Part shown: positions 1 through 64,000 of the stretch, in pieces
How the letters are laid out: each line of letters opens with the position of its first letter
Numbering within the stretch: position 1 is the stretch's first letter
Assembly (NCBI RefSeq): GCF_006265225.1
Contig: NZ_VDCS01000007.1
Span: forward strand, 1-64,000
Reading direction: 5' to 3'
Source: Allotamlana fucoidanivorans
GTDB lineage: Bacteria; Bacteroidota; Bacteroidia; Flavobacteriales; Flavobacteriaceae
Length of the DNA: 64,000 nt
Made by a program: the position numbers and the translations under genes
The notes under the pieces: generated by a model
What the model was told of the DNA's origin: nothing
The model's input: the letters and a program-made list of their open reading frames with translations, nothing else
Database searches by the model: none

Positions 1-139
1 TGCAATCAATCTATACAACCAAATTAGATTACATGTATCTTTAGACTATAAAACACCAAATATGGTATATTTAAAAACAGCGTAAATCAATTTTTAACCT
101 GTAGCCATATTTCAGGACTAGACATATTAAAACAAACCT

Positions 140-1039
140 ATGAACAAGAAAATACCAATCTTAATATTACTGATAATCAGCTTCCAGTCAACATTTGCAA
201 ATGATTTAGATAGCGGAATAATTGAACTTGGAAAAATTTATCGGGATTTCGTCTTTAGAAATAACCCAACGGATTTGACATTTAAAAAACTCGCTGAAAT
301 AAATTCGTCCGAACTTTTGATAACAAAAAATTTTGTCAAAGAATGTATAAGTCCAAACAATGAATTGACTTCAGAAAAATTCCTGAAATTACCAGACGAA
401 CAAACACTTTTAAATTTGTATTTGATTATGAAAGTCAATGAAAACGTCAGAGAAAAAGACCCGAAAGACAATACGGAACTATTAAAGGAATGGCGAGAAA
501 AAAATGTACAACGCTATGAACTGATTGAAAACTATTATAGTATGGTTTTTAGCGGAATTGGTAACAAGAATCAACCCTTTGACCTATCGAATGTAGATTT
601 TGTAATTGACAACTACAATCTAAAAGACGAAACAGAAAAGGGGATTTTCTTCTTGACCGCAATGAATCTTTGCTATTATCAGATTTGGGGTTATATGAAT
701 GTTGTAAAACCACCTAATTACAAAAAAGCATTATCAAGCATCGAAAAATATCCAAAATTCAATGGACAAGAATATTACAAGTACAAATATTTCGGTTTTC
801 CCGATTTTGAGATGCAAATTGAAAAGGACAAAGGAAAAGAGAGTTACAAGCATTATTTCATAAATCGTTTTTATAACACGTTGATTTATCATCATCAATG
901 TTTAAATCAGAAAAGAAGAACAAGAAAAGATGCTGAAAACCTTGCTTTGAGTTCAATTCTAAAAGAAAAGAATTATTACGAATACTCGAAAAACCAAGAC
1001 TATTTGAATGGACTTTTCCGAACAATGAAAATGGACTAA
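140..1039 (+). CDS. Secreted hypothetical protein, first cassette-like gene
   Basis: I do not recognise this 299-residue protein. It opens with a Lys pair and a hydrophobic stretch ending near residue 20 (FQSTFA), a plausible Sec signal peptide, so the product is probably periplasmic or surface-attached. The rest is highly charged and rich in Lys, Glu, Asn and Tyr, with no motif I can name. It is followed after about 12 bases by the first long palindromic unit (1051-1186), and the next gene starts just beyond that unit. It is therefore the first of a row of short same-strand genes each tailed by such a unit. No clear promoter is visible in the 139 bases before it. The single-ORF length and secretion signal make it a real gene; function unknown. 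Confidence 0.65.
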   Translation: MNKKIPILILLIISFQSTFANDLDSGIIELGKIYRDFVFRNNPTDLTFKKLAEINSSELLITKNFVKECISPNNELTSEKFLKLPDEQTLLNLYLIMKVNENVREKDPKDNTELLKEWREKNVQRYELIENYYSMVFSGIGNKNQPFDLSNVDFVIDNYNLKDETEKGIFFLTAMNLCYYQIWGYMNVVKPPNYKKALSSIEKYPKFNGQEYYKYKYFGFPDFEMQIEKDKGKESYKHYFINRFYNTLIYHHQCLNQKRRTRKDAENLALSSILKEKNYYEYSKNQDYLNGLFRTMKMD

Positions 1040-1050
1040 AAATACGCTCT

Positions 1051-1186
1051 ACAACAATGGCTATAAACAATTGCTATTACAGGCTTATTCTAAAAATTCC
1101 TGCGGAATTTTCAGCTTTTGGTGTACTTGCAAAAGTCCGTGCTAAACCACGCAACTGTTCATAGCCGAGACCGTTTTGTGCAACAG
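1051..1186. repeat. Cassette-type palindromic unit 1
   Basis: A long imperfect inverted repeat fills the gap between two genes. Outer arms are 1059-1074 (GGCTATAAACAATTGC) and 1151-1166 (GCAACTGTTCATAGCC): 14 of 16 positions pair, and both mismatches are A-C on this strand, hence G-T wobbles on the minus strand. In the middle is a perfect hairpin, AAAATTCC-TGC-GGAATTTT, at 1093-1111. The unit ends in a CCGTTTTGTGCAAC box at about 1170-1184, 15 bases before the next start codon. Unit 2 has the same plan. I know similar elements as common intergenic repeats of flavobacterial genomes, but not an agreed name or function. Confidence 0.75.
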
Positions 1187-1199
1187 TTAAAAAAAAATC

Positions 1200-1736
1200 G
1201 TGAAAACATTAATATTTATAATTTTGATTTCAATTTCGTCTTGTAACGGAACGAAAAAAACGACTGAAATTGAGTCAATCGAAAACACTCAAATCGAATT
1301 TAAATTAGCGGAATCGGATTTTTTTATTCTGCCTTTTAATAAAGATTGGCATTGGATTTTTAAAGATGTAAAACCGACTGAACTTACTCAATCGGAATTA
1401 TTTGAAATCGAAAATATTTTAAAAATTGCGGTTGAAGAGAATAATGAAAGGCAAAAAATAAATTTAGAAAAGCACAACGAAGAATATCCAAAAAGTAAAT
1501 GGAAGGAAACTGGTTTTGAATTAAAACTAAAAGGAAAGAAAAGACAATATGTTCCAGTAATTAATGAAAAAGGAGAAAAAGAAGTTTGGATTAACTTTTT
1601 CTGTAACGATTGGGAAAGTGATGATTGGAAAAAAGATTTAATGCTTGTTCACGATGGAGGAAATTGTTATTTCAATCTAAAAGTGAATTTGACAAACAAA
1701 ACATATTCGGAATTAGGAATTAATGGATATGCTTAA
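1200..1736 (+). CDS. Hypothetical lipoprotein, second cassette-like gene
   Basis: A 178-residue protein with a GTG start 15 bases after palindromic unit 1. The N-terminus is a short hydrophobic segment followed by ISSCNG, a lipobox-like site with Cys at about residue 15, so it is probably a lipoprotein. The body is rich in Lys, Glu and Trp (for example NDWESDDWKKD) and ends YSELGINGYA. I recognise no family; the fold cannot be read from motifs. It sits alone between two palindromic units and on the same strand as its neighbours, as expected for a one-gene cassette. Function unknown. Confidence 0.65.
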   Translation: MKTLIFIILISISSCNGTKKTTEIESIENTQIEFKLAESDFFILPFNKDWHWIFKDVKPTELTQSELFEIENILKIAVEENNERQKINLEKHNEEYPKSKWKETGFELKLKGKKRQYVPVINEKGEKEVWINFFCNDWESDDWKKDLMLVHDGGNCYFNLKVNLTNKTYSELGINGYA

Positions 1737-1743
1737 CAATAAA

Positions 1744-1885
1744 ACCGTTGCACAACACCGTATATAATTTATTGCTAGTTCTAGCATACTTACGAAAATC
1801 CTCGCGGATTTTCTATTCGGTTTGTATTTGCTAAATTAGTTGCTTAAAACACGCAACAAACCATATACAAACACGTTGGCAAACA
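1744..1885. repeat. Cassette-type palindromic unit 2
   Basis: Same architecture as the unit at 1051. Outer arms are 1760-1775 (GTATATAATTTATTGC) and 1853-1868 (GCAACAAACCATATAC): 13 of 16 positions pair, and all three mismatches are A-C on the plus strand, which become G-T wobbles on the minus strand. A perfect inner hairpin, GAAAATCC-TCGC-GGATTTTC, lies at about 1793-1812, and a small GCTAG/CTAGC hairpin at about 1773-1785. The outermost boxes are GTTGCACAAC (1748-1757) and GTTGGCAAAC (1875-1884). The next gene starts 10 bases downstream. Confidence 0.75.
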
Positions 1886-1894
1886 TTTTGAAAA

Positions 1895-2470
1895 ATGAAC
1901 ACAGAATTAAAAAATGAATATCACGAAAGAAATATTCGTTGGACTCAAACAACGATTAATCAACTTTCATTTTATAACAACTTACTTTTAAGTTTAGGTA
2001 TAGGATTTTTAACCTTTAGTTTTAACGCTGACTTATTTAAAAACCTAAAATTCTCATTTAATGAAATTGATTGGTCAATATCTTTTCTCGCTCTTTCACT
2101 TGTTAGTATAGTTCTTTCAATTGTTATAGGACTAATCACATCAATAGCAAGATTAAAAGATTTTCGCATTACAAGAAGCATAAACCAAATTAGACAAAGG
2201 ACTTATGAGCATTCGGAAAAACTATTAGATGAAAGTACACCTGAAGAATATAAAAGAATAAAAAGAACATTTATAATTTTTAAAAAACAACCTCAAATAA
2301 GCATTGAAGAATGTAAAGCCTACAATCAAACGATTGATTTTGATTTGAGATTTAGGGAATTGAGAAATTTAGCTCACAATCTCGGATTAAATTCTTGGAA
2401 TTATACAAAGAAACAAAGCATTCTTTTTGGTTTTTCTGTTGCTTTTTATTTATGCTCAATCCTAATCTAA
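1895..2470 (+). CDS. Hypothetical three-helix membrane protein
   Basis: A 191-residue protein with predicted membrane segments at about residues 28-46, 61-86 and 173-191 (the last at the very C-terminus), and a charged Arg/Lys-rich stretch of some 80 residues between helices two and three. A two-helix hairpin near the N-terminus plus a long soluble region is a layout shared with several small membrane effector families, but I see no diagnostic motif and make no functional call. It begins 10 bases after palindromic unit 2 and is followed after 3 bases by another membrane protein gene, so the two are probably one transcriptional and functional unit. Confidence 0.6.
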   Translation: MNTELKNEYHERNIRWTQTTINQLSFYNNLLLSLGIGFLTFSFNADLFKNLKFSFNEIDWSISFLALSLVSIVLSIVIGLITSIARLKDFRITRSINQIRQRTYEHSEKLLDESTPEEYKRIKRTFIIFKKQPQISIEECKAYNQTIDFDLRFRELRNLAHNLGLNSWNYTKKQSILFGFSVAFYLCSILI

Positions 2471-2473
2471 AAT

Positions 2474-2845
2474 ATGGCAAAAACAATTCAATTAAAGCTT
2501 AATAAGAGACTTCTGACAAACCTTCTAAAATCGATAGTTATATCATTAGTTGTTATTTTCATTTTGGAACACTTCGGCAGAATTGAATACAAAAAACCCA
2601 GAAGCGACAAATATTATGCGATTTACCATACATTTTTTGATGGTTCCGTGTATTCCGATACTAATTTTTTGACTAAAAACAATTATCCAAAATTTGGAGA
2701 AGTTGAGACCTATACCGAACTTTTACCTTATCGAATTTTAGCTACAATTTATTCAGAAGAGGACTTTGTTGCTTTTTTAATCTTAACTGGAATAATTTGG
2801 TTAATTTTTATTTTTAAACAATATGTTAGAATTAAAATTGAGTAA
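2474..2845 (+). CDS. Hypothetical two-helix membrane protein
   Basis: A 123-residue protein with membrane segments at about residues 16-32 and 98-118 and a Tyr-rich extracytoplasmic-sized loop between them. It starts 3 bases after the stop of the preceding membrane protein gene, indicating a two-gene operon. It is followed by a truncated palindromic unit at 2851-2889. No family recognised. The tight pairing with another small membrane protein suggests they act together. Confidence 0.55.
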   Translation: MAKTIQLKLNKRLLTNLLKSIVISLVVIFILEHFGRIEYKKPRSDKYYAIYHTFFDGSVYSDTNFLTKNNYPKFGEVETYTELLPYRILATIYSEEDFVAFLILTGIIWLIFIFKQYVRIKIE

Positions 2846-2850
2846 TAAAA

Positions 2851-2889
2851 ACTACCGCCAACAACGGTAGCCGTTGCGCAAGCCCATAA
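2851..2889. repeat. Truncated cassette-type palindromic unit 3
   Basis: Directly after the stop codon of the preceding gene comes CTACCG-CCAACAA-CGGTAG followed by CCGTTGCGCAAG. The GTTGNGCAA-type box matches the ends of units 1 and 2, but the long arm, the inner hairpin and the closing arm are missing. The unit therefore looks cut off at about 2889, where the sequence changes to a terminator and then the transposase remnant. Confidence 0.5.
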
Positions 2890-2910
2890 TTTTATAAAAA
2901 CGTGATACAA

Positions 2911-2941
2911 AAACGTCCTTTTCAAGGGCGTTTGTTGTTTT
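2911..2941 (+). terminator. Terminator after the membrane protein pair
   Basis: AAACGtCCTT and AAGGgCGTTT form a hairpin at 2911-2933 with a T-rich tail (GTTGTTTTTGG). It would end transcripts of the plus-strand genes before they enter the minus-strand module. Confidence 0.55.
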
Positions 2942-2951
2942 TGGTTGTTAT

Positions 2952-3383
2952 TTACCATCTAAAATCAAGATGCTTACTAGGGCTAAAAACAAGGCCCATC
3001 ATGCCTTTATACATGCAAAAATGAGTTTGCAGACTTGCCGCCCCGCTTTTACTGTGTTTTTCTATGAATTTCAAGTACTTTTTAAGGTTGTAGGCTATGG
3101 CCGAGAGCTGCATACACTTATTAGCTTGCTTAATGCCAATGGTATTGACTTTCCTAAGTCCCATAAACTGGGTTAAGGTTCCAAATACGGGCTCTACTGT
3201 GCTTTGTCGCTTGGCTTTCATATAGCGCCCCTGTAATGGTTGATTTGTAGAAAAATCAACAACCTTCCCTTTTAAAACTATCAAAGATAAATTATTATAT
3301 GGTGGTGTGTAATGACCATACCCTAATCCATAAATAATTTTTTGATTTTGAGACCCAGAAAGCCTGTTTTTAAAGAATGACAT
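2952..3383 (-). pseudogene. Transposase C-terminal remnant fused to foreign 5' sequence
   Basis: Residues from about 50 to the end (GRYMKAKRQSTVEPVFGTL, then FMGLRKVNTIG and NKCMQLSAIAYNLKKYL) match the C-terminal end of DDE transposases of the IS1182/IS4-like type, covering only 2952 to about 3240. The catalytic core is absent. The first 50 residues are unrelated; they contain LKGKVVDFSTNQPLQG, which resembles the opening strand of a CarboxypepD_reg domain. The open frame is thus a junction of two broken genes. It lies between the cassette-like genes and the replication module and marks past rearrangement there. Confidence 0.7.
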
Positions 3384-3442
3384 AACATATATATTTTGAG
3401 TTTATATAGTGAAGGGGGTATTTCAAAGATAACTGATTTTTA

Positions 3443-4288
3443 CTAAATACTATTAACCACCTTCGGCAAATAATCATCATTAAGTGTAAATGAAAACTCA
3501 TCAAAAGGATAACCTCTAGTATAAGATGGTAAAACCCTCACAATATTGTGTTCACTATCTCTATCAATAAAAGCAACTGTCTCTGCTTTTTTCATAATTG
3601 CACTTCCTAAATGACCGGTGGGCTTTTCTGTCCCGGGATTCTTGTGTAATATCGTACATAAGTGAGATTTACTAATTGAAGTCCATTTAAGCATTCCTTG
3701 AACAATTTTATTTGAATATTCCAAATCATTAACAGATTCTAAAATATCTGCCGCTCCATCAATAGTTATTAAACCAATATTATCACGATAAGAGCTTTCC
3801 ATCATTATCCACTCAATAAATTGAAATCGAATTTTTGGGTCTTCTTCTCGTGTTGAAAAAGCTTTAAAATATTCATAATTATTCCCTACCATTTCACATG
3901 CTCTTTTTGCAACACGTTGAGTATGCCATAAAGATTGCTCTGTATCTACATCAATAACATATTTTTCTTTAGTATCATGTCCTCGCATGTCAGGAAAATA
4001 ATAATTAGACTTACCACCAATGTAAGATGCGATTAAAGCTGATTTTAGAAATGTTTTCATTGACTTCGAAGCTCCAACTAAACAACTAAAATTACCATAC
4101 GTTCCAAACGGAGTCGGGTATATTCTATCCTTATAACTATGGGTTCCAATACTAAGTGCTATAGGCTCTGGTAATAGAGTTTGATCCAATCTAACAATAC
4201 ATTTATCATGTATTTCTATTAACTCTTGAGGAGTTAATTCTTCGGATACAGTAGGGCTAATTTTTATTTTCTCTATGTCTGGCATCAT
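3443..4288 (-). CDS. RepA/DnaB-like AAA ATPase of the mobile element
   Basis: A 281-residue RecA-fold ATPase. A Walker A-like loop is at about residues 72-80 (GASKSMKTF), a strand ending in Asp at 111-115 (VIDVD), and a Walker B-like LITIDG at 173-178. The later LHKNPG and KPTGHLGSAIMKKAET segments are what I know from RepA-type helicases and ATPases encoded next to primases or initiators on Bacteroidota mobile elements. It likely drives replication or maintenance of the excised element. Its start overlaps the end of the upstream gene by 32 bases, indicating translational coupling. It is the last gene of the minus-strand module. Confidence 0.75.
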   Translation of the reverse strand: MMPDIEKIKISPTVSEELTPQELIEIHDKCIVRLDQTLLPEPIALSIGTHSYKDRIYPTPFGTYGNFSCLVGASKSMKTFLKSALIASYIGGKSNYYFPDMRGHDTKEKYVIDVDTEQSLWHTQRVAKRACEMVGNNYEYFKAFSTREEDPKIRFQFIEWIMMESSYRDNIGLITIDGAADILESVNDLEYSNKIVQGMLKWTSISKSHLCTILHKNPGTEKPTGHLGSAIMKKAETVAFIDRDSEHNIVRVLPSYTRGYPFDEFSFTLNDDYLPKVVNSI

Positions 4289-4799
4289 AATACGTATTTA
4301 AAAAACTATTTATTTGACTTATCAATAAATCTTTAACAAGCGAAACATCCCATGTGTTTAAAAACAAAGCGTCTTTATTTTCTTCTCTTATTATGCTTTG
4401 CATTAACTTATCTGTTTCCTTTTCCTTTTGACACTTAGCCTTAGTTGCTGGGTGTTCTTTTGTTGAAATTCCATTTTTTATGAACAAATTTTCAACCTCC
4501 AAACTATTCAATTCATCTGTAAACTTTTGTATGTGAACAGCTAAAGGCATTTCAAGTAATTTGTGTAATTCTTTAATAGGTAATTCATCATAAATATTTG
4601 ACCTATATTTTCTATTCAAATAAGAATAATGGTGTATGTATAATTTTGCAAGTAACTCGTTGGCATTTATTTGATTTTTATGCTTTTGATTAACAAATTC
4701 AATAATTGTATTTATAGCTTGCTTATCAGTTTCATTTGCCTTCCAATGTTTATTATTTACTCTAAATTTTATTCTGTTAATAGCATTTATTATTTTCAT
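4257..4799 (-). CDS. Hypothetical protein of the replication module
   Basis: A 180-residue, Lys/Asn-rich, largely helical protein with no motif I recognise. It is wedged between the winged-helix gene (4-base overlap, ATGA type) and the RepA-like ATPase gene (32-base overlap). The overlaps show that the three are translated as a set, so a role in loading or assisting the ATPase is a reasonable inference but not shown by sequence. Confidence 0.6.
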   Translation of the reverse strand: MKIINAINRIKFRVNNKHWKANETDKQAINTIIEFVNQKHKNQINANELLAKLYIHHYSYLNRKYRSNIYDELPIKELHKLLEMPLAVHIQKFTDELNSLEVENLFIKNGISTKEHPATKAKCQKEKETDKLMQSIIREENKDALFLNTWDVSLVKDLLISQINSFLNTYYDARHRENKN

Positions 4800-5482
4800 A
4801 TCCAGTCTTTGTGTTTTTGTTTTTTGTATCCATTAAGCTTCCCATTATTTTCAATCTTATTTAGCCAATTTGTAAAATGTCTTTTAAATAAAGTTAAGTT
4901 ATCTTCATACTCCTTATCTCCATAAGCCAATACAGAAAGTTTAAATTCATTTATAAGAGCTGAAAGGCATCCTTGTTTAAAATCAAATTTTTTATAAATC
5001 ACATCTACCCATGATTTTTCATTTTTTGATTGTAACTCCTCTAAAATATTTTTAAAGACAATATTAATATCACTTTTAATTTCAGCTTTATTATTGTTAT
5101 TGTTTTGTTTATCTTTTGTTTTATTTATCTCATCCTTAACCTTATCCCTAACCTCGGCAGAAACCTCTTCCAATACCTTTGGAAATTTAGACAAGGTTTT
5201 TATTTTATATTTAATATTAGGACTGCCGTTTTGAGTGAAATATTCTATTAGTCCAGCTTCTCTTAATTTTCTTAGAGACAACTTCATTGTTTTAAAAGAC
5301 ACCTGAACTGATGCTTGTACCTTCTTATTGTTATGAAAAAATGATTCTTTCCATCCACATGAGTTGTTTACTTCTAATAAATAGAAATAAATAGCAATAT
5401 CATTAGACTTAAAATTTTGAGTATTCGTAAACCTCCAAAAATTAACAACTTGTTCTAAATAGTTTATCCTTTGTCTATTCAT
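4796..5482 (-). CDS. Winged-helix replication/regulatory protein
   Basis: The N-terminal 90 residues look like a winged-helix domain of the kind found in replication initiators and DnaD-like proteins of Bacteroidota elements: NDIAIYFYLLEVNN, then a recognition-helix region VSFKTMKLSLRKLREAGLI and a wing ending IKYKI. The C-terminal half is Lys/Asn-rich and ends KQKHKDWI. I chose the ATG at 5482 (MNRQRINYLEQ), since homologous proteins begin this way; an in-frame ATG at 5521 adds 13 residues. The stop overlaps the next gene start by 4 bases. Likely role: origin binding and recruitment of the RepA-like ATPase. Confidence 0.65.
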   Translation of the reverse strand: MNRQRINYLEQVVNFWRFTNTQNFKSNDIAIYFYLLEVNNSCGWKESFFHNNKKVQASVQVSFKTMKLSLRKLREAGLIEYFTQNGSPNIKYKIKTLSKFPKVLEEVSAEVRDKVKDEINKTKDKQNNNNNKAEIKSDINIVFKNILEELQSKNEKSWVDVIYKKFDFKQGCLSALINEFKLSVLAYGDKEYEDNLTLFKRHFTNWLNKIENNGKLNGYKKQKHKDWI

Positions 5483-5540
5483 GCGTTGATTGTTTTTTGG
5501 TAACAACACAACCCAAAACATAACTTTTGCAGCTTTTTAT

Positions 5541-5657
5541 ATGAAGAGAGAAATCCTTATATTGCATCTGTTTATCGCTTTTGGTGCTATAAATTATAAC
5601 CCCCAGCACATGTGGTTATGTACTGGGGGTTTTCTTTTATTAACGTTTATATTTTAA
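5541..5657 (+). CDS. Possible 38-residue hydrophobic peptide
   Basis: An ATG-started frame opposite the module encodes a peptide with two hydrophobic stretches (ILILHLFIAFGA and GGFLLLTFIF) around a polar turn. Its 3' half spans the strong hairpin at 5598-5631 and its end overlaps the 3' end of the HTH gene on the other strand. Size and hydropathy resemble type I toxins, and a TAACTTTTGC element upstream (5521-5530) is close to but not a TAnnTTTG box. It may equally be chance. Confidence 0.2.
   Translation: MKREILILHLFIAFGAINYNPQHMWLCTGGFLLLTFIF
5598..5636. terminator. Strong hairpin between HTH and winged-helix genes
   Basis: AACCCCCAGcACAT and ATGTaCTGGGGGTT pair around a GTGGTT loop at 5598-5631. 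The T-rich tail (TTTTCTTTTATT) lies on the plus-strand side, which suits termination of a plus-strand transcript; on the minus strand it would fold in the RNA between the HTH gene and the winged-helix gene and could attenuate the latter. Confidence 0.6.
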
Positions 5658-5927
5658 GGACTTTACTTCTTTAAGAGCGTTCTCAAGGTCAGAACGTTTA
5701 ATAAGAAGTTTTCTGCCAACTTTTGAAGCTGGATAGACACCTTTTTTAATTTGCGCATAAATAGTTTGAACCGAACAGTTTTGTTCTTCAGCAGCCTGTA
5801 CTGGAGTTACATTTTCACTAAACTTATTATCAATTAATAATTGAACATCCTCAGATAATTTATGTACTTTATTAAATAGTTCTGTGAATTTCTTTTTATC
5901 AACATTTTGCAGAATTATACCTTCCAT
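5640..5927 (-). CDS. Excisionase-family helix-turn-helix protein
   Basis: A 95-residue protein whose residues 41-85 (TPVQAAEEQNCSVQTIYAQI, then KKGVYPASKVGRKLLIKRSD) match the MerR-like HTH_17/excisionase DNA-binding domain: helix, turn, recognition helix, wing with the GRK-L-I pattern, and a final LENAL helix. In this setting, close to a tyrosine integrase, it is likely the recombination directionality factor or a regulator of the rep genes. It lies 114 bases upstream of the winged-helix gene, separated by the strong hairpin. Confidence 0.75.
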   Translation of the reverse strand: MEGIILQNVDKKKFTELFNKVHKLSEDVQLLIDNKFSENVTPVQAAEEQNCSVQTIYAQIKKGVYPASKVGRKLLIKRSDLENALKEVKSLKYKR

Positions 5928-6010
5928 GAAACACGTTTTAAATTAAATATGAATCAAAAATATAAGTAACTATTGATAAATAATTAGACGGCTTTGGACC
6001 GTCCAAAAGT

Positions 6011-7099
6011 CTAAACTATTGACCTATTATATGGTATAAAATTAGTTAAATGTAAATACTCAGACTGTCTAGGAGATTCCTTTAAGCTAAAATAATTCTT
6101 TCTTGATACTGACGAATTAATAAAAGTATTATTTAATGCCTCGGTTATTTTCTCCCCATCATGGCATTTTTGAATATACCCTTTATTATATAATTGCATT
6201 CCTATTGAACAAATAAAAGATTGACCACCTCGAATTTGATACTTCGTCGGTATAACAACTTCATAAGAGTCTTCCGTTTTTTTTATTATATTTCTATCAA
6301 TGAGATCTTTAATTACATTTTTGTAAACTTCTTTCTGACCAGCTTCCTCAAATAAGATTTTCAAGTTTGCTTTTTTTACGTTTTTTGCATCTAATTGATT
6401 ACTGTTTTCCAACTCTTTTATTTTAACATCTATAGATTTTCCACCAGTATTTTCTAGAATATCAATTTTGGCTAATTCATCGTTTAGATACTTGGAAACC
6501 GACTTAAATATAAAATAAGCTGACCATCGGTTCAAATTCAGGGCCAACACAGGGTATTTAAAACCTAACCCTTTAAACTCATCCATTTGAGCTAAATAAT
6601 AATCTTCATTAAGCAAATGATTTAAAACTAACTCAGGAATTGTAGCATCCAATTCGCATATTCTTTCCTTCCATTTAGACCATCCAATTAATTCTGAATC
6701 GATTTCGTAATAATAATACTCATTATCAATATTTAGTTTTTTAAATAACTCTTTGTGCTTTTTCTTTATAGCTCTTCTTTTTTTTGGTTTATCTATATGT
6801 CTATTAATACTAAGTTCTATTTCCTTTTGTAAGTCTATTATTATATCTACAGCGCTATCAGCCACAAAACATTCCAACTCATTGTAAATTTCTTCTAAAA
6901 AAGGTCTGTTGAGAAAATATGCTATTCCATCCAAACGCAACATATCTTCTAGAACCATAGAATTACCATAACTGGCTAATTCAAAATCATCATCTGGTGA
7001 GTATACTCCAATATTAACTAAGTAATCTATTAACTCTCTATTTACTCCTTTAAATTCAAAATCTTTTAAAATTCCTTTAAACTTAACTTTTTGTTCCAT
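6011..7099 (-). CDS. Hypothetical protein next to the integrase
   Basis: A 362-residue protein that I do not recognise. It is soluble, acidic-basic mixed, with a Lys/Arg cluster (KPKKRRAIKKKHKE at about residues 104-117) and no signal peptide or membrane segment. It starts 5 bases after the integrase stop, so both come from one transcript. Proteins of this size and place are common in Bacteroidota integrative elements, without known function. Confidence 0.65.
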   Translation of the reverse strand: MEQKVKFKGILKDFEFKGVNRELIDYLVNIGVYSPDDDFELASYGNSMVLEDMLRLDGIAYFLNRPFLEEIYNELECFVADSAVDIIIDLQKEIELSINRHIDKPKKRRAIKKKHKELFKKLNIDNEYYYYEIDSELIGWSKWKERICELDATIPELVLNHLLNEDYYLAQMDEFKGLGFKYPVLALNLNRWSAYFIFKSVSKYLNDELAKIDILENTGGKSIDVKIKELENSNQLDAKNVKKANLKILFEEAGQKEVYKNVIKDLIDRNIIKKTEDSYEVVIPTKYQIRGGQSFICSIGMQLYNKGYIQKCHDGEKITEALNNTFINSSVSRKNYFSLKESPRQSEYLHLTNFIPYNRSIV

Positions 7100-7104
7100 G
7101 GATT

Positions 7105-8364
7105 TTATGCTTTTTTCAATTTAGGTAATTCCATACTACCAAATGCCAAATGTATTGCATCTACTTTGGCTATATTATCAACTTTATAGTAGGTATTAAA
7201 GGTTTTAAAGTCCCGGTGACCTGTCATTTCCATAATGGTTTTATCTGCAATACCCTTTTTTTTCATTATGGATACAAAGGTCCTACGAGCCGAGTGGGTT
7301 GAAATACGCTTATTGAAGGGTTTGTGCTTTATTTCTTGATGCTTGTTTTTTGTTCGGCTGTATTCTACTTCGTGAGTAAAATCAGCTTCCTCGAATACAT
7401 CTTTTACATATTCATTTTGTTTCTGATTGCTTAATAGAGGTAATTTATAACTGTACTTTTTAAGTAAATAATTTGATATTTCAAAAAGAGGTATTTTTCT
7501 AGGTTCTTTGGAAACATCTTTTTCCTCATGGATAATTAAAATATTGTCAATTACGCATCTCTCATTTACTAACTTGAGCTCTCCATACCTCAATCCCGTT
7601 AAACATTGAAACACGAAAACATCTCTAACCTGTTCAAGTTTTTTTGTCTTTGGCTTAAACTCAAAAATAGCTTTAACTTGATCAATAGTCAATGCCACCT
7701 CCTTTGTTATTACCCTTTCAGGTTTAACAAAGCTGGTAAATGTGTCATTATATGTGAACTTTTCTTTTAACGCCCAAAACATAAATGTTTTAAATAAACC
7801 TATATTCCTGGAGAATGTATTTGTATTATGATCTAAGGTATTGTAACAATAGTTAATGAACTCCGTATAAAACTTATTGTTTATTTTGCTAAAAGTAAGT
7901 TTATACTTTTTCTTTTCCTCAAATTGAATAAGATGGTTTTTAATATTGTTATAACGCTTTACTGTTGAAGGTTTCCATTCATTTCGCTTTTGCTTTTCTT
8001 CCATAAATTTATCATATGCATCATAAAACAAATTCTTTTTAGATGACACTTTTTTAAATTCAATATCAAACGAGTTTTTTAAATTTTTGGTGGTGAATTC
8101 CTCCCCTGTTTTTGTATGCCAAGCTTCTATCTCCTCAAATTTGTTTGTATATCTATTTAATTGAGTTACTATCGCTGAAGCATTTGCGTCTCTTTGACTT
8201 CCTTTTATTTTGGGCCTGTTTTCTTTAAAACTCCAATGCTTAGGCTCAATTTTTTCACCAGTAGAATATTTGAATTGCTTATTTTCGTGTTTAAAATAGC
8301 ATGAAAATATAATTAAGGTTTTCTTTTTTGATTTTGGCTCTTTTAAAAAAAAAGTATGATCCAT
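7105..8364 (-). CDS. Tyrosine site-specific integrase
   Basis: A 419-residue phage-type integrase with all three expected parts: an N-terminal arm-binding domain (about 1-100), a SAM-like core-binding domain (about 105-210) and a C-terminal catalytic domain. Catalytic residues are visible: Arg259 in TGLRYGE, His357 and Arg360 in HSARR, His383 in TGHRD and nucleophile Tyr392 in FNTYY. It should integrate and excise the element at a tRNA/tmRNA 3' end. The att-like fragment lies about 150 bases upstream of its start and three 12-bp iterons lie between. The frame is intact, so the element may still move. Confidence 0.93.
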   Translation of the reverse strand: MDHTFFLKEPKSKKKTLIIFSCYFKHENKQFKYSTGEKIEPKHWSFKENRPKIKGSQRDANASAIVTQLNRYTNKFEEIEAWHTKTGEEFTTKNLKNSFDIEFKKVSSKKNLFYDAYDKFMEEKQKRNEWKPSTVKRYNNIKNHLIQFEEKKKYKLTFSKINNKFYTEFINYCYNTLDHNTNTFSRNIGLFKTFMFWALKEKFTYNDTFTSFVKPERVITKEVALTIDQVKAIFEFKPKTKKLEQVRDVFVFQCLTGLRYGELKLVNERCVIDNILIIHEEKDVSKEPRKIPLFEISNYLLKKYSYKLPLLSNQKQNEYVKDVFEEADFTHEVEYSRTKNKHQEIKHKPFNKRISTHSARRTFVSIMKKKGIADKTIMEMTGHRDFKTFNTYYKVDNIAKVDAIHLAFGSMELPKLKKA

Positions 8365-8373
8365 TTTAAAGGG

Positions 8374-8408
8374 GATAATTCAGTTGATAATTTAGTGGAT
8401 AATTTACC
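8374..8408. repeat. Three 12-bp iterons at the element end
   Basis: GATAATT occurs at 8374, 8386 and 8398, exactly 12 bases apart, within units of the form GTKGATAATTTA. The row starts 10 bases upstream of the integrase start codon and lies about 110 bases from the att core. This is the expected place for arm-type binding sites of the integrase or excisionase, which could also autoregulate the integrase promoter. Confidence 0.6.
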
Positions 8409-8513
8409 TATCATCAAATATAAATCAAAATTATATTAAAACATAAAAAACGAAGTAAAACAAAGGGTTTAGAGGTTTGTTAATTATATTTAATAATGTT
8501 AAAGTATGTTAAA

Positions 8514-8536
8514 TTCAATAGTCTCCGACTCCACCA
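8514..8536 (+). other. attR: 3' fragment of a tRNA or tmRNA gene
   Basis: TTCAATA-GTCTC-CGACTCC-A-CCA reads as a T-loop, the 3' strand of a T-stem, a 7-base acceptor strand, discriminator A and encoded CCA. The five bases before it (TTAAA) cannot pair with GTCTC, so the 5' part of the RNA gene is missing. It is followed at once by a terminator. The pattern is what an integrase leaves at the far end after insertion into the T-loop of a tRNA or tmRNA gene. The CUCC-ACCA end fits tmRNA (ssrA) or tRNA-Ala. The intact gene should lie left of the window. Confidence 0.65.
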
Positions 8537-8574
8537 AAAACCCTCAAAACATTAATGTTTATGAGGGTTTTTTT
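8536..8574 (+). terminator. Terminator of the displaced tRNA/tmRNA gene
   Basis: AAAAACCCTCA pairs with TGAGGGTTTTTT, and an inner AAACAT-TA-ATGTTT palindrome closes the loop, giving a long rho-independent terminator directly after the CCA end. It is presumably the original terminator of the RNA gene used as the insertion site. Confidence 0.75.
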
Positions 8575-8587
8575 AATGCATTGAATA

Positions 8588-8947
8588 ATGAACCTTAAAA
8601 GTATTCGTGGCGATTACCGCATTGTAGGCACAAACCAAAATGATACGGGTAATACATACACTGGCACCTTAAATTTGGATACAGATGCGCACAATAGAGT
8701 TGTTGCCACATGGTTAATTAATAATACCCAAACACAAACAGGAATTGGATTTTACAAGGATAATATTTTGGTTATCAATTTTCAGTATCTTGGTGAGAAT
8801 AACACAATCTACAAGGGTGTTGTTGTATATAAATGCCTGACCAAAAACTTTCTAGATGGCTTTTGGTATGAAGATTTGGGTGACCCCAACTATTTAGGTT
8901 CTGAACGCTGCTTTAAAATCAATGAATTAAAAAACATGTTGAATTAA
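8588..8947 (+). CDS. Hypothetical beta-rich protein
   Basis: A 119-residue protein without signal peptide, made of alternating short strands (YRIVGTNQN, TYTGTLNLD, VVATWLI, GIGFYKDNILVINFQY, YKGVVVYKC) as in small lipocalin-like barrels. I do not recognise the family. It is the first chromosomal gene after the element, 14 bases beyond the RNA-gene terminator, and is closed by a bidirectional terminator. No TAnnTTTG promoter is visible directly upstream, so insertion of the element may have changed its expression. Confidence 0.6.
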   Translation: MNLKSIRGDYRIVGTNQNDTGNTYTGTLNLDTDAHNRVVATWLINNTQTQTGIGFYKDNILVINFQYLGENNTIYKGVVVYKCLTKNFLDGFWYEDLGDPNYLGSERCFKINELKNMLN

Positions 8948-8982
8948 TTTTTTTTAAAAACAACTATGCTTTTTGACTTTAT

Positions 8983-9020
8983 AAAAAAACCATCAAAATA
9001 TTACTTTTGATGGTTTTTTT
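8983..9020. terminator. Bidirectional terminator
   Basis: AAAAAAACCATCAAAA and TTTTGATGGTTTTTTT form a perfect 16-bp stem with A and T tracts on both sides, serving the convergent genes ending at 8947 and 9039. Confidence 0.85.
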
Positions 9021-9038
9021 GCAAGTGCAAGTTTAAAT

Positions 9039-9308
9039 TTACCCCGCTTGTTGTTTTTCTTTCATCTTTTCTAACAAGCTCAACTCTTCTTGAATTTTTT
9101 GTTTGCGCTCATTAAACTTTCTTACTTTTTCGTCAATGATGGCTTGATGTTTTAAACGCCTTTCTCTTCTAAGCTCATTTTCTTCCAATTCCATTTTCTT
9201 CTTTTTATTCTCCCTCATTTTTTCTCTTGCCACTGAATAATAAGAATAGCCATACATGCTTAAAAATAACAAAGCAACAATTCCTAAAATAACATAACCA
9301 TTATCCAT
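9039..9308 (-). CDS. Small single-helix membrane protein with coiled coil
   Basis: An 89-residue protein with one N-terminal membrane helix (about residues 4-24) followed by an uninterrupted stretch of Lys, Glu, Arg and Gln with heptad-like Leu spacing to the end. It should be anchored in the inner membrane with a cytoplasmic coiled coil. No named family recognised. The 250 bases upstream, up to 9559, show nothing I can support beyond AT-rich sequence. Confidence 0.6.
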   Translation of the reverse strand: MDNGYVILGIVALLFLSMYGYSYYSVAREKMRENKKKKMELEENELRRERRLKHQAIIDEKVRKFNERKQKIQEELSLLEKMKEKQQAG

Positions 9309-9559
9309 ATCTCTTAACTAATTTTTAATTAAACTGTAAAAAAGACCTATAAATTTATGAAAAAAATAATTTATAGTGATTCTACTGTCAAAGATATAAA
9401 ACCAGATAGGTGTGATTAAAATAAAAAAGGTGAATGACTAAAATACTAGTTATAAAGTTTATTTCTAAAAAAAGACAAACAAAAGGCTAAAATGTATACA
9501 AGAAATGAACCTTAAACTACACTTTATTGACTCCTTATTGGCTGTAAAAGATGTAACCT

Positions 9560-10330
9560 TTATTTTCCACTCATATGAGCACTGTACGTCCAAATTTCAT
9601 CCCAACTATTTGAAAAAACTCCATCACTCATATCCATAAACTTCTGCCATTTATTCTTCCCTATGGTCTCTTCAAACGTTTTTTTAAACACCCTTTCATC
9701 ATCCAGTTCTGCCCAGTTTTTTAAGAAGCTAACTGACGCTAGGTGCCTTCCTAAATTACCTTGCCTAAACTCATTATAATAAAGGCCCCATGGATTTTCT
9801 CCATCCATTGCTTTTACTGTTTTTCCTACCATTTCAAAAAAGGAATCAAGCGCATAACCATGATCCTCATCAATTTCACCATATCTCACATAAATTATAG
9901 GATATTTTGAATTATCACCATCCATCATAGACATATTGGATACCTTGTCATCCATTCGCCAGTATTCTGCTGTATGAATTTTTTTTATGTATGGCATAAC
10001 ATTATCTCTCCAATCTTCATCATGACCACCTTCTTCTGGTCTACTATCTAAATGCTTATACATCAAAGGCCCCATCATCCATACTATTTTTCCCGTATTA
10101 GGTCCTGTTGAAATTGTATATACACTAGCCTTATAAGGACCATCCTTATGATACTTTGCGTTATGCTTTCTCATGTTTTCTCCTAAAACTTTTAAATTTG
10201 AGTTATCTGGAGTCATCAAAACACTTTCCATCATAATGTAATCTTTAGAATCCGCTTGGGCATTCAATAATACATTTGTACCGCAAATAAATAGCGTTAC
10301 AAAAAAAATTGTCATAGTCTTTTTAATCAT
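9560..10330 (-). CDS. Secreted hypothetical protein
   Basis: A 256-residue protein with a clear signal peptide (hydrophobic core about residues 5-22, ending LLNAQA). The mature part begins DSKDYIMMESVLMTPDN and contains two related segments (MLMTPDNSNLKVL-type start and YPIIYVRYGEIDEDHGYALD) that read like two repeats of a ferredoxin-like, dimeric alpha-beta barrel fold; that is an inference. I know similar proteins in marine Flavobacteriia only as hypothetical. A perfect palindrome lies at 10355-10377, just upstream of the start. Confidence 0.65.
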   Translation of the reverse strand: MIKKTMTIFFVTLFICGTNVLLNAQADSKDYIMMESVLMTPDNSNLKVLGENMRKHNAKYHKDGPYKASVYTISTGPNTGKIVWMMGPLMYKHLDSRPEEGGHDEDWRDNVMPYIKKIHTAEYWRMDDKVSNMSMMDGDNSKYPIIYVRYGEIDEDHGYALDSFFEMVGKTVKAMDGENPWGLYYNEFRQGNLGRHLASVSFLKNWAELDDERVFKKTFEETIGKNKWQKFMDMSDGVFSNSWDEIWTYSAHMSGK

Positions 10331-10354
10331 AATTATAAATTTTGATTGGTTATT

Positions 10355-10377
10355 AACTATATAACTTTTATATAGTT
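10355..10377. promoter_or_regulatory. Palindrome upstream of the secreted protein gene
   Basis: AACTATATAA-CTT-TTATATAGTT is a perfect 10-bp inverted repeat 25 bases upstream of the start at 10330, flanked on both sides by GGTTAT. No T-tract follows in either direction, so an operator or mRNA leader hairpin is more likely than a terminator. The rest of 10331-10528 holds nothing else I can support. Confidence 0.35.
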
Positions 10378-10528
10378 GGTTATAAATAATAATGGGGGAA
10401 AAGAAATAATACTAAATGAGATTAAATTACCCAAATTAGCATAGAGATCAAGTTTGAAACTCTTAAATATACAATTTTTGTAGCAATAAAAACGAGAAGT
10501 AAGGAAATTAAGACTAAAAAAGCAATAA

Positions 10529-10930
10529 TTACTCCAAATGTTTTATAGGAAATTTGAGCGATTTCCATTCTTGAATACCGCCTTGTAGATTATAAATTTC
10601 AGAAAATCCAGCCTTCTTAAAGTCAACAGTACTTTTACTACTACGCCTTCCTGAACGACAGTAAATATATACGGGTTGCTTGTTATCTAGTTTTTCTATG
10701 GTTGGCTTAAAATCTTTTGACAAAAAGTCAATATTTATAGCATTTGGTATATGGCCTTCTTCAAATTCTTCAGGAGTCCTCACATCAACAACTAAAACAG
10801 ATTTATGACTTGTTAAGTGTTTAAACTTTTCTGCCGTAACATTAAAAACACCATCTTGGGATGCCAGTTGATTACACCCAAAGAAGCCTAAACTTAGCAA
10901 GACATACAGATATTTTAAGCTTCTTCTCAT
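10529..10930 (-). CDS. Rhodanese-like lipoprotein
   Basis: A 133-residue protein with lipobox GFFGC (Cys19), then a single rhodanese domain. The signature DVRTPEEFEEGHIPNAINID is at about residues 49-68 and the active-site loop C-RSGRRS starts at Cys91, so sulfur transfer chemistry is retained. It should be a membrane-anchored periplasmic sulfurtransferase. It is the last of four minus-strand genes (TlpA-like, redoxin, rhodanese, this one), starting 10 bases after the previous stop, which places it in a thiol or sulfur redox operon. Confidence 0.88.
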   Translation of the reverse strand: MRRSLKYLYVLLSLGFFGCNQLASQDGVFNVTAEKFKHLTSHKSVLVVDVRTPEEFEEGHIPNAINIDFLSKDFKPTIEKLDNKQPVYIYCRSGRRSSKSTVDFKKAGFSEIYNLQGGIQEWKSLKFPIKHLE

Positions 10931-10940
10931 AACCTTATTT

Positions 10941-11258
10941 TTATTCTAAATCAACAACATCTCCAGTCCACTGAAGCATACCGCCTTCTAAGTTATACGC
11001 TTTTTCAAACCCAAGTTGCTCCATAATGTGGCATGCTTGCCCACTTCTATTTCCTGAACGACAATACACATAATAGCTTTTACTTTTATCAAGTTCATCA
11101 ATTTCAGCAATAAACCCTTGACCTTTTTGAATATCTATATGAATGGCATTAGGTATAATACCATCGGCTACCTCGGCATCCGTTCTTACATCTAAAACCA
11201 CGGCATTATCATCATTTGCCAATTGCTCTGCCCACTCTTCTTGTGTTAAATCTTCCAT
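10941..11258 (-). CDS. Rhodanese-like protein, cytoplasmic
   Basis: A 105-residue single-domain rhodanese without signal peptide. DVRTDAEVADGIIPNAIHID is at about residues 23-42 and the active loop CRSGNRSG starts at Cys66. It is a close relative of the adjacent lipoprotein rhodanese, so the pair offers one cytoplasmic and one periplasmic enzyme, probably by tandem duplication. Confidence 0.88.
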   Translation of the reverse strand: MEDLTQEEWAEQLANDDNAVVLDVRTDAEVADGIIPNAIHIDIQKGQGFIAEIDELDKSKSYYVYCRSGNRSGQACHIMEQLGFEKAYNLEGGMLQWTGDVVDLE

Positions 11259-11367
11259 GTATTTGAATTGATTTGAAATTACAAAATTAATACAACTTCA
11301 GTTATAGACGAAAAAAAATCTAAAGTATTACAGCTTTAGACTTTTTATAAAATAACCTTTTTTATTT

Positions 11368-11973
11368 TTAGACTTTTATGGTACAACCAATGGCTTTTGT
11401 TTCTTTTTCAGGAACTTCATGACCTTCTAACAAAGCATCAACCGCATTCTCTACATATTTTGTAGTTACAGCAGACGCATCTTTGTAATTATCATCAATG
11501 GCGCCTATATATCTAACCACGTTACCTTTATCGGTCTTTTCTAACACAAACATATGCGGTGTTTTTGTTGCTCCATATTTAGGAAAAACGTCTTGATTTT
11601 CATCAATTAAATAAGGAAAGGTAAATCCTTTCTCTTGAGCTCGTTTTTTCATTTCAGGCAAGGCGTCACCTGGCTTTATTACGATATTGTTTGGCATAAT
11701 TGCAATTACAGGGTATCCCAAAGGAGCATATTTCTTGTTCAATGCATTAATACGATCTTCATACATAACAGCATAAGGACAGGTATTGCAAGTAAAGGTT
11801 ATAATAAACCCTTTAGCATCTTTAAAATGCGCCATTGAAACCATTTTACCATCAATATTTTTCAGTGAAAAATCCTCAGCTACATCACCAATTTTATATC
11901 CATCAAACATGGTAAAACTACTAAGCACCAAAACTATAAGTCCTGCCGCAATTAATTTAAGTGTATTCTTCAT
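11368..11973 (-). CDS. Redoxin (AhpC/TSA-like) with CxxC, secreted
   Basis: A 201-residue thioredoxin-fold protein. Signal peptide about residues 1-22; then IGDVAEDFSLKNIDGK, typical of the AhpC/TSA redoxin start, and TFTCNTCPYAVMYEDR with Cys62 and Cys65 as a CxxC pair. This CNTCP form belongs to the family annotated as thioredoxin-family or peroxiredoxin-like proteins in Bacteroidota. Expected site: periplasm. It starts 11 bases downstream of the TlpA-like gene, so the two are co-transcribed. Confidence 0.85.
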   Translation of the reverse strand: MKNTLKLIAAGLIVLVLSSFTMFDGYKIGDVAEDFSLKNIDGKMVSMAHFKDAKGFIITFTCNTCPYAVMYEDRINALNKKYAPLGYPVIAIMPNNIVIKPGDALPEMKKRAQEKGFTFPYLIDENQDVFPKYGATKTPHMFVLEKTDKGNVVRYIGAIDDNYKDASAVTTKYVENAVDALLEGHEVPEKETKAIGCTIKV

Positions 11974-11984
11974 AATTATATGGT

Positions 11985-12530
11985 TTAGTTTAGAAAATGT
12001 TTTAATTCCACTTCTAATTCTTCATAGGTAAAAGAATCCTCATAAAACTTTCGGTTATCATTTTTATATATGATAGTAGCAGGTATGGAGCCTGACCAAT
12101 TTTTATCAACTTGTGGAATCCAATGGTTCATATCAACATCATCTAAGGCTATAACTTTTGATGTTAATTTATTTTTTTCAATAAACGGTTTCAACTTTTT
12201 ATCATACAGATGCGGAAAATCTAAACTTACCAAAATAACCTTAACATCTTGATCTCTGTATGCTTTATCTAATGTTTCAAAATAAGGCAACTCTTTCACG
12301 CAGGGAGCACACCATGTAGCCCAAAAATTAATAACATAAACCGTGTTATCTTTTTTGTTTAAAAACGTTTTAAAGCCTTCAAAATCATAAACCTCAAGTT
12401 CTATATCATTTTTAACCTGACTATCATTTATAACAAGTTGAGATGATTCATCGATAACTTCAACAAATTTCTTTTTGTTTTGGCAACCTGCCATTAACAA
12501 AATGACAACAATTAATACGTTTAACTTCAT
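11985..12530 (-). CDS. TlpA-family thioredoxin-like lipoprotein
   Basis: A 181-residue protein with lipobox LMAGC (Cys16) and a thioredoxin domain whose active site is WCAPC (Cys74, Cys77) within NFWATWCAPCVKELP. It should be anchored in the periplasm as a thiol-disulfide reductase, like TlpA or ResA. It is the first gene of the four-gene redox operon running to 10529. Its promoter region faces the trp leader; the two operons diverge. Confidence 0.87.
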   Translation of the reverse strand: MKLNVLIVVILLMAGCQNKKKFVEVIDESSQLVINDSQVKNDIELEVYDFEGFKTFLNKKDNTVYVINFWATWCAPCVKELPYFETLDKAYRDQDVKVILVSLDFPHLYDKKLKPFIEKNKLTSKVIALDDVDMNHWIPQVDKNWSGSIPATIIYKNDNRKFYEDSFTYEELEVELKHFLN

Positions 12531-12607
12531 AAGTATAAAACTATATAATACTTCTTTGAAAATCTTCTAGTTTAACAAAGATTTAATTAAAAAAATGATT
12601 TAAAGTG

Positions 12608-12638
12608 TTGTGAAATCATATTTTCATTTCTATATTTG
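12608..12638 (+). promoter_or_regulatory. trp operon promoter
   Basis: TTG at 12608-12610, 20 bases, then TATATTTG at 12631-12638. This matches the Bacteroidota housekeeping promoter (TTG, N19-20, TAnnTTTG). Transcription would start at about 12644, some 14 bases before the leader peptide start. Confidence 0.75.
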
Positions 12639-12657
12639 ACACAGAAAAATTCAAAAT

Positions 12658-12705
12658 ATGAACGCTATTTTAAATTATACTTGGTGGTGGTGCTTTCGAA
12701 ACTAA
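12658..12705 (+). CDS. trpL: trp operon leader peptide
   Basis: A 15-codon frame encodes MNAILNYTWWWCFRN with three consecutive TGG codons at 12682-12690. It lies between the trp promoter and an attenuator hairpin, 88 bases upstream of trpE. Translation of the Trp codons should sense charged tRNA-Trp: a ribosome waiting there leaves 12709-12715 free, while one at the stop codon covers it. This corresponds to the class of leader I know from Rfam as the Bacteroid-trp motif. Confidence 0.88.
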   Translation: MNAILNYTWWWCFRN

Positions 12706-12708
12706 AAT

Positions 12709-12783
12709 TCGTGAAGTAAAACCCTAGTATATTTAAAAATTAAAATATCAAAAAGGCTTGTCATTCACGACAAGCCTTTTTTT
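12709..12783 (+). promoter_or_regulatory. trp attenuator (antiterminator and terminator)
   Basis: The terminator is AAAAAGGCTTGTC-ATTCAC-GACAAGCCTTTTTTT at 12750-12783. A rival pairing exists: TCGTGAA (12709-12715) is exactly complementary to TTCACGA (12764-12770), which includes the loop and the start of the terminator's 3' strand. Formation of that pairing would break the terminator. Segment 12709-12715 begins 4 bases after the leader stop codon, so ribosome position decides which structure forms. Confidence 0.85.
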
Positions 12784-12793
12784 ATAAAAACAT

Positions 12794-14200
12794 ATGGAAA
12801 AATTTAGTCTTTATACGCATCATAAACGCATATTAACAGATACCATTACCCCTGTAACGGTGTATTACAAAATTCGAGATAACTACCCTAACAGCATACT
12901 TTTAGAAAGTGGTGATTATCACAGAAATCACAAAAACTTTTCTTATATCTGTTTTAATCCTATTGCTTCTATAAAGGTTGAAAACGAAGTGATTTCACAG
13001 ACTTTTCCAGACGGCAGCACAACAGAACTGAATATTACTGACGATATAAATGTTGTTGATGAAGTTTATAATTTTACGAAACGATTTGACACTAAATCTG
13101 AAGAAAATTTCAAGTTCATTAACAATGGTATTTTTGGGTATACAGCCTATGACGCGGTTCGCTATTTTGAAGATGTTGAAATTGGCAAAAAAGACAACTC
13201 GGTAGTCATACCAGACATGTTTTATGCAGTGTATCAAAATATCATTGCTATTAATCATTTTAAGAATGAAGCTTATATTTTTGCGCACTGTTTTGAAGGT
13301 GCCGAAAACAATATTGATGCCATTGATAAGCTGATTAACGTCCAAAATTTTGCTTCATATAAATTCAATGCCGAAGGTAACATCCAGTCAAATTTAACAG
13401 ATGATGAGTTTAAAGAACATGTAGAATTAGCTAGAAAACACTGTAATCGCGGTGATGTATTTCAACTAGTACTCTCTAGACGCTTTTCTCAAAAATTTAC
13501 AGGAGATGACTTTAATATTTACAGGGCTTTAAGAAGTATCAACCCGTCTCCTTATTTATTCTATTTTGATTATGGTGATTTTAAAATTTTTGGAAGCTCA
13601 CCAGAAGCCCAACTTATTGTTACAAATGGCTTAGCCGAAATTCACCCTATTGCAGGGACGTTTAAACGTACGGGTGATGATCAAAAAGATGCTGTCCTTG
13701 CTGAAGACTTAAAAAATGATGATAAAGAAAATGCCGAGCATGTGATGCTGGTTGATTTGGCTCGCAATGATTTAAGCAGGCATGGGAATCAAGTAAAAGT
13801 AGAAACCTATCGTGAAGTTCAGTTTTTCTCACATGTTATTCATTTGGTAAGTAAAGTTACAGGGCACAAACACGAAAGCACGTCAACCATGCAAGTAGTG
13901 GCAGACACTTTTCCGGCGGGAACCTTAAGTGGTGCTCCAAAACATAGAGCCATGCAACTTATTGAACAATATGAAAAAACCAGCAGAGGGTATTACGGTG
14001 GCGCTATTGGATTTATGGATTTTGATGGCAACTTTAACCACGCTATTATGATACGTACCTTTTTAAGTAAAGATTATAAACTAAATTGGCAAGCTGGGGC
14101 TGGATTGGTTTCAAAATCTAATCAAGAAAGTGAACTTCAAGAAGTATATAATAAGTTAGGAGCGCTAACCAAAGCGATTAAATTAGCAGAAGACATTTAA
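12794..14200 (+). CDS. trpE: Anthranilate synthase component I
   Basis: A 468-residue chorismate-using enzyme that makes anthranilate with the TrpG glutaminase; first step of Trp synthesis. The Trp feedback site LLES-X10-S is intact (residues 36-39 and Ser50), and the catalytic half has IAGTFKRTG, DLARNDLSRHG and the late GAIGFMDFDGN and QAGAGLV segments of the chorismate-binding fold. It begins 11 bases after the attenuator T-tract and ends one base before trpG, so it is controlled both by attenuation and, by family knowledge, by Trp inhibition. Confidence 0.97.
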   Translation: MEKFSLYTHHKRILTDTITPVTVYYKIRDNYPNSILLESGDYHRNHKNFSYICFNPIASIKVENEVISQTFPDGSTTELNITDDINVVDEVYNFTKRFDTKSEENFKFINNGIFGYTAYDAVRYFEDVEIGKKDNSVVIPDMFYAVYQNIIAINHFKNEAYIFAHCFEGAENNIDAIDKLINVQNFASYKFNAEGNIQSNLTDDEFKEHVELARKHCNRGDVFQLVLSRRFSQKFTGDDFNIYRALRSINPSPYLFYFDYGDFKIFGSSPEAQLIVTNGLAEIHPIAGTFKRTGDDQKDAVLAEDLKNDDKENAEHVMLVDLARNDLSRHGNQVKVETYREVQFFSHVIHLVSKVTGHKHESTSTMQVVADTFPAGTLSGAPKHRAMQLIEQYEKTSRGYYGGAIGFMDFDGNFNHAIMIRTFLSKDYKLNWQAGAGLVSKSNQESELQEVYNKLGALTKAIKLAEDI

Positions 14201-14201
14201 C

Positions 14202-14768
14202 ATGAAAAAAGTATTAGTTATAGATAATTACGACAGTTTTGTATACAACCTTGTACATTATTTAGAAGACTTAAATTGTGAGGTAACCGTTGTAAGAAAT
14301 GATAAATTAAGTTTAGAAGATGTTGAACCTTTCCATAAAATATTACTATCTCCAGGCCCTGGTATTCCTGATGAAGCGGGTTTGCTAAAGCCCATTATCG
14401 AGAAATACGCTGCAACAAAAAGTATTTTTGGGGTGTGTTTGGGTCAACAAGCTATTGGAGAAGTGTTTGGTGCTACTTTAGTCAATTTAGATGATGTATA
14501 TCATGGTGTTGCCACCCATGTTAATATTACCGTAAATGATGAGTACATTTTTGACGGACTAGAACATGATATTGAAGTAGGACGCTACCATTCTTGGGTG
14601 GTAAACTCAGACTTGTCTGATAGTTTAGAGGCTACCTCTTTTGATGAAAACGGACAAGTTATGTCTTTACGACATAAAACCTTTGATGTTCGAGGCGTAC
14701 AATACCATCCAGAATCTGTTTTAACCCCAGAAGGTAAAAAAATATTAGAAAATTGGGTTAACCATTAG
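14202..14768 (+). CDS. trpG: Anthranilate synthase glutaminase component
   Basis: A 188-residue class I glutamine amidotransferase. Visible features are the opening VLVIDNYDSFVYNL, oxyanion segment LLSPGPGIP, nucleophile Cys79 in GVCLGQQAIG, and the His/Glu pair in GVQYHPESVL. It supplies ammonia to TrpE. The bacterial homologue can also serve p-aminobenzoate synthesis; no separate pabA is in the window. Starts 1 base after trpE. Confidence 0.96.
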   Translation: MKKVLVIDNYDSFVYNLVHYLEDLNCEVTVVRNDKLSLEDVEPFHKILLSPGPGIPDEAGLLKPIIEKYAATKSIFGVCLGQQAIGEVFGATLVNLDDVYHGVATHVNITVNDEYIFDGLEHDIEVGRYHSWVVNSDLSDSLEATSFDENGQVMSLRHKTFDVRGVQYHPESVLTPEGKKILENWVNH

Positions 14769-14779
14769 TTGAAAAGACA

Positions 14780-15775
14780 ATGAAAGACATTTTAAACAGA
14801 CTCATAAATCACGAAACCATATCAAGAGAAGAGGCCAAACAAGTCATTGTTAATATATCAAATGACATGTATAATCCAAGTCAAATCACTTGTTTTCTAT
14901 CCATCTATATGATGCGTAGCATTACTCTTGAGGAGTTAGAAGGTTTTAGAGATGCGCTCTTAGAATTATGTATTCCTATCAATCTTAGTGAATTTAATAC
15001 CGTTGACATTGTAGGTACTGGAGGAGATGGAAAAAATACGTTTAATATTTCTACACTATCGTCCTTCATTACAGCTGGTGCTGGTGTTCATGTTTCAAAA
15101 CATGGTAACTATGGAGTGTCTTCTACCTCGGGTTCATCTAATGTTATGGAATACCTGGGTGTAAAATTTTCTAATGATGAAGACTTCTTAAAACGCTGTT
15201 TAGACCAAGCTGGGGTTTGTATCTTACACGCGCCACTGTTTCATCCAGCTATGAAAAATGTGGCTCCAATAAGAAGAGAATTAGGTGTAAAAACCTTTTT
15301 CAACATGTTAGGTCCCATGGTAAATCCGTCGTTTCCAAAAAATCAACTGCTTGGGGTTTATAGTTTAGAACTTTTGCGTCTTTACAGTTTTATATATCAA
15401 AATACCGATAAAAACTACAATATTGTTTTTGCTTTAGATGGTTACGACGAAATCTCATTAACAGGGAAGGCTAAAATTATTTCAAATCATACTGAAAAAC
15501 TTTTTACTCCAAAAGATTTAGGATTAAAGCCTGTAAAACAAGAAGCTATTTTTGGAGGTAACACGGTAAAAGATGCTGCCAATATATTTGTTGATATTAT
15601 TAGTGCAAAAGGAACAGAGGAACAAAATAATGTGGTATGTGCCAATGCAGGATTGGCCATTGCTACTGCAAAACAAATATCACATCAAGAAGGTTTTGAG
15701 CTAGCTAAAGAATCCCTGTTTTCAGGGCGAGCAAAAGAGAGTTTAAACACATTGATAGAGTTAAGTAAGTCATGA
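14780..15775 (+). CDS. trpD: Anthranilate phosphoribosyltransferase
   Basis: A 331-residue enzyme joining anthranilate and PRPP. The PRPP-binding VGTGGDGKNTFNIST (about residues 77-91), KHGNYGVSS-SGSSNVMEYLG, and FNMLGPMVNP segments are those of TrpD. It lies 11 bases after trpG and overlaps trpC by 4 bases (ATGA), which implies translational coupling. Confidence 0.96.
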   Translation: MKDILNRLINHETISREEAKQVIVNISNDMYNPSQITCFLSIYMMRSITLEELEGFRDALLELCIPINLSEFNTVDIVGTGGDGKNTFNISTLSSFITAGAGVHVSKHGNYGVSSTSGSSNVMEYLGVKFSNDEDFLKRCLDQAGVCILHAPLFHPAMKNVAPIRRELGVKTFFNMLGPMVNPSFPKNQLLGVYSLELLRLYSFIYQNTDKNYNIVFALDGYDEISLTGKAKIISNHTEKLFTPKDLGLKPVKQEAIFGGNTVKDAANIFVDIISAKGTEEQNNVVCANAGLAIATAKQISHQEGFELAKESLFSGRAKESLNTLIELSKS

Positions 15776-16557
15776 ATATATTAGATAAAATCACTTTAGA
15801 CAAACGTAAAGAAGTAACCCTAAGAAAAGGATTAATTCCTGTTTCTCAATTAGAACAATCTGTTCTGTTTGAAAGTCCTACTATTTCTTTAGCAAATAAT
15901 CTTAGACATAGTAAATCAGGTATTATTGCAGAACATAAGCGACGATCACCTTCAAAATCAGTTATTAATAACGAACTTAATGTGCAGGATGTAGCAAAAG
16001 GTTATGAAGATGCTGGTGTTTGTGGCATGTCTGTGTTAACCGACGGCAAATATTTTGGTGGCTCGCTGGACGATTTATTAACCGCTAGAGCAAGCTGTCA
16101 ACTTCCGTTATTAAGAAAAGAATTTATTATAGATAACTATCAAATTCTAGAGGCTAAAGCTTATGGAGCTAGTGTTATTTTACTCATTGCAGCCATTTTA
16201 TCACGGGATGAAATCAAACAATTTTCAGAATTTGCAAAAAGCCTGAATCTTGATGTGCTTTTAGAAGTTCATAATGAAGAGGAACTCCATAAATCTATCA
16301 TGCCGAGTTTAGATATGCTTGGCGTAAACAATAGAAATTTAAAAACTTTTGAAGTAAGCCTAGATACCAGTAAAAATCTCAGCAAACTAATACCTGATGA
16401 TTTTGTAAAAGTATCAGAAAGCGGCATTAGTAATATAGAAGCCATTAAGACCTTACAACCTTATGGTTATCAAGGGTTCTTAATAGGTGAGAATTTCATG
16501 AAAACAGAAAATCCAGGACATAGTGCAACGCAATTCATAAAAGATTTAGAACGATGA
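15772..16557 (+). CDS. trpC: Indole-3-glycerol-phosphate synthase
   Basis: A 261-residue TIM barrel with the TrpC marks [14 protein letters not shown] (Lys and Glu of the phosphate/catalytic region), [51 protein letters not shown] and VSESGI. It converts CdRP to indole-glycerol phosphate. Unlike in enterics it is not fused to TrpF. It overlaps both neighbours by 4 bases. Confidence 0.96.
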
Positions 16558-18377
16558 AATTAAAAGTTTGTGGTATGAAATATCAAGATAATATAGCGCA
16601 AGTTGCGGCATTGCAGCCTGATTATCTTGGTTTTATTTTTTACAAGAAAACCCCGAGACACTTTGACACTAAAATTCCAGAACTACCTGAAAACATAAAA
16701 AAAGTAGGTGTTTTTGTGAATGAAGAAGTTGGCACAATTATACAAAAAGTTAACGAATTTAAGCTAGACGCCGTGCAATTGCATGGCGAAGAATCACCTT
16801 ATTTTTGCAGTATTTTACAATCTACCACATTACTATCTAGACCAATAGAACTTATTAAAGTATTTTCTGTACTAGATGGGTTTAACTTTGAGATACTAGA
16901 AGCTTTTGAAAATGTTTGTGACTACTTTTTATTTGACACTAAAGGGAAGTTACCTGGCGGAAACGGCTATCAGTTTGATTGGAGCCTTTTAAACCACTAT
17001 CCATCAACAAAACCATTTTTTTTAAGTGGTGGCATTGGCCTAGATCAAGTAGATGAGATAAAGCAATTTAAAGCTAGTGAGGCTTCAAAATACTGCTATG
17101 CCATTGATGTTAATAGTAAATTTGAAAAAGAACCTGGATTAAAAAACATATCCGCACTAAAAGAGTTTATTAATAAATTGAGTGATAAAAAAATGCAAAA
17201 TTACAATGTAGACGACAAAGGATACTATGGTGAGTTTGGAGGTGCATTTATTCCAGAAATGCTATACCCTAATGTAGAAGAATTGCGTCAAAATTATTTA
17301 AAAATCATGGCTGAACCAGATTTTCAAAAACAATTTGATCAGCTTTTAAAGGATTATGTTGGGCGTCCTTCTCCCTTATATTTTGCAAAACGTCTTTCTG
17401 AAAAATACAACACAAAGATCTATTTAAAACGTGAAGATTTAAATCATACAGGCGCTCATAAAATAAACAATACCATTGGTCAGATTTTAATGGCCAAACG
17501 TTTAGGTAAAACCAGAATTATTGCCGAAACAGGTGCTGGTCAGCATGGTGTTGCCACAGCAACCGTTTGTGCACTTATGGGCTTAGAATGTATTGTTTAT
17601 ATGGGCGAAATTGATATTGCCAGACAAGCGCCCAACGTTGCAAGAATGAAAATGCTAGGTGCTACAGTTGTGCCTGCATTATCGGGTAGTCGTACGTTAA
17701 AAGACGCTACTAACGAAGCTATCCGCGATTGGATTAACAACCCCGTTAACACACATTACATCATTGGGTCTGCAATTGGTCCACACCCCTATCCTGATAT
17801 GGTAACACGTTTTCAGGCTGTGATTTCAGAAGAAATTAAAACGCAACTTAAAACACATGAGGGTAGAGAAAACCCAGATTATGTGGTAGCCTGTATAGGT
17901 GGCGGAAGTAATGCGGCAGGTACTTATTATCACTATTTACATGAAGAAGATGTGAATATTATTGCGGTTGAAGCGGCTGGTTTAGGTGTAGATTCTGGCG
18001 AAAGTGCTGCAACATCTGTTTTAGGGAAGGAAGGTATTATTCACGGTTGTAAAACCTTATTAATGCAAACTAAAGATGGTCAAATTACCGAACCCTACTC
18101 TATTTCGGCAGGTTTAGATTATCCTGGTGTTGGCCCCATGCATGCGCACTTATGCAAAACAGGGCGCGCTGAATTTATGGCAATAACAGATGATGATGCT
18201 ATGAAGGCCGGACTTGAACTTTGTAAGCTTGAAGGTATTATTCCTGCCATAGAAAGTTCACATGCTCTTGCTATTTTTAAACATAAAACATTTAAACCTG
18301 ATGACGTTGTAGTAATGAGTTTATCTGGTAGAGGTGACAAAGATTTACAAAACTATATTGAGTATTTTAAAATTTAA
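16554..18377 (+). CDS. trpFB: TrpF-TrpB fusion: phosphoribosylanthranilate isomerase / tryptophan synthase beta
   Basis: One uninterrupted frame of 607 codons holds two enzymes. Residues 1-213 are TrpF ([11 protein letters not shown] at the start with catalytic Cys, [21 protein letters not shown] with catalytic Asp, [11 protein letters not shown]). From Met214 (17193) comes a complete TrpB ([16 protein letters not shown] Lys in [34 protein letters not shown]-type ending). No linker is present: the fusion point is [10 protein letters not shown], across a run of seven A. Normally these are separate genes. Either one bifunctional chain is made, or TrpB is also started at Met214. All key residues of both parts are present. 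Confidence 0.93.
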
Positions 18378-18389
18378 ACGAGTTACCCT

Positions 18390-18472
18390 GCGTTAGGGAT
18401 TGAACGGCCTGTATGAGCTCCCAGACAAAGGAAGGAGCAAGTAGTGAAAGCCCGACCCTTGTGGTAACGCCC
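18390..18472 (+). repeat. Dispersed structured repeat, copy 1, inside the trp operon
   Basis: An 83-base element between trpB and trpA. GCGTTAGGG at the start and GCCCGACC...AACGCCC at the end match copy 2 (55903-55979). Possible pairings: GCGTT (18390-18394) with AACGC (18466-18470); GGG (18396-18398) with CCC (18451-18453); GCTCC with GGAGC as an inner hairpin; ACC with GGT in the last arm. An extra GTTACC (18382-18387) can pair with GGTAAC (18463-18468). The result is a cloverleaf-like RNA. The conserved GAAAGCCCGACCC is single-stranded or half-paired. It may belong to a known flavobacterial RNA or repeat family (Rfam Flavo-1 is one candidate), which I cannot check. Confidence 0.75.
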
Positions 18473-18488
18473 AAAATTGACGACTGAA

Positions 18489-19253
18489 ATGAATCGTATT
18501 CAAAAGAAATTACAAGAAGACAAAAAGTTATTATCTATATACTTTACTGCAGGATATCCTCATTTAAATGACACCGTTTCTATCATACAAGATTTAGAAA
18601 AAAATGGTGTTGATATGATTGAAATTGGATTGCCTTTTAGTGATCCGTTGGCTGATGGCCCTACTATTCAAGACAGCTCTACTGCGGCTTTAAAAAATGG
18701 CATGACTACCGAAGTGCTGTTTAGTCAACTTAAAGACATTAGGAAAACAGTAAGTATTCCATTAATTATTATGGGCTATTTTAACCCTGTATACCAATAT
18801 GGTGTGGAAGCCTTTTGTAAAAAATGTCAGGAATTAGGCATTGATGGCCTAATCCTTCCAGATTTACCTGTTGATGTGTACCAAGAAAAGTATCAGGCTA
18901 TTTTTGAAAAGTACGGACTAGTAAACGTATTTTTAATAACACCGCAAACAAGTGAGGAACGCATACGATACATTGACGCTGTTTCTAACGGATTTATTTA
19001 CATGGTAAGTACCGCTAGTGTTACAGGAAGCCAGTCTGGTTTTGGTGATGTCCAAACCGAATATTTTGAGCGTATATCAAATATGAATCTTAAAAACCCG
19101 CAAATTGTAGGTTTTGGGATTTCAGACAACAAAACATTTACTACTGCTACTACATACACTAAAGGAGCTATTATTGGAAGTGCGTTTATTAAACACCTTA
19201 CAAGCACAGGTACTAAGCATATCGGTGATTTTGTAAAAAAAGTAATTTCTTAA
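18489..19253 (+). CDS. trpA: Tryptophan synthase alpha subunit
   Basis: A 254-residue TIM barrel that cleaves indole-glycerol phosphate and passes indole to TrpB. Catalytic Glu is in DMIEIGLPFSDPLADGP, catalytic Asp in DGLILPDLPVD, and the phosphate site in VGFGISD and GAIIGSAFIK. I start at the ATG at 18489 (MNRIQKKLQED); an upstream TTG at 18477 in the repeat's edge would add four residues and is unlikely. It is separated from trpB by 111 bases holding the repeat, the only large gap in the operon. Confidence 0.95.
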   Translation: MNRIQKKLQEDKKLLSIYFTAGYPHLNDTVSIIQDLEKNGVDMIEIGLPFSDPLADGPTIQDSSTAALKNGMTTEVLFSQLKDIRKTVSIPLIIMGYFNPVYQYGVEAFCKKCQELGIDGLILPDLPVDVYQEKYQAIFEKYGLVNVFLITPQTSEERIRYIDAVSNGFIYMVSTASVTGSQSGFGDVQTEYFERISNMNLKNPQIVGFGISDNKTFTTATTYTKGAIIGSAFIKHLTSTGTKHIGDFVKKVIS

Positions 19254-19274
19254 ACACCTTAAAACCTATTTACT

Positions 19275-20006
19275 ATGAAAAACCATTTTACTGCTATCAT
19301 TTTTGCCGTGGCCATAATAACTGCCGCTTTTATTTTTGGTAATGCCGTAGTAAATAGAAATCAAAAAGATGGTACCATTGCTGTTACTGGATTAGGAAAA
19401 ACAGACTTTACATCAGATCTTATTGTTTGGGAGGCTAAATTTTCACAAAGCAACCTATCTTTAAAAGATGGATATTCTAAATTAAAACAAGATAGAATTA
19501 CTATTTTAGAGTATTTAAAAGCTAATGGATTACCCGATAGTGTGATTGTTTTTAGTGCCGTTGAAACGAAAAAAAACACCAAACCCAATTACTCTGAAAA
19601 TGGTAAATATTTGGGTGAAACTTTTATTGGCTATACCTTAATGCAAACCGTTCACGTAGATTCAAAAGCTGTAGAATTGGTTGAAACGATTTCAAGAGAA
19701 GTTACCGATTTACTAAACAAAGGGATTCAACTGTATTCCATAGCGCCGCGGTATTATTACACAAAACTAGAAGATTTAAAAATAGAAATGATAGCACAAG
19801 CGACTGAAAATGCTAATCTTCGTGCTAAACGCATTGCCGAAAATTCAGGAGCAAAATTGAATGATTTAGTAAGCGCCAATATGGGCATCTTTCAAATTAC
19901 AGGTCAGAATTCCAATGAAAACTATTCTTGGGGTGGTGTTTACAATACGTCTTCAAAGGAAAAAACGGCATCTATTACCATGAAACTCATTTACAAGGTT
20001 GACTAA
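19275..20006 (+). CDS. SIMPL (DUF541) family protein
   Basis: A 243-residue protein with an N-terminal hydrophobic anchor (about residues 5-24) and a SIMPL domain: GTIAVTGLGKTDFTSDLIVW at the start, NGLPDSVIVFSAVETKKN, and the late NANLRAKRIAENSGAKLNDL helix typical of the family. Such proteins lie in the periplasm; their function is unclear. It starts 21 bases after trpA and ends 14 bases before trmL, so it may be transcribed with the trp operon. Confidence 0.88.
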   Translation: MKNHFTAIIFAVAIITAAFIFGNAVVNRNQKDGTIAVTGLGKTDFTSDLIVWEAKFSQSNLSLKDGYSKLKQDRITILEYLKANGLPDSVIVFSAVETKKNTKPNYSENGKYLGETFIGYTLMQTVHVDSKAVELVETISREVTDLLNKGIQLYSIAPRYYYTKLEDLKIEMIAQATENANLRAKRIAENSGAKLNDLVSANMGIFQITGQNSNENYSWGGVYNTSSKEKTASITMKLIYKVD

Positions 20007-20020
20007 TTCTATTTACTACC

Positions 20021-20473
20021 ATGCCTTTTAATATTGTTCTGATTGAACCCGAAATACCTAATAATACTGGAAATATTGGACGATTAGCACTGGCAACAGG
20101 TTCACACTTGCATATTGTTAAACCTACTGGATTTGAAATTAACGACAGCAAATTAAAACGTGCTGGATTAGATTATTGGCAACATCTTTCTGTGTTTTAC
20201 TATGAAAATGTTCAAGACTTTTTCGCCACACACAAAGATAAAACTATGGTATTCTTATCTAGCCACGGCACACAAAACCACTGGGATATTGATTTTCAAG
20301 ATAATATGTTTTTTGTTTTTGGTAGAGAATCTGTTGGCCTACCCAAACCTTTATTAAATAAGCATCAAGACAAATTGTTTAAAATTCCTTTGTATTCAAA
20401 AAAAGTTAGGAGTTTAAATCTGGCCAATGCCGTTAGTATTGTTGTCTATGAAGGGTTGAAAAATATTCAATAG
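20021..20473 (+). CDS. trmL: tRNA (cytidine(34)-2'-O)-methyltransferase
   Basis: A 150-residue SPOUT methyltransferase, the usual TrmL length. Family marks are EPEIPNNTGNIGRLALATG at about residues 9-27, the FVFGRESVGLP motif and the knotted C-terminal IPLYSKKVRSLNLANAVSIV with SAM-binding loop. It 2'-O-methylates the wobble base of tRNA-Leu isoacceptors in studied bacteria. It is the last gene of the probable trp-SIMPL-trmL string. Confidence 0.93.
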   Translation: MPFNIVLIEPEIPNNTGNIGRLALATGSHLHIVKPTGFEINDSKLKRAGLDYWQHLSVFYYENVQDFFATHKDKTMVFLSSHGTQNHWDIDFQDNMFFVFGRESVGLPKPLLNKHQDKLFKIPLYSKKVRSLNLANAVSIVVYEGLKNIQ

Positions 20474-20538
20474 TGCATTAAACTATTTTGTAAAAAAAGA
20501 GTCTAAGTTCAGATTAACAATTTAATTCATTAAAAAGA

Positions 20539-20844
20539 ATGAAACATTCAATTTTAAAATTGGGAGCATGTGCTCTAGTTTTCTTCGCTTTTTCTTCCAT
20601 TCAAGCTCAAGAAAAGAAAGAACCTAACTTTGACAAAATGCTTGAAAGATTTGATGCCGACAAAAACGGAACTATCTCGCTAGAAGAGTTTAAATCTGCC
20701 AAGCGAAAAAATGAGGTACCTGAGGAACGCTTAGAGAAAAACTTTGCGCATTTAGATTCAGATAGTAATGGAGAAGTTACTTTAGAAGAACTACAAACTA
20801 ATTGGGGAAAGGGTAAAGAAAAAGGTAAAAAGAAGAAACAATAG
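20539..20844 (+). CDS. Secreted EF-hand protein
   Basis: A 101-residue protein with a signal peptide (cleavage after about residue 23, IQAQ) and two EF-hand calcium loops, DADKNGTISLEE (39-50) and DSDSNGEVTLEE (73-84), both with Asp at 1, 3 and Asn or Asp at 5 and Glu at 12, so both should bind calcium. The C-terminus is a Lys-rich tail. Role unknown; probably a periplasmic calcium buffer or sensor. Confidence 0.85.
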   Translation: MKHSILKLGACALVFFAFSSIQAQEKKEPNFDKMLERFDADKNGTISLEEFKSAKRKNEVPEERLEKNFAHLDSDSNGEVTLEELQTNWGKGKEKGKKKKQ

Positions 20845-20868
20845 TTAACAAGACAACAAAATTAAAAA

Positions 20869-20897
20869 GCCCAAGGTAACCTTGGGCATTTCTTATT
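20869..20897 (+). terminator. Terminator after the EF-hand gene
   Basis: GCCCAAGG-TAA-CCTTGGGC hairpin (20869-20887) preceded by AAAAA and followed by ATTTCTTATT. Serves the EF-hand gene. Confidence 0.8.
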
Positions 20898-21000
20898 ATT
20901 CCATTTTTTAAAACAACTTTTCCTCTTTAACTCTAACATCTCTGGGTTTTCTTAAAAACTTTAAAACACAAAAAAGCAAGAAGTAAACTCTTTATGTTTT

Positions 21001-21234
21001 TTACCTTAATTTCAAGTTTTGTTTTTGAATATTCCTAATTAAATCCTCAAGCCCATTGAGTTTTAATTCATAAACTTGTTCCAGCTGGTTACCCAGTTTG
21101 CCTTTTGGAAAACCCTTATTGCGGTACCATACTACGTAATATTCGGGCAAATCAATTAAATAACGCCCTTGGTATTTTCCAAAGGGCATTTTAGCGTTAG
21201 CCAGTTCTATAAGTATATTTTTATCAGGTAACAT
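21001..21234 (-). CDS. DUF3820 family protein
   Basis: A 77-residue protein with the DUF3820 core: AKMPFGKYQGRYLIDLPEYY at about residues 14-33, then VVWYRNKGFPKGKLGNQL. The motif P-FGKY-G is the family hallmark and is also seen at the ends of some nucleases, but function is unproven. It lies 77 bases downstream of the LysM gene on the same strand. Confidence 0.85.
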   Translation of the reverse strand: MLPDKNILIELANAKMPFGKYQGRYLIDLPEYYVVWYRNKGFPKGKLGNQLEQVYELKLNGLEDLIRNIQKQNLKLR

Positions 21235-21311
21235 AGCTACAAACTCACTTATACGCTCTCGTGTTCAAGTTTTTCATGGGGAGACAGACCTATTTACAGC
21301 CAAATGTACTC

Positions 21312-23240
21312 CTACGGTTCAACCTCAACAATAGTTAAATCATTATACTTAACCAAGTATACCGTATCATTATAGTAACCACCAAACAACTTCTTTTTGT
21401 AGGCAAATTTATTCTCAACATACTCGGTTAGAGGCGCCTTATTAACAGACAAATACAGGTCATCAAAAGCCAATAAACGCAATACTACATCCATAGTGAG
21501 ATCAAAGCCCTTTACTGCTCTTTTATTGGGTGAAATATTATTGGTCTTGATATAAGATGTTACAAACGAATTAGTATCATTTTCATTATACTCTTTTGCT
21601 ACTGAGGCAAAATGAAATTGTAACTTAGATAAGTGTGTATTATTAACCTGATCTCCCTCAAAAGCCGCATTTATCTTTGTTGTAAACAAAACAACATCTA
21701 TAGCTTCTTGCTGATGTTCTTTATCTTCTCCTCTAATTAATGACGCTAGAATACTTGTTACATTTGAAGCAAAGCCTTCTTTTTGAGTTTCTAAAAACAC
21801 CAAATTTTTCCCAGGTTTAAGTGCCGCTTCAATGTCTCCTCGAGTTACAAAAAATTCATCTTTACCTGTTTCCTTATTCTTTCTAGATTTTACCTGAGAT
21901 GCTCTTGGAAATTCTCTTTTTAACTCATTAGCAACATTTGTATTATTGGAATCTGAAATGATTACAATATGACTTGTGGAATCTGTTTTTACAAAATTAA
22001 CCACCTTACGCTTGAGTAAATCATCAGATGGTCTAGACTGAAACACATTATCGTATAGCTTGACATTAGTTCCTATGGGCGATACCACAGGGACGTTTAG
22101 TAATTTGAGTTCAGATGCTACCTTATCAAAACAATTGGGCGTTAAAGGTCCTATTACAGCATCTATGTTATCAAAATCATGTCCACGTAAAATCTTTGAA
22201 ACCTCACTCACTTGATTTTGCGTATCGTAAACATCCAGCTTCAAAGAAACGCCCATTTTTTTTAAAGAATCAACCGCTGAAAGCACACCCGAATAAAACT
22301 CTAAGGAAGCATTTAAATAAGGGTCTTTTCTTATGCTGCGTTCTATGTCTGAAATTGAATCAAAATCAACACGATTTGCTCTAAACGGCAACATTAAAAC
22401 CAAATGCTTTTCAGTTACCGTAAAAAGACTATCCAATAAATTTACAGGTTTTGCTTCGCCCTCCACCAATGGACTTACCGCATCAGAAAACGGTATTTTT
22501 AGTATCATTCCTGATTTTAAACCAGACTCCTCCAACCCTGGGTTTAACCTTTCCAACTCAGCTTGCTCTAAACCTAATTTTAACTTTAAACGATAAAAGC
22601 CTTCTTTTGGTAATACTTTGTAATAACTGTATGTATCATCTACTACGTTTTGTTCTGAAGCCTCAAGATTAGGAACATTTATTATTTGTCCCACTTTTAA
22701 ACCACCTTCCAAATCAGGGTTTAACGCTTCCAATTCTTCTATAGTAATGCCAAATTTATATGCAATACGCCATTTCCCCTCTTTTGCTTTTACAGTATAT
22801 TGTTTAGTAGCTTCTACTTTCTCAACAACTTCGGTTATTTTAAAAACGGGTATTTGAAGTCTATCCCCTTTTCTTAAAGGATTAGCATAAAGAAACTTAT
22901 TGTATTTCTTTATATCCTCTTCTTCAACATTATACGCTTGTGCTAAACTATAAAGGGTTTCTTTCTTTTTGGTTTTATGCTCTTTAAACCCTTGAAGCTC
23001 TTTTGAAACCGTCACTTTTGGTTTATTAGCTGCCGAAATTGGTATAATTAGAATGGTATTAGGTTTTAATCCTTTTTTGGCATCCGGATTTAACTTATAA
23101 ATATCAAAAGGTGTTACATAATAACGTTTTGAAATACTTTCTATAGTTTCTCCTTGTTTTACCTGATGTGTACTGAAATTCTGAGCTTTGGCAGAACATA
23201 CACTCATCATAAAACATAATACTAATACTAATCTATTCAT
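21312..23240 (-). CDS. LysM repeat protein with periplasmic-binding-like domain
   Basis: A 642-residue secreted protein: signal peptide (to about residue 19), four LysM domains of about 43 residues each in residues 22-260 (HQVKQGETIESISKRYYVTP; HKTKKKETLYSLAQAYNV; YTVKAKEGKWRIAYKFGI; YKVLPKEGFYRLKLKLGL), then a C-terminal domain of some 350 residues like type I substrate-binding proteins (LDVYDTQNQVSEV, DAVIGPLTPNCFD, NVPVVSPIGTN). LysM modules bind peptidoglycan; the second domain may bind a ligand without transport. This architecture is common in Bacteroidota and has no settled role. Confidence 0.88.
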   Translation of the reverse strand: MNRLVLVLCFMMSVCSAKAQNFSTHQVKQGETIESISKRYYVTPFDIYKLNPDAKKGLKPNTILIIPISAANKPKVTVSKELQGFKEHKTKKKETLYSLAQAYNVEEEDIKKYNKFLYANPLRKGDRLQIPVFKITEVVEKVEATKQYTVKAKEGKWRIAYKFGITIEELEALNPDLEGGLKVGQIINVPNLEASEQNVVDDTYSYYKVLPKEGFYRLKLKLGLEQAELERLNPGLEESGLKSGMILKIPFSDAVSPLVEGEAKPVNLLDSLFTVTEKHLVLMLPFRANRVDFDSISDIERSIRKDPYLNASLEFYSGVLSAVDSLKKMGVSLKLDVYDTQNQVSEVSKILRGHDFDNIDAVIGPLTPNCFDKVASELKLLNVPVVSPIGTNVKLYDNVFQSRPSDDLLKRKVVNFVKTDSTSHIVIISDSNNTNVANELKREFPRASQVKSRKNKETGKDEFFVTRGDIEAALKPGKNLVFLETQKEGFASNVTSILASLIRGEDKEHQQEAIDVVLFTTKINAAFEGDQVNNTHLSKLQFHFASVAKEYNENDTNSFVTSYIKTNNISPNKRAVKGFDLTMDVVLRLLAFDDLYLSVNKAPLTEYVENKFAYKKKLFGGYYNDTVYLVKYNDLTIVEVEP

Positions 23241-23388
23241 AGTTGCAGTCTGGTAGATATAAATTTAATAAAATAGCGTCTCTTTAATATACGCAGGTTT
23301 CCCCTTATAAGATGCTCTATGATTTCTATTAATCACATAACATGCCAAAAAACAAAAAAAAACGAAACCTACAATAAAACATGAAGGT

Positions 23389-24924
23389 TTATTCCCATTC
23401 AATAGTTGCTGGTGGTTTTGAACTAATGTCATACACCACTCTATTAACGCCTTTTACTTTATTTATTATATCATTTGATGTTTTTTGAAGAAATTCGTAT
23501 GGTAAATTTACCCAATCTGCCGTCATACCATCTGTACTTTCAACAGCTCTAAGTGCCACACATTTTTCATACGTGCGTTCATCACCCATAACACCTACGC
23601 TATTCACTGGAAGCAACATAGCACCAGCCTGCCACACCTTATCGTACAATCCCCATTCTTTTAAACCATTAATAAAAATAGCATCAACTTCTTGAAGGAT
23701 ACGAACTTTTTCTGCAGTAATATCTCCTAAAATCCTAATACCTAAGCCAGGGCCAGGGAATGGGTGTCTTCCTAATAGCTCTGGGTCTATACCTAAAGTA
23801 GCTCCAACACGTCTCACTTCATCTTTAAAAATAGCACGTAAAGGTTCTACAATTTTCAATTTCATAAAATCTGGTAAGCCTCCTACATTGTGATGACTTT
23901 TTATAGTTGCTGAAGGCCCGCCTGTAGCCGAAACACTTTCAATCACATCTGGATAAATAGTTCCCTGTGCCAACCATTTTACATCGGTAAGCTTATGCGC
24001 CTCATCATCAAACACTTCTATAAACGCATTCCCAATAGCTTTTCGCTTTTTCTCCGGATCTTCAATACCTTTTAAAGCATCTAAGAACCTTCCTGAAGCA
24101 TCAACTCCTTTAACGTTGAGCCCCATGCCCTCGTATTGCTTGAGAACACTTTCAAATTCATTTTTTCTGAGTAAGCCGTTGTTCACAAAAATACAATACA
24201 GGTTTTTTCCAATGGCTTTATTTAACAATACGGCAGCCACTGTAGAATCTACACCACCTGAAAGCCCTAATACCACCTTATCAGTGCCAACTTTTTCTTG
24301 AATCGCTTCAACAGTTTCTTCAACAAAAGAATCTGGTGTCCAATCTTGATGCAAGCCAGCTATACTTACTAAAAAATTCTCTAATAATTGCTTACCGTCT
24401 GTTGAGTGGTATACTTCTGGGTGAAATTGAATAGCATACGTTTCCTCACCATCAATTCTATAAGCTGCATTTTCAACATCATGTGTACTTGCTATTAAAA
24501 CGCCATTCTCAGGTAACTTTTTAATGGTATCACTATGACTCATCCAAACTTGACTCCCCGTGTGAATATGTGCAAAAAATGGTTCATTGCCTTTTATAAA
24601 CGACAAATTAGCTCTACCATATTCCCTTGTGCTTGAAGGCGCTACTTCTCCACCAGAAAAATGAGCCAAATATTGCGCACCATAGCAAACGGCGAGCATA
24701 GGCTTAACCCCTCTAATACCTTCTAAGTTAGGATGCAAAGCATCTTCACCTCTTACGGAATTAGGGCTACCAGAAAGAATTACCGCTTTATAGTCGTTTA
24801 AGTTGGTTGGAATTTTATTAAATGGATGTATTTCGGAATAAATGTTAAGTTCTCTAACTCTACGTGCAATAAGCTGGGTGTATTGCGATCCGAAGTCTAA
24901 TATAAGTACCTTATCATGTTGCAT
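23389..24924 (-). CDS. guaA: GMP synthase (glutamine-hydrolysing)
   Basis: A 511-residue two-domain enzyme turning XMP into GMP. The N-terminal amidotransferase has [27 protein letters not shown], nucleophile Cys in [10 protein letters not shown] and the His/Glu pair [10 protein letters not shown]. The ATP pyrophosphatase has the P-loop [16 protein letters not shown], and the C-terminal dimerisation domain ends in IEWE. I start at ATG 24924 ([11 protein letters not shown]); a TTG two codons upstream is unlikely. A TATTTTTG box ends only 4 bases upstream, so the mRNA may be leaderless. Confidence 0.97.
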
Positions 24925-24927
24925 GCG

Positions 24928-24935
24928 CAAAAATA
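24928..24935 (-). promoter_or_regulatory. guaA -7 box, possibly giving a leaderless mRNA
   Basis: TATTTTTG on the minus strand fits TAnnTTTG; the -33 position holds TTC instead of TTG at N20. The start codon lies 4 bases after the box, about where transcription should begin. Confidence 0.4.
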
Positions 24936-24986
24936 GGAATTGATTTTTTAATGACGAATTACGCCTTAATTTTTTTTAATTAATTT

Positions 24987-26360
24987 TTAAACCATGGTTT
25001 CAAGAATCATTTCAATATCATGTTCTGTAGTATCAGGATTAATAAAACAAAAACGCGAAACGGTTTCGTAGGTCTCTCCTGTTTTCCATTTGGTTGGTGT
25101 TACCAAAGCAAAACCTTTATCATGGTTTTCATAAGTCCAGTGTGTATAATCTTCAGGTTGCCATCCTATTCTTCGGTACAATACACAAGACAGACTTGGA
25201 GCTCTTACTAACTCTACATGTGGTAATTCCTCTATCATTTTACCCGCAATCTGTGCTAATTCAATACCTCTTTCAACGGCTTCTTTGTATTGATCGGTTC
25301 CATGTGTAGCCAAAGAGAACCACAAAGGTAACCCTCTAACTCGTCTTGTAAGCTGTATTTGATAATCAGATGGATTAAATCCGTGTGCCCCCTCATCTTT
25401 AAAGATATCTAAATAGGAGCCTTCCTGCGCATGTGCATCTTTAGCTAGTTCTGGTTGTTTATAAATAATAGCACCACAATCATAGGGCGAAAACATCCAT
25501 TTATGCGGATCAATCGTAATGCTATCGGCTTTATCGATACCCTTAAACAGATGCTTTACAGAATCTGCCATTAATGCACCTCCGCCATAAGCAGCATCAA
25601 CATGAAACCATAACTTTTCACGTTCACAAATTTCAGCTATACCTTCAAGGTCATCTACAATTCCTGCATTAGTTGTTCCTCCTGTAGCCACTACAGCAAA
25701 TAAGCGATGCCTTTTATGTACTGGTAAGGAGTTTATGGTTTCTTGAAGTGCCTGTTGTTCTAACCTATCTTCCGTATCAATTAACACAACATCAATATCT
25801 GCAACCTTAGCCATAGCCTTTACTGAAGAATGTGCCCCTATGGAGGTTATTATAAGACCTTTTTCTAAGGTATGACTTCTATCTAATCCGCGCCAATATT
25901 CCCTTGCAGTTACAATAGCTGACAGGTTGGCTGCGGTTCCTCCACTTGTAAAAACGCCAAAAGCACCTTCTGGTAATCCTGTTAACGAAACCATCCATCG
26001 CATCGCTTCATTTTCGCAAAAAATACCTCCAGCACCTTCCATCCAATACGCGCCGTGAATACTTGATGCAGCCGTAACCAAATCAAACATAATAGCAGCT
26101 CGCGTTGGTGACGCTGGCACAAAAGCCAAGTTTCTAGGGTGATCAACAGGTACATTTGCTTTAGCTAAATGTTTTCGCCATAACTCAAATGCATATTCAC
26201 CTCCAATACCTTTTTCAGTAATAGTTTCACCAACTAAAGCCTTTAATTCTTCTGCTTTTTTGGGTTTACCAATTTTAGTTGTCGTTGAAGACACCCTATC
26301 AATAGCATACTTCATGGTGTCCATAGTCATTTCAACTAAATCGAAATCTATCTTGTGCAT
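24987..26360 (-). CDS. PLP-dependent group II amino-acid decarboxylase
   Basis: A 457-residue decarboxylase of the aromatic amino acid / glutamate / diaminobutyrate group. PLP Lys287 is in TIDPHKWMFSPYDCG, Asp255 in WFHVDAAYGGG pairs with the pyridine nitrogen, and His177 in IGAHSS stacks on the ring. FTSGGTAANLSAI binds phosphate. Substrate cannot be read from sequence; tyrosine/DOPA-like, glutamate or 2,4-diaminobutyrate are options. It is a single gene in its transcript, with a TACCTTTG promoter box at 26383-26390. Confidence 0.9.
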   Translation of the reverse strand: MHKIDFDLVEMTMDTMKYAIDRVSSTTTKIGKPKKAEELKALVGETITEKGIGGEYAFELWRKHLAKANVPVDHPRNLAFVPASPTRAAIMFDLVTAASSIHGAYWMEGAGGIFCENEAMRWMVSLTGLPEGAFGVFTSGGTAANLSAIVTAREYWRGLDRSHTLEKGLIITSIGAHSSVKAMAKVADIDVVLIDTEDRLEQQALQETINSLPVHKRHRLFAVVATGGTTNAGIVDDLEGIAEICEREKLWFHVDAAYGGGALMADSVKHLFKGIDKADSITIDPHKWMFSPYDCGAIIYKQPELAKDAHAQEGSYLDIFKDEGAHGFNPSDYQIQLTRRVRGLPLWFSLATHGTDQYKEAVERGIELAQIAGKMIEELPHVELVRAPSLSCVLYRRIGWQPEDYTHWTYENHDKGFALVTPTKWKTGETYETVSRFCFINPDTTEHDIEMILETMV

Positions 26361-26382
26361 TTTATTAGTTTTAAGAAGTGCT

Positions 26383-26390
26383 CAAAGGTA
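26383..26390 (-). promoter_or_regulatory. -7 box of the decarboxylase gene
   Basis: TACCTTTG on the minus strand matches TAnnTTTG, 22 bases upstream of the start at 26360. No TTG is found at the expected -33 distance. Confidence 0.4.
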
Positions 26391-26446
26391 AAATTATAAG
26401 CAGAGAACACTTATAATTTAACATCATTTTAAACTAAAAGCAATGG

Positions 26447-28054
26447 TCAATCAGGCATAGTCAACACTAAAAACTGTAATTTTAAAGGGTCTAAACTTTC
26501 AATAAGACAAGGAATAAGTTCTTCACCATACTCTAAATAAAATTGAGAAAAATTCGTATTGCGCTCCTGCAAACTTTGGTTTGGAAATAATTCATTTTGA
26601 ATAACAGTTATTCGCTTTACCTCATCCGACAATTTACGTTTTTGAGCTTTTAACAAGCGTTTTTCTAGATTATCTAAACCTTTAAGCTGCTTTATTTCTT
26701 GTGCTTGAACAGCACCTAAAAATGATCTATCTGTATCTTGAGCTACGGTGTAAAGGTCTTCAAACTGTTGCTTCAAATATGTTTTTTGTTTTGAAAAATC
26801 GATATCAATGTTTGAAATATCCCTAACTTTCTTATTAATAAGTGAGTGCTTTTTTAAGAATATCTCTGCCGTTGATATTCCAAGATTGGTTAGTTTATCA
26901 TGTTGTTTTGTTGTTTTTATTAACACCGAATTTCTTAACAGCAAAATTGGAAAAGGCACTTTTACTTCATTAAAATAAGCCTTTAACTGAAACCAATAAG
27001 CGATTTCACCCCCACCTCCTATATAACAAATATTTGGTAAAATTACTTCTTGATATAAGGGACGCATAATCACATTTGGCGAAAACCTTTCTGGATAATC
27101 ATGGACTTCCTTTAGGAGTGATTCTCTACTCCAACTCACATTGGTATTTAAAACTTGGTATCGGTCATTTTCAAAAACAATACGTTCCCGTACATTTTTA
27201 CCTAAATAGAACAAATTTATCGCTCTAGGGTTCACCTGAATTTTATAATCATTTGATAAGGCTTCCAAACCTTTATTAGTCTCGGTTACTTTTTTAGATG
27301 ATGTTTGGTTTAACAACTCATCTTCAATAAAGGGTATAAACTGTTTCTTAAGGTCTGCATCATTAGCGTTAATAATAACCAACCCATAATCTGCAAAAAG
27401 TTGATTCGCCAAGAATCTGGTAGCTTCTGAAAGGTTATCATGATTTAAATAAGCGGACTGAAAAAGTCGTTTTAAGGTTTCAGCATTTTTACCGCCTCCT
27501 AATTCTTCAGAAAACACTTGAAAAACATCATCTAAACCATCAGTATAAAGTGCTCCAACGGCGCCACTTGCATCTTTATGCCATCTAATTTTTTTACCAT
27601 TAAAATTAAAATAATTAATTTCTTCAAAATCATGATCTTCAGTAGCCATCCAGTACACTGGAACAAAATTATGTTTTGGATAGGCTACTTTCAACCGCCT
27701 TGAAAGATTTATAACCGAAATAATTTTATAGAGAAAATATAGAGGTCCAGTAAACAAATTAAGTTGATGCCCTGTTGTGATGGTAAAGGTATTTTGTGCT
27801 TGTAAAACTTCAATATTTTGAAGTGTTAAACTAGACATTTCTACATTTTTATATTGCCGTTTTAAAACTGAGGATAAAACGGTTCTACTATCTTGACTAA
27901 AAGTAGTGGTCTTTTCTTCTATTTGTTTCTCAAAATTTTCTAAACTAGGAAACCGATTATAAAACGTATCTAATTCTGATTTTTGGTTTACGTAATCACA
28001 AATTAAAGACGAAAAATAACCTGTTTCTTGAAATGTAAGGTAGTCTTTCTGCAT
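26447..28054 (-). CDS. bshC: Bacillithiol biosynthesis cysteine-adding enzyme
   Basis: A 535-residue protein with the BshC layout: a Rossmann-like core containing TITTGHQLNLFTGPLYFLYK and YPKHNFVPVYWMATEDHDFEEI, the INYFNFNGKKIRW segment, ICYIGGGGEIAYWFQLK, and a long C-terminal coiled coil. BshC is thought to add cysteine to GlcN-malate to give bacillithiol, the low-molecular-weight thiol of many Bacteroidota and Firmicutes. The other bsh genes are not here. The redox genes at 10529-12530 fit a thiol-based cytoplasm but are not linked. Confidence 0.94.
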   Translation of the reverse strand: MQKDYLTFQETGYFSSLICDYVNQKSELDTFYNRFPSLENFEKQIEEKTTTFSQDSRTVLSSVLKRQYKNVEMSSLTLQNIEVLQAQNTFTITTGHQLNLFTGPLYFLYKIISVINLSRRLKVAYPKHNFVPVYWMATEDHDFEEINYFNFNGKKIRWHKDASGAVGALYTDGLDDVFQVFSEELGGGKNAETLKRLFQSAYLNHDNLSEATRFLANQLFADYGLVIINANDADLKKQFIPFIEDELLNQTSSKKVTETNKGLEALSNDYKIQVNPRAINLFYLGKNVRERIVFENDRYQVLNTNVSWSRESLLKEVHDYPERFSPNVIMRPLYQEVILPNICYIGGGGEIAYWFQLKAYFNEVKVPFPILLLRNSVLIKTTKQHDKLTNLGISTAEIFLKKHSLINKKVRDISNIDIDFSKQKTYLKQQFEDLYTVAQDTDRSFLGAVQAQEIKQLKGLDNLEKRLLKAQKRKLSDEVKRITVIQNELFPNQSLQERNTNFSQFYLEYGEELIPCLIESLDPLKLQFLVLTMPD

Positions 28055-28232
28055 ATTTCAATATAAAATCATGTAAATATACATTTATTGATTTTGTTAA
28101 AATCTAAAAAATACGTTAAGAATTTTTACAGAAAAACTAATTACTTCTGCAAGGTAATTGGGTTTTTGAACAAACTAAAACTCAAGGTTATTTGATAAGA
28201 ACCTTTTTTTTAGCAAAAATTATAATAACAGT

Positions 28233-30020
28233 TTATACATGGTCATCTAAGGTTTTTATGAAGGCCATTAAGTCGTTTGTATCTTGCTTTGTCAAATTTA
28301 AGGCATCAGCAGGCAAGGTTTGGTTTTCTAATTCCATCCCCATTCCAATGCCACCACCACGATTGTAAAAATCAATAACCTCCTCAAGAGTGTCATATAC
28401 GCCATTATGCATATAAGGAGCCGTTTTATTAGCATTTCTAACCGTTGGTGTTTTAAAAAAATGTTTTTTCTGTTTGGTGTTAAACACGTAGTAGCGACCT
28501 AAATCATCATCAATAACAGCATTAATGGTATCGGTGGTTTTGGGTACTCCAATAAGTTCCATTTCACTTTCTTTATATAAAATAGGCACAGTACCGTTAA
28601 AGGTTGGAGGAAAATGGCAAGTAGCACATTTAGCTTTTCCCATGAACAGATTGAAACCACGTTTTTCTGAAGTGGTTAAATTGTTTTCTAGACCATTAAT
28701 ATTATTGTCGAATTTTGAATTAAATGGGACAAGACTCCTGATATAAGTTGCTATGGCATTTCTAATATTCTCCTGCGTAGGGCCATTAACATAAGTGCTA
28801 TCAAAATCTTTTGTATAGTCTGGATTGCTTTTTATTACGGCTTCCAAATGTTTTAAATCGGAGTGAAACTCTTTTTCATTATTTACTACAGCAACTATTT
28901 GCCCTTCTAGACTTCCAGCACGTTTATCATAGAAAAACCCTTTTTGTAAAGCAGCATATAATAAGGTTGGGCTGTTTCTGGTAACCTTATCGGATATTTT
29001 TTTACCATCGGTAAAGTGTTTTTCTGGTAGGTGACAAGAAGCACAACTTATGGAATTATCTTTTGACAATGCTTTTTCATAAAACAGCTTTTCACCTAAA
29101 TTGATTTTGTTAGGAGCTAAGGAATCGAATTGTTCCGATGAAAAATAACTCAAGTTAAAGGTATTTTTAGAAAACAAGGACTTTAAATTGTTATTGAATG
29201 CTAAAGCGTATGGAAATTCTACATTCCAGTCTGTCTTCGTTTCAAGAATTAGCTCTAATTGTTTATGCGTATGGTTTTTAATAAAGTCAAATCTATCGAA
29301 CGTTCCAAAATCGGTTTTAAGCATATTTATACTACTTTCAATTTCCTTTTGCCACATGTTAAGCAGAGCTTCCGATTGAAAATAGGATGCATATATATTT
29401 AAAATGTTTTGTATGCTTTCATAATTAATAATGGCTTCATCCAAAGAACGCTCCAATACTGGAGAGTCAAAACCTGTTACACCAGTAAGAGCTATACGGT
29501 TTATCTCGTCGCGTATAAGCCATAGTACATGGTAGTCTTTAAACTGTAACCGCGCGTTGTTTTTTATAAGCACTAATCGGTTTTGCGTTTTTTTTATAAT
29601 TTGGTTTAGATAGTTTAAATCTAAGCTATCTTCATGAATCAGTTCTTCAATAACCTGAAACCCGAACGGTTTTATAATTTTTATATCGGTCGCATCTTCT
29701 TCTTCAACTTTTAAAAGATTGGGCTGATTAAGCGTTTTATAATTTTCGGCATCAGCAAAAGCCAATACCGCTTCTGTTTTTTTAAAATAGTTTCTTGCTT
29801 GTATATAGTTTTCAATACTAAGGTTAGTTGTTTTGATTTCTTTTAACTTCTCTAAGTACGCCACACAGCTATCTATATCTTGCTGATAGGTTAGGCTTAA
29901 TGTTTCGATGGGTTCCTGAACAGGCACGTTAGCTGCTGGCTTTTTACAGGAACAGATTATAACGGCAAAAAGACACACGCTAAATACGTGTGCCTTTTTT
30001 AATAATATGATGTTATTCAT
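28233..30020 (-). CDS. Di-haem cytochrome c peroxidase-like lipoprotein
   Basis: A 595-residue lipoprotein (lipobox IICSC, Cys about 25). The C-terminal 300 residues are a MauG/CcpA-type module with two haem sites, CASCH at 326 and CATCH at 465, and the downstream KTPTVRNANKTAPYMHNG segment with a distal ligand Met or nearby His. The N-terminal 290 residues are helical and contain KPFGFQVIEELIHE, which resembles the imelysin-like domain that precedes many Bacteroidota CCPs. It starts 4 bases after the PhoX-like gene, as part of a two-gene operon. Likely role: periplasmic peroxide reduction or oxidation of a partner. Confidence 0.88.
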   Translation of the reverse strand: MNNIILLKKAHVFSVCLFAVIICSCKKPAANVPVQEPIETLSLTYQQDIDSCVAYLEKLKEIKTTNLSIENYIQARNYFKKTEAVLAFADAENYKTLNQPNLLKVEEEDATDIKIIKPFGFQVIEELIHEDSLDLNYLNQIIKKTQNRLVLIKNNARLQFKDYHVLWLIRDEINRIALTGVTGFDSPVLERSLDEAIINYESIQNILNIYASYFQSEALLNMWQKEIESSINMLKTDFGTFDRFDFIKNHTHKQLELILETKTDWNVEFPYALAFNNNLKSLFSKNTFNLSYFSSEQFDSLAPNKINLGEKLFYEKALSKDNSISCASCHLPEKHFTDGKKISDKVTRNSPTLLYAALQKGFFYDKRAGSLEGQIVAVVNNEKEFHSDLKHLEAVIKSNPDYTKDFDSTYVNGPTQENIRNAIATYIRSLVPFNSKFDNNINGLENNLTTSEKRGFNLFMGKAKCATCHFPPTFNGTVPILYKESEMELIGVPKTTDTINAVIDDDLGRYYVFNTKQKKHFFKTPTVRNANKTAPYMHNGVYDTLEEVIDFYNRGGGIGMGMELENQTLPADALNLTKQDTNDLMAFIKTLDDHV

Positions 30021-30023
30021 AGA

Positions 30024-31505
30024 TTATCTGTCTAAACCATGAATTAAATAAAGAACACTTCCTTCATTAGAATCTGGTGTTTCAATAGCTTTAGGATCTG
30101 TAAATGAAGAACCATCAGCAGGAACCCACCCGTGATTTTGAGTAATTAATAAGAAAGTACCTTCGTTGTTTACAACATCGGAAACATCAATCATACCCGT
30201 AATTTCCCAAGTTCTTGTAGCAGGGCCATAACCAGCTGTTTCGGCCGCTGTTTGGTCACATTCTAATACTGTTTTTAACTCCCCAGTGTTTAGGTTGTAT
30301 TGGTATAATAGCGCATAGTGTTGTTTGTATGGACCATCAAAATATCCGTTAGGATCTTCTTGAATGTAAGCATAGTTTTCAGTAACTAAGATGTTATCAG
30401 GACTGTGGAACATTTTAGCTTTTCCTTCATCTAAATCTCCATCTAAAACACAGGTAATCGTTCCAGCAGCTGTAGGATCTTTTTCATTAAGTACAACTTT
30501 ATATACACGACCATATATACTACCCTTACCTACTAATCCGTCTTTTTTACGACCTGTTACACAAAAGTAAATTTCTCTGTTGTTTTCGGCAGAACCACGC
30601 CTCCAGTCAATATCCTCTAATCTAGAGAATCCCATAACACCTTTTGCTTTACACTCAGCATCTAATAAATCAATATTGGTTTCTGTAAGCTCAACAAATT
30701 CTACAGGGTAAGACACACCTTCTTCCATAGCAACTTCAACATCGTTAGCCATTCCATTAACTTTTAAACCATATAATTGTCCGCCATATAAATCACCATG
30801 ATTACCAACATACATACCTAATTGTCCTGAAGGTATTTCATTATTAGAGTGGTCATCACCAATAAAAGCTACGGTTTTTCCTGGGTATGCGTCTTTACCA
30901 ATAACTACAGCATTTTCAGTAGACCATTGTCCGAAAGCTGATAACATTTCAGAGGAACCAGCATCTTTAGATTTTTTGTATGGATCTGTTAAGAATACAC
31001 CTTTTGAAGCCCCTCCCCATTCTCCACCAGAAAGGTATAAAGGACCAAAACCATGTTCTTCTGGAGTAATAAGTGAACCCGAACATTGCGCTGTGTTAGC
31101 TGTAGCTTCGGCATTTAAAATGTACTCACCATGTACTGGTTTAAACGTTTTATCGAAGGTTATTCTGGCAATAGAATAATCGGCTTCAATATTATTTATT
31201 AAGGTGTATTTACCGTTATTTTCTTTTATTAGTCCGGCACCATCAGCCATACTTCCGTAAACGAAATCAGCAGATTGTTGTAAAACGTCTTCTGACGATA
31301 ATAAGGTAGTAACAGAAATAGTATTGAATCCTGATTTTACATCTAAAAAGCTAGGTGTTACAGATTGGTTTTTAAACTCAATATCATTTTTAAATTTGCT
31401 TTTTAAAGCCATATCTAACGGTGCTTCAGAATTTTCTAGAGTTTCGTTATGGCAGCCTGAAAGCAATCCAAGGGCAGCGAAAGATAATAGAATTGTTTTT
31501 TTCAT
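30024..31505 (-). CDS. PhoX-like (DUF839) lipoprotein
   Basis: A 493-residue lipoprotein (lipobox LLSGC, Cys18). Segments CSGSLITPEEHGFGPLYLSG, GQLGMYVGNHGDLYGGQLYG, MGFSRLEDIDWRRG, and MFHSPDNILVTENYAYIQED with a late GTFLLITQNHGW follow the beta-propeller pattern of PhoX phosphatases (DUF839), including SPDNI and the acidic metal-binding residues. True alkaline phosphatase activity is uncertain; the family also has non-phosphatase members. The tight operon with a di-haem peroxidase is unusual for a phosphatase and hints at a redox or metal role. Upstream lies a 402-base intergenic stretch. Confidence 0.8.
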   Translation of the reverse strand: MKKTILLSFAALGLLSGCHNETLENSEAPLDMALKSKFKNDIEFKNQSVTPSFLDVKSGFNTISVTTLLSSEDVLQQSADFVYGSMADGAGLIKENNGKYTLINNIEADYSIARITFDKTFKPVHGEYILNAEATANTAQCSGSLITPEEHGFGPLYLSGGEWGGASKGVFLTDPYKKSKDAGSSEMLSAFGQWSTENAVVIGKDAYPGKTVAFIGDDHSNNEIPSGQLGMYVGNHGDLYGGQLYGLKVNGMANDVEVAMEEGVSYPVEFVELTETNIDLLDAECKAKGVMGFSRLEDIDWRRGSAENNREIYFCVTGRKKDGLVGKGSIYGRVYKVVLNEKDPTAAGTITCVLDGDLDEGKAKMFHSPDNILVTENYAYIQEDPNGYFDGPYKQHYALLYQYNLNTGELKTVLECDQTAAETAGYGPATRTWEITGMIDVSDVVNNEGTFLLITQNHGWVPADGSSFTDPKAIETPDSNEGSVLYLIHGLDR

Positions 31506-31908
31506 TTTTTTGAAGATAAAAGTGATTAATTAATTTACAGTATAAAATTACCTTCAAAACATATGTGGCATGTTAACAGAACTTTGGGATTGAATGAAGA
31601 TTTCGTTAACGCAACGTTATCAAATTAAATTACAGGTTAAATACCTGATTATATGCTTCTTATATTTACAGTTTAATCTTAACTATATCTTCATTTAAAA
31701 CTTAAAACTCAATATATTTACTTGTCAACCACCATTATAGATAGTTATTTACTATTTTTTGATGAAAGACGTTATCACTCACTTATTAATACACTTTTAA
31801 AAAAATCGCTTAACCATTTAAACAAAATGTTAAAAACATACTGGATTATAGATAGTTACTTTATTTTTTCGTAAATTAATAGGTAGAAAAAAACCTAAAA
31901 CTTTTATT
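31506..31908. other. 402-base intergenic region with a direct repeat
   Basis: This gap separates the divergent PhoX-like gene and the CarboxypepD_reg gene. It is very AT-rich and holds no ORF of note. A direct repeat of ATTATAGATAGTTA followed by a T-rich tract occurs at 31734-31760 and 31845-31870, about 111 bases apart. No TAnnTTTG box of good quality was found in either direction. Confidence 0.5.
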
Positions 31909-33168
31909 ATGAAAACGTTAATATCTATAATCTGGTGTTTGCTCATTGGGTTTTTCATTAACACTGCAAAAGCTCAAGAACAAACTTCAGAACCCTTTAA
32001 AGAAATCACGGGTAAAATTGTGGATGAAGCTACTAAAAAACCTCTAGTATTCACAGATGTGGTGATTGAACATTCCAATATAAGCACAGTAACTAATAGT
32101 GAAGGTGAATTTTTATTAAAAATTCCCATTGATTTACTAAAAGGTGATATTCATATCACCCACTTAGGCTATGAACAGAAAGATGTAAAAATTTCTGATG
32201 TAGAAAAATTAGCAAAAATTACCTTAATTCCTGCCTTGACAGAACTAGATGCCATTAGTATAACTGCTACTTCAAAGAATGCTAAAGATTTAGTACTAGA
32301 AACACTTGGAAAAAAAAGCAACTTATATAATAACCAAAACACATTAATGACCGCCTTTTACAGAGAAACTATAAAAAAACGTCGAAAAAATGCCTCGTTG
32401 TCTGAAGCTGTTGTTAAAATTCACAAACAACCATATAATAACTATAGAAGTGACCGTATTGAACTGGTAAAGGCAAGAAAAAATACAGATTATTCTAAAT
32501 TGGACACCATTGCTTTAAAACTGCAAGGCGGCCCTTTCAGTAATGTGTATACTGATATCATAAAATACCCTGAATATATTTTTAACGAAGAAAATATTGA
32601 AGATTACGTCTTTGGTTTTGACAGTTCTACCATGATAAATGATAAACTCATTTATGTTATTGACTTTAAACAACGTAAAGACATAGATACACCTCTATAT
32701 TATGGTAAGCTATATATTGATGCTGAAACGAAAGCGTTAACTAATGCTGTGTATAGCCTTAATGTTTCAAATAGAGCATTGTCAAGTCAAATGTATGTTA
32801 GAAAAAAACCTAGAAAAGTAGATGTTTACCCAACAGAAGCTACCTACAGAGTAAATTATCGTACAAAAGATGGAAGATGGCACTATGCTTACAGCAACAT
32901 ATCACTGACATTCAAAGTAAACTGGAAAGGAAAGTTATTTAATAACACCTATACATTAAATAGTGAAATGGCCATTACAGATTGGGAAGTTCAGAAAACG
33001 AAATTAGCCGATGTAAAAAGCCAATTATTAAGACCTTCAACCATTTTAACCGAAATGGCTTCTGGTTTTTCTGACCCACGATTTTGGGGCGCTTACAATG
33101 TCATAGAACCCGATAAATCTATTCAGTCTGCTATCAAAAAAATTCAGAAACAATTGAAAAAAACCTAG
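31909..33168 (+). CDS. CarboxypepD_reg-like outer-membrane-associated protein
   Basis: A 419-residue protein with signal peptide (to about residue 22, AKAQ) and an N-terminal CarboxypepD_reg domain at about 30-110 (ITGKIVDEATKKPLVFTDVV, GEFLLKIP, ITHLGYEQKDV). The rest is beta-rich with conserved-looking stretches (LMTAFYRETIKKRR, KLYIDAETKALTNAVYSLN) as in the large Bacteroidota family typified by DUF5686 neighbours. No TonB plug or barrel is present. The protein at 40407 shares this plan. Function unknown; surface or periplasmic. Confidence 0.8.
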   Translation: MKTLISIIWCLLIGFFINTAKAQEQTSEPFKEITGKIVDEATKKPLVFTDVVIEHSNISTVTNSEGEFLLKIPIDLLKGDIHITHLGYEQKDVKISDVEKLAKITLIPALTELDAISITATSKNAKDLVLETLGKKSNLYNNQNTLMTAFYRETIKKRRKNASLSEAVVKIHKQPYNNYRSDRIELVKARKNTDYSKLDTIALKLQGGPFSNVYTDIIKYPEYIFNEENIEDYVFGFDSSTMINDKLIYVIDFKQRKDIDTPLYYGKLYIDAETKALTNAVYSLNVSNRALSSQMYVRKKPRKVDVYPTEATYRVNYRTKDGRWHYAYSNISLTFKVNWKGKLFNNTYTLNSEMAITDWEVQKTKLADVKSQLLRPSTILTEMASGFSDPRFWGAYNVIEPDKSIQSAIKKIQKQLKKT

Positions 33169-33188
33169 AAAAAATAGGTATAAATACT

Positions 33189-33226
33189 AAAACCATTGAT
33201 CTATAATAATTATCAATGGTTTTTAG
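33189..33226. terminator. Bidirectional terminator
   Basis: AAAACCATTGAT and ATCAATGGTTTTT pair around an AT loop between the convergent genes ending at 33168 and 33255. Confidence 0.8.
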
Positions 33227-33254
33227 TTTTGTTTAGGTTGTGCTTTATAGAACG

Positions 33255-35879
33255 TTAAAAAAGTGTGGTTTGTCCCTCATCATCAATATCTGGCTCGCCA
33301 CTAGCTCCTTCAGATTTATCGGTAACTTCTTTTTCACCAACAACTTCTATATCATCTGCATGCACCTCATCGGGCGCCTCATAAGGCAAAGGGTCTAATA
33401 AATTTATTTGATTGACTTTCTCTTTAGTTAACTGATTACCAATAGCTGTTATTCCTTTAATGGAGATAAACTCTTCAAGATTTACAATGAGGTTATCTTT
33501 ACGTTCTTTTCCGCGCTCTTTTGCAAAGACCACTTCGGCAACTGGTTTCCAATCTGTGGATACTATTTCTAATTGTGAATTTGGATGATCGGATATGAAA
33601 GATTCTTCTCTACCTTCATTTTCAACCAAAAAACGTTTTACATAATACAGCTCTCTTTCTCCATTATAATAAACGGCTGAGATTGGTTTTTTAGGACGCC
33701 ATTTTTCCATCACAATCATATCATCATCAAAATGCATAGTCACTTCGGGAGTAACCGTTTTTAAAACACCTGACTGATTAATGATAAGCAATTTATCTTC
33801 ACCTCTAAACTCACCTATTAATTCACCCCGTCCATCTACATTAATACGTTGTACTGTATCATCAAACCATATTTTTCTTGGTTTTAAGGTGGAAACACCT
33901 TTCTCTTTTAGCTCAACACGTTTTACAGGATATTTAGTAACCAAATTTCCTTTTGAAGCTCTTCCCTTTATAAGAATATCGGCAAAATCAATATCCCATT
34001 TTAATTTTTTAATACTACCTGCTTGTCTTAAATTTATTGCTACCACCTCAGCCTCTCCATTAGGATTTGCCGAAAAATATAGACAAACAGACCCTTTGTT
34101 ACCATTGGTTAAATCATAGTCTCTGTCTCGCGTTATACTAGTTACCGCAAAACGCTTTATATATGAAGGTCCTTTTTTGCCATCGCGATAAATCATATTA
34201 TAAATAGTACGCTTGTCTTTCTTCTTAAAAACGTCTACATGTATAATATCTTTACCTACAAAGGTTTTTGTATCTACTTTTGTCACCATCATTTTTCCTT
34301 CCTTAGTAAACACAATAATATCATCAATATCACTGCAGTCACAAACATACTCGTCACGTCTTAATGAGGTTCCTATAAAACCTTCTACCCGATTAACATA
34401 AAGCTTGGTATTTCTTATCACTACTTTGGTAGCATCTACATCATCAAAAGTTCTTATTTCTGTTTTACGCTCTCTTCCTTCTCCGTAATCTTTTTTAAGT
34501 CTTTTAAAATAATCAATAGCATACTCAATCAAGTGCGCTAAATGGTGTTTTACTTTAGCAATCTCTTCTTCTAAGGCTTCAATTTTTTGCTGCGCTTTGT
34601 CTATATCAAACTTTGAAATACGTTTAATTCTAATTTCGGTCAGTCTAACTATATCGTCTTCCGTTACCGCGCGTTTTAAATGTGTAATATGAGGTTGCAA
34701 ACCTTTGTCAATAGCTGAAATAACACCTTCCCAAGTTTCTTCTTCCTCTATATCACGATAAATTCTATTCTCAATAAAAATGCGTTCTAATGAAGCAAAA
34801 TGCCACTGCTCTTCAAATTCACCTAATTTTATTTCTAGTTCTTGCTTTAAAAGTTGAACGGTATTATCGGTGGAACGACGCAACATCTCTGATACCCCAA
34901 TAAACAAAGGCTTATTATCTTCAATAACACAGCCTAAGGGCGAAATGGAAGACTCACAACTTGTAAAGGCGTATAAGGCATCAATAGTTTTGTCTGGTGA
35001 AAGTCCAGATGGCAGATGTATCAAAATCTCAACTTCGGCTGCTGTATTATCTTCTATTTTCTTAATCTTTATTTTGCCTTTGTCATTGGCTTTTAAAATA
35101 GAATCAATAAGTGACGATGTTGTGGTTCCAAAAGGCAATTCTGTAATAACGAGGGTATTTTTATCGCGTTGAGAAATCTTAGCTCTTACACGAACTTTTC
35201 CCCCGCGCATCCCATCATTATAGTTTGAAAAGTCTGCAATCCCGGCAGTTGGAAAATCAGGGTAAATGGTAAAACGCTTACCTTGAAGATGCTTTACAGA
35301 GGCATCAATAAGTTCAATAAAATTATGTGGTAATATTTTTGTAGACAAGCCAACAGCTATACCTTCACCTCCTTGAGCAAGAAGTAAAGGAAACATAACT
35401 GGTAGGTTTATGGGTTCTTTTCGTCTGCCATCATAACTGGCTTGCCACTCGGTAATTTTTGGGTTGTAAACTACATCTAAAGCAAATTTTGATAATCGGG
35501 CTTCAATATACCTAGAGGCCGCTGCACTATCTCCCGTTAAAATATTTCCCCAGTTACCTTGCGTATCAATTAAAAGGTCTTTTTGCCCTATTTGCACCAT
35601 GGCATCTGCAATACTGGCATCACCATGCGGATGATATTGCATGGTATGCCCCACAATATTGGCCACTTTATTATACCTTCCATCATCAAGATCTTTCATG
35701 GAATGCATAATACGGCGTTGAACGGGCTTAAAACCATCTTCAATAGCTGGTACAGCGCGTTCTAAAATAACGTACGACGCATAGTCTAAAAACCAATCTT
35801 TATACATACCCGTAACTCGGGTAATGGTTTCTTTAGGTTCACTTTTTTCATTAAGTAATTCGTCGTCGTTTTCAATCAT
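33255..35879 (-). CDS. parC: DNA topoisomerase IV subunit A
   Basis: An 874-residue type IIA topoisomerase A subunit. Near the N-terminus are YASYVILERAVPAIEDGFKP and QYHPHGDAS, and catalytic Tyr124 is in AAASRYIEARLS. The C-terminal third is a beta-pinwheel-like region without a clear GyrA box (QRGG-G), which favours topoisomerase IV over gyrase, as does the adjacent parE-type B subunit. The acidic tail (DEVHADDIEVVGEKE) ends QTTLF. It lies 3 bases after a 46-codon gene that itself follows parE. Confidence 0.94.
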   Translation of the reverse strand: MIENDDELLNEKSEPKETITRVTGMYKDWFLDYASYVILERAVPAIEDGFKPVQRRIMHSMKDLDDGRYNKVANIVGHTMQYHPHGDASIADAMVQIGQKDLLIDTQGNWGNILTGDSAAASRYIEARLSKFALDVVYNPKITEWQASYDGRRKEPINLPVMFPLLLAQGGEGIAVGLSTKILPHNFIELIDASVKHLQGKRFTIYPDFPTAGIADFSNYNDGMRGGKVRVRAKISQRDKNTLVITELPFGTTTSSLIDSILKANDKGKIKIKKIEDNTAAEVEILIHLPSGLSPDKTIDALYAFTSCESSISPLGCVIEDNKPLFIGVSEMLRRSTDNTVQLLKQELEIKLGEFEEQWHFASLERIFIENRIYRDIEEEETWEGVISAIDKGLQPHITHLKRAVTEDDIVRLTEIRIKRISKFDIDKAQQKIEALEEEIAKVKHHLAHLIEYAIDYFKRLKKDYGEGRERKTEIRTFDDVDATKVVIRNTKLYVNRVEGFIGTSLRRDEYVCDCSDIDDIIVFTKEGKMMVTKVDTKTFVGKDIIHVDVFKKKDKRTIYNMIYRDGKKGPSYIKRFAVTSITRDRDYDLTNGNKGSVCLYFSANPNGEAEVVAINLRQAGSIKKLKWDIDFADILIKGRASKGNLVTKYPVKRVELKEKGVSTLKPRKIWFDDTVQRINVDGRGELIGEFRGEDKLLIINQSGVLKTVTPEVTMHFDDDMIVMEKWRPKKPISAVYYNGERELYYVKRFLVENEGREESFISDHPNSQLEIVSTDWKPVAEVVFAKERGKERKDNLIVNLEEFISIKGITAIGNQLTKEKVNQINLLDPLPYEAPDEVHADDIEVVGEKEVTDKSEGASGEPDIDDEGQTTLF

Positions 35880-35882
35880 TAA

Positions 35883-36023
35883 TTAGCTCAGTTTTTTAGG
35901 TTTTCCGTTTAGCATTACTTTTCCTTTTGTTTGCAGCCTGTGTACCTGCTCACTGCTGGTATGAATATAAAAATGCTGATAAGAACGTCTAACCTTAAAC
36001 TCTCCGCTTTTATTGTATAACAT
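35883..36023 (-). CDS. 46-residue basic protein between parE and parC
   Basis: An ATG frame of 46 codons encodes MLYNKSGEFKVRRSYQHFYI, then a Lys/Arg-rich stretch ending GKPKKLS. It stops 3 bases before the parC start codon, on the same strand, and begins 136 bases after the parE stop. That spacing and the basic composition argue for a real small gene in the topoisomerase IV operon rather than chance. It has no signal peptide or membrane segment. Function unknown. Confidence 0.55.
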   Translation of the reverse strand: MLYNKSGEFKVRRSYQHFYIHTSSEQVHRLQTKGKVMLNGKPKKLS

Positions 36024-36159
36024 AGTATTTAGTTTAGTCCCTATTTATGGGAATTTATATAAATTATTCTCTATACAAATTTAAGGTTTATACCAGATTT
36101 ATCCATTAAAATTAACTAAATTTTCACCATTGACAGGCATGAAATTCACATCACCTTTA

Positions 36160-38010
36160 TCACTCAACAACATCCATTTCAACCTTTAAATTATCAATAA
36201 TAAACTCTTGCCTTGTTGGTGTGTTTTTTCCCATATAAAAGGCCAACAAATCGTCAATAGACATATTATCATCTAGCATAACAGGGTCTAACCGAATATC
36301 ATCCCCTATAAAATGTTTAAACTCATCGGGTGAAATTTCACCCAATCCCTTAAATCGTGTTATTTCTGGTTTTGGCTTTAGTTTTTCAATAGCATTAACA
36401 CGTTCTTCTTCTGAATAACAATAAATGGTTTCCTTCTTGTTTCTAACTCGAAACAACGGTGTTTGCAAAATATAAAGATGCCCTTCTTTAATTACCTCTG
36501 GAAAAAATTGTAAAAAGAAGGTTATTAATAACAATCTGATATGCATACCATCCACATCGGCATCTGTAGCTATCACCACATTATTATAGCGCAAATCTTC
36601 TAAAGACTCTTCAATATTTAATGCGGCTTGAAGTAAGTTAAATTCTTCATTTTCATAAACAATCTTTTTACTTAACCCATAGCAATTTAGCGGCTTTCCT
36701 TTTAAACTAAATACGGCCTGCGTATTTACATCTCTTGATTTGGTAATACTACCTGATGCTGAATCACCCTCAGTAATAAACAGGGTTGATTCAAGGTTTC
36801 TTTCATTTTTAGTATCGCCAAAATGCACCCTGCAATCTCTTAATTTTTTGTTATGAAGACTCGCTTTTTTGGCTCTATCTCTAGCCAGTTTTCTAATACC
36901 CGAAAGTTCTTTCCGCTCACGTTCAGCTTGAAGAATTTTTCTTTGAATTTTATCAGCGGTATCAGGATTTTTATGCAAATAATTATCGAGATACGTTTTT
37001 ATAAAGTCATTCACATAAGTGCGTACCGTTGGGTAATCACCACCCATATCTGTTGAGCCTAACTTTGTTTTTGTTTGACTTTCAAAAACAGGTTCCATAA
37101 CTTTAATAGCAATGGCACTAACGATTGATTTTCTTACATCGGAAGCATCATAAGCTTTACCGTAATATTCTCGGATTGTTTTTACAATAGCTTCTCTAAA
37201 TGCATTTAAGTGGGTACCTCCTTGTGTGGTATTCTGCCCATTTACAAAACTGTTGTATTCTTCACTATACTGCGTTTTACTATGGGTAAGCGCTACTTCA
37301 ATATCATCACCTCTTAAGTGAATAATGGGATATAATAAATCAGATTCATTTATTTTTTCTGCCAATAAATCCTTTAATCCGTTTTCACTAAAATACTTTT
37401 CGCCATTAAAAACAATGGTTAACCCTGGATTTAAGTACACATAGTTTTTAAGCATTTTAACCACATACTCACTTCGGAATTTGTAATGCTTAAAAATGGT
37501 CTCATCTGGCACAAAAGACACTTTAGTACCCTTTCTCCTTGAGGTTTCTTCTAAAAATTCTTGGTTTGTTAAACTACCTTTCTCAAACTCGGCAGAAGCA
37601 CTTTTGTTGTCTCGTGTAGATTCCACTCTAAAATAGGCAGACAAGGCATTTACTGCTTTTGTACCAACGCCATTTAACCCTACAGATTTCTTAAACGCTT
37701 TAGAGTCATATTTTCCTCCTGTATTCATTTTAGAAACCACATCAACCACCTTTCCTAAGGGAATACCTCGACCATAATCACGCACAGTCACTTTACTTCC
37801 TTGAATGGATATCTCTATAGTTTTTCCTGCACCCATGACAAATTCATCTATGGAGTTATCTAAAACTTCCTTGAGAAGAATGTAAATACCATCATCTGGT
37901 GACGACCCATCTCCCAGTTTTCCAATATACATTCCTGGCCGCATTCTAATATGCTCTTTCCAGTCTAATGAACGAATATTTTCTTCGGTGTAATTGGATT
38001 GTTCAGCCAT
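36160..38010 (-). CDS. parE: DNA topoisomerase IV subunit B
   Basis: A 616-residue GHKL ATPase/TOPRIM subunit. ATP site features are [21 protein letters not shown], and [14 protein letters not shown]; the TOPRIM part has [11 protein letters not shown] and [22 protein letters not shown] is near the start. The length, near 620, fits ParE of Bacteroidota rather than the longer GyrB. Together with ParC it decatenates daughter chromosomes. Confidence 0.95.
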
Positions 38011-38136
38011 TAAATATGGGGTGTGTTTTTAAGATAGAACGCTAATATAGCATAACCATTTAAAAAATAAAATACCCGTTAAACAAAGTAATTAACAATA
38101 ACTTTTGATTTTTGTTGAGAACATACGTAATATCTC

Positions 38137-39033
38137 CTAGCCTTTTTTTAAAGACACTACTAATATACCTACAATAACCACCAGTGCTCCAATTAATTGA
38201 ACCCACGTTAACACTTCTCCTAAAAAAATCACCGCTAAAACAATAGTGGATATTGGGCCAATCCCAGCTACAATTGCAAAATTTGAAGAACTAATTCTTT
38301 TAATGGAAGCTGATATTAAAAACGAAGGAATCACCGTAGCAAATACCGCAATGAGCAATCCTAAAACATAAACTTGCCACGAAAAACAAAAAAAATCTGT
38401 TTGGCTAACCAAACTATAATGAACAAAAACGCAAACACAGGACACCATCATTGCATAAGCTGTAAATTTTACCACTCCAAACTTAGGTATTAACCAACCA
38501 CTTCCTACCAAATAAGAAGCATAGGTAATGGCGCTCAACAAAATAAAACCACCGCCAAGTAAAACCTGTATCCCCACCTCTCCCACTTCTTCCCAGAACG
38601 CTATTACAACACCAAAATAAGTTAATAGTATAGCCATGATCTGTGTTTTACTAATGCGTTGTTTAAATATCAATTTATTAAAAAATAACACCAAGGTTGG
38701 ATAGACAAATAAAATAATACGCTCTAAACTAGCTTTGATATAGGTAAGCCCTATAAAATCAAAATAGCTTGCTAAGTAATACCCTATAAAACCAAACACA
38801 AACAACCAAAAATAGTCCCTCCTTTGTAATCGAATTACAGTGTTTTTGTTTTTATAATAGAGTGCAATAATCACATAAAATGGAAACGCAAACAGCATTC
38901 TAAATAACAATATACTTACGGCATCAGCTCCGTAATTATAAGCGAGTTTAACCATGACGGCTTTAGATGAAAAAAGCACAACACCTAAAACACCGAGAAC
39001 AACACCATACCAAAATCCTGTCTTTGTTTGCAT
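38137..39033 (-). CDS. EamA (DMT) family transporter
   Basis: A 298-residue protein with ten predicted membrane segments in two EamA repeats of five. Typical pieces are VLFSSKAVMVKLAYNYGAD, FDFIGLTYIKASLERIILFV at the end of repeat one and SNFAIVAGIGPISTIVLAVI near the end of repeat two. The family exports or exchanges metabolites; substrate not predictable. Single gene. Confidence 0.9.
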   Translation of the reverse strand: MQTKTGFWYGVVLGVLGVVLFSSKAVMVKLAYNYGADAVSILLFRMLFAFPFYVIIALYYKNKNTVIRLQRRDYFWLFVFGFIGYYLASYFDFIGLTYIKASLERIILFVYPTLVLFFNKLIFKQRISKTQIMAILLTYFGVVIAFWEEVGEVGIQVLLGGGFILLSAITYASYLVGSGWLIPKFGVVKFTAYAMMVSCVCVFVHYSLVSQTDFFCFSWQVYVLGLLIAVFATVIPSFLISASIKRISSSNFAIVAGIGPISTIVLAVIFLGEVLTWVQLIGALVVIVGILVVSLKKG

Positions 39034-39136
39034 GCTACGAAGGTAGTATGCTTCAAATCTCTAAATGTATAACACAAATATAATTTACAACGTTCAAGCA
39101 CGCTAAAACTGAATCAAGAAACACACAGACACAAAA

Positions 39137-39160
39137 AAAGCACCTCATTTGAGATGCTTT
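39137..39160 (-). terminator. Terminator after ychF
   Basis: AAAAGCACCTCA and TGAGATGCTTTT pair on the minus strand, where the single C-A mismatch becomes a G-U wobble; T-rich tail on that strand. Confidence 0.65.
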
Positions 39161-39181
39161 ATAAATTTAAAACAGTGACCG

Positions 39182-40276
39182 TTATACATTAAAAAGAAAA
39201 TGCATCACATCTCCATCTTTAACTATATAATTTTTACCTTCAACACGCATTTTTCCGGCTTCCTTTACCTTAGATTCACTACCATACTGCACATAATCAT
39301 CATATGCAATAACTTCGGCTCGAATAAATCCTTTTTCAAAATCGGTATGGATAACACCTGCCGCTTGAGGTGCCGTAGCTCCAATACCAACAGTCCATGC
39401 TCTGACCTCTTTTACACCTGCCGTAAAATACGTTTGTTGATTTAAAAGCTTATAAGCCCCCCTAATTAATTTAGCAGAACCAGCCTCATCTAAACCTATA
39501 TCTTGAAGAAACATTTGACGTTCTTCATAATCATCTAACTCATTAATATCTGCTTCTGTTCCAACAGCCAACACCAAAACTTCAGCATTTTCATCTTTTA
39601 CAGCTTCTTTTACCTGTTCAACATAAGCATTTCCTGAAACTGCCGATCCTTCATCAACATTACAAACATACATGACAGGCTTATCTGTTATAAACTGTGA
39701 TGGTTTTACAAAATCATTATAATCATCTTCACTAAACTCTAAGGCTCTGACCGATTTTCCAGCTTCAAGTCCTTCTTTAATCTTTAGCAAAACTTCTTGT
39801 TCTTTTTGAGCTTCTTTGTTTCCTGTTTTTGCAGCTCTTTTAACCTTGTCTAGTTTTTTTTCAGCCGTTTCTAAATCTTTCAGTTGAAGCTCCATATCAA
39901 TGGTTTCCTTATCTCTAATAGGATTGATATTTCCTTCAACATGTACAATATTATCGTTATCAAAACAACGTAAAACATGCAAAATAGCATCCGTTTCTCT
40001 AATATTGGCCAAAAATTGGTTACCAAGACCTTCTCCTTTGCTAGCCCCTTTTACAAGTCCCGCAATATCAACAATTTCAACCGTCGCTGGCAAAACACGC
40101 TCTGGGTTAACTAAGGATTCTAACTTGGCCAGTCTAGGATCTGGTACATTTACCACACCAATATTAGGTTCTATGGTACAAAATGGAAAATTTGCACTTT
40201 GTGCTTTAGCGTTTGATAAACAATTAAATAGTGTTGATTTCCCTACATTTGGTAATCCGACGATGCCTGCTTTCAT
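39182..40276 (-). CDS. ychF: Redox-regulated ATPase/GTPase of the Obg-like family
   Basis: A 364-residue protein when started at ATG 40276 ([17 protein letters not shown]), the normal YchF length; the frame is open 90 bases further but the added residues are not YchF-like. P-loop GLPNVGKS at 7-14, switch region [12 protein letters not shown], and [18 protein letters not shown] follow the family, and the C-terminal TGS domain ends [10 protein letters not shown]. It binds ribosomes and is an ATPase in studied bacteria. Confidence 0.95.
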
Positions 40277-40329
40277 TAAAATTTTATTTATTAATTCCCG
40301 CCAAAACGAAAATCTATATTTTGCGAGTG

Positions 40330-40337
40330 CAAATGTA
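40330..40337 (-). promoter_or_regulatory. ychF -7 box
   Basis: TACATTTG on the minus strand matches TAnnTTTG, 54 bases upstream of the start codon at 40276. Confidence 0.45.
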
Positions 40338-40406
40338 GGCATTTCCTTGATTATTTTTTGTAACATTTTGTTGCTTTAATCGTTGATTGATTATAAATCA
40401 TCTTCT

Positions 40407-41885
40407 ATGAAAAAGATTTACTTTTTCCTTATCGCTATAACATGGCACTTTAGTTGTTTTTCGCAACATATTACAGCTCAGCTTATAGATAAAAACAACG
40501 GCCGCTCTATTCCATATGCCTCAATAAAAACAGGAGTTTACAAGGGAGTCATTTCTAACGAAGAAGGGTATTTCACTATTTATTCGGAAAACAACAATAT
40601 AAAATCGGTCACGATTTCATGCTTAGGATACCTAAATAAAACAATTTCCATTGACGACATAATCGCTTTTAATTACATTATAAAACTTGAAGAAGCCGTA
40701 CATAAACTCAATGCGGTATACCTAAGCAACAAACCACCAAACGCCGACTCTATTATTGCTAAGGTAAAAGCGCATACACCTATAAATTACAAATCTGAAT
40801 TAAACCACTATGCCATTTTCAGAAGAACTACAGACTACATTGATTTTAAAAGTTTAGAATTTGAAATTGAAAAAGCGTCACATATTAAAAAACATCAGCT
40901 AGAAGCCGCAAACAAAAGTTTAAATGCGCTATCAAACAAAATAAAAAATAGTGACATCAAAGAATTTGCCGACTTAAAAGGTGAGCTTTATGTTTTAGAT
41001 AAAGACAGTTCAAAACTCGAGGTAGAAAAAGCGACTAAGCTATTAGATCACAAAAACGACTTTTCTATGGAAGAGGTTCAAGACAAAGCCCAAAACTTAG
41101 TTTTAGAATACCTTGACACTACTAAAACCTATAAATTAAAAACTGGACTTTTCAAAATAGAAGACTCACTCGCCTTAAACAAGGGTGATTTTAAAGACGA
41201 ACATAACAAAAACGAATATAAAACAGCGAGCTTAAACAAAAAGCTACGATCATTTTTAAAGCGCGCCCAATATTATGATAATTCATTTTTATTTAAACTA
41301 TTAGATTTTGAGTATTACAATTTTAAATACCAAAACATGACCTATGACAATAATGAACTTACCTACATTATTCATTTTACGCCTAAAAAAAGTAAAGCCA
41401 AGTACACTGGCAAAATTTATGTAAATCAAAACACCTACGCCATCACCAGACTAGACTATGCGTTTTATAAAAACAGACATGGTGACAAATTAAACTTAAA
41501 GTTCCTACTAGGTATAAAATTTAATGAAAATATGAGTGAAGGCACTCTACTTTTTAAAAAAGACAGCAATAATATGTATCACCCCAAATATTTAAAACGT
41601 ACGAATGGAAGTTACTTTTACGTGAATCGTGATGTTAAATTCATAGAAAACACCCATGCCAAAAAGAAAGTAAACTTTTCTTTTAAACTTGAAGGTGATG
41701 CCCGAAATAAGGAAGAGCTATTATTCATTTCGAGTAATGAATTGACCTTAGATGATTTTAATTCTATAAAACAAGACTCCATTGTAACTTTTTCTGTTTT
41801 AAGCACATTTGACAAAACGCTATGGGAGAAAGAAGAAACCTTAGAACCTTCAACTGAAATGAAAACATTTTCAACCACAGATTAA
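40407..41885 (+). CDS. CarboxypepD_reg-like secreted protein
   Basis: A 492-residue protein. I start at ATG 40407 (MKKIYFFLIAITW), which gives a clean signal peptide ending CFSQ; a TTG eight codons upstream is less likely. Residues 20-100 form a CarboxypepD_reg domain (ITAQLIDKNNGRSIPYASIK, GVISNEEGYFTIY, ISCLGYLNKTISI). The rest is charged and beta-rich and shares with the 31909 protein a late GKIYVNQNTYAITRLDYAFY segment, so the two are paralogues. Function unknown; likely periplasm or outer membrane. Confidence 0.8.
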   Translation: MKKIYFFLIAITWHFSCFSQHITAQLIDKNNGRSIPYASIKTGVYKGVISNEEGYFTIYSENNNIKSVTISCLGYLNKTISIDDIIAFNYIIKLEEAVHKLNAVYLSNKPPNADSIIAKVKAHTPINYKSELNHYAIFRRTTDYIDFKSLEFEIEKASHIKKHQLEAANKSLNALSNKIKNSDIKEFADLKGELYVLDKDSSKLEVEKATKLLDHKNDFSMEEVQDKAQNLVLEYLDTTKTYKLKTGLFKIEDSLALNKGDFKDEHNKNEYKTASLNKKLRSFLKRAQYYDNSFLFKLLDFEYYNFKYQNMTYDNNELTYIIHFTPKKSKAKYTGKIYVNQNTYAITRLDYAFYKNRHGDKLNLKFLLGIKFNENMSEGTLLFKKDSNNMYHPKYLKRTNGSYFYVNRDVKFIENTHAKKKVNFSFKLEGDARNKEELLFISSNELTLDDFNSIKQDSIVTFSVLSTFDKTLWEKEETLEPSTEMKTFSTTD

Positions 41886-41902
41886 GCTTTTTTATAAAGA
41901 AC

Positions 41903-42508
41903 TCAATCATTTACAAAGATGAATAAATTTCCTTTTTTAAAATGAATTTCAACTAAATTGCTTATCGCCTTATTTCTGGTACCTATTCTTTGACCGAAAA
42001 TTAAAGTTTCGTTTTTAAGTGGATATTGCAATCCTGTTGTTTTAACACCTTTAGCTTCATGCATAGGCACCAATGATATGGTTTTCCCTTTGCTCATCTC
42101 TATTTTAGTATACGGTGTTGCCAAAAAATAATACCCATGATTATCAAAAAAGACAAGATCTAATTTATTTCTCCAATGAACAGCCGTATGCAAGTTTCCT
42201 AAAAAGTGATCTTGTTCCTTACCACTTGCCCCAAACACATCAATACAATTATACCCCTTATTAAACAAAATATCCAGAATCTTATCAAAATCGGTATAGT
42301 CTTGATCTGGGGTATGAATAATTTCAATATTCTCAGGGCTTTCTTTTAGCGAGTCTAAATCACCATTAATAAAGTCTGGCGTTATATCATGCTTCTTCAA
42401 TGTCCAATACGCACCATCTGTTGCACAAACCAAATCATAACCATCTACAGCAGGAAAAGCATGGGGAACTTCTCCGTTTAATAGCAACAAAACTTTTTTT
42501 GATTTCAT
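41903..42508 (-). CDS. thiN: Thiamine pyrophosphokinase
   Basis: A 201-residue protein with the TPK catalytic segment: CATDGAYWTLKKHDITPDFI, then NGDLDSL, DQDYTDFDKILDILF and VFGASGKEQDHFLGNLH. The Asp residues of GDLDS and DQDYTDFDK bind magnesium and ATP. It makes thiamine diphosphate from thiamine. No THI riboswitch is visible upstream; a TATTTTTG box at 42513-42520 is the only promoter-like element. Confidence 0.9.
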   Translation of the reverse strand: MKSKKVLLLLNGEVPHAFPAVDGYDLVCATDGAYWTLKKHDITPDFINGDLDSLKESPENIEIIHTPDQDYTDFDKILDILFNKGYNCIDVFGASGKEQDHFLGNLHTAVHWRNKLDLVFFDNHGYYFLATPYTKIEMSKGKTISLVPMHEAKGVKTTGLQYPLKNETLIFGQRIGTRNKAISNLVEIHFKKGNLFIFVND

Positions 42509-42538
42509 AATTCAAAAATAAACAATAAGGGAATAAAA

Positions 42539-42565
42539 AAATCCTGAGTTTTTAACTCAGGATTT
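42539..42565 (-). terminator. Terminator after the ferredoxin gene
   Basis: AATCCTGAGTT-TTT-AACTCAGGATT hairpin; on the minus strand it is followed by TTTTTTATTCCC. Confidence 0.8.
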
Positions 42566-42592
42566 CAATTTTATAATCAATCAACAACTTTT

Positions 42593-42970
<378 letters not shown>

Positions 42971-42976
42971 CAGTTG

Positions 42977-43007
42977 CAAAAATAAAGCCAAAACCGTTCA
43001 TAACCAA
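42977..43007 (-). promoter_or_regulatory. Promoter of the ferredoxin gene
   Basis: On the minus strand, TTG (43007-43005), 20 bases, TATTTTTG (42984-42977). Its -7 box is only 6 bases from the -7 box of the opposing promoter, so the two polymerase sites overlap fully. Confidence 0.65.
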
Positions 43008-43014
43008 ATTCAGA

Positions 43015-44073
43015 ATGCAATTACAAGACAGAATTGATGCTTTTGTAAAATTAGGAGATTTTTTAAGGCAATTTTCTAATGAAGATATACAAAAAGACCA
43101 TAATATTGAACACAACAACATATTCTTTGACGGCTTTAAGCATCAACTTAAATTAGCAAAAGAACATAATGGGTGGTTTACCCCAGAAAATATAAGGTTT
43201 TCTATAAAATCATGGAGTGATGCCTTAACCCTAAAAAACCTAACTACTTGGTTAAAGCCTTATAACATAAATCAATTAAATCCAAGGACGGTGGCCATTA
43301 TTATGGCTGGAAATATTCCTTTAGTAGGCTTTCATGATTTTTTGTCTGTGCTCATTACAGGACATAGTGTCTTAGTAAAACAATCCTCAAATGACAAGCA
43401 GTTACTCCCATTTTTAGCCAAATATTTAGAGTATGTTGAACCACAATTTAAAGGACATATTGTTTTTACAGAAGAAAAAGTAGAACATTTTGATGCCGTT
43501 ATTGCCACTGGCAGTAACAACACCGCGCGCTATTTTGAATATTATTTTAAAAACAAACCCGCTATAATAAGAAACAACAGAAACTCGGTTGCTATTTTAA
43601 CTGGAAATGAAACTGAAAACGACTTAAAAAACCTATCAGAAGATATTTTTAGATATTATGGTTTGGGTTGCAGAAACGTTTCAAAACTTTTTGTCCCACA
43701 TGGGTATGATTTTCAGGCGTTTTTTGAAGCTATTTATCATTGGCATCCAATTATGGACAGCGCCAAATATGCTAACAATTACGATTACAATAAAGCCGTG
43801 TATTTAATGAGTGAATTTGATATGCTTGAAAACGGTTTTTTTATGATAAAGGAAGATAAAAGTTTTGCCTCTCCCATTGCCACACTTTTTTATGAAACAT
43901 ACCATGATATTTCTCAGTTAAAAGAAGAAATTTCAGCAAAAAAAGATCAAATTCAATGCATTGTGGCTAACGGATTTTCTGAAAACGAAGTACCCTTTGG
44001 AGCCACTCAAAAACCCAAACTTTGGGATTATGCGGATGATGTAGATTCCGTTGAATTTTTATTAGCAATTTGA
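43015..44073 (+). CDS. LuxC-like acyl-CoA reductase
   Basis: A 352-residue member of the LuxC/acyl-CoA reductase family of aldehyde dehydrogenase-like proteins. Seen are AIIMAGNIPLVGFHDFLSVL, VLVKQSSNDKQLLPF, AVIATGSNNTARYFEYYF and YYGLGCRNVSKLFVP with the candidate catalytic Cys. No luminescence genes are present, so it acts in another pathway. It lies 76 bases upstream of serC on the same strand; in Flavobacteriia the order ferredoxin, this gene, serC, serA recurs as far as I recall. Function in that context unclear. Confidence 0.85.
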   Translation: MQLQDRIDAFVKLGDFLRQFSNEDIQKDHNIEHNNIFFDGFKHQLKLAKEHNGWFTPENIRFSIKSWSDALTLKNLTTWLKPYNINQLNPRTVAIIMAGNIPLVGFHDFLSVLITGHSVLVKQSSNDKQLLPFLAKYLEYVEPQFKGHIVFTEEKVEHFDAVIATGSNNTARYFEYYFKNKPAIIRNNRNSVAILTGNETENDLKNLSEDIFRYYGLGCRNVSKLFVPHGYDFQAFFEAIYHWHPIMDSAKYANNYDYNKAVYLMSEFDMLENGFFMIKEDKSFASPIATLFYETYHDISQLKEEISAKKDQIQCIVANGFSENEVPFGATQKPKLWDYADDVDSVEFLLAI

Positions 44074-44149
44074 CGAAAAAATTATGGAATTTTTAGTATA
44101 ATTTCTTGAATTAATTAGGAACTTTGCATCCTAATTTTTATTAAAAAAA

Positions 44150-45214
44150 ATGAAAAAACACAACTTCAGCGCAGGACCAAGTATTTTACCACCAGAAGTT
44201 TTATTGAAAGCTTCACAAGCCATTGTTGATTATAATAATTCAGGGTTATCCATTATAGAAATATCTCACAGAAGCAAAGATTTTGTTGATGTTATGGAAA
44301 ACGCCAGAGCCCTAGCTTTAGAGCTTTTAGGACTGGAAGGAAAAGGTTATAAAGCTTTGTTTCTGCAAGGAGGCGCTAGCACCCAATTCTTAATGGTAGC
44401 CATGAATCTTTTAGAAAAAAGAGCAGGGTACCTAAACACTGGCGCATGGAGTACTAAAGCTATTAAAGAAGCTAAAAAATTAGATGACATTTATGAAGTG
44501 GCTTCTTCGGCTGATGCCAACTTCAATTATATTCCAAAAGGATTTGACGTACCTTCAGATTATGATTACCTGCACTGTACTTCAAACAACACCATTTTTG
44601 GAACACAATTAAAACAAATTCCTCAAGTAGACATTCCTTTGGTTTGCGATATGAGTAGTGATATTTATTCACGAAACATTGATTATAGTAAATTTGATTT
44701 AATCTACGCCGGAGCTCAAAAAAACATGGGACCAGCAGGAACGACTTTAGTGATAGTAAAAGAAGATATTTTAGGAAAAGTGTCAAGAGATATTCCTTCT
44801 ATTATGGATTACAAACTACACATTAAAAGTGGCAGTATGCTAAACACTCCTCCTGTATTTGCTGTGTATACTTCTATGCTTACTTTAGAGTGGTTGAAAG
44901 CAAAAGGAGGCGTAGCAGCAATAGAAAAAGAAAACGAAAAGAAAGCTAGTTTAATGTATTCTGAAATTGACTTAAATCCATTATTTAAAGGGTTTGCTGC
45001 CAAAGAAGATCGTTCAATGATGAATGCTACATTCAACCTTACTAATGACAATTTAAAAGAAACATTTGAAACCATGTTGGTTGAAGCAGGAATTAGTGGT
45101 GTAAACGGTCATAGAAGTGTTGGTGGATACAGAGCTTCAATGTACAACGCCTTACCTTTAGAAAGCGTAAAAGCGTTAGTAGAAGTTATGAGCGAATTAG
45201 AAAGTAAAGCTTAA
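44150..45214 (+). CDS. serC: Phosphoserine aminotransferase
   Basis: A 354-residue class V aminotransferase: FSAGPSILPPEVL at the start, SIIEISHRS, FLQGGASTQF, TSNNTIFGTQ, and PLP Lys191 in YAGAQKNMGPAGT. It makes 3-phosphoserine from phosphohydroxypyruvate, also used for pyridoxine synthesis. Followed after 47 bases by serA, so two successive steps of serine synthesis are in one operon. Confidence 0.96.
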   Translation: MKKHNFSAGPSILPPEVLLKASQAIVDYNNSGLSIIEISHRSKDFVDVMENARALALELLGLEGKGYKALFLQGGASTQFLMVAMNLLEKRAGYLNTGAWSTKAIKEAKKLDDIYEVASSADANFNYIPKGFDVPSDYDYLHCTSNNTIFGTQLKQIPQVDIPLVCDMSSDIYSRNIDYSKFDLIYAGAQKNMGPAGTTLVIVKEDILGKVSRDIPSIMDYKLHIKSGSMLNTPPVFAVYTSMLTLEWLKAKGGVAAIEKENEKKASLMYSEIDLNPLFKGFAAKEDRSMMNATFNLTNDNLKETFETMLVEAGISGVNGHRSVGGYRASMYNALPLESVKALVEVMSELESKA

Positions 45215-45261
45215 TTAATCTCAATAATATTTTCGCTTGTGCGGAAATGAAAAACAAAACA

Positions 45262-46212
45262 ATGAAAGTATTAGCAAACGACGGTATTTCACAAAGTGGT
45301 ATTGATGCCTTAGAAAAGGAAGGATATGAAGTAATCACTACAACAGTAGCTCAAGAACAACTTATAAATTATATCAATGAAAATGATATAGTGGTTTTAT
45401 TAGTGCGTAGTGCTACTACAGTACGTAAAGACTTAATTGATGCCTGTCCTGGACTAAAAATTATTGGTCGCGGCGGTGTTGGTATGGATAATATTGATGT
45501 TGAATATGCCCGTGAAAAAGGACTAAGCGTGATAAATACACCTGCGGCTTCATCACATTCTGTAGCTGAGTTGGTTTTTGGTCACTTATATGGCTTAGCC
45601 CGTTTTTTACACAATGCTAACAGAGAAATGCCTCTTGAAGGTGATAGTAATTTTAAAGGTTTAAAGAAAGCTTATGCAAAAGGTACTGAGCTAAAAGGCA
45701 AAACACTTGGTGTTTTAGGGTTTGGTCGTATTGGTCAAGCTACTGCCAAAGTGGCTTTAGGTGCTGGCATGAAAGTAGTGGCTTTTGATCCGTTTTTAGA
45801 AGAAGCCAACCTAGAATTAGAATTCTTTGATGGTCAAAAAGTAAGTTTTGATATTAAAACAATTTCTAAAGAAGAGGTTTTAAAACAAGCCGATTTTATC
45901 ACACTTCATGTTCCTGCTCAAAAAGACTATGTTATTGATGAAGCCGAGTTTAGCATAATGAAAGATGGCGTAATCATAGCTAATGCTGCCCGTGGTGGTG
46001 TAGTTAATGAAGTGGCTCTTGTAAAAGCTATTGAAAGCGGAAAAGTAGCTAGAGCTGCCCTTGACGTTTTTGAAAAAGAACCAAAACCAGAAATTCAATT
46101 ATTAATGAACCCTGCTTTATCATTAACCCCTCATACTGGAGCTGCAACTAACGAAGCTCAAGATAGAATTGGAGTTGAATTAGCTGAACAAATCGTTAAT
46201 ATTTTAGGATAA
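45262..46212 (+). CDS. serA: D-3-phosphoglycerate dehydrogenase
   Basis: A 316-residue 2-hydroxyacid dehydrogenase started at ATG 45262 (MKVLANDGISQSG); an ATG five codons earlier is possible. NAD site LGVLGFGRIGQATAKV, VNTPAASSHSVAEL-type segment, substrate Arg and Glu within NAARGGVVNE and DVFEKEP, and catalytic His in LTPHTGAAT. The short form, without ACT regulatory domain. It is closed by a strong terminator at 46253. Confidence 0.95.
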   Translation: MKVLANDGISQSGIDALEKEGYEVITTTVAQEQLINYINENDIVVLLVRSATTVRKDLIDACPGLKIIGRGGVGMDNIDVEYAREKGLSVINTPAASSHSVAELVFGHLYGLARFLHNANREMPLEGDSNFKGLKKAYAKGTELKGKTLGVLGFGRIGQATAKVALGAGMKVVAFDPFLEEANLELEFFDGQKVSFDIKTISKEEVLKQADFITLHVPAQKDYVIDEAEFSIMKDGVIIANAARGGVVNEVALVKAIESGKVARAALDVFEKEPKPEIQLLMNPALSLTPHTGAATNEAQDRIGVELAEQIVNILG

Positions 46213-46252
46213 ATAACATATTATAAATTCTTAGAAAAGAATTTTAAAAGTC

Positions 46253-46289
46253 AAAAAAGCCTCTGAATTATAAACCAGAGGCTTTTTCT
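46253..46289 (+). terminator. Terminator of the serC-serA operon
   Basis: AAAAAAGCCTCTG and CAGAGGCTTTTT pair around a 10-base loop, followed by CTTTTC. Confidence 0.88.
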
Positions 46290-46397
46290 TTTCAAAAAGG
46301 TATGTGACTTCACATATAAATAAGTGTCCTACTAGCAAATGTGAACTCTTTTTTTGTACCTTGATAATTCAAAACTTTTAATTTTAAATTAAATATC

Positions 46398-47036
46398 ATG
46401 TCTGGAATCTTAGATTTATTAAACAGTGATTTGGGAAAAACAATAATAAGTGGTGTTTCAAATCAAACCAATCAACCACAAAACAAAACACAAGACGTAT
46501 TAATCATGGCATTACCTGTTTTAATGACTGCCATGAAGAAAAATGCCACTTCCCAACAAGGTGCTGAAGGCTTATTGAACGCTTTAAACAACAAACATGA
46601 CGGTAGTATTCTAGATAACTTGGGAGGCTTATTTAATGGTGGTGTAGACTCTAGTGTTATAGATGATGGTAGTAAAATATTGGGGCATGTATTAGGACAA
46701 AAACAAAGCAGAGTTGAAAACACCTTAGGCGCCAAAGTAGGAATGGATGCAGACACTGTGGCTCAAATATTAAAAATAGCCGCTCCTATTTTAATGGGAT
46801 TACTTGGCAAACAAACCAGACAACAGAATGTAAACTCGTCTGGCGGCATAGAAAACTTAATTGGCGGCTTATTGAGCAATAACTCAGCCAGCCAAGAACA
46901 AAGTTTTTTAGAATCTATTCTTGATGCTGACGGAGACGGAAGTGTTATTGATGACGTGGCAGGTATGGTCCTTGGAAGCGACAAAAAGAAAGGTGGACTA
47001 AGCGGCATGCTTGGAGGTCTTTTTGGAGGAAAATAA
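46398..47036 (+). CDS. DUF937 family protein
   Basis: A 212-residue cytoplasmic protein beginning MSGILDLLNSDLGKTIISGV, the DUF937 signature, with repeated Leu-Gly-Gly patterns (LGGLFNGG, NLIGGLLSN, GLSGMLGGLFGGK) and a DGDGSVIDDVAGMVLG segment. The repeat-rich helical build is typical; function is unknown. It is followed by a terminator at 47041. Confidence 0.87.
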   Translation: MSGILDLLNSDLGKTIISGVSNQTNQPQNKTQDVLIMALPVLMTAMKKNATSQQGAEGLLNALNNKHDGSILDNLGGLFNGGVDSSVIDDGSKILGHVLGQKQSRVENTLGAKVGMDADTVAQILKIAAPILMGLLGKQTRQQNVNSSGGIENLIGGLLSNNSASQEQSFLESILDADGDGSVIDDVAGMVLGSDKKKGGLSGMLGGLFGGK

Positions 47037-47040
47037 TACA

Positions 47041-47086
47041 AAGTAAAAGCTTAACAACATAGTTGTTGGGCTTACTTTTTTGTTAA
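47041..47086 (+). terminator. Terminator after the DUF937 gene
   Basis: AAGTAAAAGC-TT-AACAAC and GTTGTT-GG-GCTTACTT form an interrupted hairpin, followed by TTTTTG. Confidence 0.65.
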
Positions 47087-47219
47087 ACCCATCAAAAAGC
47101 ACATAGTGCTTCTATCGATATTTTGTATATTTTACTCAATGACACTTACCATTGACGCATTCTTACTTTATTAAGAAGATGTTCTATCATACATTTGGTA
47201 AAAATCATGTCATCTAATT

Positions 47220-47663
47220 ATGAAAAATATCATTTACATAATATCTGTTGTTCTAGTGGCTCTTGGCTGCCATACTAGTAAAACACCTCATCATAACTCA
47301 AAACCCCCAGAGCAACTTGAAGCATTAAAGCAAAACGATACTGTAAAAATTGTTAATGAAGCTGTTGAATATGAAATTATCATCATTGAACCTGGTTTTA
47401 ATTTTTGGGTAGCTAGTAGAGCAAAGCCCAGAGGATTTTACTCGCAAAGCTTTTTAGAAAACAGAAACCAGTTATTTGTTATAGAATGGAATCAGCGTGT
47501 ATTACAACCTGGAAGATATAATTCTAATCTATATGAAATGCAAATTGACTATCAACCAGATATTGATTATGGTTATGAGGTTAACTATTTGCTCTATAAC
47601 TACTTTATATACTTTCAATTAACCTACAATCAAAGATTAGGACCATTTGTTCCTAGAATTTAA
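47220..47663 (+). CDS. Conserved lipoprotein (DUF6146-like)
   Basis: A 147-residue lipoprotein (lipobox VALGC, Cys17). The core EYEIIIIEPGFNFWVASRAK, YSQSFLENRNQLFVIEWNQR and DYGYEVNYLLYNYFIYFQLT is a highly conserved Bacteroidota pattern that I recall as DUF6146. Function unknown. It is followed closely by two more small genes and a TonB receptor gene, all on the plus strand. Confidence 0.82.
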   Translation: MKNIIYIISVVLVALGCHTSKTPHHNSKPPEQLEALKQNDTVKIVNEAVEYEIIIIEPGFNFWVASRAKPRGFYSQSFLENRNQLFVIEWNQRVLQPGRYNSNLYEMQIDYQPDIDYGYEVNYLLYNYFIYFQLTYNQRLGPFVPRI

Positions 47664-47699
47664 TATTGTTTTATTTATTTTTGCTACCAAATTAATATT

Positions 47700-48002
47700 G
47701 TGAAAAAACTAAAACAACGTTGGGGCGTTGACAGTAATTGGCAAATTGCAGTGATTTTTGTTGTATTTGCCATAACAGGTTCAACGGCCTCATATATAGG
47801 AAAACCTATTTTAAACTTTCTTAGCATTACCACAGAATCCTTTGGATCATTCGGGTATTGGACCTTTCGTATCATACTATTATTTATTGTTTATCAAATT
47901 ATGCTTGTTTGTTACGGATGGCTGTTTGGGCAATTTGAGTTCTTTTGGAATTTTGAAAAGAAAATGCTACGTAGATTAGGCTTAAAACGCTTTGTTGATT
48001 AA
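47700..48002 (+). CDS. Small membrane protein (DUF6787-like)
   Basis: A 100-residue protein with GTG start (MKKLKQRWGVDSNWQIAVIF) and two membrane segments (about residues 15-35 and 56-78) with a TASYIGKP turn between. The C-terminus FEFFWNFEKKMLRRLGL is basic. I recall it as DUF6787; no known function. Its stop codon overlaps the start of the next gene (TAATG), showing coupling. Confidence 0.8.
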   Translation: MKKLKQRWGVDSNWQIAVIFVVFAITGSTASYIGKPILNFLSITTESFGSFGYWTFRIILLFIVYQIMLVCYGWLFGQFEFFWNFEKKMLRRLGLKRFVD

Positions 48003-48334
48003 TGCATCATACTAAGAAACATATGCACGTACCATTAATAGCCTTATTCTTTTTAGGGCTATTATTGTTTCCTACAAGTATTAGTTTCTATCATGTTTTT
48101 CAACATCATAAGCATGACATATGTATTGGCGATGATTCTACACATATACATCAAGTAGATTTAGATTGTGAGTACAATAAATTTAAGATTCATACAAATT
48201 ACACCTTTCCTAAACTTTGGGTTGCTATTTTCAGTAAAAAACAGTTTCCTGAAGAAATCATTTCATATTACTTCTTTTTAAGTAAATATCAACATTTACA
48301 TTTTTCCTTAAGGGGTCCTCCTTCTTTAGTTTAA
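48002..48334 (+). CDS. His-rich small membrane protein next to a TonB receptor
   Basis: A 110-residue protein with an N-terminal membrane segment (about residues 12-29) and then a His/Cys/Asp-rich part: FQHHKHDICIGDDSTHIHQV and DLDCEYNKF. It ends LSLRGPPSLV-like (SLRGPPS), a C-terminal motif I know from short hypothetical proteins encoded beside metal-linked TonB receptors in Bacteroidota. It overlaps the previous gene by one base and precedes the receptor gene by 56 bases. The ligand-rich part suggests metal (Zn, Cu or Fe) binding; this is inference. Confidence 0.7.
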   Translation: MHHTKKHMHVPLIALFFLGLLLFPTSISFYHVFQHHKHDICIGDDSTHIHQVDLDCEYNKFKIHTNYTFPKLWVAIFSKKQFPEEIISYYFFLSKYQHLHFSLRGPPSLV

Positions 48335-48390
48335 TACAATCATACTGCTAACTTTTTAGCACAACCGTTTATTAAACTAAATCATAAATT

Positions 48391-50637
48391 ATGAAATATT
48401 ACATATATCTCATGCTCTTTTTTGTATTTGTAAACATGGAAGGGCAAAACACTATTCAAGGTATTATTACTGATGCCGAAACTAATAAAACATTAGAATT
48501 AGTAAATATTTATATCTCTGAACTGGAAAAAGGTACTGCATCAAATCAAGAAGGGAAATTTACTATAAACAACATACCCTCAGGGAATTACTCAATTTTA
48601 TTTTCAATGATTGGTTATGAAAATCAATCTTTAAAACTAAAAATTCCTACAGAAGAAACTTTAAACATAGTACTTAACCCTACTGCGATAGAAATGGAAA
48701 GCATAATCATTTCTACTCCGTTTCATAAGCTGCAAAGTGAGAATGTCATGAAAGTAGAACATGAAACTATAAAAGAGTTAAGAACCCAAGGCGCCATAAC
48801 ACTTGCCGATGGTATTTCAAATGTTGCTGGTGTAGAAAATATTTCAACAGGTGTAGGTATTGGTAAACCCGTAATAAGAGGATTAAGCTCAAACCGTGTG
48901 CTTGTATACGCCCAAGGTGTTCGTTTAGAAAATCAACAATTTGGCGGTGAGCATGGTTTAGGTGTAAATGATGCGGGTATTGAAAGTATCGAGGTTATAA
49001 AAGGACCGGCTTCACTGCTTTATGGTAGTGATGCCATTGGAGGCGTGCTTTATTTAAATCCAGAACGTTTTGCTTATGCAGGGACTTCTGAAGGTGATGT
49101 GCGTGCCATGTATTTTAGTAGCACCGAAGGTTTTAATACCTCAGCAGGATACAGAGCCTCTGATGAGCGTTTTAAGTTTCTTTTCAGAGGAAGCGTAGCA
49201 GAGCATTCAGATTATGACACCAAAGCGTATCGTGTTACCAACACGCGCTTTAACGAAAAAGATTTTAAAGCTGGTGTTGGCTATCAAGTCAATACCTTTA
49301 AAACAGAATTTAGGTATAATGTGAATAATTCTAAACTAGGTATACCTGAAGAGGTTGAAGAACAAAGCTTAAATAAAACGCCTTTATTACCTTTTCAAGA
49401 CATCACCAATCATGTTTTTAGTTCAAAATCTACCGTATTCTTTAATGATTCTAAACTTAACGTCAATCTAGGATACATATACAACGACAGAAAAGAATTT
49501 GACGACCACCATCATGATGAGCACGATGACCATGACGATGATGAAGAAGAGGAAGAAGATGATGATCACGACCATGAGGATGAAACCGATCTACACCCTG
49601 AGCTTCAAATGAAATTAAAAACGGCCAATTACAACATTCAATATCACTTACCTGAATTTGGAAAATTTGAAATCATTGCAGGTGTTCAAGGCATGTATCA
49701 GCGAAACACCAATTATGGGGAAGAACAGCTCATCCCAGATGCTGTGACCTTTGACACAGGTATATTTGCTACGTCTCACATCCATTTTGAAACTTTCGAT
49801 ATACAAATAGGTGGGCGTTTTGATAAACGCCATATTGAAAACTTAGAAGGTAAATACAGAAAGTTTAATAGTGTCAATGGTGCCTTTGGAGTAAAAACAA
49901 ATATCGCCAAAAACCTAACTGCCAGAGTTAATCTGGCAACGGGATTCCGTGCTCCCAATTTAGCTGAATTGGCATCAAACGGTTTTCATTCAGGTGCTAA
50001 CAGGATTGAAATTGGTAATCCTGATCTTAACAATGAGGAAAATTTTCAAACAGATGTTACTCTAGAATATAAAAATAAACACTTAGAGTTTTTTATAAAC
50101 GGGTTTTTAAATCAAATTAACAAGTACATCTACCTATCTCCAACAGGCGAGGTAATAAATGACCGTCCTGTTTATCAATACGCGCAAAATAATGCACATT
50201 TGTATGGTGGCGAATTTGGTTTTCATTTACACCCACATCCGTTGGATTGGCTACATTATGAAAACTCTTTTGAAACCGTTACTGGTATTCAGGAAAACAA
50301 AGACTATTTACCATTAATTCCTGCAAATACAGTAAAAAACACCATTAGAGTTGAGTTTGACAGAAATTGGATAGATAAAGGCTATGCTTTTATAAAAGCA
50401 CAATCTACTTTTAATATGACCAATGTAGCACCAAATGAACTTGAAACCTCAGGTTATACGCTTTGGAGCGCTGGCTTAGGAGGTACTTTCAACCTTTTTA
50501 ACCGAGAACTTACCGTTACCATTGCAGGTACAAATCTTACAGATAAAACCTATATAAGTCATTTATCAAGACTGAGACCCGATGGTATTTTTAATATGGG
50601 AAGAAATATTAATATAGGTCTTACCTATAGCTTATAA
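48391..50637 (+). CDS. TonB-dependent outer-membrane receptor, probably metal-linked
   Basis: A 748-residue receptor: signal peptide ending near NMEGQ, CarboxypepD_reg domain (about 22-105, IQGIITDAETNKTLELVNIY), plug (about 115-235, with LADGISNVAGVENISTG, KPVIRGLSSNRVLVYAQGVR, IESIEVIKGPASLLYGSDAI) and a 22-strand-type barrel ending FNMGRNINIGLTYSL. Residues about 371-400 (49501-49590) are an extracellular-loop stretch made almost only of Asp, His and Glu. Such loops are typical of zinc-type receptors (ZnuD-like) and fit metal capture, with the His-rich gene upstream as possible partner. Confidence 0.9.
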   Translation: MKYYIYLMLFFVFVNMEGQNTIQGIITDAETNKTLELVNIYISELEKGTASNQEGKFTINNIPSGNYSILFSMIGYENQSLKLKIPTEETLNIVLNPTAIEMESIIISTPFHKLQSENVMKVEHETIKELRTQGAITLADGISNVAGVENISTGVGIGKPVIRGLSSNRVLVYAQGVRLENQQFGGEHGLGVNDAGIESIEVIKGPASLLYGSDAIGGVLYLNPERFAYAGTSEGDVRAMYFSSTEGFNTSAGYRASDERFKFLFRGSVAEHSDYDTKAYRVTNTRFNEKDFKAGVGYQVNTFKTEFRYNVNNSKLGIPEEVEEQSLNKTPLLPFQDITNHVFSSKSTVFFNDSKLNVNLGYIYNDRKEFDDHHHDEHDDHDDDEEEEEDDDHDHEDETDLHPELQMKLKTANYNIQYHLPEFGKFEIIAGVQGMYQRNTNYGEEQLIPDAVTFDTGIFATSHIHFETFDIQIGGRFDKRHIENLEGKYRKFNSVNGAFGVKTNIAKNLTARVNLATGFRAPNLAELASNGFHSGANRIEIGNPDLNNEENFQTDVTLEYKNKHLEFFINGFLNQINKYIYLSPTGEVINDRPVYQYAQNNAHLYGGEFGFHLHPHPLDWLHYENSFETVTGIQENKDYLPLIPANTVKNTIRVEFDRNWIDKGYAFIKAQSTFNMTNVAPNELETSGYTLWSAGLGGTFNLFNRELTVTIAGTNLTDKTYISHLSRLRPDGIFNMGRNINIGLTYSL

Positions 50638-50644
50638 CTCAAAT

Positions 50645-50690
50645 AAAAATGATATATTGAAACGTCATTTGTTTCAATATATCATTTTTG
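50645..50690 (+). terminator. Long perfect hairpin between receptor and patatin genes
   Basis: A 19-bp perfect stem, AAAAATGATATATTGAAAC with its complement, around a GTCATTT loop. The T-tract at its end fits a terminator for the receptor gene; the next start codon follows 5 bases after it. Confidence 0.75.
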
Positions 50691-50694
50691 ATTT

Positions 50695-53016
50695 ATGAAA
50701 TTTAAACTCATCATTATAGGGTTACTTTTAACCCTTCATACCATTTCTGCACAACAAGATAAAAAACCAAAAGTTGCTTTAGTTTTAAGTGGTGGCGGCG
50801 CTAAAGGTGTGGCTCACATACCTGTTTTACAAAAACTTGATAGTTTAGGTATTGTACCCGATTTAGTGGTTGGAACCAGTATGGGCAGTGTTATTGGTGG
50901 TCTTTATGCCGCGGGGTATTCTGGTGATGAGATTGAAAAACTAACCATGCAGGTTGATTGGGATGACATTCTTGGCGGAACCGTTGCCATGCGTAGTGTT
51001 GGCATACAAGAAAAAAGTGAATTTAACAGGTATTTAGTTAACCTAGAGGTGATTGATGGTAAGCCTAAAATAAAACCAGCCCTATTAAAAGATCAAAATT
51101 TAAGAGAACTATTAACCATTTTATTATACCCCGTTTATCGTGTTCAGGATTTTGACAAACTCCCTATCCCATTTCGTTCTGTAACAACCGATTTGGTACA
51201 CGGAAAGCAAATAGTGATTAAAGAAGGTTCATTGAGTTTGGCTATTAGAGCGAGTATGTCAATCCCTAGTATTTTTGAACCTGTAAGGTATAATGGCACC
51301 TTGTTGGTTGATGGCGGTGTTTTAAATAATTTCCCCACAGATGTTGCTAAAGCATTAGGTGCCGACATTATTATAGGAAGTGATGTTGGTGGCGGTATGG
51401 AACCTCTTGAAAATCTTAATAATATTACTACTATTTTATTTCAAACCTCAATGATGACTAGCAACATAAAAAATCCTGCTAATCAGAAATTGTGTGATGT
51501 TCTAATAGACCACTACCCTAACCTAACCTATTCCACTCAAGATTTTATAAAAAGTCCTGAAATTTACAAAGAAGGTCTCATTGAAAGCCATAAAAAATTA
51601 CCTGAGTTAGTTGCGCTGTCTCAAAGGCTTAAAACATATAAACAACGCCAGCATGAACTGCCCGAGGTTAAAGATGAATTTTATTTTGATGCTATTGAGT
51701 ATCATGGCATTAGTGCTCAAAATATGAGCTTATTTCAGGCTAGAATGAATATTTATCCTAAAACGAAATATACCTCGGCAGAATTGAAAGCAGCCGTTGA
51801 CAAGGCTATGGGTACTGAAATATTCAATCAAATAACTTATCATTTAAAATTGAGTGACCATGAAACTGTTCTTGTGCTAAAAGGTTATGAAAAAGCTAAA
51901 AGTCAATTGAGTGGTACCATTCATTATGATTCCAATCAAGGCGTTGGTCTCGTTTTAAATTACACCAGAAGAAATGTTTTTGGTTATTCATCACGCTTAC
52001 TTTTAGGGGCTGATATTGCTGAACAACCTAAATTTAGAATAGACTATCAGCAAAATGTAGGTAAAACAAAACAGTGGTGGTGGCGTACCTATGCTTTTGG
52101 TCAAAAATCAAAACAAAGACATTATATAAATGGTAAACTAGGTGAAGAATTGTCAAGCAATTATTTCAGGTCGAATATTCAACTGAACAAAGATTTAAAT
52201 CCTTTATTCAGTTACGTTGGTTTTGATTTCAACTATGAGCATAATAAAATAAAACCAAGAACTGACCCGAGTATTAATAATAACATTTATGATTTAAGAC
52301 GCTATGCAAGCAACACTATAGAACTGAGTTTTTATTTTATAAAGAACAGCATGAATAAAGTGTTCTTTCCAACCAATGGTTCTGCACTTAATATGCGTTT
52401 ATCCAGATCTTTTTATAACCGTGTTAATGTGCAATTTGATGAAAATTTTGAATTTAATATCTCAGGAAAAACAAATAATTTCACCAAGTTTAGCCTCGAT
52501 TATGAAAAACGCTTGCCTCTTTCAAATCACTTATCTTTTGTAGTGGGATTAACCTCTGGGTTAACTTTTATTGACAAGCTCAGCGACCATCAAGTATCAT
52601 ATGCTGAATACGGACAAGGTGCTCAATATACTCTAGGAGGTTTTTTACCTCAAAACAGACGCGATTCATACAATTTTAATGGTTTGGGTGATTATAGCCT
52701 TCTCGTTCCCCAATTCTTAAAAGTTCGTACTGCTTTACAGACAAACCCCTTAAGAAATATATACATCACACCCTATCTTAATTTAGCCACAGTTGGTTTT
52801 AATCAAGCAGATAGCTTTCTAAAGGAAATGGTTTCTCCCAACATCAATGCTAAATGGATTGATACATCTGAAACCAGTTTTCTAGTTTCAGTGGGTTCTT
52901 CGTTTTCATACCACTCTATATTAGGCCCGGTCAATTTTGATTTTTCTTATGTTAACCATAAAAAAGGGTTACCCCTCTTCTTTAATGTCGGTTTAAATTT
53001 AAACATTCAAGACTAG
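50695..53016 (+). CDS. Patatin-like phospholipase with Omp85-type barrel
   Basis: A 773-residue outer-membrane protein: signal peptide to about residue 20, patatin domain with oxyanion loop GGGAKG (33-38), nucleophile Ser62 in GTSMGS and catalytic Asp206 in VDGGVLNN, then a POTRA-like part and a C-terminal beta-barrel of the BamA/Omp85 surface-antigen type. This is the PlpD-like type Vd secretion architecture or its Bacteroidota counterpart, where the lipase may stay attached. Catalytic dyad intact, so lipase activity is expected. Confidence 0.92.
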   Translation: MKFKLIIIGLLLTLHTISAQQDKKPKVALVLSGGGAKGVAHIPVLQKLDSLGIVPDLVVGTSMGSVIGGLYAAGYSGDEIEKLTMQVDWDDILGGTVAMRSVGIQEKSEFNRYLVNLEVIDGKPKIKPALLKDQNLRELLTILLYPVYRVQDFDKLPIPFRSVTTDLVHGKQIVIKEGSLSLAIRASMSIPSIFEPVRYNGTLLVDGGVLNNFPTDVAKALGADIIIGSDVGGGMEPLENLNNITTILFQTSMMTSNIKNPANQKLCDVLIDHYPNLTYSTQDFIKSPEIYKEGLIESHKKLPELVALSQRLKTYKQRQHELPEVKDEFYFDAIEYHGISAQNMSLFQARMNIYPKTKYTSAELKAAVDKAMGTEIFNQITYHLKLSDHETVLVLKGYEKAKSQLSGTIHYDSNQGVGLVLNYTRRNVFGYSSRLLLGADIAEQPKFRIDYQQNVGKTKQWWWRTYAFGQKSKQRHYINGKLGEELSSNYFRSNIQLNKDLNPLFSYVGFDFNYEHNKIKPRTDPSINNNIYDLRRYASNTIELSFYFIKNSMNKVFFPTNGSALNMRLSRSFYNRVNVQFDENFEFNISGKTNNFTKFSLDYEKRLPLSNHLSFVVGLTSGLTFIDKLSDHQVSYAEYGQGAQYTLGGFLPQNRRDSYNFNGLGDYSLLVPQFLKVRTALQTNPLRNIYITPYLNLATVGFNQADSFLKEMVSPNINAKWIDTSETSFLVSVGSSFSYHSILGPVNFDFSYVNHKKGLPLFFNVGLNLNIQD

Positions 53017-53028
53017 ACATTTAAGAAC

Positions 53029-53071
53029 AAAAAAAAGAGTCTATGATAAATACCTAGACCCTTTTTTTTGA
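53029..53071. terminator. Bidirectional terminator
   Basis: AAAAAAAGAGTCTA and TAGACCCTTTTTTTT pair with one mismatch, between convergent genes ending at 53016 and 53090. Confidence 0.75.
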
Positions 53072-53089
53072 TTTATAAACCTCTTATTC

Positions 53090-54562
53090 CTATCTAGAAT
53101 AATTAGGTGATTCTTTGGTAATGGTTACATCATGCGGATGACTTTCGTTTATTCCACTTGCAGTAATCTTAACAAATTGTCCAGTTTCTTTAAGCGTTTC
53201 AATATCCTTTGCCCCACAGTACCCCATACCTGCACGTAAACCACCTATAAACTGGTGAATACTTTCAAACAAATCACCTTTATAGGGTACTCTGCCAACA
53301 ATACCTTCTGGTACTAATTTTTTAATATCATCTTCTACATCCTGGAAATAACGATCTTTACTACCTTCTTTCATAGCTTCAACAGATCCCATACCTCTAT
53401 ATGATTTGAACTTACGTCCTTCATAAATAATAGTTTCCCCTGGGGATTCTTTAGTTCCTGCTAATAGCGACCCTAACATTACTGTATCTGCTCCCGCAGC
53501 AATAGCTTTAGGAATATCTCCGGTATATCTAATACCGCCATCAGCAATCACAGGCACGCCTGTTCCTTTAATTGCGGCAGACACCTCTAAAACAGCTGAG
53601 AACTGAGGAAAACCAACGCCTGCAACAACACGTGTAGTACAAATAGACCCTGGACCAATACCAACCTTTACAGCATCTGCACCAGCTTCAACTAAGTATT
53701 TTGCTGCTGCACCCGTTGCAATATTTCCAACAATAACATCAAGCTCAGGAAACTTAATCTTTAGTTCTTTTAAAACGCCTACTACACCTTTGGTATGCCC
53801 ATGCGCTGTATCAATGACAACTGCATCAACACCAGCATTTACAAGCGCTTCGGCTCGATCTACAGCGTCGCCAGTCACTCCAATAGCCGCAGCCACACGT
53901 AACCGACCGTATTGATCTTTATTTGCGTTAGGCTTTTGGCTTAATTTTGTAATATCTCTAAACGTAATTAAACCTGATAACTTATAATGATCATCAACAA
54001 TAAGTAGCTTTTCTATTTTATTGTTTTGAAGTATAATTTCAGCATCTTTAAGAGAAGTTCCAACCGCAGCGGTTACCAGATTTTCTCCAGTCATTACCTC
54101 TGTAATCGGTTTTTTATTATCGTGTTCAAAGCGCAAATCACGATTTGTTACAATACCTTTTAGCGTATTGTCTTCAGCAACAATAGGAATACCTCCAATA
54201 CCGTGCTCAGCCATATGCTGTTTGGCATCAAAAACAGTAGCTGTAAGTGGTAATGTCACTGGATCTATAATCATACCGCTCTCTGCACGTTTTACACGTC
54301 TCACCTTCATGGCTTGCGCCTCAATAGTCATATTTTTATGCAACACACCAATACCGCCTTCTTGCGCCATGGCAATAGCCATTTTGCTTTCGGTTACCGT
54401 ATCCATAGCCGCAGATATGATAGGTACGTTAATGGTAATGTTTCTTGTAAATTTGGTTTGTATGTTAACTTCTCTTGGAAGCACTTCAGAAAAAGCCGGA
54501 ACTAATAGAACGTCATCGTAGGTTAGGCCTTCTCCTACTATTTTATTTTGATGTGCAGTCAT
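53090..54562 (-). CDS. guaB: Inosine-5'-monophosphate dehydrogenase
   Basis: A 490-residue IMPDH when started at ATG 54562 ([17 protein letters not shown]), the normal length; an upstream in-frame ATG at 54625 adds residues that do not look like IMPDH. Visible are [20 protein letters not shown], two CBS domains at about 95-210, catalytic Cys in [15 protein letters not shown], and [12 protein letters not shown] near the end. It makes XMP for GMP synthesis, the step before GuaA (23389), so both halves of the guanine branch are here but unlinked. Confidence 0.96.
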
Positions 54563-54565
54563 GAT

Positions 54566-54585
54566 GCAATTACAGTTATAATTGC
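54566..54585 (-). promoter_or_regulatory. guaB leader hairpin
   Basis: GCAATTA and TAATTGC pair around a 6-base loop between the promoter and the guaB start codon, which lies 3 bases downstream. It could hide the start region in the mRNA. Confidence 0.35.
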
Positions 54586-54588
54586 GTG

Positions 54589-54596
54589 CAAATATA
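54589..54596 (-). promoter_or_regulatory. guaB -7 box
   Basis: TATATTTG on the minus strand matches TAnnTTTG, 26 bases upstream of the ATG at 54562; the -33 position has TTC rather than TTG. Confidence 0.5.
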
Positions 54597-54796
54597 CACA
54601 TTTTTTTCGTTTGAATTGTTAACACAATCTAAAATACTATACATGTTAAAGCACAGTAATTTCTATTGAAAATGCTTTGCATTTTTCATGATAAATACAG
54701 AGAATTGTATTTTATAGTCTAGCTATTCAAGAATTTAAGATTTCTTGAAAAGAGACAGTATAAAGATGTGTAGAAAAAATGGAGAGAACTTTTTTA

Positions 54797-55285
54797 TTAG
54801 TGTTTTCTAAATAACTGAATTAGTACTAATACTACAGATCCTGAAAAGGATAAAGTCATAAGCAGACCTGAAAACATGACAATATATTTCATCCAGAGCA
54901 TACCAGACCAGAGTAAGTATAACCCGCCAAAGGTAAGCACAACCGATATAAACGGTTCTATCATTAAAAATAATTTTATTTTCTTTTGAAGCTTAGTAGT
55001 AGATACTATAAGCGCTAACAAAAAGAAAATAATAGACATAGATAAGATATGATTATGAACCAGAGTGAGCATTTCTTGATCGCTTTTTTTAAAACGCATG
55101 ACCGCTGCATTTTCATCATCTTCATTACCTAAATACTGTTCTTCAATACCATTAGGGTTTGCTGATGAGGTTTCTTCTACAAATAACAAGCCTGTAAAAA
55201 AGCCAATACTTAAAACAACTAAAAACACCCCAATTAACAGCTTAATCTCTTTTGGAAAGGTAAATAGTAATCCGTTTAAGTTCAT
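54797..55285 (-). CDS. Four-helix membrane protein paired with FMN-binding protein
   Basis: A 162-residue protein with four predicted membrane segments (about 14-36, 75-96, 104-124 and 130-155). A His pair in LVHNHILSM at the start of helix two and acidic residues before it could bind a cofactor such as haem, but that is speculation. I do not recognise the family. It starts one base after the FMN-binding protein stop, so the two are co-translated, and probably form a membrane electron-transfer pair. Confidence 0.7.
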   Translation of the reverse strand: MNLNGLLFTFPKEIKLLIGVFLVVLSIGFFTGLLFVEETSSANPNGIEEQYLGNEDDENAAVMRFKKSDQEMLTLVHNHILSMSIIFFLLALIVSTTKLQKKIKLFLMIEPFISVVLTFGGLYLLWSGMLWMKYIVMFSGLLMTLSFSGSVVLVLIQLFRKH

Positions 55286-55813
55286 TTACAAAAGAGATTT
55301 GCTTTGAATGATTTTCAAAGATTTTAATAAATTATTCATGGCATTGGTCATAGATCTTACAGAGATTGTAGCCCCCGAGATAGCCATAATATTATCACCA
55401 TAATCTAATTGATCGCCACCTTGTTTTCCTGTAAACTGTTTTAACCAACGCGAACTACCTATTTCACCTCCATACTCTTCTCTATAAACGAGCACCTTAG
55501 TTTTTACAACAATTAAATCTTTATCTAGTAACACTAAATAATCGAATTGAGCTGTTTTACTGGGCGCTTTTGAAAGATATGCGTATCCCGTTAAAACACT
55601 ATTAGATTCAATTTTAAAGAAATTATCTTCATTAAACGTTGCTGGCAGTTCACCTATTATGTCTTGAGATAGTGAAATATTTTTTAAATTAAAGGCCTCA
55701 AGGTTAAAGGTTTTTTCAATTTCTTTATGCACTTTTTTTTGAATGCTTTTAGGCCAACCAAAAGACATTAAAGCTAAAGCTAATACACCTAATAAAACGT
55801 TTCTCAAAATCAT
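55286..55813 (-). CDS. FMN-binding domain protein
   Basis: A 175-residue secreted protein: signal-like N-terminus (residues 3-19) and an FMN-binding domain of the NqrC/RnfG/PceC type. The GEIGSSRWLKQFTGKQGG region and the motif SGATIS (Ser146 to Thr149) are visible; the Thr is where FMN is attached covalently in the family. It is periplasmic or membrane-anchored. With the membrane protein downstream it suggests extracytoplasmic electron transfer. Confidence 0.87.
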   Translation of the reverse strand: MILRNVLLGVLALALMSFGWPKSIQKKVHKEIEKTFNLEAFNLKNISLSQDIIGELPATFNEDNFFKIESNSVLTGYAYLSKAPSKTAQFDYLVLLDKDLIVVKTKVLVYREEYGGEIGSSRWLKQFTGKQGGDQLDYGDNIMAISGATISVRSMTNAMNNLLKSLKIIQSKSLL

Positions 55814-55861
55814 AATACAAAAATATTGTTTTTTATTCTACTTGCAACTAAAATGTTAAAT

Positions 55862-55899
55862 AGGCAATTACCGATCCTTACAGTAATTGCCTTTATTTT
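55862..55899. terminator. Hairpin between porin and FMN genes
   Basis: AGGCAATTAC and GTAATTGCCT form a perfect 10-bp stem at 55862-55892 with a TTTATTTT tract on the plus side. It lies directly beside repeat copy 2 and could end the porin transcript. Confidence 0.6.
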
Positions 55900-55902
55900 A
55901 TT

Positions 55903-55979
55903 GCGTTAGGGATTGAGCCATTGTTGGAGCTCCTTGCAAAGAGCGACTAGCGAAAGCCCGACCCAAAGGGGGAACGCCC
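55903..55979 (+). repeat. Dispersed structured repeat, copy 2
   Basis: A 77-base element matching copy 1 at 18390: GCGTTAGGGATTGA at the start, GAGCTCCTTGCAAAGAGC as the inner hairpin (GCTC with GAGC), GCGAAAGCCCGACCC, then CCC-AAA-GGG hairpin and AACGCCC at the end. Where bases differ from copy 1 the inner stems keep pairing, which supports conserved structure. It lies in reverse sense to the porin gene, in its 3' region. Confidence 0.75.
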
Positions 55980-55984
55980 AAATA

Positions 55985-57163
55985 CTAGAACCAAACCCCT
56001 AAACCAAAATTAAGTTGGTTTGCCACATGACCACCATCAACGGCATTATCCTTAAACTGGTAATCTCCTTTTACTACTACACCAGGGGCAATATGATAAC
56101 TTAACCCTGTGGTTATATCAGTTTTATTATAGGCGTCATTACGCATTAAACTTCCTGCTGTTTCTGCATGGGTATCGTACTGCTCATATCTAACAAATGC
56201 AAATAGTCTTTGTTGTTTTTCCTGGGGTAATAAATTGTAGGCACCTTCAATATACCAGCCTTGTAAAGCACTACCCAAATCTTTACCAGTAGCATTGTTG
56301 TAAGCCTCAGTTCCTGACAATTGACCACGAACAAATTGACCTCTTGCTGTGAAACGTTGGTAAGCGTAACGTGCATCAAGACCAATCATAGAAACCCCTA
56401 TAACAGAACCGTCAATATCTTTAGCTTCATCATCAACCTGAGTATCACCAAAATATCCCGCTAAACCTAAACGTAAACCAGGAATACCATAATAATCAAG
56501 TTTTGCTGAAAATGTTGGACTGCTTATTGTAGATTCTGCTGCTTTTTGACGCCCACCACGCAATCCGTTTTTTCCTGCTAATAAACCATTCAATCCGTTT
56601 TCACCATCAAAAGAGGTGCCTTTAAATCCGTTAAAAATATAGGCCTGGTAACCTAATGATAGTTCATTAAATCTACCTGCAGTTCCAATACCTATCTCTC
56701 TCCAGGTTGTTGGGATAATTACGTTATCAAGTCCTGGTCTTTCAACACCATTAAACGTAGTTGGTTCGTGAAATTCATTGATAATACCAAAAGGCACTAA
56801 CATTAAACCTCCTCGCAAACTAACGTTTGAACCCACATTATAATTAATAAATGCTTGTTCAATATACACTTCTTTTACATGCTCAAACTCAACCTCTGTT
56901 ACAAACTGGGTTTTTTCGTTGAACTTGTAACCAAATAATAATACTAGACGCTGCACATCTAACTCGCCACTTCCTGCCTCTGGCTGATTGTAGGTTAACT
57001 CGCCATAAGCACCAACTGTTACTGCTTTTCCGTAATTTCCAGAAAGAATACGTTGTGCAGCATTTAATTGTTTCTGAGGGTCAAAAGTTATACTATCTTG
57101 TACTGTTTGCGCCCCAGAAATGGTAGCTATTAAAACTGATAAAAATAAGGTTAGTTTTCTCAT
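55985..57163 (-). CDS. Phosphate-selective-porin-like outer-membrane protein
   Basis: A 392-residue beta-barrel protein: signal peptide (ending ISGA/QTVQD, about residue 18), then alternating strands with the OprP/OprO-like pieces FVTEVEFEHVKEVYIEQAFI, VSLRGGLMLVPFGIINEFHE and AGVVVKGDYQFKDN near the end, and a terminal aromatic GLGVWF. By family it forms an outer-membrane channel, possibly for anions such as phosphate. Preceded by a strong consensus promoter at 57225. Confidence 0.87.
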   Translation of the reverse strand: MRKLTLFLSVLIATISGAQTVQDSITFDPQKQLNAAQRILSGNYGKAVTVGAYGELTYNQPEAGSGELDVQRLVLLFGYKFNEKTQFVTEVEFEHVKEVYIEQAFINYNVGSNVSLRGGLMLVPFGIINEFHEPTTFNGVERPGLDNVIIPTTWREIGIGTAGRFNELSLGYQAYIFNGFKGTSFDGENGLNGLLAGKNGLRGGRQKAAESTISSPTFSAKLDYYGIPGLRLGLAGYFGDTQVDDEAKDIDGSVIGVSMIGLDARYAYQRFTARGQFVRGQLSGTEAYNNATGKDLGSALQGWYIEGAYNLLPQEKQQRLFAFVRYEQYDTHAETAGSLMRNDAYNKTDITTGLSYHIAPGVVVKGDYQFKDNAVDGGHVANQLNFGLGVWF

Positions 57164-57224
57164 TTTAACTTTGATTTGTTGTTTTTATTTAGACTTATTT
57201 TAAATAAATGTTAATTTGACGCTG

Positions 57225-57254
57225 CAAATATAAAACTCATTATTACTTACACAA
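57225..57254 (-). promoter_or_regulatory. Consensus promoter of the porin gene
   Basis: On the minus strand TTG (57254-57252), 19 bases, TATATTTG (57232-57225): a full match to the TTG-N19-TAnnTTTG consensus. Leader of about 56 bases. Confidence 0.75.
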
Positions 57255-57333
57255 AGTTTATTTAGATTAAATTTAAATAAAAGTTAAAACAAAAACATAA
57301 CCTATTTATTTAAAGCAATTTACATAGTTATTT

Positions 57334-58197
57334 TTAATGGTAATTTTTGAATATTTTTGATGCTTCGTTATGAGCACTCTCAAAACTCAAAGCATTCAGT
57401 GGATTGTTTTTTTTGGTTGTGAGGTAGGAAAGCAGCTTTTCGGTAGGCATATTACCCACCAATTCATCTTTTGCCATAGGGCAGCCACCAAAACCTTGAA
57501 TAGCTCCATCAAACCGAATACACCCAGCTTTATAAGCTGCATCAACCTTTTCAAACCAAGAATGTGGTGCTGTGTGTAAATGTGCTCCAAATTCAATTTT
57601 GGGATAAGCAGGAATCAAGTTAGAAAATAAATAAGTGATAGTTTCTGGTGTAGATGTACCAACGGTGTCACTCAAGGATAAAATTTTAACACCCATATTG
57701 GCTAGCTTTTCCGTCCATTGACCTACAATATCAACATTCCACGGATCGCCATAGGGGTTTCCAAATCCCATAGAAATGTAAACAACCACTTCTTTATTGT
57801 TCTTATCAGCTATGTTTAAAATGTCCTGAAGTGTTTCAACCGATTGTTGTATGGTCTTGTGGGTATTACGCATTTGGAAATTTTCGGAAATAGAAAACGG
57901 AAAACCAAGATAATTAATGTTGTTATGTACGCAGGCATCATCAGCACCTCTTGTATTAGCAACAATAGCCAACAACTTACTTATAGTAGTACTCAAATCT
58001 AATTGCTCCAATACCTGAGCGGTATCAACCATTTGAGGAATAGCCTTTGGAGATACAAAACTTCCAAAATCAATAGTATCAAAACCCACCCGAAGTAAAG
58101 ACTGAATATACTGCACCTTTTTGCTGGTAGGTATAAACTGTTTTATACCCTGCATAGCATCTCTTGGGCACTCTATTATTTTTATTGGTGTTGTCAT
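57334..58197 (-). CDS. mvaB: Hydroxymethylglutaryl-CoA lyase
   Basis: A 287-residue DRE-TIM barrel lyase: IIECPRDAMQGIKQFI with the catalytic Arg and metal Asp (PRDAMQ), DTIDFGSFVSPKAIPQM, YISMGFGNPYGDPWN, LSDTVGTSTPE, GAHLHTAPHSW with metal His pair, and FGGCPMAKDELVGNMPTE with the active Cys of the flexible loop. It splits HMG-CoA into acetoacetate and acetyl-CoA, the last step of leucine breakdown. Confidence 0.93.
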   Translation of the reverse strand: MTTPIKIIECPRDAMQGIKQFIPTSKKVQYIQSLLRVGFDTIDFGSFVSPKAIPQMVDTAQVLEQLDLSTTISKLLAIVANTRGADDACVHNNINYLGFPFSISENFQMRNTHKTIQQSVETLQDILNIADKNNKEVVVYISMGFGNPYGDPWNVDIVGQWTEKLANMGVKILSLSDTVGTSTPETITYLFSNLIPAYPKIEFGAHLHTAPHSWFEKVDAAYKAGCIRFDGAIQGFGGCPMAKDELVGNMPTEKLLSYLTTKKNNPLNALSFESAHNEASKIFKNYH

Positions 58198-58435
58198 TTT
58201 GATTTTACAGGTCGATAAATGTACTATTATTTTTTTGAAAATATTTTATCATCATCGTTTCTTAAACTGGAATCTCTTATCATAAAATCATGCTCTAAAA
58301 AAGATTCAAGGTATATCACGCAGCAAAGATGTTCTACTAAATTGAAATATCAATAAAACTTACATCATGTTTTCTTTATATGTCGACTTTTCTTGCAACT
58401 TATCGTTTTTATTACCCAAACATCTAGCTACAATC

Positions 58436-58443
58436 TACATTTG
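58436..58443 (+). promoter_or_regulatory. -7 box of the M43 protease gene
   Basis: TACATTTG matches TAnnTTTG and ends 19 bases before the ATG at 58463. No -33 TTG at the right distance. The rest of 58198-58435 shows nothing else I can support. Confidence 0.4.
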
Positions 58444-58462
58444 ATTGTAACTATTAAGTTTC

Positions 58463-59641
58463 ATGAAGCCCCTCAAAGCAATAAAACCCCATCTCTTTAC
58501 ATCATTGACCCTTTTGATGTGTGTAGTTATTAACGCTCAGGATGCTAGTAATTTAGGTTGTGACACAGAGACACCCCAAGAAACTTTAGCCTATATAAAT
58601 AGTATTAAACCTCAAATTAAATATTTAGAACAAGAATATAAAAAACTAAATAGCACAAAAAAGCATCAACCAGAAAAAACAGAACACCCTATTCCTATTA
58701 AATTTCACATCATTAGAAATTCTGAAGGTACCGAAGGTTTAACAAGTAGTGAGGTTGAATCTGCTTTAGAGAATTTAAATAGTATTTACGCAGAAACGTT
58801 TTTTAAGTTTTTTGCGTTTGAAGATATAAATTTCATCAATCAAAGTGACTATTTTGAATTTAAAAAAGGGGATGAAAAAGCGTTTATATCTGCGCATTAT
58901 GAACCTAATATAATCAACATTTATTTCATAAACTATATTGAAAATGCTTCAGGAAATAGTATATGTGGCTATAGTATCAATGATGAAAACAAGCATATTA
59001 TTGTCATGAAGAACCTTTGTGCTTTAAATGATTCATCACTAGCTCATGAAATGGGGCATATTTTTTCCTTATCGCATACCCATGGTCCAAGCAATACTAA
59101 ATTAACCACCGAATTGGTTGATGGAAGTAATTGTGATACCGATGGTGATGGTATTTGTGATACACCCGCAGACCCCATGCTTTCTTTGGCTAACGTTAAT
59201 AATTTTTGCGAATATACAGGAACGTTGACGGATGCTCATGGTGCTGTTTTTACACCAGACACCCACAATATCATGTCATATTCTAGAAAGGCTTGCCGAA
59301 CAAGTTTCTCACCAATGCAATTAGCTAGAATGTATGCGTATTTTCAATCTACCAAAGAAAATTTTATCAATTCGGAAAAACAAGCTAATTCAAAACCAAA
59401 TGAAGATGCAGAAACCCATCTTCGTATTTACCCTAATCCTATTAAAGATGGTTCATTGCAAATAAACATAAATACGAGTGATGACCTTCATTATTTTATA
59501 ACAAATATTCAGGGACAAAGATTACAAACTGGTAGAATTCAAAACAACCAAATAGACGTAAGTATTTTACCAGCGGGAAGCTATGTGTTATTTATAAATC
59601 ATTCTAATAATCAAATAATAAAACGTTTTATAAAACAATAG
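58463..59641 (+). CDS. Secreted M43 zinc metalloprotease with T9SS signal
   Basis: A 392-residue protein with signal peptide (to about residue 26, INAQ), a pappalysin-like M43 domain (zinc site HEMGHIFSLSH at 195-205, later Met-turn NIMSYSRKACR) and, from about residue 320, a Por secretion C-terminal sorting domain (LRIYPNPIKDG, then IQGQRLQTGRI and LPAGSYVLFI). It should leave the cell by the type IX system. Cys residues around the zinc site fit the disulfides of M43 enzymes. Active site complete. Confidence 0.93.
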   Translation: MKPLKAIKPHLFTSLTLLMCVVINAQDASNLGCDTETPQETLAYINSIKPQIKYLEQEYKKLNSTKKHQPEKTEHPIPIKFHIIRNSEGTEGLTSSEVESALENLNSIYAETFFKFFAFEDINFINQSDYFEFKKGDEKAFISAHYEPNIINIYFINYIENASGNSICGYSINDENKHIIVMKNLCALNDSSLAHEMGHIFSLSHTHGPSNTKLTTELVDGSNCDTDGDGICDTPADPMLSLANVNNFCEYTGTLTDAHGAVFTPDTHNIMSYSRKACRTSFSPMQLARMYAYFQSTKENFINSEKQANSKPNEDAETHLRIYPNPIKDGSLQININTSDDLHYFITNIQGQRLQTGRIQNNQIDVSILPAGSYVLFINHSNNQIIKRFIKQ

Positions 59642-59646
59642 CGCTA

Positions 59647-60678
59647 TTATCGCTTTAAAATAGCCCGATTAATTTGTTTTATTAAACCAGGACCTTCATA
59701 AATAAAGCCTGTATAAATTTGAACTAAATCGGCTCCAGCATCTAATTTTTCTAAGGCATCAGCAGCAGAATGTATACCGCCTACTCCTATTATTGGGAAA
59801 GTCTTATTACTTTTTTCGGCAAGATATTTAATTACCTGCGTACTTTTACTTTTAATAGGTTGCCCACTAAGTCCGCCATTACCTATTTGGTTTAATAACT
59901 CTTCTGAGGCTTTCAATCCACTTCTATCTGTAGAGGTATTACTGGCTATAACGCCATCTAATTTTGTAGCTGTTACTAGCTCTATAATTTCATCTAACTG
60001 ACCTTGATTTAAATCTGGCGCAATTTTTAATACAATGGGTTTTTGTTTTTCAAATTGATTATTGGCTTTTTGAACAGCTCCAATCAATTCTTCTAAGTAA
60101 TCTTTATCGTTTAATTTCGCGTGACTTCCCACATTGGGACAACTCACATTTAAAACAAAATAGTCCACATAAGGATGTAATGCCTTAAAACACTCTAAAT
60201 AATCATCGGTGTAACCTTCTGGTGAAGTAGCTGTATTTTTTCCGATGTTACCACCTATAATCAGTTTTCCTTTATTCTTTTTAAGTTGTGAAATAGCAGC
60301 TTGTAACCCATCATTATTAAACCCCATTCTGTTAATAATACCCTGATCATCTTTTAATCTAAACAATCTTTTTTTTGGGTTTCCTGACTGACCTTTGGGT
60401 GTTACCGTACCTATTTCAATAAAACCAAATCCGAAATTAGCAAGTTCATTATATAACACAGCATTTTTATCAAACCCTGCAGCTAATCCTACTGGGTTTT
60501 TAAAGGTAAGTCCAAACACATTCCTTTCTAACTTCTTGTCTTCAAGCACATAAAGCGATCTAAATAAAGCCGAAAAACCAGGGATTTTTGACGTGAATTT
60601 TATTAACCAAAACGTAAAATGATGAATTTTTTCAGGGTCAAATGAAAAAAATATTGGGCGAAGTAAAGTTTTGTACAT
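59647..60678 (-). CDS. pyrD: Dihydroorotate dehydrogenase, membrane class 2 type
   Basis: A 343-residue enzyme with the class 2 N-terminal amphipathic helices ([20 protein letters not shown]), then [53 protein letters not shown] and [11 protein letters not shown]. It oxidises dihydroorotate with quinone. Odd point: the catalytic-base position, Ser in E. coli and human class 2 enzymes (NxSSPN), is Cys180 here (NVSCPN), as in soluble class 1 enzymes. Convergent with the M43 gene, 5 bases apart. Confidence 0.95.
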
Positions 60679-60692
60679 CAGTAATATTTGTG

Positions 60693-60700
60693 CAAAAATA
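60693..60700 (-). promoter_or_regulatory. pyrD -7 box
   Basis: TATTTTTG on the minus strand matches TAnnTTTG, 14 bases upstream of the start codon, which implies a very short mRNA leader. Confidence 0.4.
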
Positions 60701-60842
60701 AGTCTAATTGCTGTAAATAAAAAATTGGTTAAATCCTATGTTAAAAAAAATTAATAATTGTATTTTAGAAGCTGGTTGCATTTTTTGTTTACCCCATTAA
60801 AAATCAGCCTTTTTATTTCTTAATCTAAATAACATTACCCAA

Positions 60843-62087
60843 ATGATTTCAAAAGAACACATCATAAACCGATTTATAAGTTATGTCACTATAGATACTG
60901 AATCTGACCCCAATTCAAAAACAACCCCCAGCACAGAGAAACAGTGGAATTTGGCAAAAAAACTTGCCGAAGAGCTCAAGTCTATTGGCATGGAAGATGT
61001 TTCTATTGATGAACATGCTTATATCATGGCGACTCTACCTAGTAATGTTGAACATGATGTGCCCACTATTGGCTTTATTGCTCATTTTGATACCTCTCCA
61101 GATTTTACTGGAGCAAATGTAAAACCTCAAATTCATGAAAATTATCTGGGAGGAGATATCTTGCTAAATAAGGAAGAACATATAGTACTTTCTCCTGATT
61201 ACTTTGAAGATTTAAGACAGTATACAGGGCAAACATTAATTACTACTGATGGCACTACCCTATTAGGAGCCGACGACAAAGCTGGCATTTGTGAAATTGT
61301 TTCGGCCATGGAATATTTAATTAATCATCCAGATATTCAACATGGAAAAATTAAAGTAGGTTTTACGCCAGACGAAGAAATTGGGCGCGGCGCCCACAAA
61401 TTTGATGTTGAAAAATTTGCAGCCGATTGGGCTTACACTATGGATGGCAGTCAAATTGGAGAACTTGAATACGAAAATTTTAATGCTGCCAGTGCGGTGA
61501 TTAAAATTAAAGGTAAAATTGTGCATCCAGGATATGCCAAAGGAAAAATGATTAATTCCATGTACATTGCCACAGAGTTTATCAATTCGTTACCAAGAAT
61601 GGAAACACCTGAACATACCGATGGTTATCAAGGCTTTTTTCACTTGCATGACATGAGAGGTGACGTTGAGCAAACCGAATTACAATATATTATACGTGAT
61701 CATGATAAGGGCCATTTTGAAGCCAGAAAAGAAGTCATGAAAAAACTAACGGCTGAACTGAATTCGCAATACGGGCGTGAAGTCATAACAACAGAGATTA
61801 AAGATCAGTATTACAACATGAAAGAAAAGATTGAACCCGTAATGCATATTGTTGATATTGCAGAAGAAGCTATGGAGGCTATTGGTATTACCCCCATAAT
61901 AAAAGCTATTCGTGGTGGTACAGACGGTTCGCAATTAAGCTACATGGGGTTACCTTGCCCAAATATCTTTGCAGGAGGCCATAACTTCCATGGGCGCTAT
62001 GAGTACGTTCCCGTAGAAAGTATGATAAAGGCTACCGAAGTAATCTGTAAGATTGCTGAATTAACCGCAAAAAAAGATTTCATTTAA
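60843..62087 (+). CDS. pepT: Peptidase T (tripeptide aminopeptidase)
   Basis: A 414-residue M20 metallopeptidase. Zinc ligands and catalytic residues appear in [55 protein letters not shown], the lid domain [19 protein letters not shown] and late [17 protein letters not shown]. It removes N-terminal residues from tripeptides in the cytoplasm. Single gene with a 163-base upstream gap lacking a clear promoter box. Confidence 0.95.
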
Positions 62088-62140
62088 CTAGGCTTTGGAA
62101 TGAATCTTGAATTCATCTTCTGAATAAAAAATAAAATGGT

Positions 62141-62647
62141 ATGAAGTATAAAATAATGTTCTTTGCCGCAATAATGGCAGTCACCGTAAGTTGTAAATCT
62201 CAAAAAAATATGGGTTCAAATACACAACAAAATAATCCGCCTGCAAGTCATGATTTAAGTATGTATCCCAAAGAAACAAATGCGCTAAAAAGACATATTA
62301 TTAGTCTGCCCAAAAAAACAGATGAAAGCAACTATAAAGTAGAACTTTACGTTGGAAAAATTATGGAGATTGATTGCAACAAAAGCACTTTAGTAGGAGA
62401 ATTTACTGAAGAAACTGTTTTTGGTTGGGGGTATACTTTTTTTAATTTTAAAACAGACGACCACATCATGAGCACCAAAAAAGCTTGTCCTGAAGGAACT
62501 AATCATGATGCCTTTGTAAGTGCTTTAGGAAAATTAGTGCGTTACAATAGTAAACTTCCTATTGTCATTTATACCCCAGAAGGATATGAGGTTCGTTACA
62601 AAATTTGGTCTAGAAGTGACACCGAAATGGTTGCTGAGCACAGATAA
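62141..62647 (+). CDS. eco: Ecotin-like serine protease inhibitor, probable lipoprotein
   Basis: A 168-residue ecotin. Aligned by eye with E. coli ecotin: MYPKETNALKRHIISLPKKT, YKVELYVGKIMEIDCN, FGWGYTFFNF, and KLVRYNSKLPIVIYTPEGYE match strand by strand. The disulfide pair is Cys79 and Cys116. The reactive loop reads STKKACPEG against STMMACPDG, so P1 is Lys113 instead of Met, favouring trypsin-like proteases. The N-terminus ends TVSC (Cys18), a plausible lipobox, so the inhibitor may be tethered to the membrane or surface. Confidence 0.92.
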   Translation: MKYKIMFFAAIMAVTVSCKSQKNMGSNTQQNNPPASHDLSMYPKETNALKRHIISLPKKTDESNYKVELYVGKIMEIDCNKSTLVGEFTEETVFGWGYTFFNFKTDDHIMSTKKACPEGTNHDAFVSALGKLVRYNSKLPIVIYTPEGYEVRYKIWSRSDTEMVAEHR

Positions 62648-62669
62648 GAACACCTTGAATTCTTAAAAC

Positions 62670-63269
62670 ATGAAAAAGGTTCAGTCTTTTGAAACATATA
62701 TTGAAAACAATACGCACTTTTATAAAGCATTAGAACTATTGCGTTCAATAATTTTATCAACAGAACTTGAAGAAAACATAAAATGGAATGCTCCAGTATA
62801 CACATTACAAAATAAAAATGTACTAAGCCTTGGCGCCTTTAAACACCATTTTGGTATTTGGTTTTTTAATGGTATCTTTTTAAAAGATGAAAAGAACATA
62901 CTCAAAAATGCGCAAGATGGCAAGACAAAAGCCATGAGGCAAATGCGTTTTGAGTGCCTAGCGGATATTGATACAGACTTAGTGTCTCAATATATAGATG
63001 AAGCCATTGAAAATCATAAACTAGGCAAAGTATTGAAATCAGATCGATCAAAAAAAATAGTTAGCATTCCTGAGGAGCTCCAAGCAGCATTCAATACAAA
63101 TCTTGAATTAAAGCAACATTTTGAAACACTTTCTAATTCCTGTCAATGTGAGTATTGTGAATATATTGATTCTGCTAAGCGACTCAACACAAAGCAAATC
63201 CGTATACAAAAGATTACAACTATGATATTAGAAGGAAAAGGCCTTTACAATAAATACAAAACCCATTAA
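62670..63269 (+). CDS. YdeI/DUF1801-like protein
   Basis: A 199-residue cytoplasmic protein. The N-terminal half has the DUF1801 pattern (LLRSIILSTELEENIKWNAP, YTLQNKNVLSLGAFKHHFGI, WFFNGIFLKD), and the C-terminal half the YdeI-type LQAAFNTNLELKQHFETLS and CEYIDSAKRLNTKQIRIQKI segments. E. coli YdeI is linked to bacteriocin and acid tolerance; for this protein that is only an analogy. It starts 22 bases after the ecotin stop. Confidence 0.82.
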   Translation: MKKVQSFETYIENNTHFYKALELLRSIILSTELEENIKWNAPVYTLQNKNVLSLGAFKHHFGIWFFNGIFLKDEKNILKNAQDGKTKAMRQMRFECLADIDTDLVSQYIDEAIENHKLGKVLKSDRSKKIVSIPEELQAAFNTNLELKQHFETLSNSCQCEYCEYIDSAKRLNTKQIRIQKITTMILEGKGLYNKYKTH

Positions 63270-63303
63270 AAATAATTAGCTATTAACCAATAAAAAAACC
63301 ATT

Positions 63304-64000
63304 ATGAAAATTAACAACATTTTAGAAGACATAGGAAATACGCCTGTGGTTAGATTAAGCAAATTATTTCCAGATGCCAATATTTGGATGAAACTTGAAA
63401 AAAACAATCCAGGTGGTAGCATAAAAGACCGTATTGCATTGGCGATGATTGAAGATGCTGAAAAAAAAGGTGTCTTAAACAAAAGTACCGAAATCATTGA
63501 GCCTACTTCAGGGAATACAGGCATTGGATTAGCCATGGTATGCGCTATAAAAGGTTATAATCTTACACTAGTTATGCCAGAATCTATGTCGGTTGAAAGA
63601 CGTGCTTTAATGGCTGCTTATGGCGCTAACTTAGTGTTAACCCCTAAAGAAGAAGGTTTAGGAGGCGCCATTGCAAAAGCTAATGAATTGGTAGAAAATA
63701 ACAAAAATGCCTGGATGCCATCACAATTTACCAATGAAGCCAATCCTGAAATTCACAGACAATCCACCGCCCAAGAGGTTTTAAATGATTTCCCAGAAGG
63801 TCTTGATTACCTCATTACAGGTGTAGGTACAGGTGGACATATTACAGGAATGGCTGAAGTTTTAAAAGAACAGTTACCAAATTTAAAAGTGTATGCCGTT
63901 GAGCCTAATGATTCTCCTATAATTTCTGGAGGTGAACCTGGTCCGCACCCCTTACAAGGTATTGGTCCTGGATTTTTCCCTGAAGTATTTAATAAAGAGA
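63304..64000 (+). CDS. cysK: Cysteine synthase (cut by the window end)
   Basis: The frame starts at ATG 63304 and runs open to the end of the window, about 232 codons. It is an O-acetylserine sulfhydrylase: [22 protein letters not shown] Lys41 in [13 protein letters not shown], substrate loop [14 protein letters not shown], and phosphate loop [13 protein letters not shown]. It makes cysteine from O-acetylserine and sulfide. The missing C-terminal quarter prevents telling CysK from CysM with certainty; [12 protein letters not shown] favours CysK. Confidence 0.93.

Follow-up and report, generated by a model that had tools for sequence, protein, structure and literature searches.

The 4.0-Mb genome of Allotamlana fucoidanivorans (150 contigs) contains palindromic units that very likely, at a probability of about 0.9, serve as recombination sites for the gene cassettes of an integron-like array in the chromosome. 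This reading is inferred from sequence alone, and recombination itself has not been observed. The system appears to work like an integron in every respect that sequence can show, an inference of the same kind, and it falls outside the IntI integrons as defined, because the criteria for the integrase and for the core site are not met. The window referred to throughout is the whole 64,000-nt stretch that was analysed, positions 1 to 64,000 of contig C118, and its first 2,889 nt carry one end of the array.

The preliminary description had placed two palindromic units at 1051-1186 and 1744-1885 and a truncated third beyond them, each behind a plus-strand stop codon and shortly before the next start codon, in a row of short, unrecognised genes. 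All of this held. The cores of the two units lie at 1053-1175 and 1754-1877, the units and genes are placed as described, and a Pfam search of the four window cassette genes returned nothing above cut-off. The truncated unit is real: its R'' arm and minimal hairpin occupy 2857-2876, and a similar copy ends contig C72 (L028). The features are listed below.

1-124, plus strand: right end of an IS3-family insertion sequence, recognised by an end sequence common to L014, L028, L031 and L032.
140-1039, plus strand: cassette gene of unknown function (open reading frame, 299 aa).
1053-1175, minus strand (the folding strand): unit 1, an attC-like site from the AAC of R'' to the GTT of R' (R1 model, 95.5 bits).
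1173-1182, plus strand: R' arm of unit 1, which is the start of the next cassette, GTTTTGTGCAAC (read from the sequence).
1200-1736, plus strand: cassette gene of unknown function (open reading frame, 178 aa, GTG start).
1747-1756, plus strand: R'' arm of unit 2, GTTGCACAAC, which apart from a TT insertion is reverse complementary to its own cassette's start.
1754-1877, minus strand: unit 2, an attC-like site from the AAC of R'' to the GTT of R' (R1 model, 106.7 bits, E 3.4e-19).
1875-1884, plus strand: R' arm of unit 2, which is the start of the next cassette, GTTGGCAAAC (read from the sequence).
1895-2470, plus strand: cassette gene of unknown function (open reading frame, 191 aa, membrane-protein-like), first in a two-gene cassette.
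2474-2845, plus strand: second gene of the two-gene cassette, function unknown (open reading frame, 123 aa; sub-threshold Pfam match only).
2851-2889, no strand assigned: shortened third unit at the 3' end of the array, consisting of R'' arm CTACCGCCAAC plus a minimal hairpin that has lost its inner stem.
2952-3383, minus strand: remnant of a DDE transposase gene (Pfam DDE_Tnp_1_6, E 9e-9), directly after the shortened unit.
L014, L015, L031 and L032 (own genome), L251 and L146, same orientation as the unit: left ends of the IS3-family element at units.

The TT insertion lies in GTTTTGTGCAAC, relative to the arm at the other end of its cassette, and the 178-aa product of that cassette has what may be a secreted or lipoprotein-like look.

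A covariance model assigns 67 members of the genome to this hairpin family. BLAST from one unit had found 11 places and an iterated profile 61, so that single-copy BLAST understates the array. Units are found on C118 (window 1-2889), C60, C67, C71, C72 and C75-C80, on one strand per contig, with further ones on C45 and C2 and three stray copies; more than 90% of them lie within same-strand arrays. Because several of the array contigs break in repeated IS or cassette sequence beside a unit, we read C118, C60, C67, C71, C72 and C75-C80 as one array broken by the assembly, which contains most of the 67 units. Its inferred 3' end is window 1-2889, and its inferred 5' end is the recombinase gene on C60 (L012), where the outermost unit is preceded by one gene and then, on the same strand, by the gene for a 376-aa tyrosine recombinase (L012:4235-5365). 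Elsewhere in the genome, a second recombinase paralogue on C45 (L121) also heads units of its own, and C2:211736-213046 holds a group of three. Each cassette runs from one GTT to the next, usually carries one plus-strand gene and ends in a hairpin site of 120-130 nt. Most of the 47 own cassette ORFs have no Pfam match; there are single matches to acetyltransferase, thioredoxin-like, SUKH-type, peptidase and TPR proteins, and few of the cassette genes resemble known defence genes.

Insertion sequences are associated with the array at several points. The IS3-family right end (window 1-124) lies where the first visible cassette begins, the same element terminates at least four other array contigs, and L251 holds a complete copy with coding sequence for HTH_Tnp_1 and rve domains. 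Six of the seven left ends found, from three genera, are placed precisely 14 nt after a unit's GTT core and in the same orientation, and it is likely, as far as can be inferred, that this element targets units much as some ISs target attC. At the other edge of the array, comparison of L028:5720-5867 with window 2851-3383 reveals different cassettes, then the same shortened unit, then the same transposase-bearing sequence; a second element that inserts in or beside units is possible. An apparent integrated element with an arm-binding-domain tyrosine integrase (window 3443-8364) adjoins the array end. We rejected that integrase (7105-8364) as the unit recombinase, given its arm-binding domain, its weaker Xer and IntI scores and its place in a separate element.

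The end sequences of the cassettes, which the preliminary description did not cover (nor did it cover the recombinase on C60), link each unit to the next. Every unit is followed by GTT and seven freely varying bases, and the same seven, reverse-complemented, precede the AAC of the next unit. Across 46 own cassettes the ends are complementary at 6.57 of 7 positions; shuffling the partners lowers this to 2.61 (sd 0.25), and the two arms of a single site give 2.09. A second analysis gave 6.44 of 7 for the own genome and 6.13 of 7 for 157 cassettes of other genomes, against 2.61 (sd 0.12) when shuffled. The test is not circular, because the GTT was chosen by position and stem and not by the seven bases. 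The R'/R'' match within one site is 2.0-2.6 of 7 overall. We considered this chance-level value as evidence against attC and rejected it, since the match joins the two ends of one cassette, and the R arms of one site in the array derive from two different cassettes. In integron cassettes the starting core and the terminal inverse core are related in the same way. As the cassette ends are reverse complementary over 10 bases, a circularised cassette would rebuild a full R arm and hairpin. The core itself is not that of ordinary attC sites, as had been claimed: GTTRRRY is met by only 21 of 260 sites, and GTT is invariant, though GTT was used to place the site.

The units also show a consistent preference for one strand. 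The preliminary description had held that the minus strand folds better and that the stem mismatches, 2 of 16 in unit 1 and 3 of 16 in unit 2, are all A·C on the plus strand and hence G·T on the minus strand; the mismatch counts held exactly, and the folding claim held for both units and for the wider family. DNA folding gives -18.2 kcal/mol for the minus strand of unit 1 against -14.2 for the plus strand (z -2.6), and -21.0 against -16.6 for unit 2 (z -4.1). Chance does not account for this: of 252 units taken from the own genome and others, 233 have the better fold on the minus strand (mean -2.44 kcal/mol), and neighbouring gene segments, used as a control, lean the opposite way. When 88 units from this and other genomes were aligned as the minus strand by sequence alone, standard pairs filled 97.8% of cells in the 16-bp outer stem and the GTT/AAC pairs, and 13 of the 16 stem pairs changed on both sides. 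Double-change cells numbered 266, as against 67 in shuffled alignments and 37-84 with the partner slid. Two minus-strand G·T wobbles are fixed, at pair 7 (76 of 88 units) and pair 12 (86 of 88), and among plus-strand mismatches in the first 12 pairs of 260 units A·C outnumbers G·T by 558 to 3. The units were collected by similarity and a minimum stem score whose threshold treats A·C and G·T alike. This choice by stem score inflates the share of paired cells but affects neither the A·C/G·T ratio nor the cassette-end match. A one-base stem bulge occurs in a sizeable minority of units. The attC architecture test (R''/R' boxes, spacer, L stem and bottom-strand fold) is met, computationally. The earlier proposal of an integron-like row of substrates for an unknown single-strand recombinase is thus supported, with the proviso that single-strand use is inferred from strand-biased folding only.

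Movement of cassettes between genomes is evident from a comparison of 202 cassettes. An own cassette, L013:15173-15876 (array strand), shares 99.7% identity, across 704 bp that include the site, with L109:8073-8776 (array strand) in a single-contig genome of another genus (G014); the identity starts and stops at the GTT cores, and outside them falls to 56-63%. Two loci from different genera, L103 and L117, have cassettes in common at 88% and 93%, and repeated cassettes inside L109 and L117 are 96-99.8% identical and have unlike neighbours. Cassettes have been exchanged between genomes with their ends at GTT, as shown, on sequence evidence, by one near-identical case across genera and several diverged or repeated ones.

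These observations bear on one alternative, that the units are dispersed palindromes (REP/RAYT, MITE-like elements, terminators or antisense RNAs) lying between unrelated genes. In its favour, the units are palindromic, intergenic and multicopy. Against it, more than nine-tenths of them lie in same-strand arrays, each at a fixed place behind a gene; end complementarity links consecutive units across a gene; and the cassette boundaries at GTT cores in the L013/L109 comparison contradict it. An Rfam search of the window matched no family to the units, and its sole match, a Bacteroidete tryptophan peptide leader RNA (RF01692), lies elsewhere, at 12636-12762. Moreover, the units are linked to a tyrosine recombinase, unlike REP palindromes, which are moved by HUH enzymes. 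This alternative is all but excluded, and the structured antisense RNA that the preliminary description had offered as another possibility is not needed.

The link to a recombinase is close. Around 48 recombinases with the N-terminal domain described below, 252 units lie downstream on the same strand, one on the opposite strand and two upstream. The first unit is usually 0.4-2 kb from the recombinase; for five of the 48, each with more than 2.5 kb of downstream sequence, no unit was detected there. Directly behind the recombinase stop codon lies a conserved ATATAAnnAGTT followed by seven private bases, and this site is taken to behave as an attI because in 11 of 16 testable loci 6 or all 7 of the private bases agree with the first unit's R''. 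On L012 it lies at about 4090-4130, minus strand. A second, putative attI-like form, ATTGTT, is visible behind the recombinases of the L113/L116/L248 group. The preliminary description had named several checks, among them gene swapping at fixed units, a recombinase linked to the units and covariation favouring one strand. Neighbouring genes do swap as units keep their place, and a whole cassette has moved between genera; the recombinase gene stands at the head of arrays; and compensatory changes together with the fixed wobbles favour the minus strand.

A small gene with a Cys motif (CxxC...GRSDKKFCD) lies divergently beside the own recombinase gene (L012:5456-5833) and is also found upstream of the recombinases at L073, L105, L113, L116 and L121. 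Inverted repeats that are operator-like in look separate it from the recombinase.

The recombinase is not IntI. Its active-site residues (arginines, lysine, histidines and tyrosine) do not vary among 33 members; the own protein scores 193.3 bits with the IntI model TIGR02249, below the cut-off of 265, and 204.5 bits with the XerA model NF040815, below the cut-off of 220. No protein in the whole own genome passes the TIGR02249 cut-off. The I2 insertion around patch III is absent from all 33 members; profile matches to IntI break at IntI positions 180-243, where I2 sits, and some 40 residues present in 20 IntI proteins of the phylum are missing. In a maximum-likelihood tree (a quick method, with SH-aLRT support only), one branch (support 100) unites all 20 of these IntI and includes not one of the 33 recombinases; these 33 group with other proteins lacking I2 in a different branch (support 98).

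It might be argued that this is a canonical integron with drifted attC sites, moved by a true IntI encoded elsewhere. The architecture is that of the integron, and 46 of the 148 genomes sampled across the phylum, from other families and classes, do encode a true IntI above the family cut-off (loci L216-L235). That said, none was found above the cut-off in the own genome or in the sampled genomes of its own family, Flavobacteriaceae; no unit was found near the 20 true IntI genes of the phylum that served as a control; and the linked recombinase falls outside the IntI clade. We regard this explanation as very unlikely.

The AlphaFold model of the recombinase (mean pLDDT 89) has a Xer-like core and a compact N-terminal domain of about 75 extra residues, predicted to fold as two strands, a helix, two strands and a helix. 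The closest solved structures to the whole model, by Foldseek, are IntI4 bound to its site and XerA. For the N-terminal domain alone the best match is an archaeal XPB damage-recognition domain (probability 0.97, VIA Z 7.2, in the chance range), eIF1-type folds score nearly as high (6.7), and a PDB sequence search returned only chance matches. One member of the family matches Pfam HARP at E 0.0007, near noise. The domain thus has a predicted-fold likeness to the HARP domain of SMARCAL1 and the XPB damage-recognition domain, and membership is not established.

How might such a system work? The recombinase would bind the folded minus strand of a cassette site, cut near the GTT in R' and join the cut site to the attI that follows the recombinase gene, in the way that IntI joins attC to attI. 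Owing to the two fixed G·T wobbles, the hairpin is better on the minus strand, which would set the orientation of gene insertion, and the R arms, predicted to pair over 3 bp in the array and 10 bp in the free circle, should favour capture over loss. More speculatively, the N-terminal domain, for which a HARP/XPB-like fold is predicted, may do here what the I2 helix does in IntI, namely recognise the hairpin. Against the main reading, neither recombination nor a single-strand substrate nor a circle has been seen. It also counts against it that the present recombinase has no I2 helix, the element credited with the known single-strand recombination of attC (PMC7790495).

A rival mechanism follows these lines: the recombinase would use the units as ordinary double-stranded Xer-type sites, and the hairpin would be a by-product of inverted binding boxes. 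The enzyme is indeed Xer-like and without I2, and both the attI and the right half of the unit (TATAC-6 nt-GTT) look like simple double-stranded sites. This reading leaves unexplained the compensatory changes through a 16-bp stem whose arms are about 90 nt apart, the fixation of one-strand G·T wobbles at two positions, and the 10-bp complementary cassette ends of freely varying sequence, and we consider it unlikely.

The units are widely distributed. The covariance model finds them in 133 of 149 Flavobacteriaceae genera searched and in 75 of 198 Bacteroidota genomes searched, often with at least 20 units; in a control set of 10 genomes of other phyla with distant relatives of the recombinase there were none. 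Genomes with a recombinase match at E 1e-40 have units in 98 of 100 cases, those without in 35 of 49. Those unit-bearing genomes without such a match that were re-searched yielded fragments or only housekeeping Xer; the re-searched unit-free genomes yielded only housekeeping-type Xer, except for two incomplete assemblies (G062 and G089). By analogy with attC clusters that have no integrase, it is likely that arrays can outlive or lack a local recombinase. Four genomes (G071, at L251, and G019, G059 and G097) have some 20 or more units and no recombinase of this family that we could find. Recombinase relatives without a match to the N-terminal domain occur at L150 (Rufibacter), L179 (Pontibacter) and L149 (Aquiflexum), with several cassette-end pairs downstream and almost no units of the present model; these loci probably hold other site families.

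The likeness to integrons and superintegrons, such as the chromosomal integron of Vibrio cholerae, extends to the 5' tyrosine recombinase, the attI-like site, the long same-strand arrays of mostly single-gene cassettes, the hairpin behind each gene with its favoured minus strand, the complementary cassette ends and the cassette boundaries at GTT. The differences are just as clear. The present recombinase lies outside the IntI clade, lacks the I2 insertion, has the extra N-terminal domain and is encoded in the same direction as the cassettes; the core is GTT with seven private bases in place of GTTRRRY; the site length is nearly constant (120-130 nt); and strand asymmetry comes mainly from two fixed G·T wobbles, whereas strand choice at canonical attC is directed chiefly by extrahelical bases (PMC2727003). 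The best match of the catalytic part is XerA (4a8e, 5hxy), the archaeal XerC-like protein covered by NF040815 ("site-specific tyrosine recombinase/integron integrase"). XerA is not known to carry the extra N-terminal domain and serves chromosome-dimer resolution, not cassette arrays. Relatives of the present proteins may belong to the "integron-like" simple tyrosine recombinases of Smyshlyaev et al. (2021, PMC8138268), a subgroup in which an I2-type insertion is not conserved in all members; the sections of that paper bearing on I2-less members describe no cassette arrays, hairpin sites or N-terminal domain. No description of the present system was found in the open-access literature searched, which did not cover subscription papers or preprints.

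A bolder reading, which we would as readily doubt as accept, is that Bacteroidota have a second class of integron, in which single-strand cassette recombination is carried out by a different Xer-like branch without I2, a HARP-like domain reads the hairpin and G·T wobbles mark the strand. Single-strand recombination would then either have arisen separately or have been kept from before IntI. The I2 helix is regarded as the new feature by which a Xer-like enzyme became able to work on single-stranded sites (PMC7790495), and an I2-less enzyme tied to sites that look single-stranded bears on the origin of integrons.

Complete integrons are reportedly rare in Bacteroidetes; the one listed by IntegronFinder 2.0 belongs to Salinibacter (PMC9024848). 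With units present in 133 of the 149 Flavobacteriaceae genera searched, and in 75 of the 198 Bacteroidota genomes, the arrays amount to a very large stock of mobile genes without annotation. Both matters, this gene pool and the origin of integrons, can be put to the test with the covariance model and the attI motif. A large group of bacteria appears to run its own version of the integron's gene-capture machine.

Follow-up and report, generated by a model that had tools for sequence, protein, structure and literature searches.

Among the closest described systems to the element analysed here are the REP/BIME repeats, which are mobilised by RAYT. Like them, the element is short, non-coding, folded and extragenic, has many copies in both orientations, and often lies close behind coding regions, directly after a stop codon. 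However, a REP/BIME is a GTAG-footed hairpin of 20-40 nt, whereas the element forms a three-way junction of 80 nt and has long conserved boxes; it is at least 62 nt long, ends GCGTT...AACGCCC and lacks the GTAG/CGTC tag at its foot. In addition, REP/RAYT systems have a cognate Y1 transposase, but none was found in the element's own genome or beside the copies examined. The passages on REP sequences in PMC3733652 do not describe the element. According to passages of PMC6006769, TnpA-REP subclass 2.6 of Bacteroidetes is flanked by 'atypical secondary structures' that have copies elsewhere in the genome. The phylum and the extra genomic copies are alike, a comparison by description only (PMC6006769), but our searches found no Y1 gene near element copies.

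MITEs, RU/ERIC, BOX and RUP resemble the element in being non-autonomous units without coding capacity and with near-inverted ends (here 6 nt, GCGTTA...TAACGC), and like a MITE the non-coding unit moves as a whole. The element differs from MITEs and other small mobile sequences in its inner boxes, which pairing constrains and which different phyla share; no target duplication was seen in the gaps compared, which gave no clean empty site. The partner transposons that we looked at were Y1 and GIY-YIG. Integron attC sites have the ends RYYYAAC (5') and GTTRRRY (3'). We rejected this identity because the box order of the element, compared by eye, is reversed: GTTAGGG lies on its 5' side and TAACGCC on its 3' side. 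Last, the CUP repeats of IncN plasmids are reported in passages of PMC5371602 and PMC6289460 as promoter/ArdK-site repeats at operon 5' ends. Three element copies lie in an apparent CUP-controlled operon region of an IncN2-like plasmid, but the element, a piece of 84 bp, is separable and stands alone in the stbC-SprT gap as well.

The element between trpB and trpA and its fold

The window, that is, the whole stretch of DNA that was analysed, is 64,000 nucleotides long. A preliminary description had recognised a structured repeat between trpB and trpA and a sister copy sharing its boxes; both copies and all of the boxes are present. The features are:

16554..18377, + strand: TrpF-TrpB fused ORF, upstream of the element (ORF list; identity read from the translation)
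18390..18472, + strand: structured repeat, whole element, subtype A2 (sequence; covariance model, 70.4 bits, model positions 1-84 of 84)
18390..18394, + strand: P1 5' arm GCGTT, pairing with 18466-18470 (compensatory changes in other copies: UA to GC, CG to UA and others)
18396..18401, + strand: P2 5' strand, GGG, unpaired A, TT (GC to AU, GC to CG; second T-A pair to AU, GC or GU)
18404..18445, + strand: variable arm P3 (distal stem GCTCC 18417-18421 with GGAGC 18434-18438 from MFE; proximal pairs covary)
18448..18453, + strand: P2 3' strand, AA, G, CCC (same covariation set as the P2 5' strand)
18455..18465, + strand: P4 hairpin ACC...GGT (about 90% of cells paired across copies; loop length variable)
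18466..18470, + strand: P1 3' arm AACGC, pairing with 18390-18394 (same basis as the P1 5' arm)
18489..19253, + strand: trpA (ATG start 18489 as in relatives; matches in 30/30 genomes searched)
55903..55979, + strand: second window copy, subtype A1 (covariance model; 3' end adjoins the stop of a 393-aa ORF on the opposite strand)

Between the TrpF-TrpB stop and the element lie 12 nt, and 16 nt separate its end from the ATG of trpA. Its box GCGTTAGGGATTGA is found at 18390 and 55903, and its box GAAAGCCCGACCC at 18446 and 55952. Even when up to two mismatches were allowed, the window contained each box only twice, and both occurrences were exact; shuffled windows gave means of 0.42 and 0.19 occurrences, and two or more occurrences in 8/100 and 1/100 shuffles, respectively. 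The covariance model recovered the 18390 copy with E = 3.5e-16 in a whole-genome search. TrpF and TrpB form a single 607-aa ORF here, and an ORF of Tamlana L055 (629 aa, same C-terminus) looks fused too. Upstream in the trp region, the window contains the Rfam Bacteroid-trp leader RF01692 (12636-12762, + strand, 56.4 bits, over gathering).

The repeat unit has (Y)GCGTTAGGG as its start and AACGCCC(AAA) as its end. In one strand the fold is a three-way junction, in which P1 (GCGTT/AACGC) is the closing helix and P4 is a short variable hairpin (ACC...GGT). The third branch starts with the GGG/CCC pairs of P2 and continues through an A-G mismatch, two pairs and a G-A mismatch (an ATTG/GAAAG internal loop) into the variable P3. 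Taken alone, the 18390 copy folded no better than its own shuffles (z -0.09); thus the evidence for pairing is comparative. Since copies chosen by exact boxes are unable to test those boxes, we used instead 25 copies defined by position, 13 from the trpB-trpA gap and 12 from behind an Fe-S gene (see below). Two Fe-S-site sequences were left out, one with P1 split by a 20-nt palindrome (G099) and one remnant (G140). In the 25 copies, 94.8% of cells were paired and 8/16 pairs had changes on both sides. None of 500 shuffles reached any of five measures, and slid structures paired at most 46.8%. Compensatory changes included P1 GCGTG/CACGC (G054) and P2 AGG/CCT (G060 and G140) at the trp site, and P2 GCG/CGC in G183 at the Fe-S site; variants in the element's own genome included P1 GTGTT/AACAC and GCAAG/CTTGC and P2 GTG/CAC. 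The 108 model-aligned copies agreed with the fold, in an alignment fitted to the model. The earlier suggestion that the variable arms keep pairing therefore holds for the family as a whole, but not for the 18390 copy by itself.

On a 54-copy alignment RNAalifold paired part of P1 with a different 3' partner. We rejected it, as the columns concerned are invariant by exact-box ascertainment and the position-defined set favours P1 as drawn. G-U asymmetry, as a guide to which strand might be an RNA, gave a weak signal: the three P3-proximal pairs contained 17 G-U versus 2 A-C, but the P1 end pair 5 A-C versus 3 G-U. The folding energy of P3 showed no strand preference (74 lower on +, 64 on -, 6 equal, p 0.30) and that of P4 a weak one (26 versus 11, 9 equal, p 0.019).

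Family size, movement and placement

The exact two-box pattern has 5 copies in the element's own genome and is present in 5/40 genomes, including that one. At least 115 stretches in named public genomes carry the exact boxes. The 80 stretches listed are mostly from Flavobacteriaceae, with some names from Sphingobacteriales, Chitinophagales and Cytophagales and a few MAGs labelled otherwise that are possibly misbinned. IMG/VR holds 12 stretches with the pattern. A covariance model (R1) was built on 54 diverse exact-box copies picked from 114 parsed copies, after near-duplicates and elements longer than 100 nt had been dropped. R1 found 26 copies at E <= 1e-3 and one weak partial match in the 4.0-Mb own genome. 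Matches were present in at least 139/199 sampled genomes of the family, scoring at most the best 22 candidates per genome, and in at least 53/395 sampled genomes of the phylum (E <= 1e-5), scoring at most the best 11. Seven complete chromosomes, chosen among element-bearing genomes, have 17 to 55 copies each, and G017 holds at least 22. Copies are 60-125 bp long. A short subtype with minimal P3 is represented by L280, L281 and L282 (G086), by G189:168822 and G189:1881699, and by L113, L117 and L121. A palindrome of about 20 nt, CCTGCC...GGCAGG, lies inside the P1 arm or the P4 region in L261 (G099), L104 and L117, forming a hairpin within a hairpin.

No Rfam 15 family matched the element in the window at gathering score (best chance match, E 1.9), and 13 further copy-bearing loci yielded only a tRNA; a relative in Rfam was thus rejected, and the match that might have explained the repeat away is absent. 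Searches of the literature by sequence strings and repeat-family terms, with most subscription papers outside their scope, returned no description of the element. This large family of strongly structured repeats appears to be absent from catalogues.

An E. coli plasmid that is IncN2-like by gene content carries four copies. The copy between stbC and a SprT-like gene shares with the other three no more than 83-84 bp (95-99% identity) when 600-bp flanks are included, and its flanks are unrelated to those of the other copies. Thus the element moves as a unit, and the earlier idea of a repeat that moves around genomes is supported. In L237 (25229-31029) nested plasmid repeats have long segments in common, and this group of repeats includes three of the plasmid's four copies of the element. 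In G086, two identical 58-mers of the short subtype stand 19 kb apart in flanks that differ except for a short upstream GCTGAT, which suggests, from sequence identity, that they may have moved recently. A GCNGAY box occurs at -19 to -4 in 18/182 copies compared with 1-4 in five background windows; thus the element may extend further in the 5' direction in some copies.

Plasmids and phage sequences contain the element too. Among the plasmids with relatives are those of Pseudomonas, Xanthomonas, Burkholderia, Serratia and others, and the smallest plasmid matches span 4-7% of a 1.2-kb query, which is the element itself. One copy lies in a Microviridae-like contig (virus type read from its ORFs) and others in tailed-phage-like contigs; two inovirus records match partially, in the 3' half of the element only. 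That conjugative plasmids and phages carry it points to a way in which it may spread.

Placement relative to genes was scored in 138 copies, with ORFs of at least 70 aa called by a simple longest-ORF rule. A stop codon faces the 3' side in 82 of the 132 copies with an ORF there and lies within 12 nt in 42; on the 5' side, a stop codon lies within 12 nt in 8/129. When repeated gene ends were removed, the counts were 34 (3') versus 7 (5') (p 2.5e-5). The downstream genes that were listed showed no gene shared between copies. Among the 150 copies listed of 232 on seven chromosomes there was no replichore strand bias (28% of shuffles reach the value). There is thus no support for insertion biased to the lagging strand, and we dropped this idea.

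Two gene-end sites compared across genera

We compared the trpB-trpA gap in 30 genera, a non-random sample picked mainly for high copy number. The element occupies it in 12 of the 30, six in each orientation:

gap with element, sense: G000, G178, G059, G017, G066, G155
gap with element, antisense: G051, G064, G060, G140, G142, G054
gap of at most 33 nt (9 genera): G147, G006, G049, G085, G139, G184, G189, G106, G048
gap with a small GIY-YIG ORF unit, ORF read by eye (6 genera): G168, G187, G099, G086, G183, G083
gap with other spacer sequence (3 genera): G087, G108, G003

The element is therefore not fixed at this place in relatives, contrary to what would have refuted the earlier interpretation, and the sense orientation noted for the 18390 copy, correct for that copy, is not a fixed property of the site. 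Gap contents also differ within a genus. In that of G187, one genome of four has an antisense element (G214, the locus being Tamlana laminarinivorans L055) and three have the GIY-YIG unit. Despite these different contents, trpB and trpA are 96-97% identical between L055 and G187, and identity is high as far as the trpB stop and then breaks. The trp gap comparisons recovered no simple insertion with a clean empty site and no target duplication; the whole spacer differs, which indicates fast, block-wise turnover that leaves no clean insertion record. The trpB-trpA gap is thus a spacer that changes fast and that the element occupies in particular lineages.

In the gaps of L208, L215, L220, L222, L226, L230, L246 and L247, hairpin repeats flank the small GIY-YIG ORFs, and the GIY-YIG unit is apparently another mobile unit that uses this spacer. 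A second spacer of the trp region, behind a TrpE-like ORF, is also used by the element: in two other genomes, at L142 (705-788, - strand) and L162, it abuts the stop of the TrpE-like ORF (read by eye).

The other site follows a gene of 438 aa whose translation we read as having Fe-S-like cysteine motifs. The gene is present in 28 of the same 30 genomes and its 3' end in 27. Behind it we found the element in 13/27 genera, a deleted remnant in G140 and nothing in 13; every copy, including the remnant, is antisense to the gene. In 12 Fe-S-site copies the 5' box is 97% and the AAAGCCC box 93% identical, compared with 60% for third codon positions of the gene and 45-66% for the flanks. By eye, the subtypes were 9 A1 and 0 A2 at the Fe-S site, and 3 A1 and 5 A2 at the trp site (Fisher p 0.009). 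The box conservation argues for persistence that may reflect either constraint or repeated re-supply by conversion; intact boxes fit host-function selection and re-supply equally well.

Nature of the element and its possible role

The account that we favour, with moderate confidence, is that the element is a mobile repeat of a non-autonomous, REP/MITE-like kind, distinct in its architecture, which some 3' gene ends have retained. It has no coding content and spreads as a single unit on chromosomes, plasmids and phages. An enzyme supplied in trans may recognise the conserved boxes in folded DNA, and insertions directly behind stop codons are tolerated and, at some sites, kept. At trpBA its role would be passive. 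We also propose, tentatively and with more doubt than belief, that it represents an undescribed class of mobile element: a self-contained three-way-junction module of about 80 nt that Bacteroidota chromosomes share with conjugative plasmids of proteobacteria and with phages, an ssDNA phage among them, and whose folded strand would be read by a putative enzyme that places the module behind stop codons.

Several other explanations have to be weighed against a mobile repeat. Each copy could instead be a host-functional structured RNA under selection, one that acts between cistrons or in a 3' UTR to adjust mRNA decay, termination or coupling, here of trpB and trpA. Compensatory changes between copies at orthologous places, such as that in G183, fit this, as do Fe-S-site boxes far more conserved than their flanks, the partly site-specific subtypes and the 42/132 copies with a stop codon within 12 nt of the 3' end. 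However, the element is absent at the trp gap in 18/30 genera and at the Fe-S site in 13/27, the P3 arm has no preferred strand and P4 only a weak one, no gene recurs downstream among those listed, and the interval 18200-18700 contains no intrinsic terminator (GC stem plus T run). Either orientation in the same gap across genera counts against a sense-strand RNA role there, and so does the finding that the 3' end abuts opposite-strand stops far more often than the 5' end. We regard an RNA function as unlikely. An effect of the element on the trpB-trpA mRNA, as had been suggested, is a possible candidate, and any influence on trpA expression would probably be a modest spacer or hairpin effect. 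The earlier interpretation is thus partly supported: a structured mobile repeat is upheld.

A quite improbable alternative is that the element is a single-stranded DNA signal of plasmids or ssDNA phages (a priming site, single-strand promoter or conversion signal) and that chromosomal copies are its remains. Plasmid copies do have stb, ardC or antirestriction, TrfB-related and DUF932 genes close by, and such a neighbourhood is typical of plasmid leading regions. The copy in the Microviridae-like contig fits as well, and so do the IncN2-like plasmid copies beside operons that appear CUP-controlled by comparison with passages of PMC5371602. Yet most copies are ordinary chromosomal intergenic ones, at 17-55 per chromosome, and the 150 copies listed of 232 lack the replichore bias. 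It is highly improbable that the copies form an atypical REP family belonging to a Y1/RAYT transposase (TnpA-REP subclass 2.6) whose gene was lost from the own genome. Phylum and description agree with the passages of PMC6006769, and placement behind genes is REP-like, but Y1 transposase (PF01797) had 0 matches in the own genome (G000) and in G017, with a positive E. coli control, and the covariance model at E <= 1 had 0 matches in 22 loci around Y1 matches of five genomes. Furthermore, a crude motif search found no YIH[QN]NP ORF in any locus examined, and there is no GTAG foot. With regard to GIY-YIG as a candidate mobiliser, the counts of small GIY-YIG ORFs overlapped between 10 element-rich and 10 element-free genomes (chosen, non-random) and so did not follow the element cleanly.

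In sum, a mobile repeat remains the explanation that we prefer. The repeat is common enough to affect the annotation of flavobacterial intergenic regions and is likely to recur in RNA-motif searches. Because a covariance model now exists, its mobiliser, its target rule and any effects on operons such as trpBA are directly testable.
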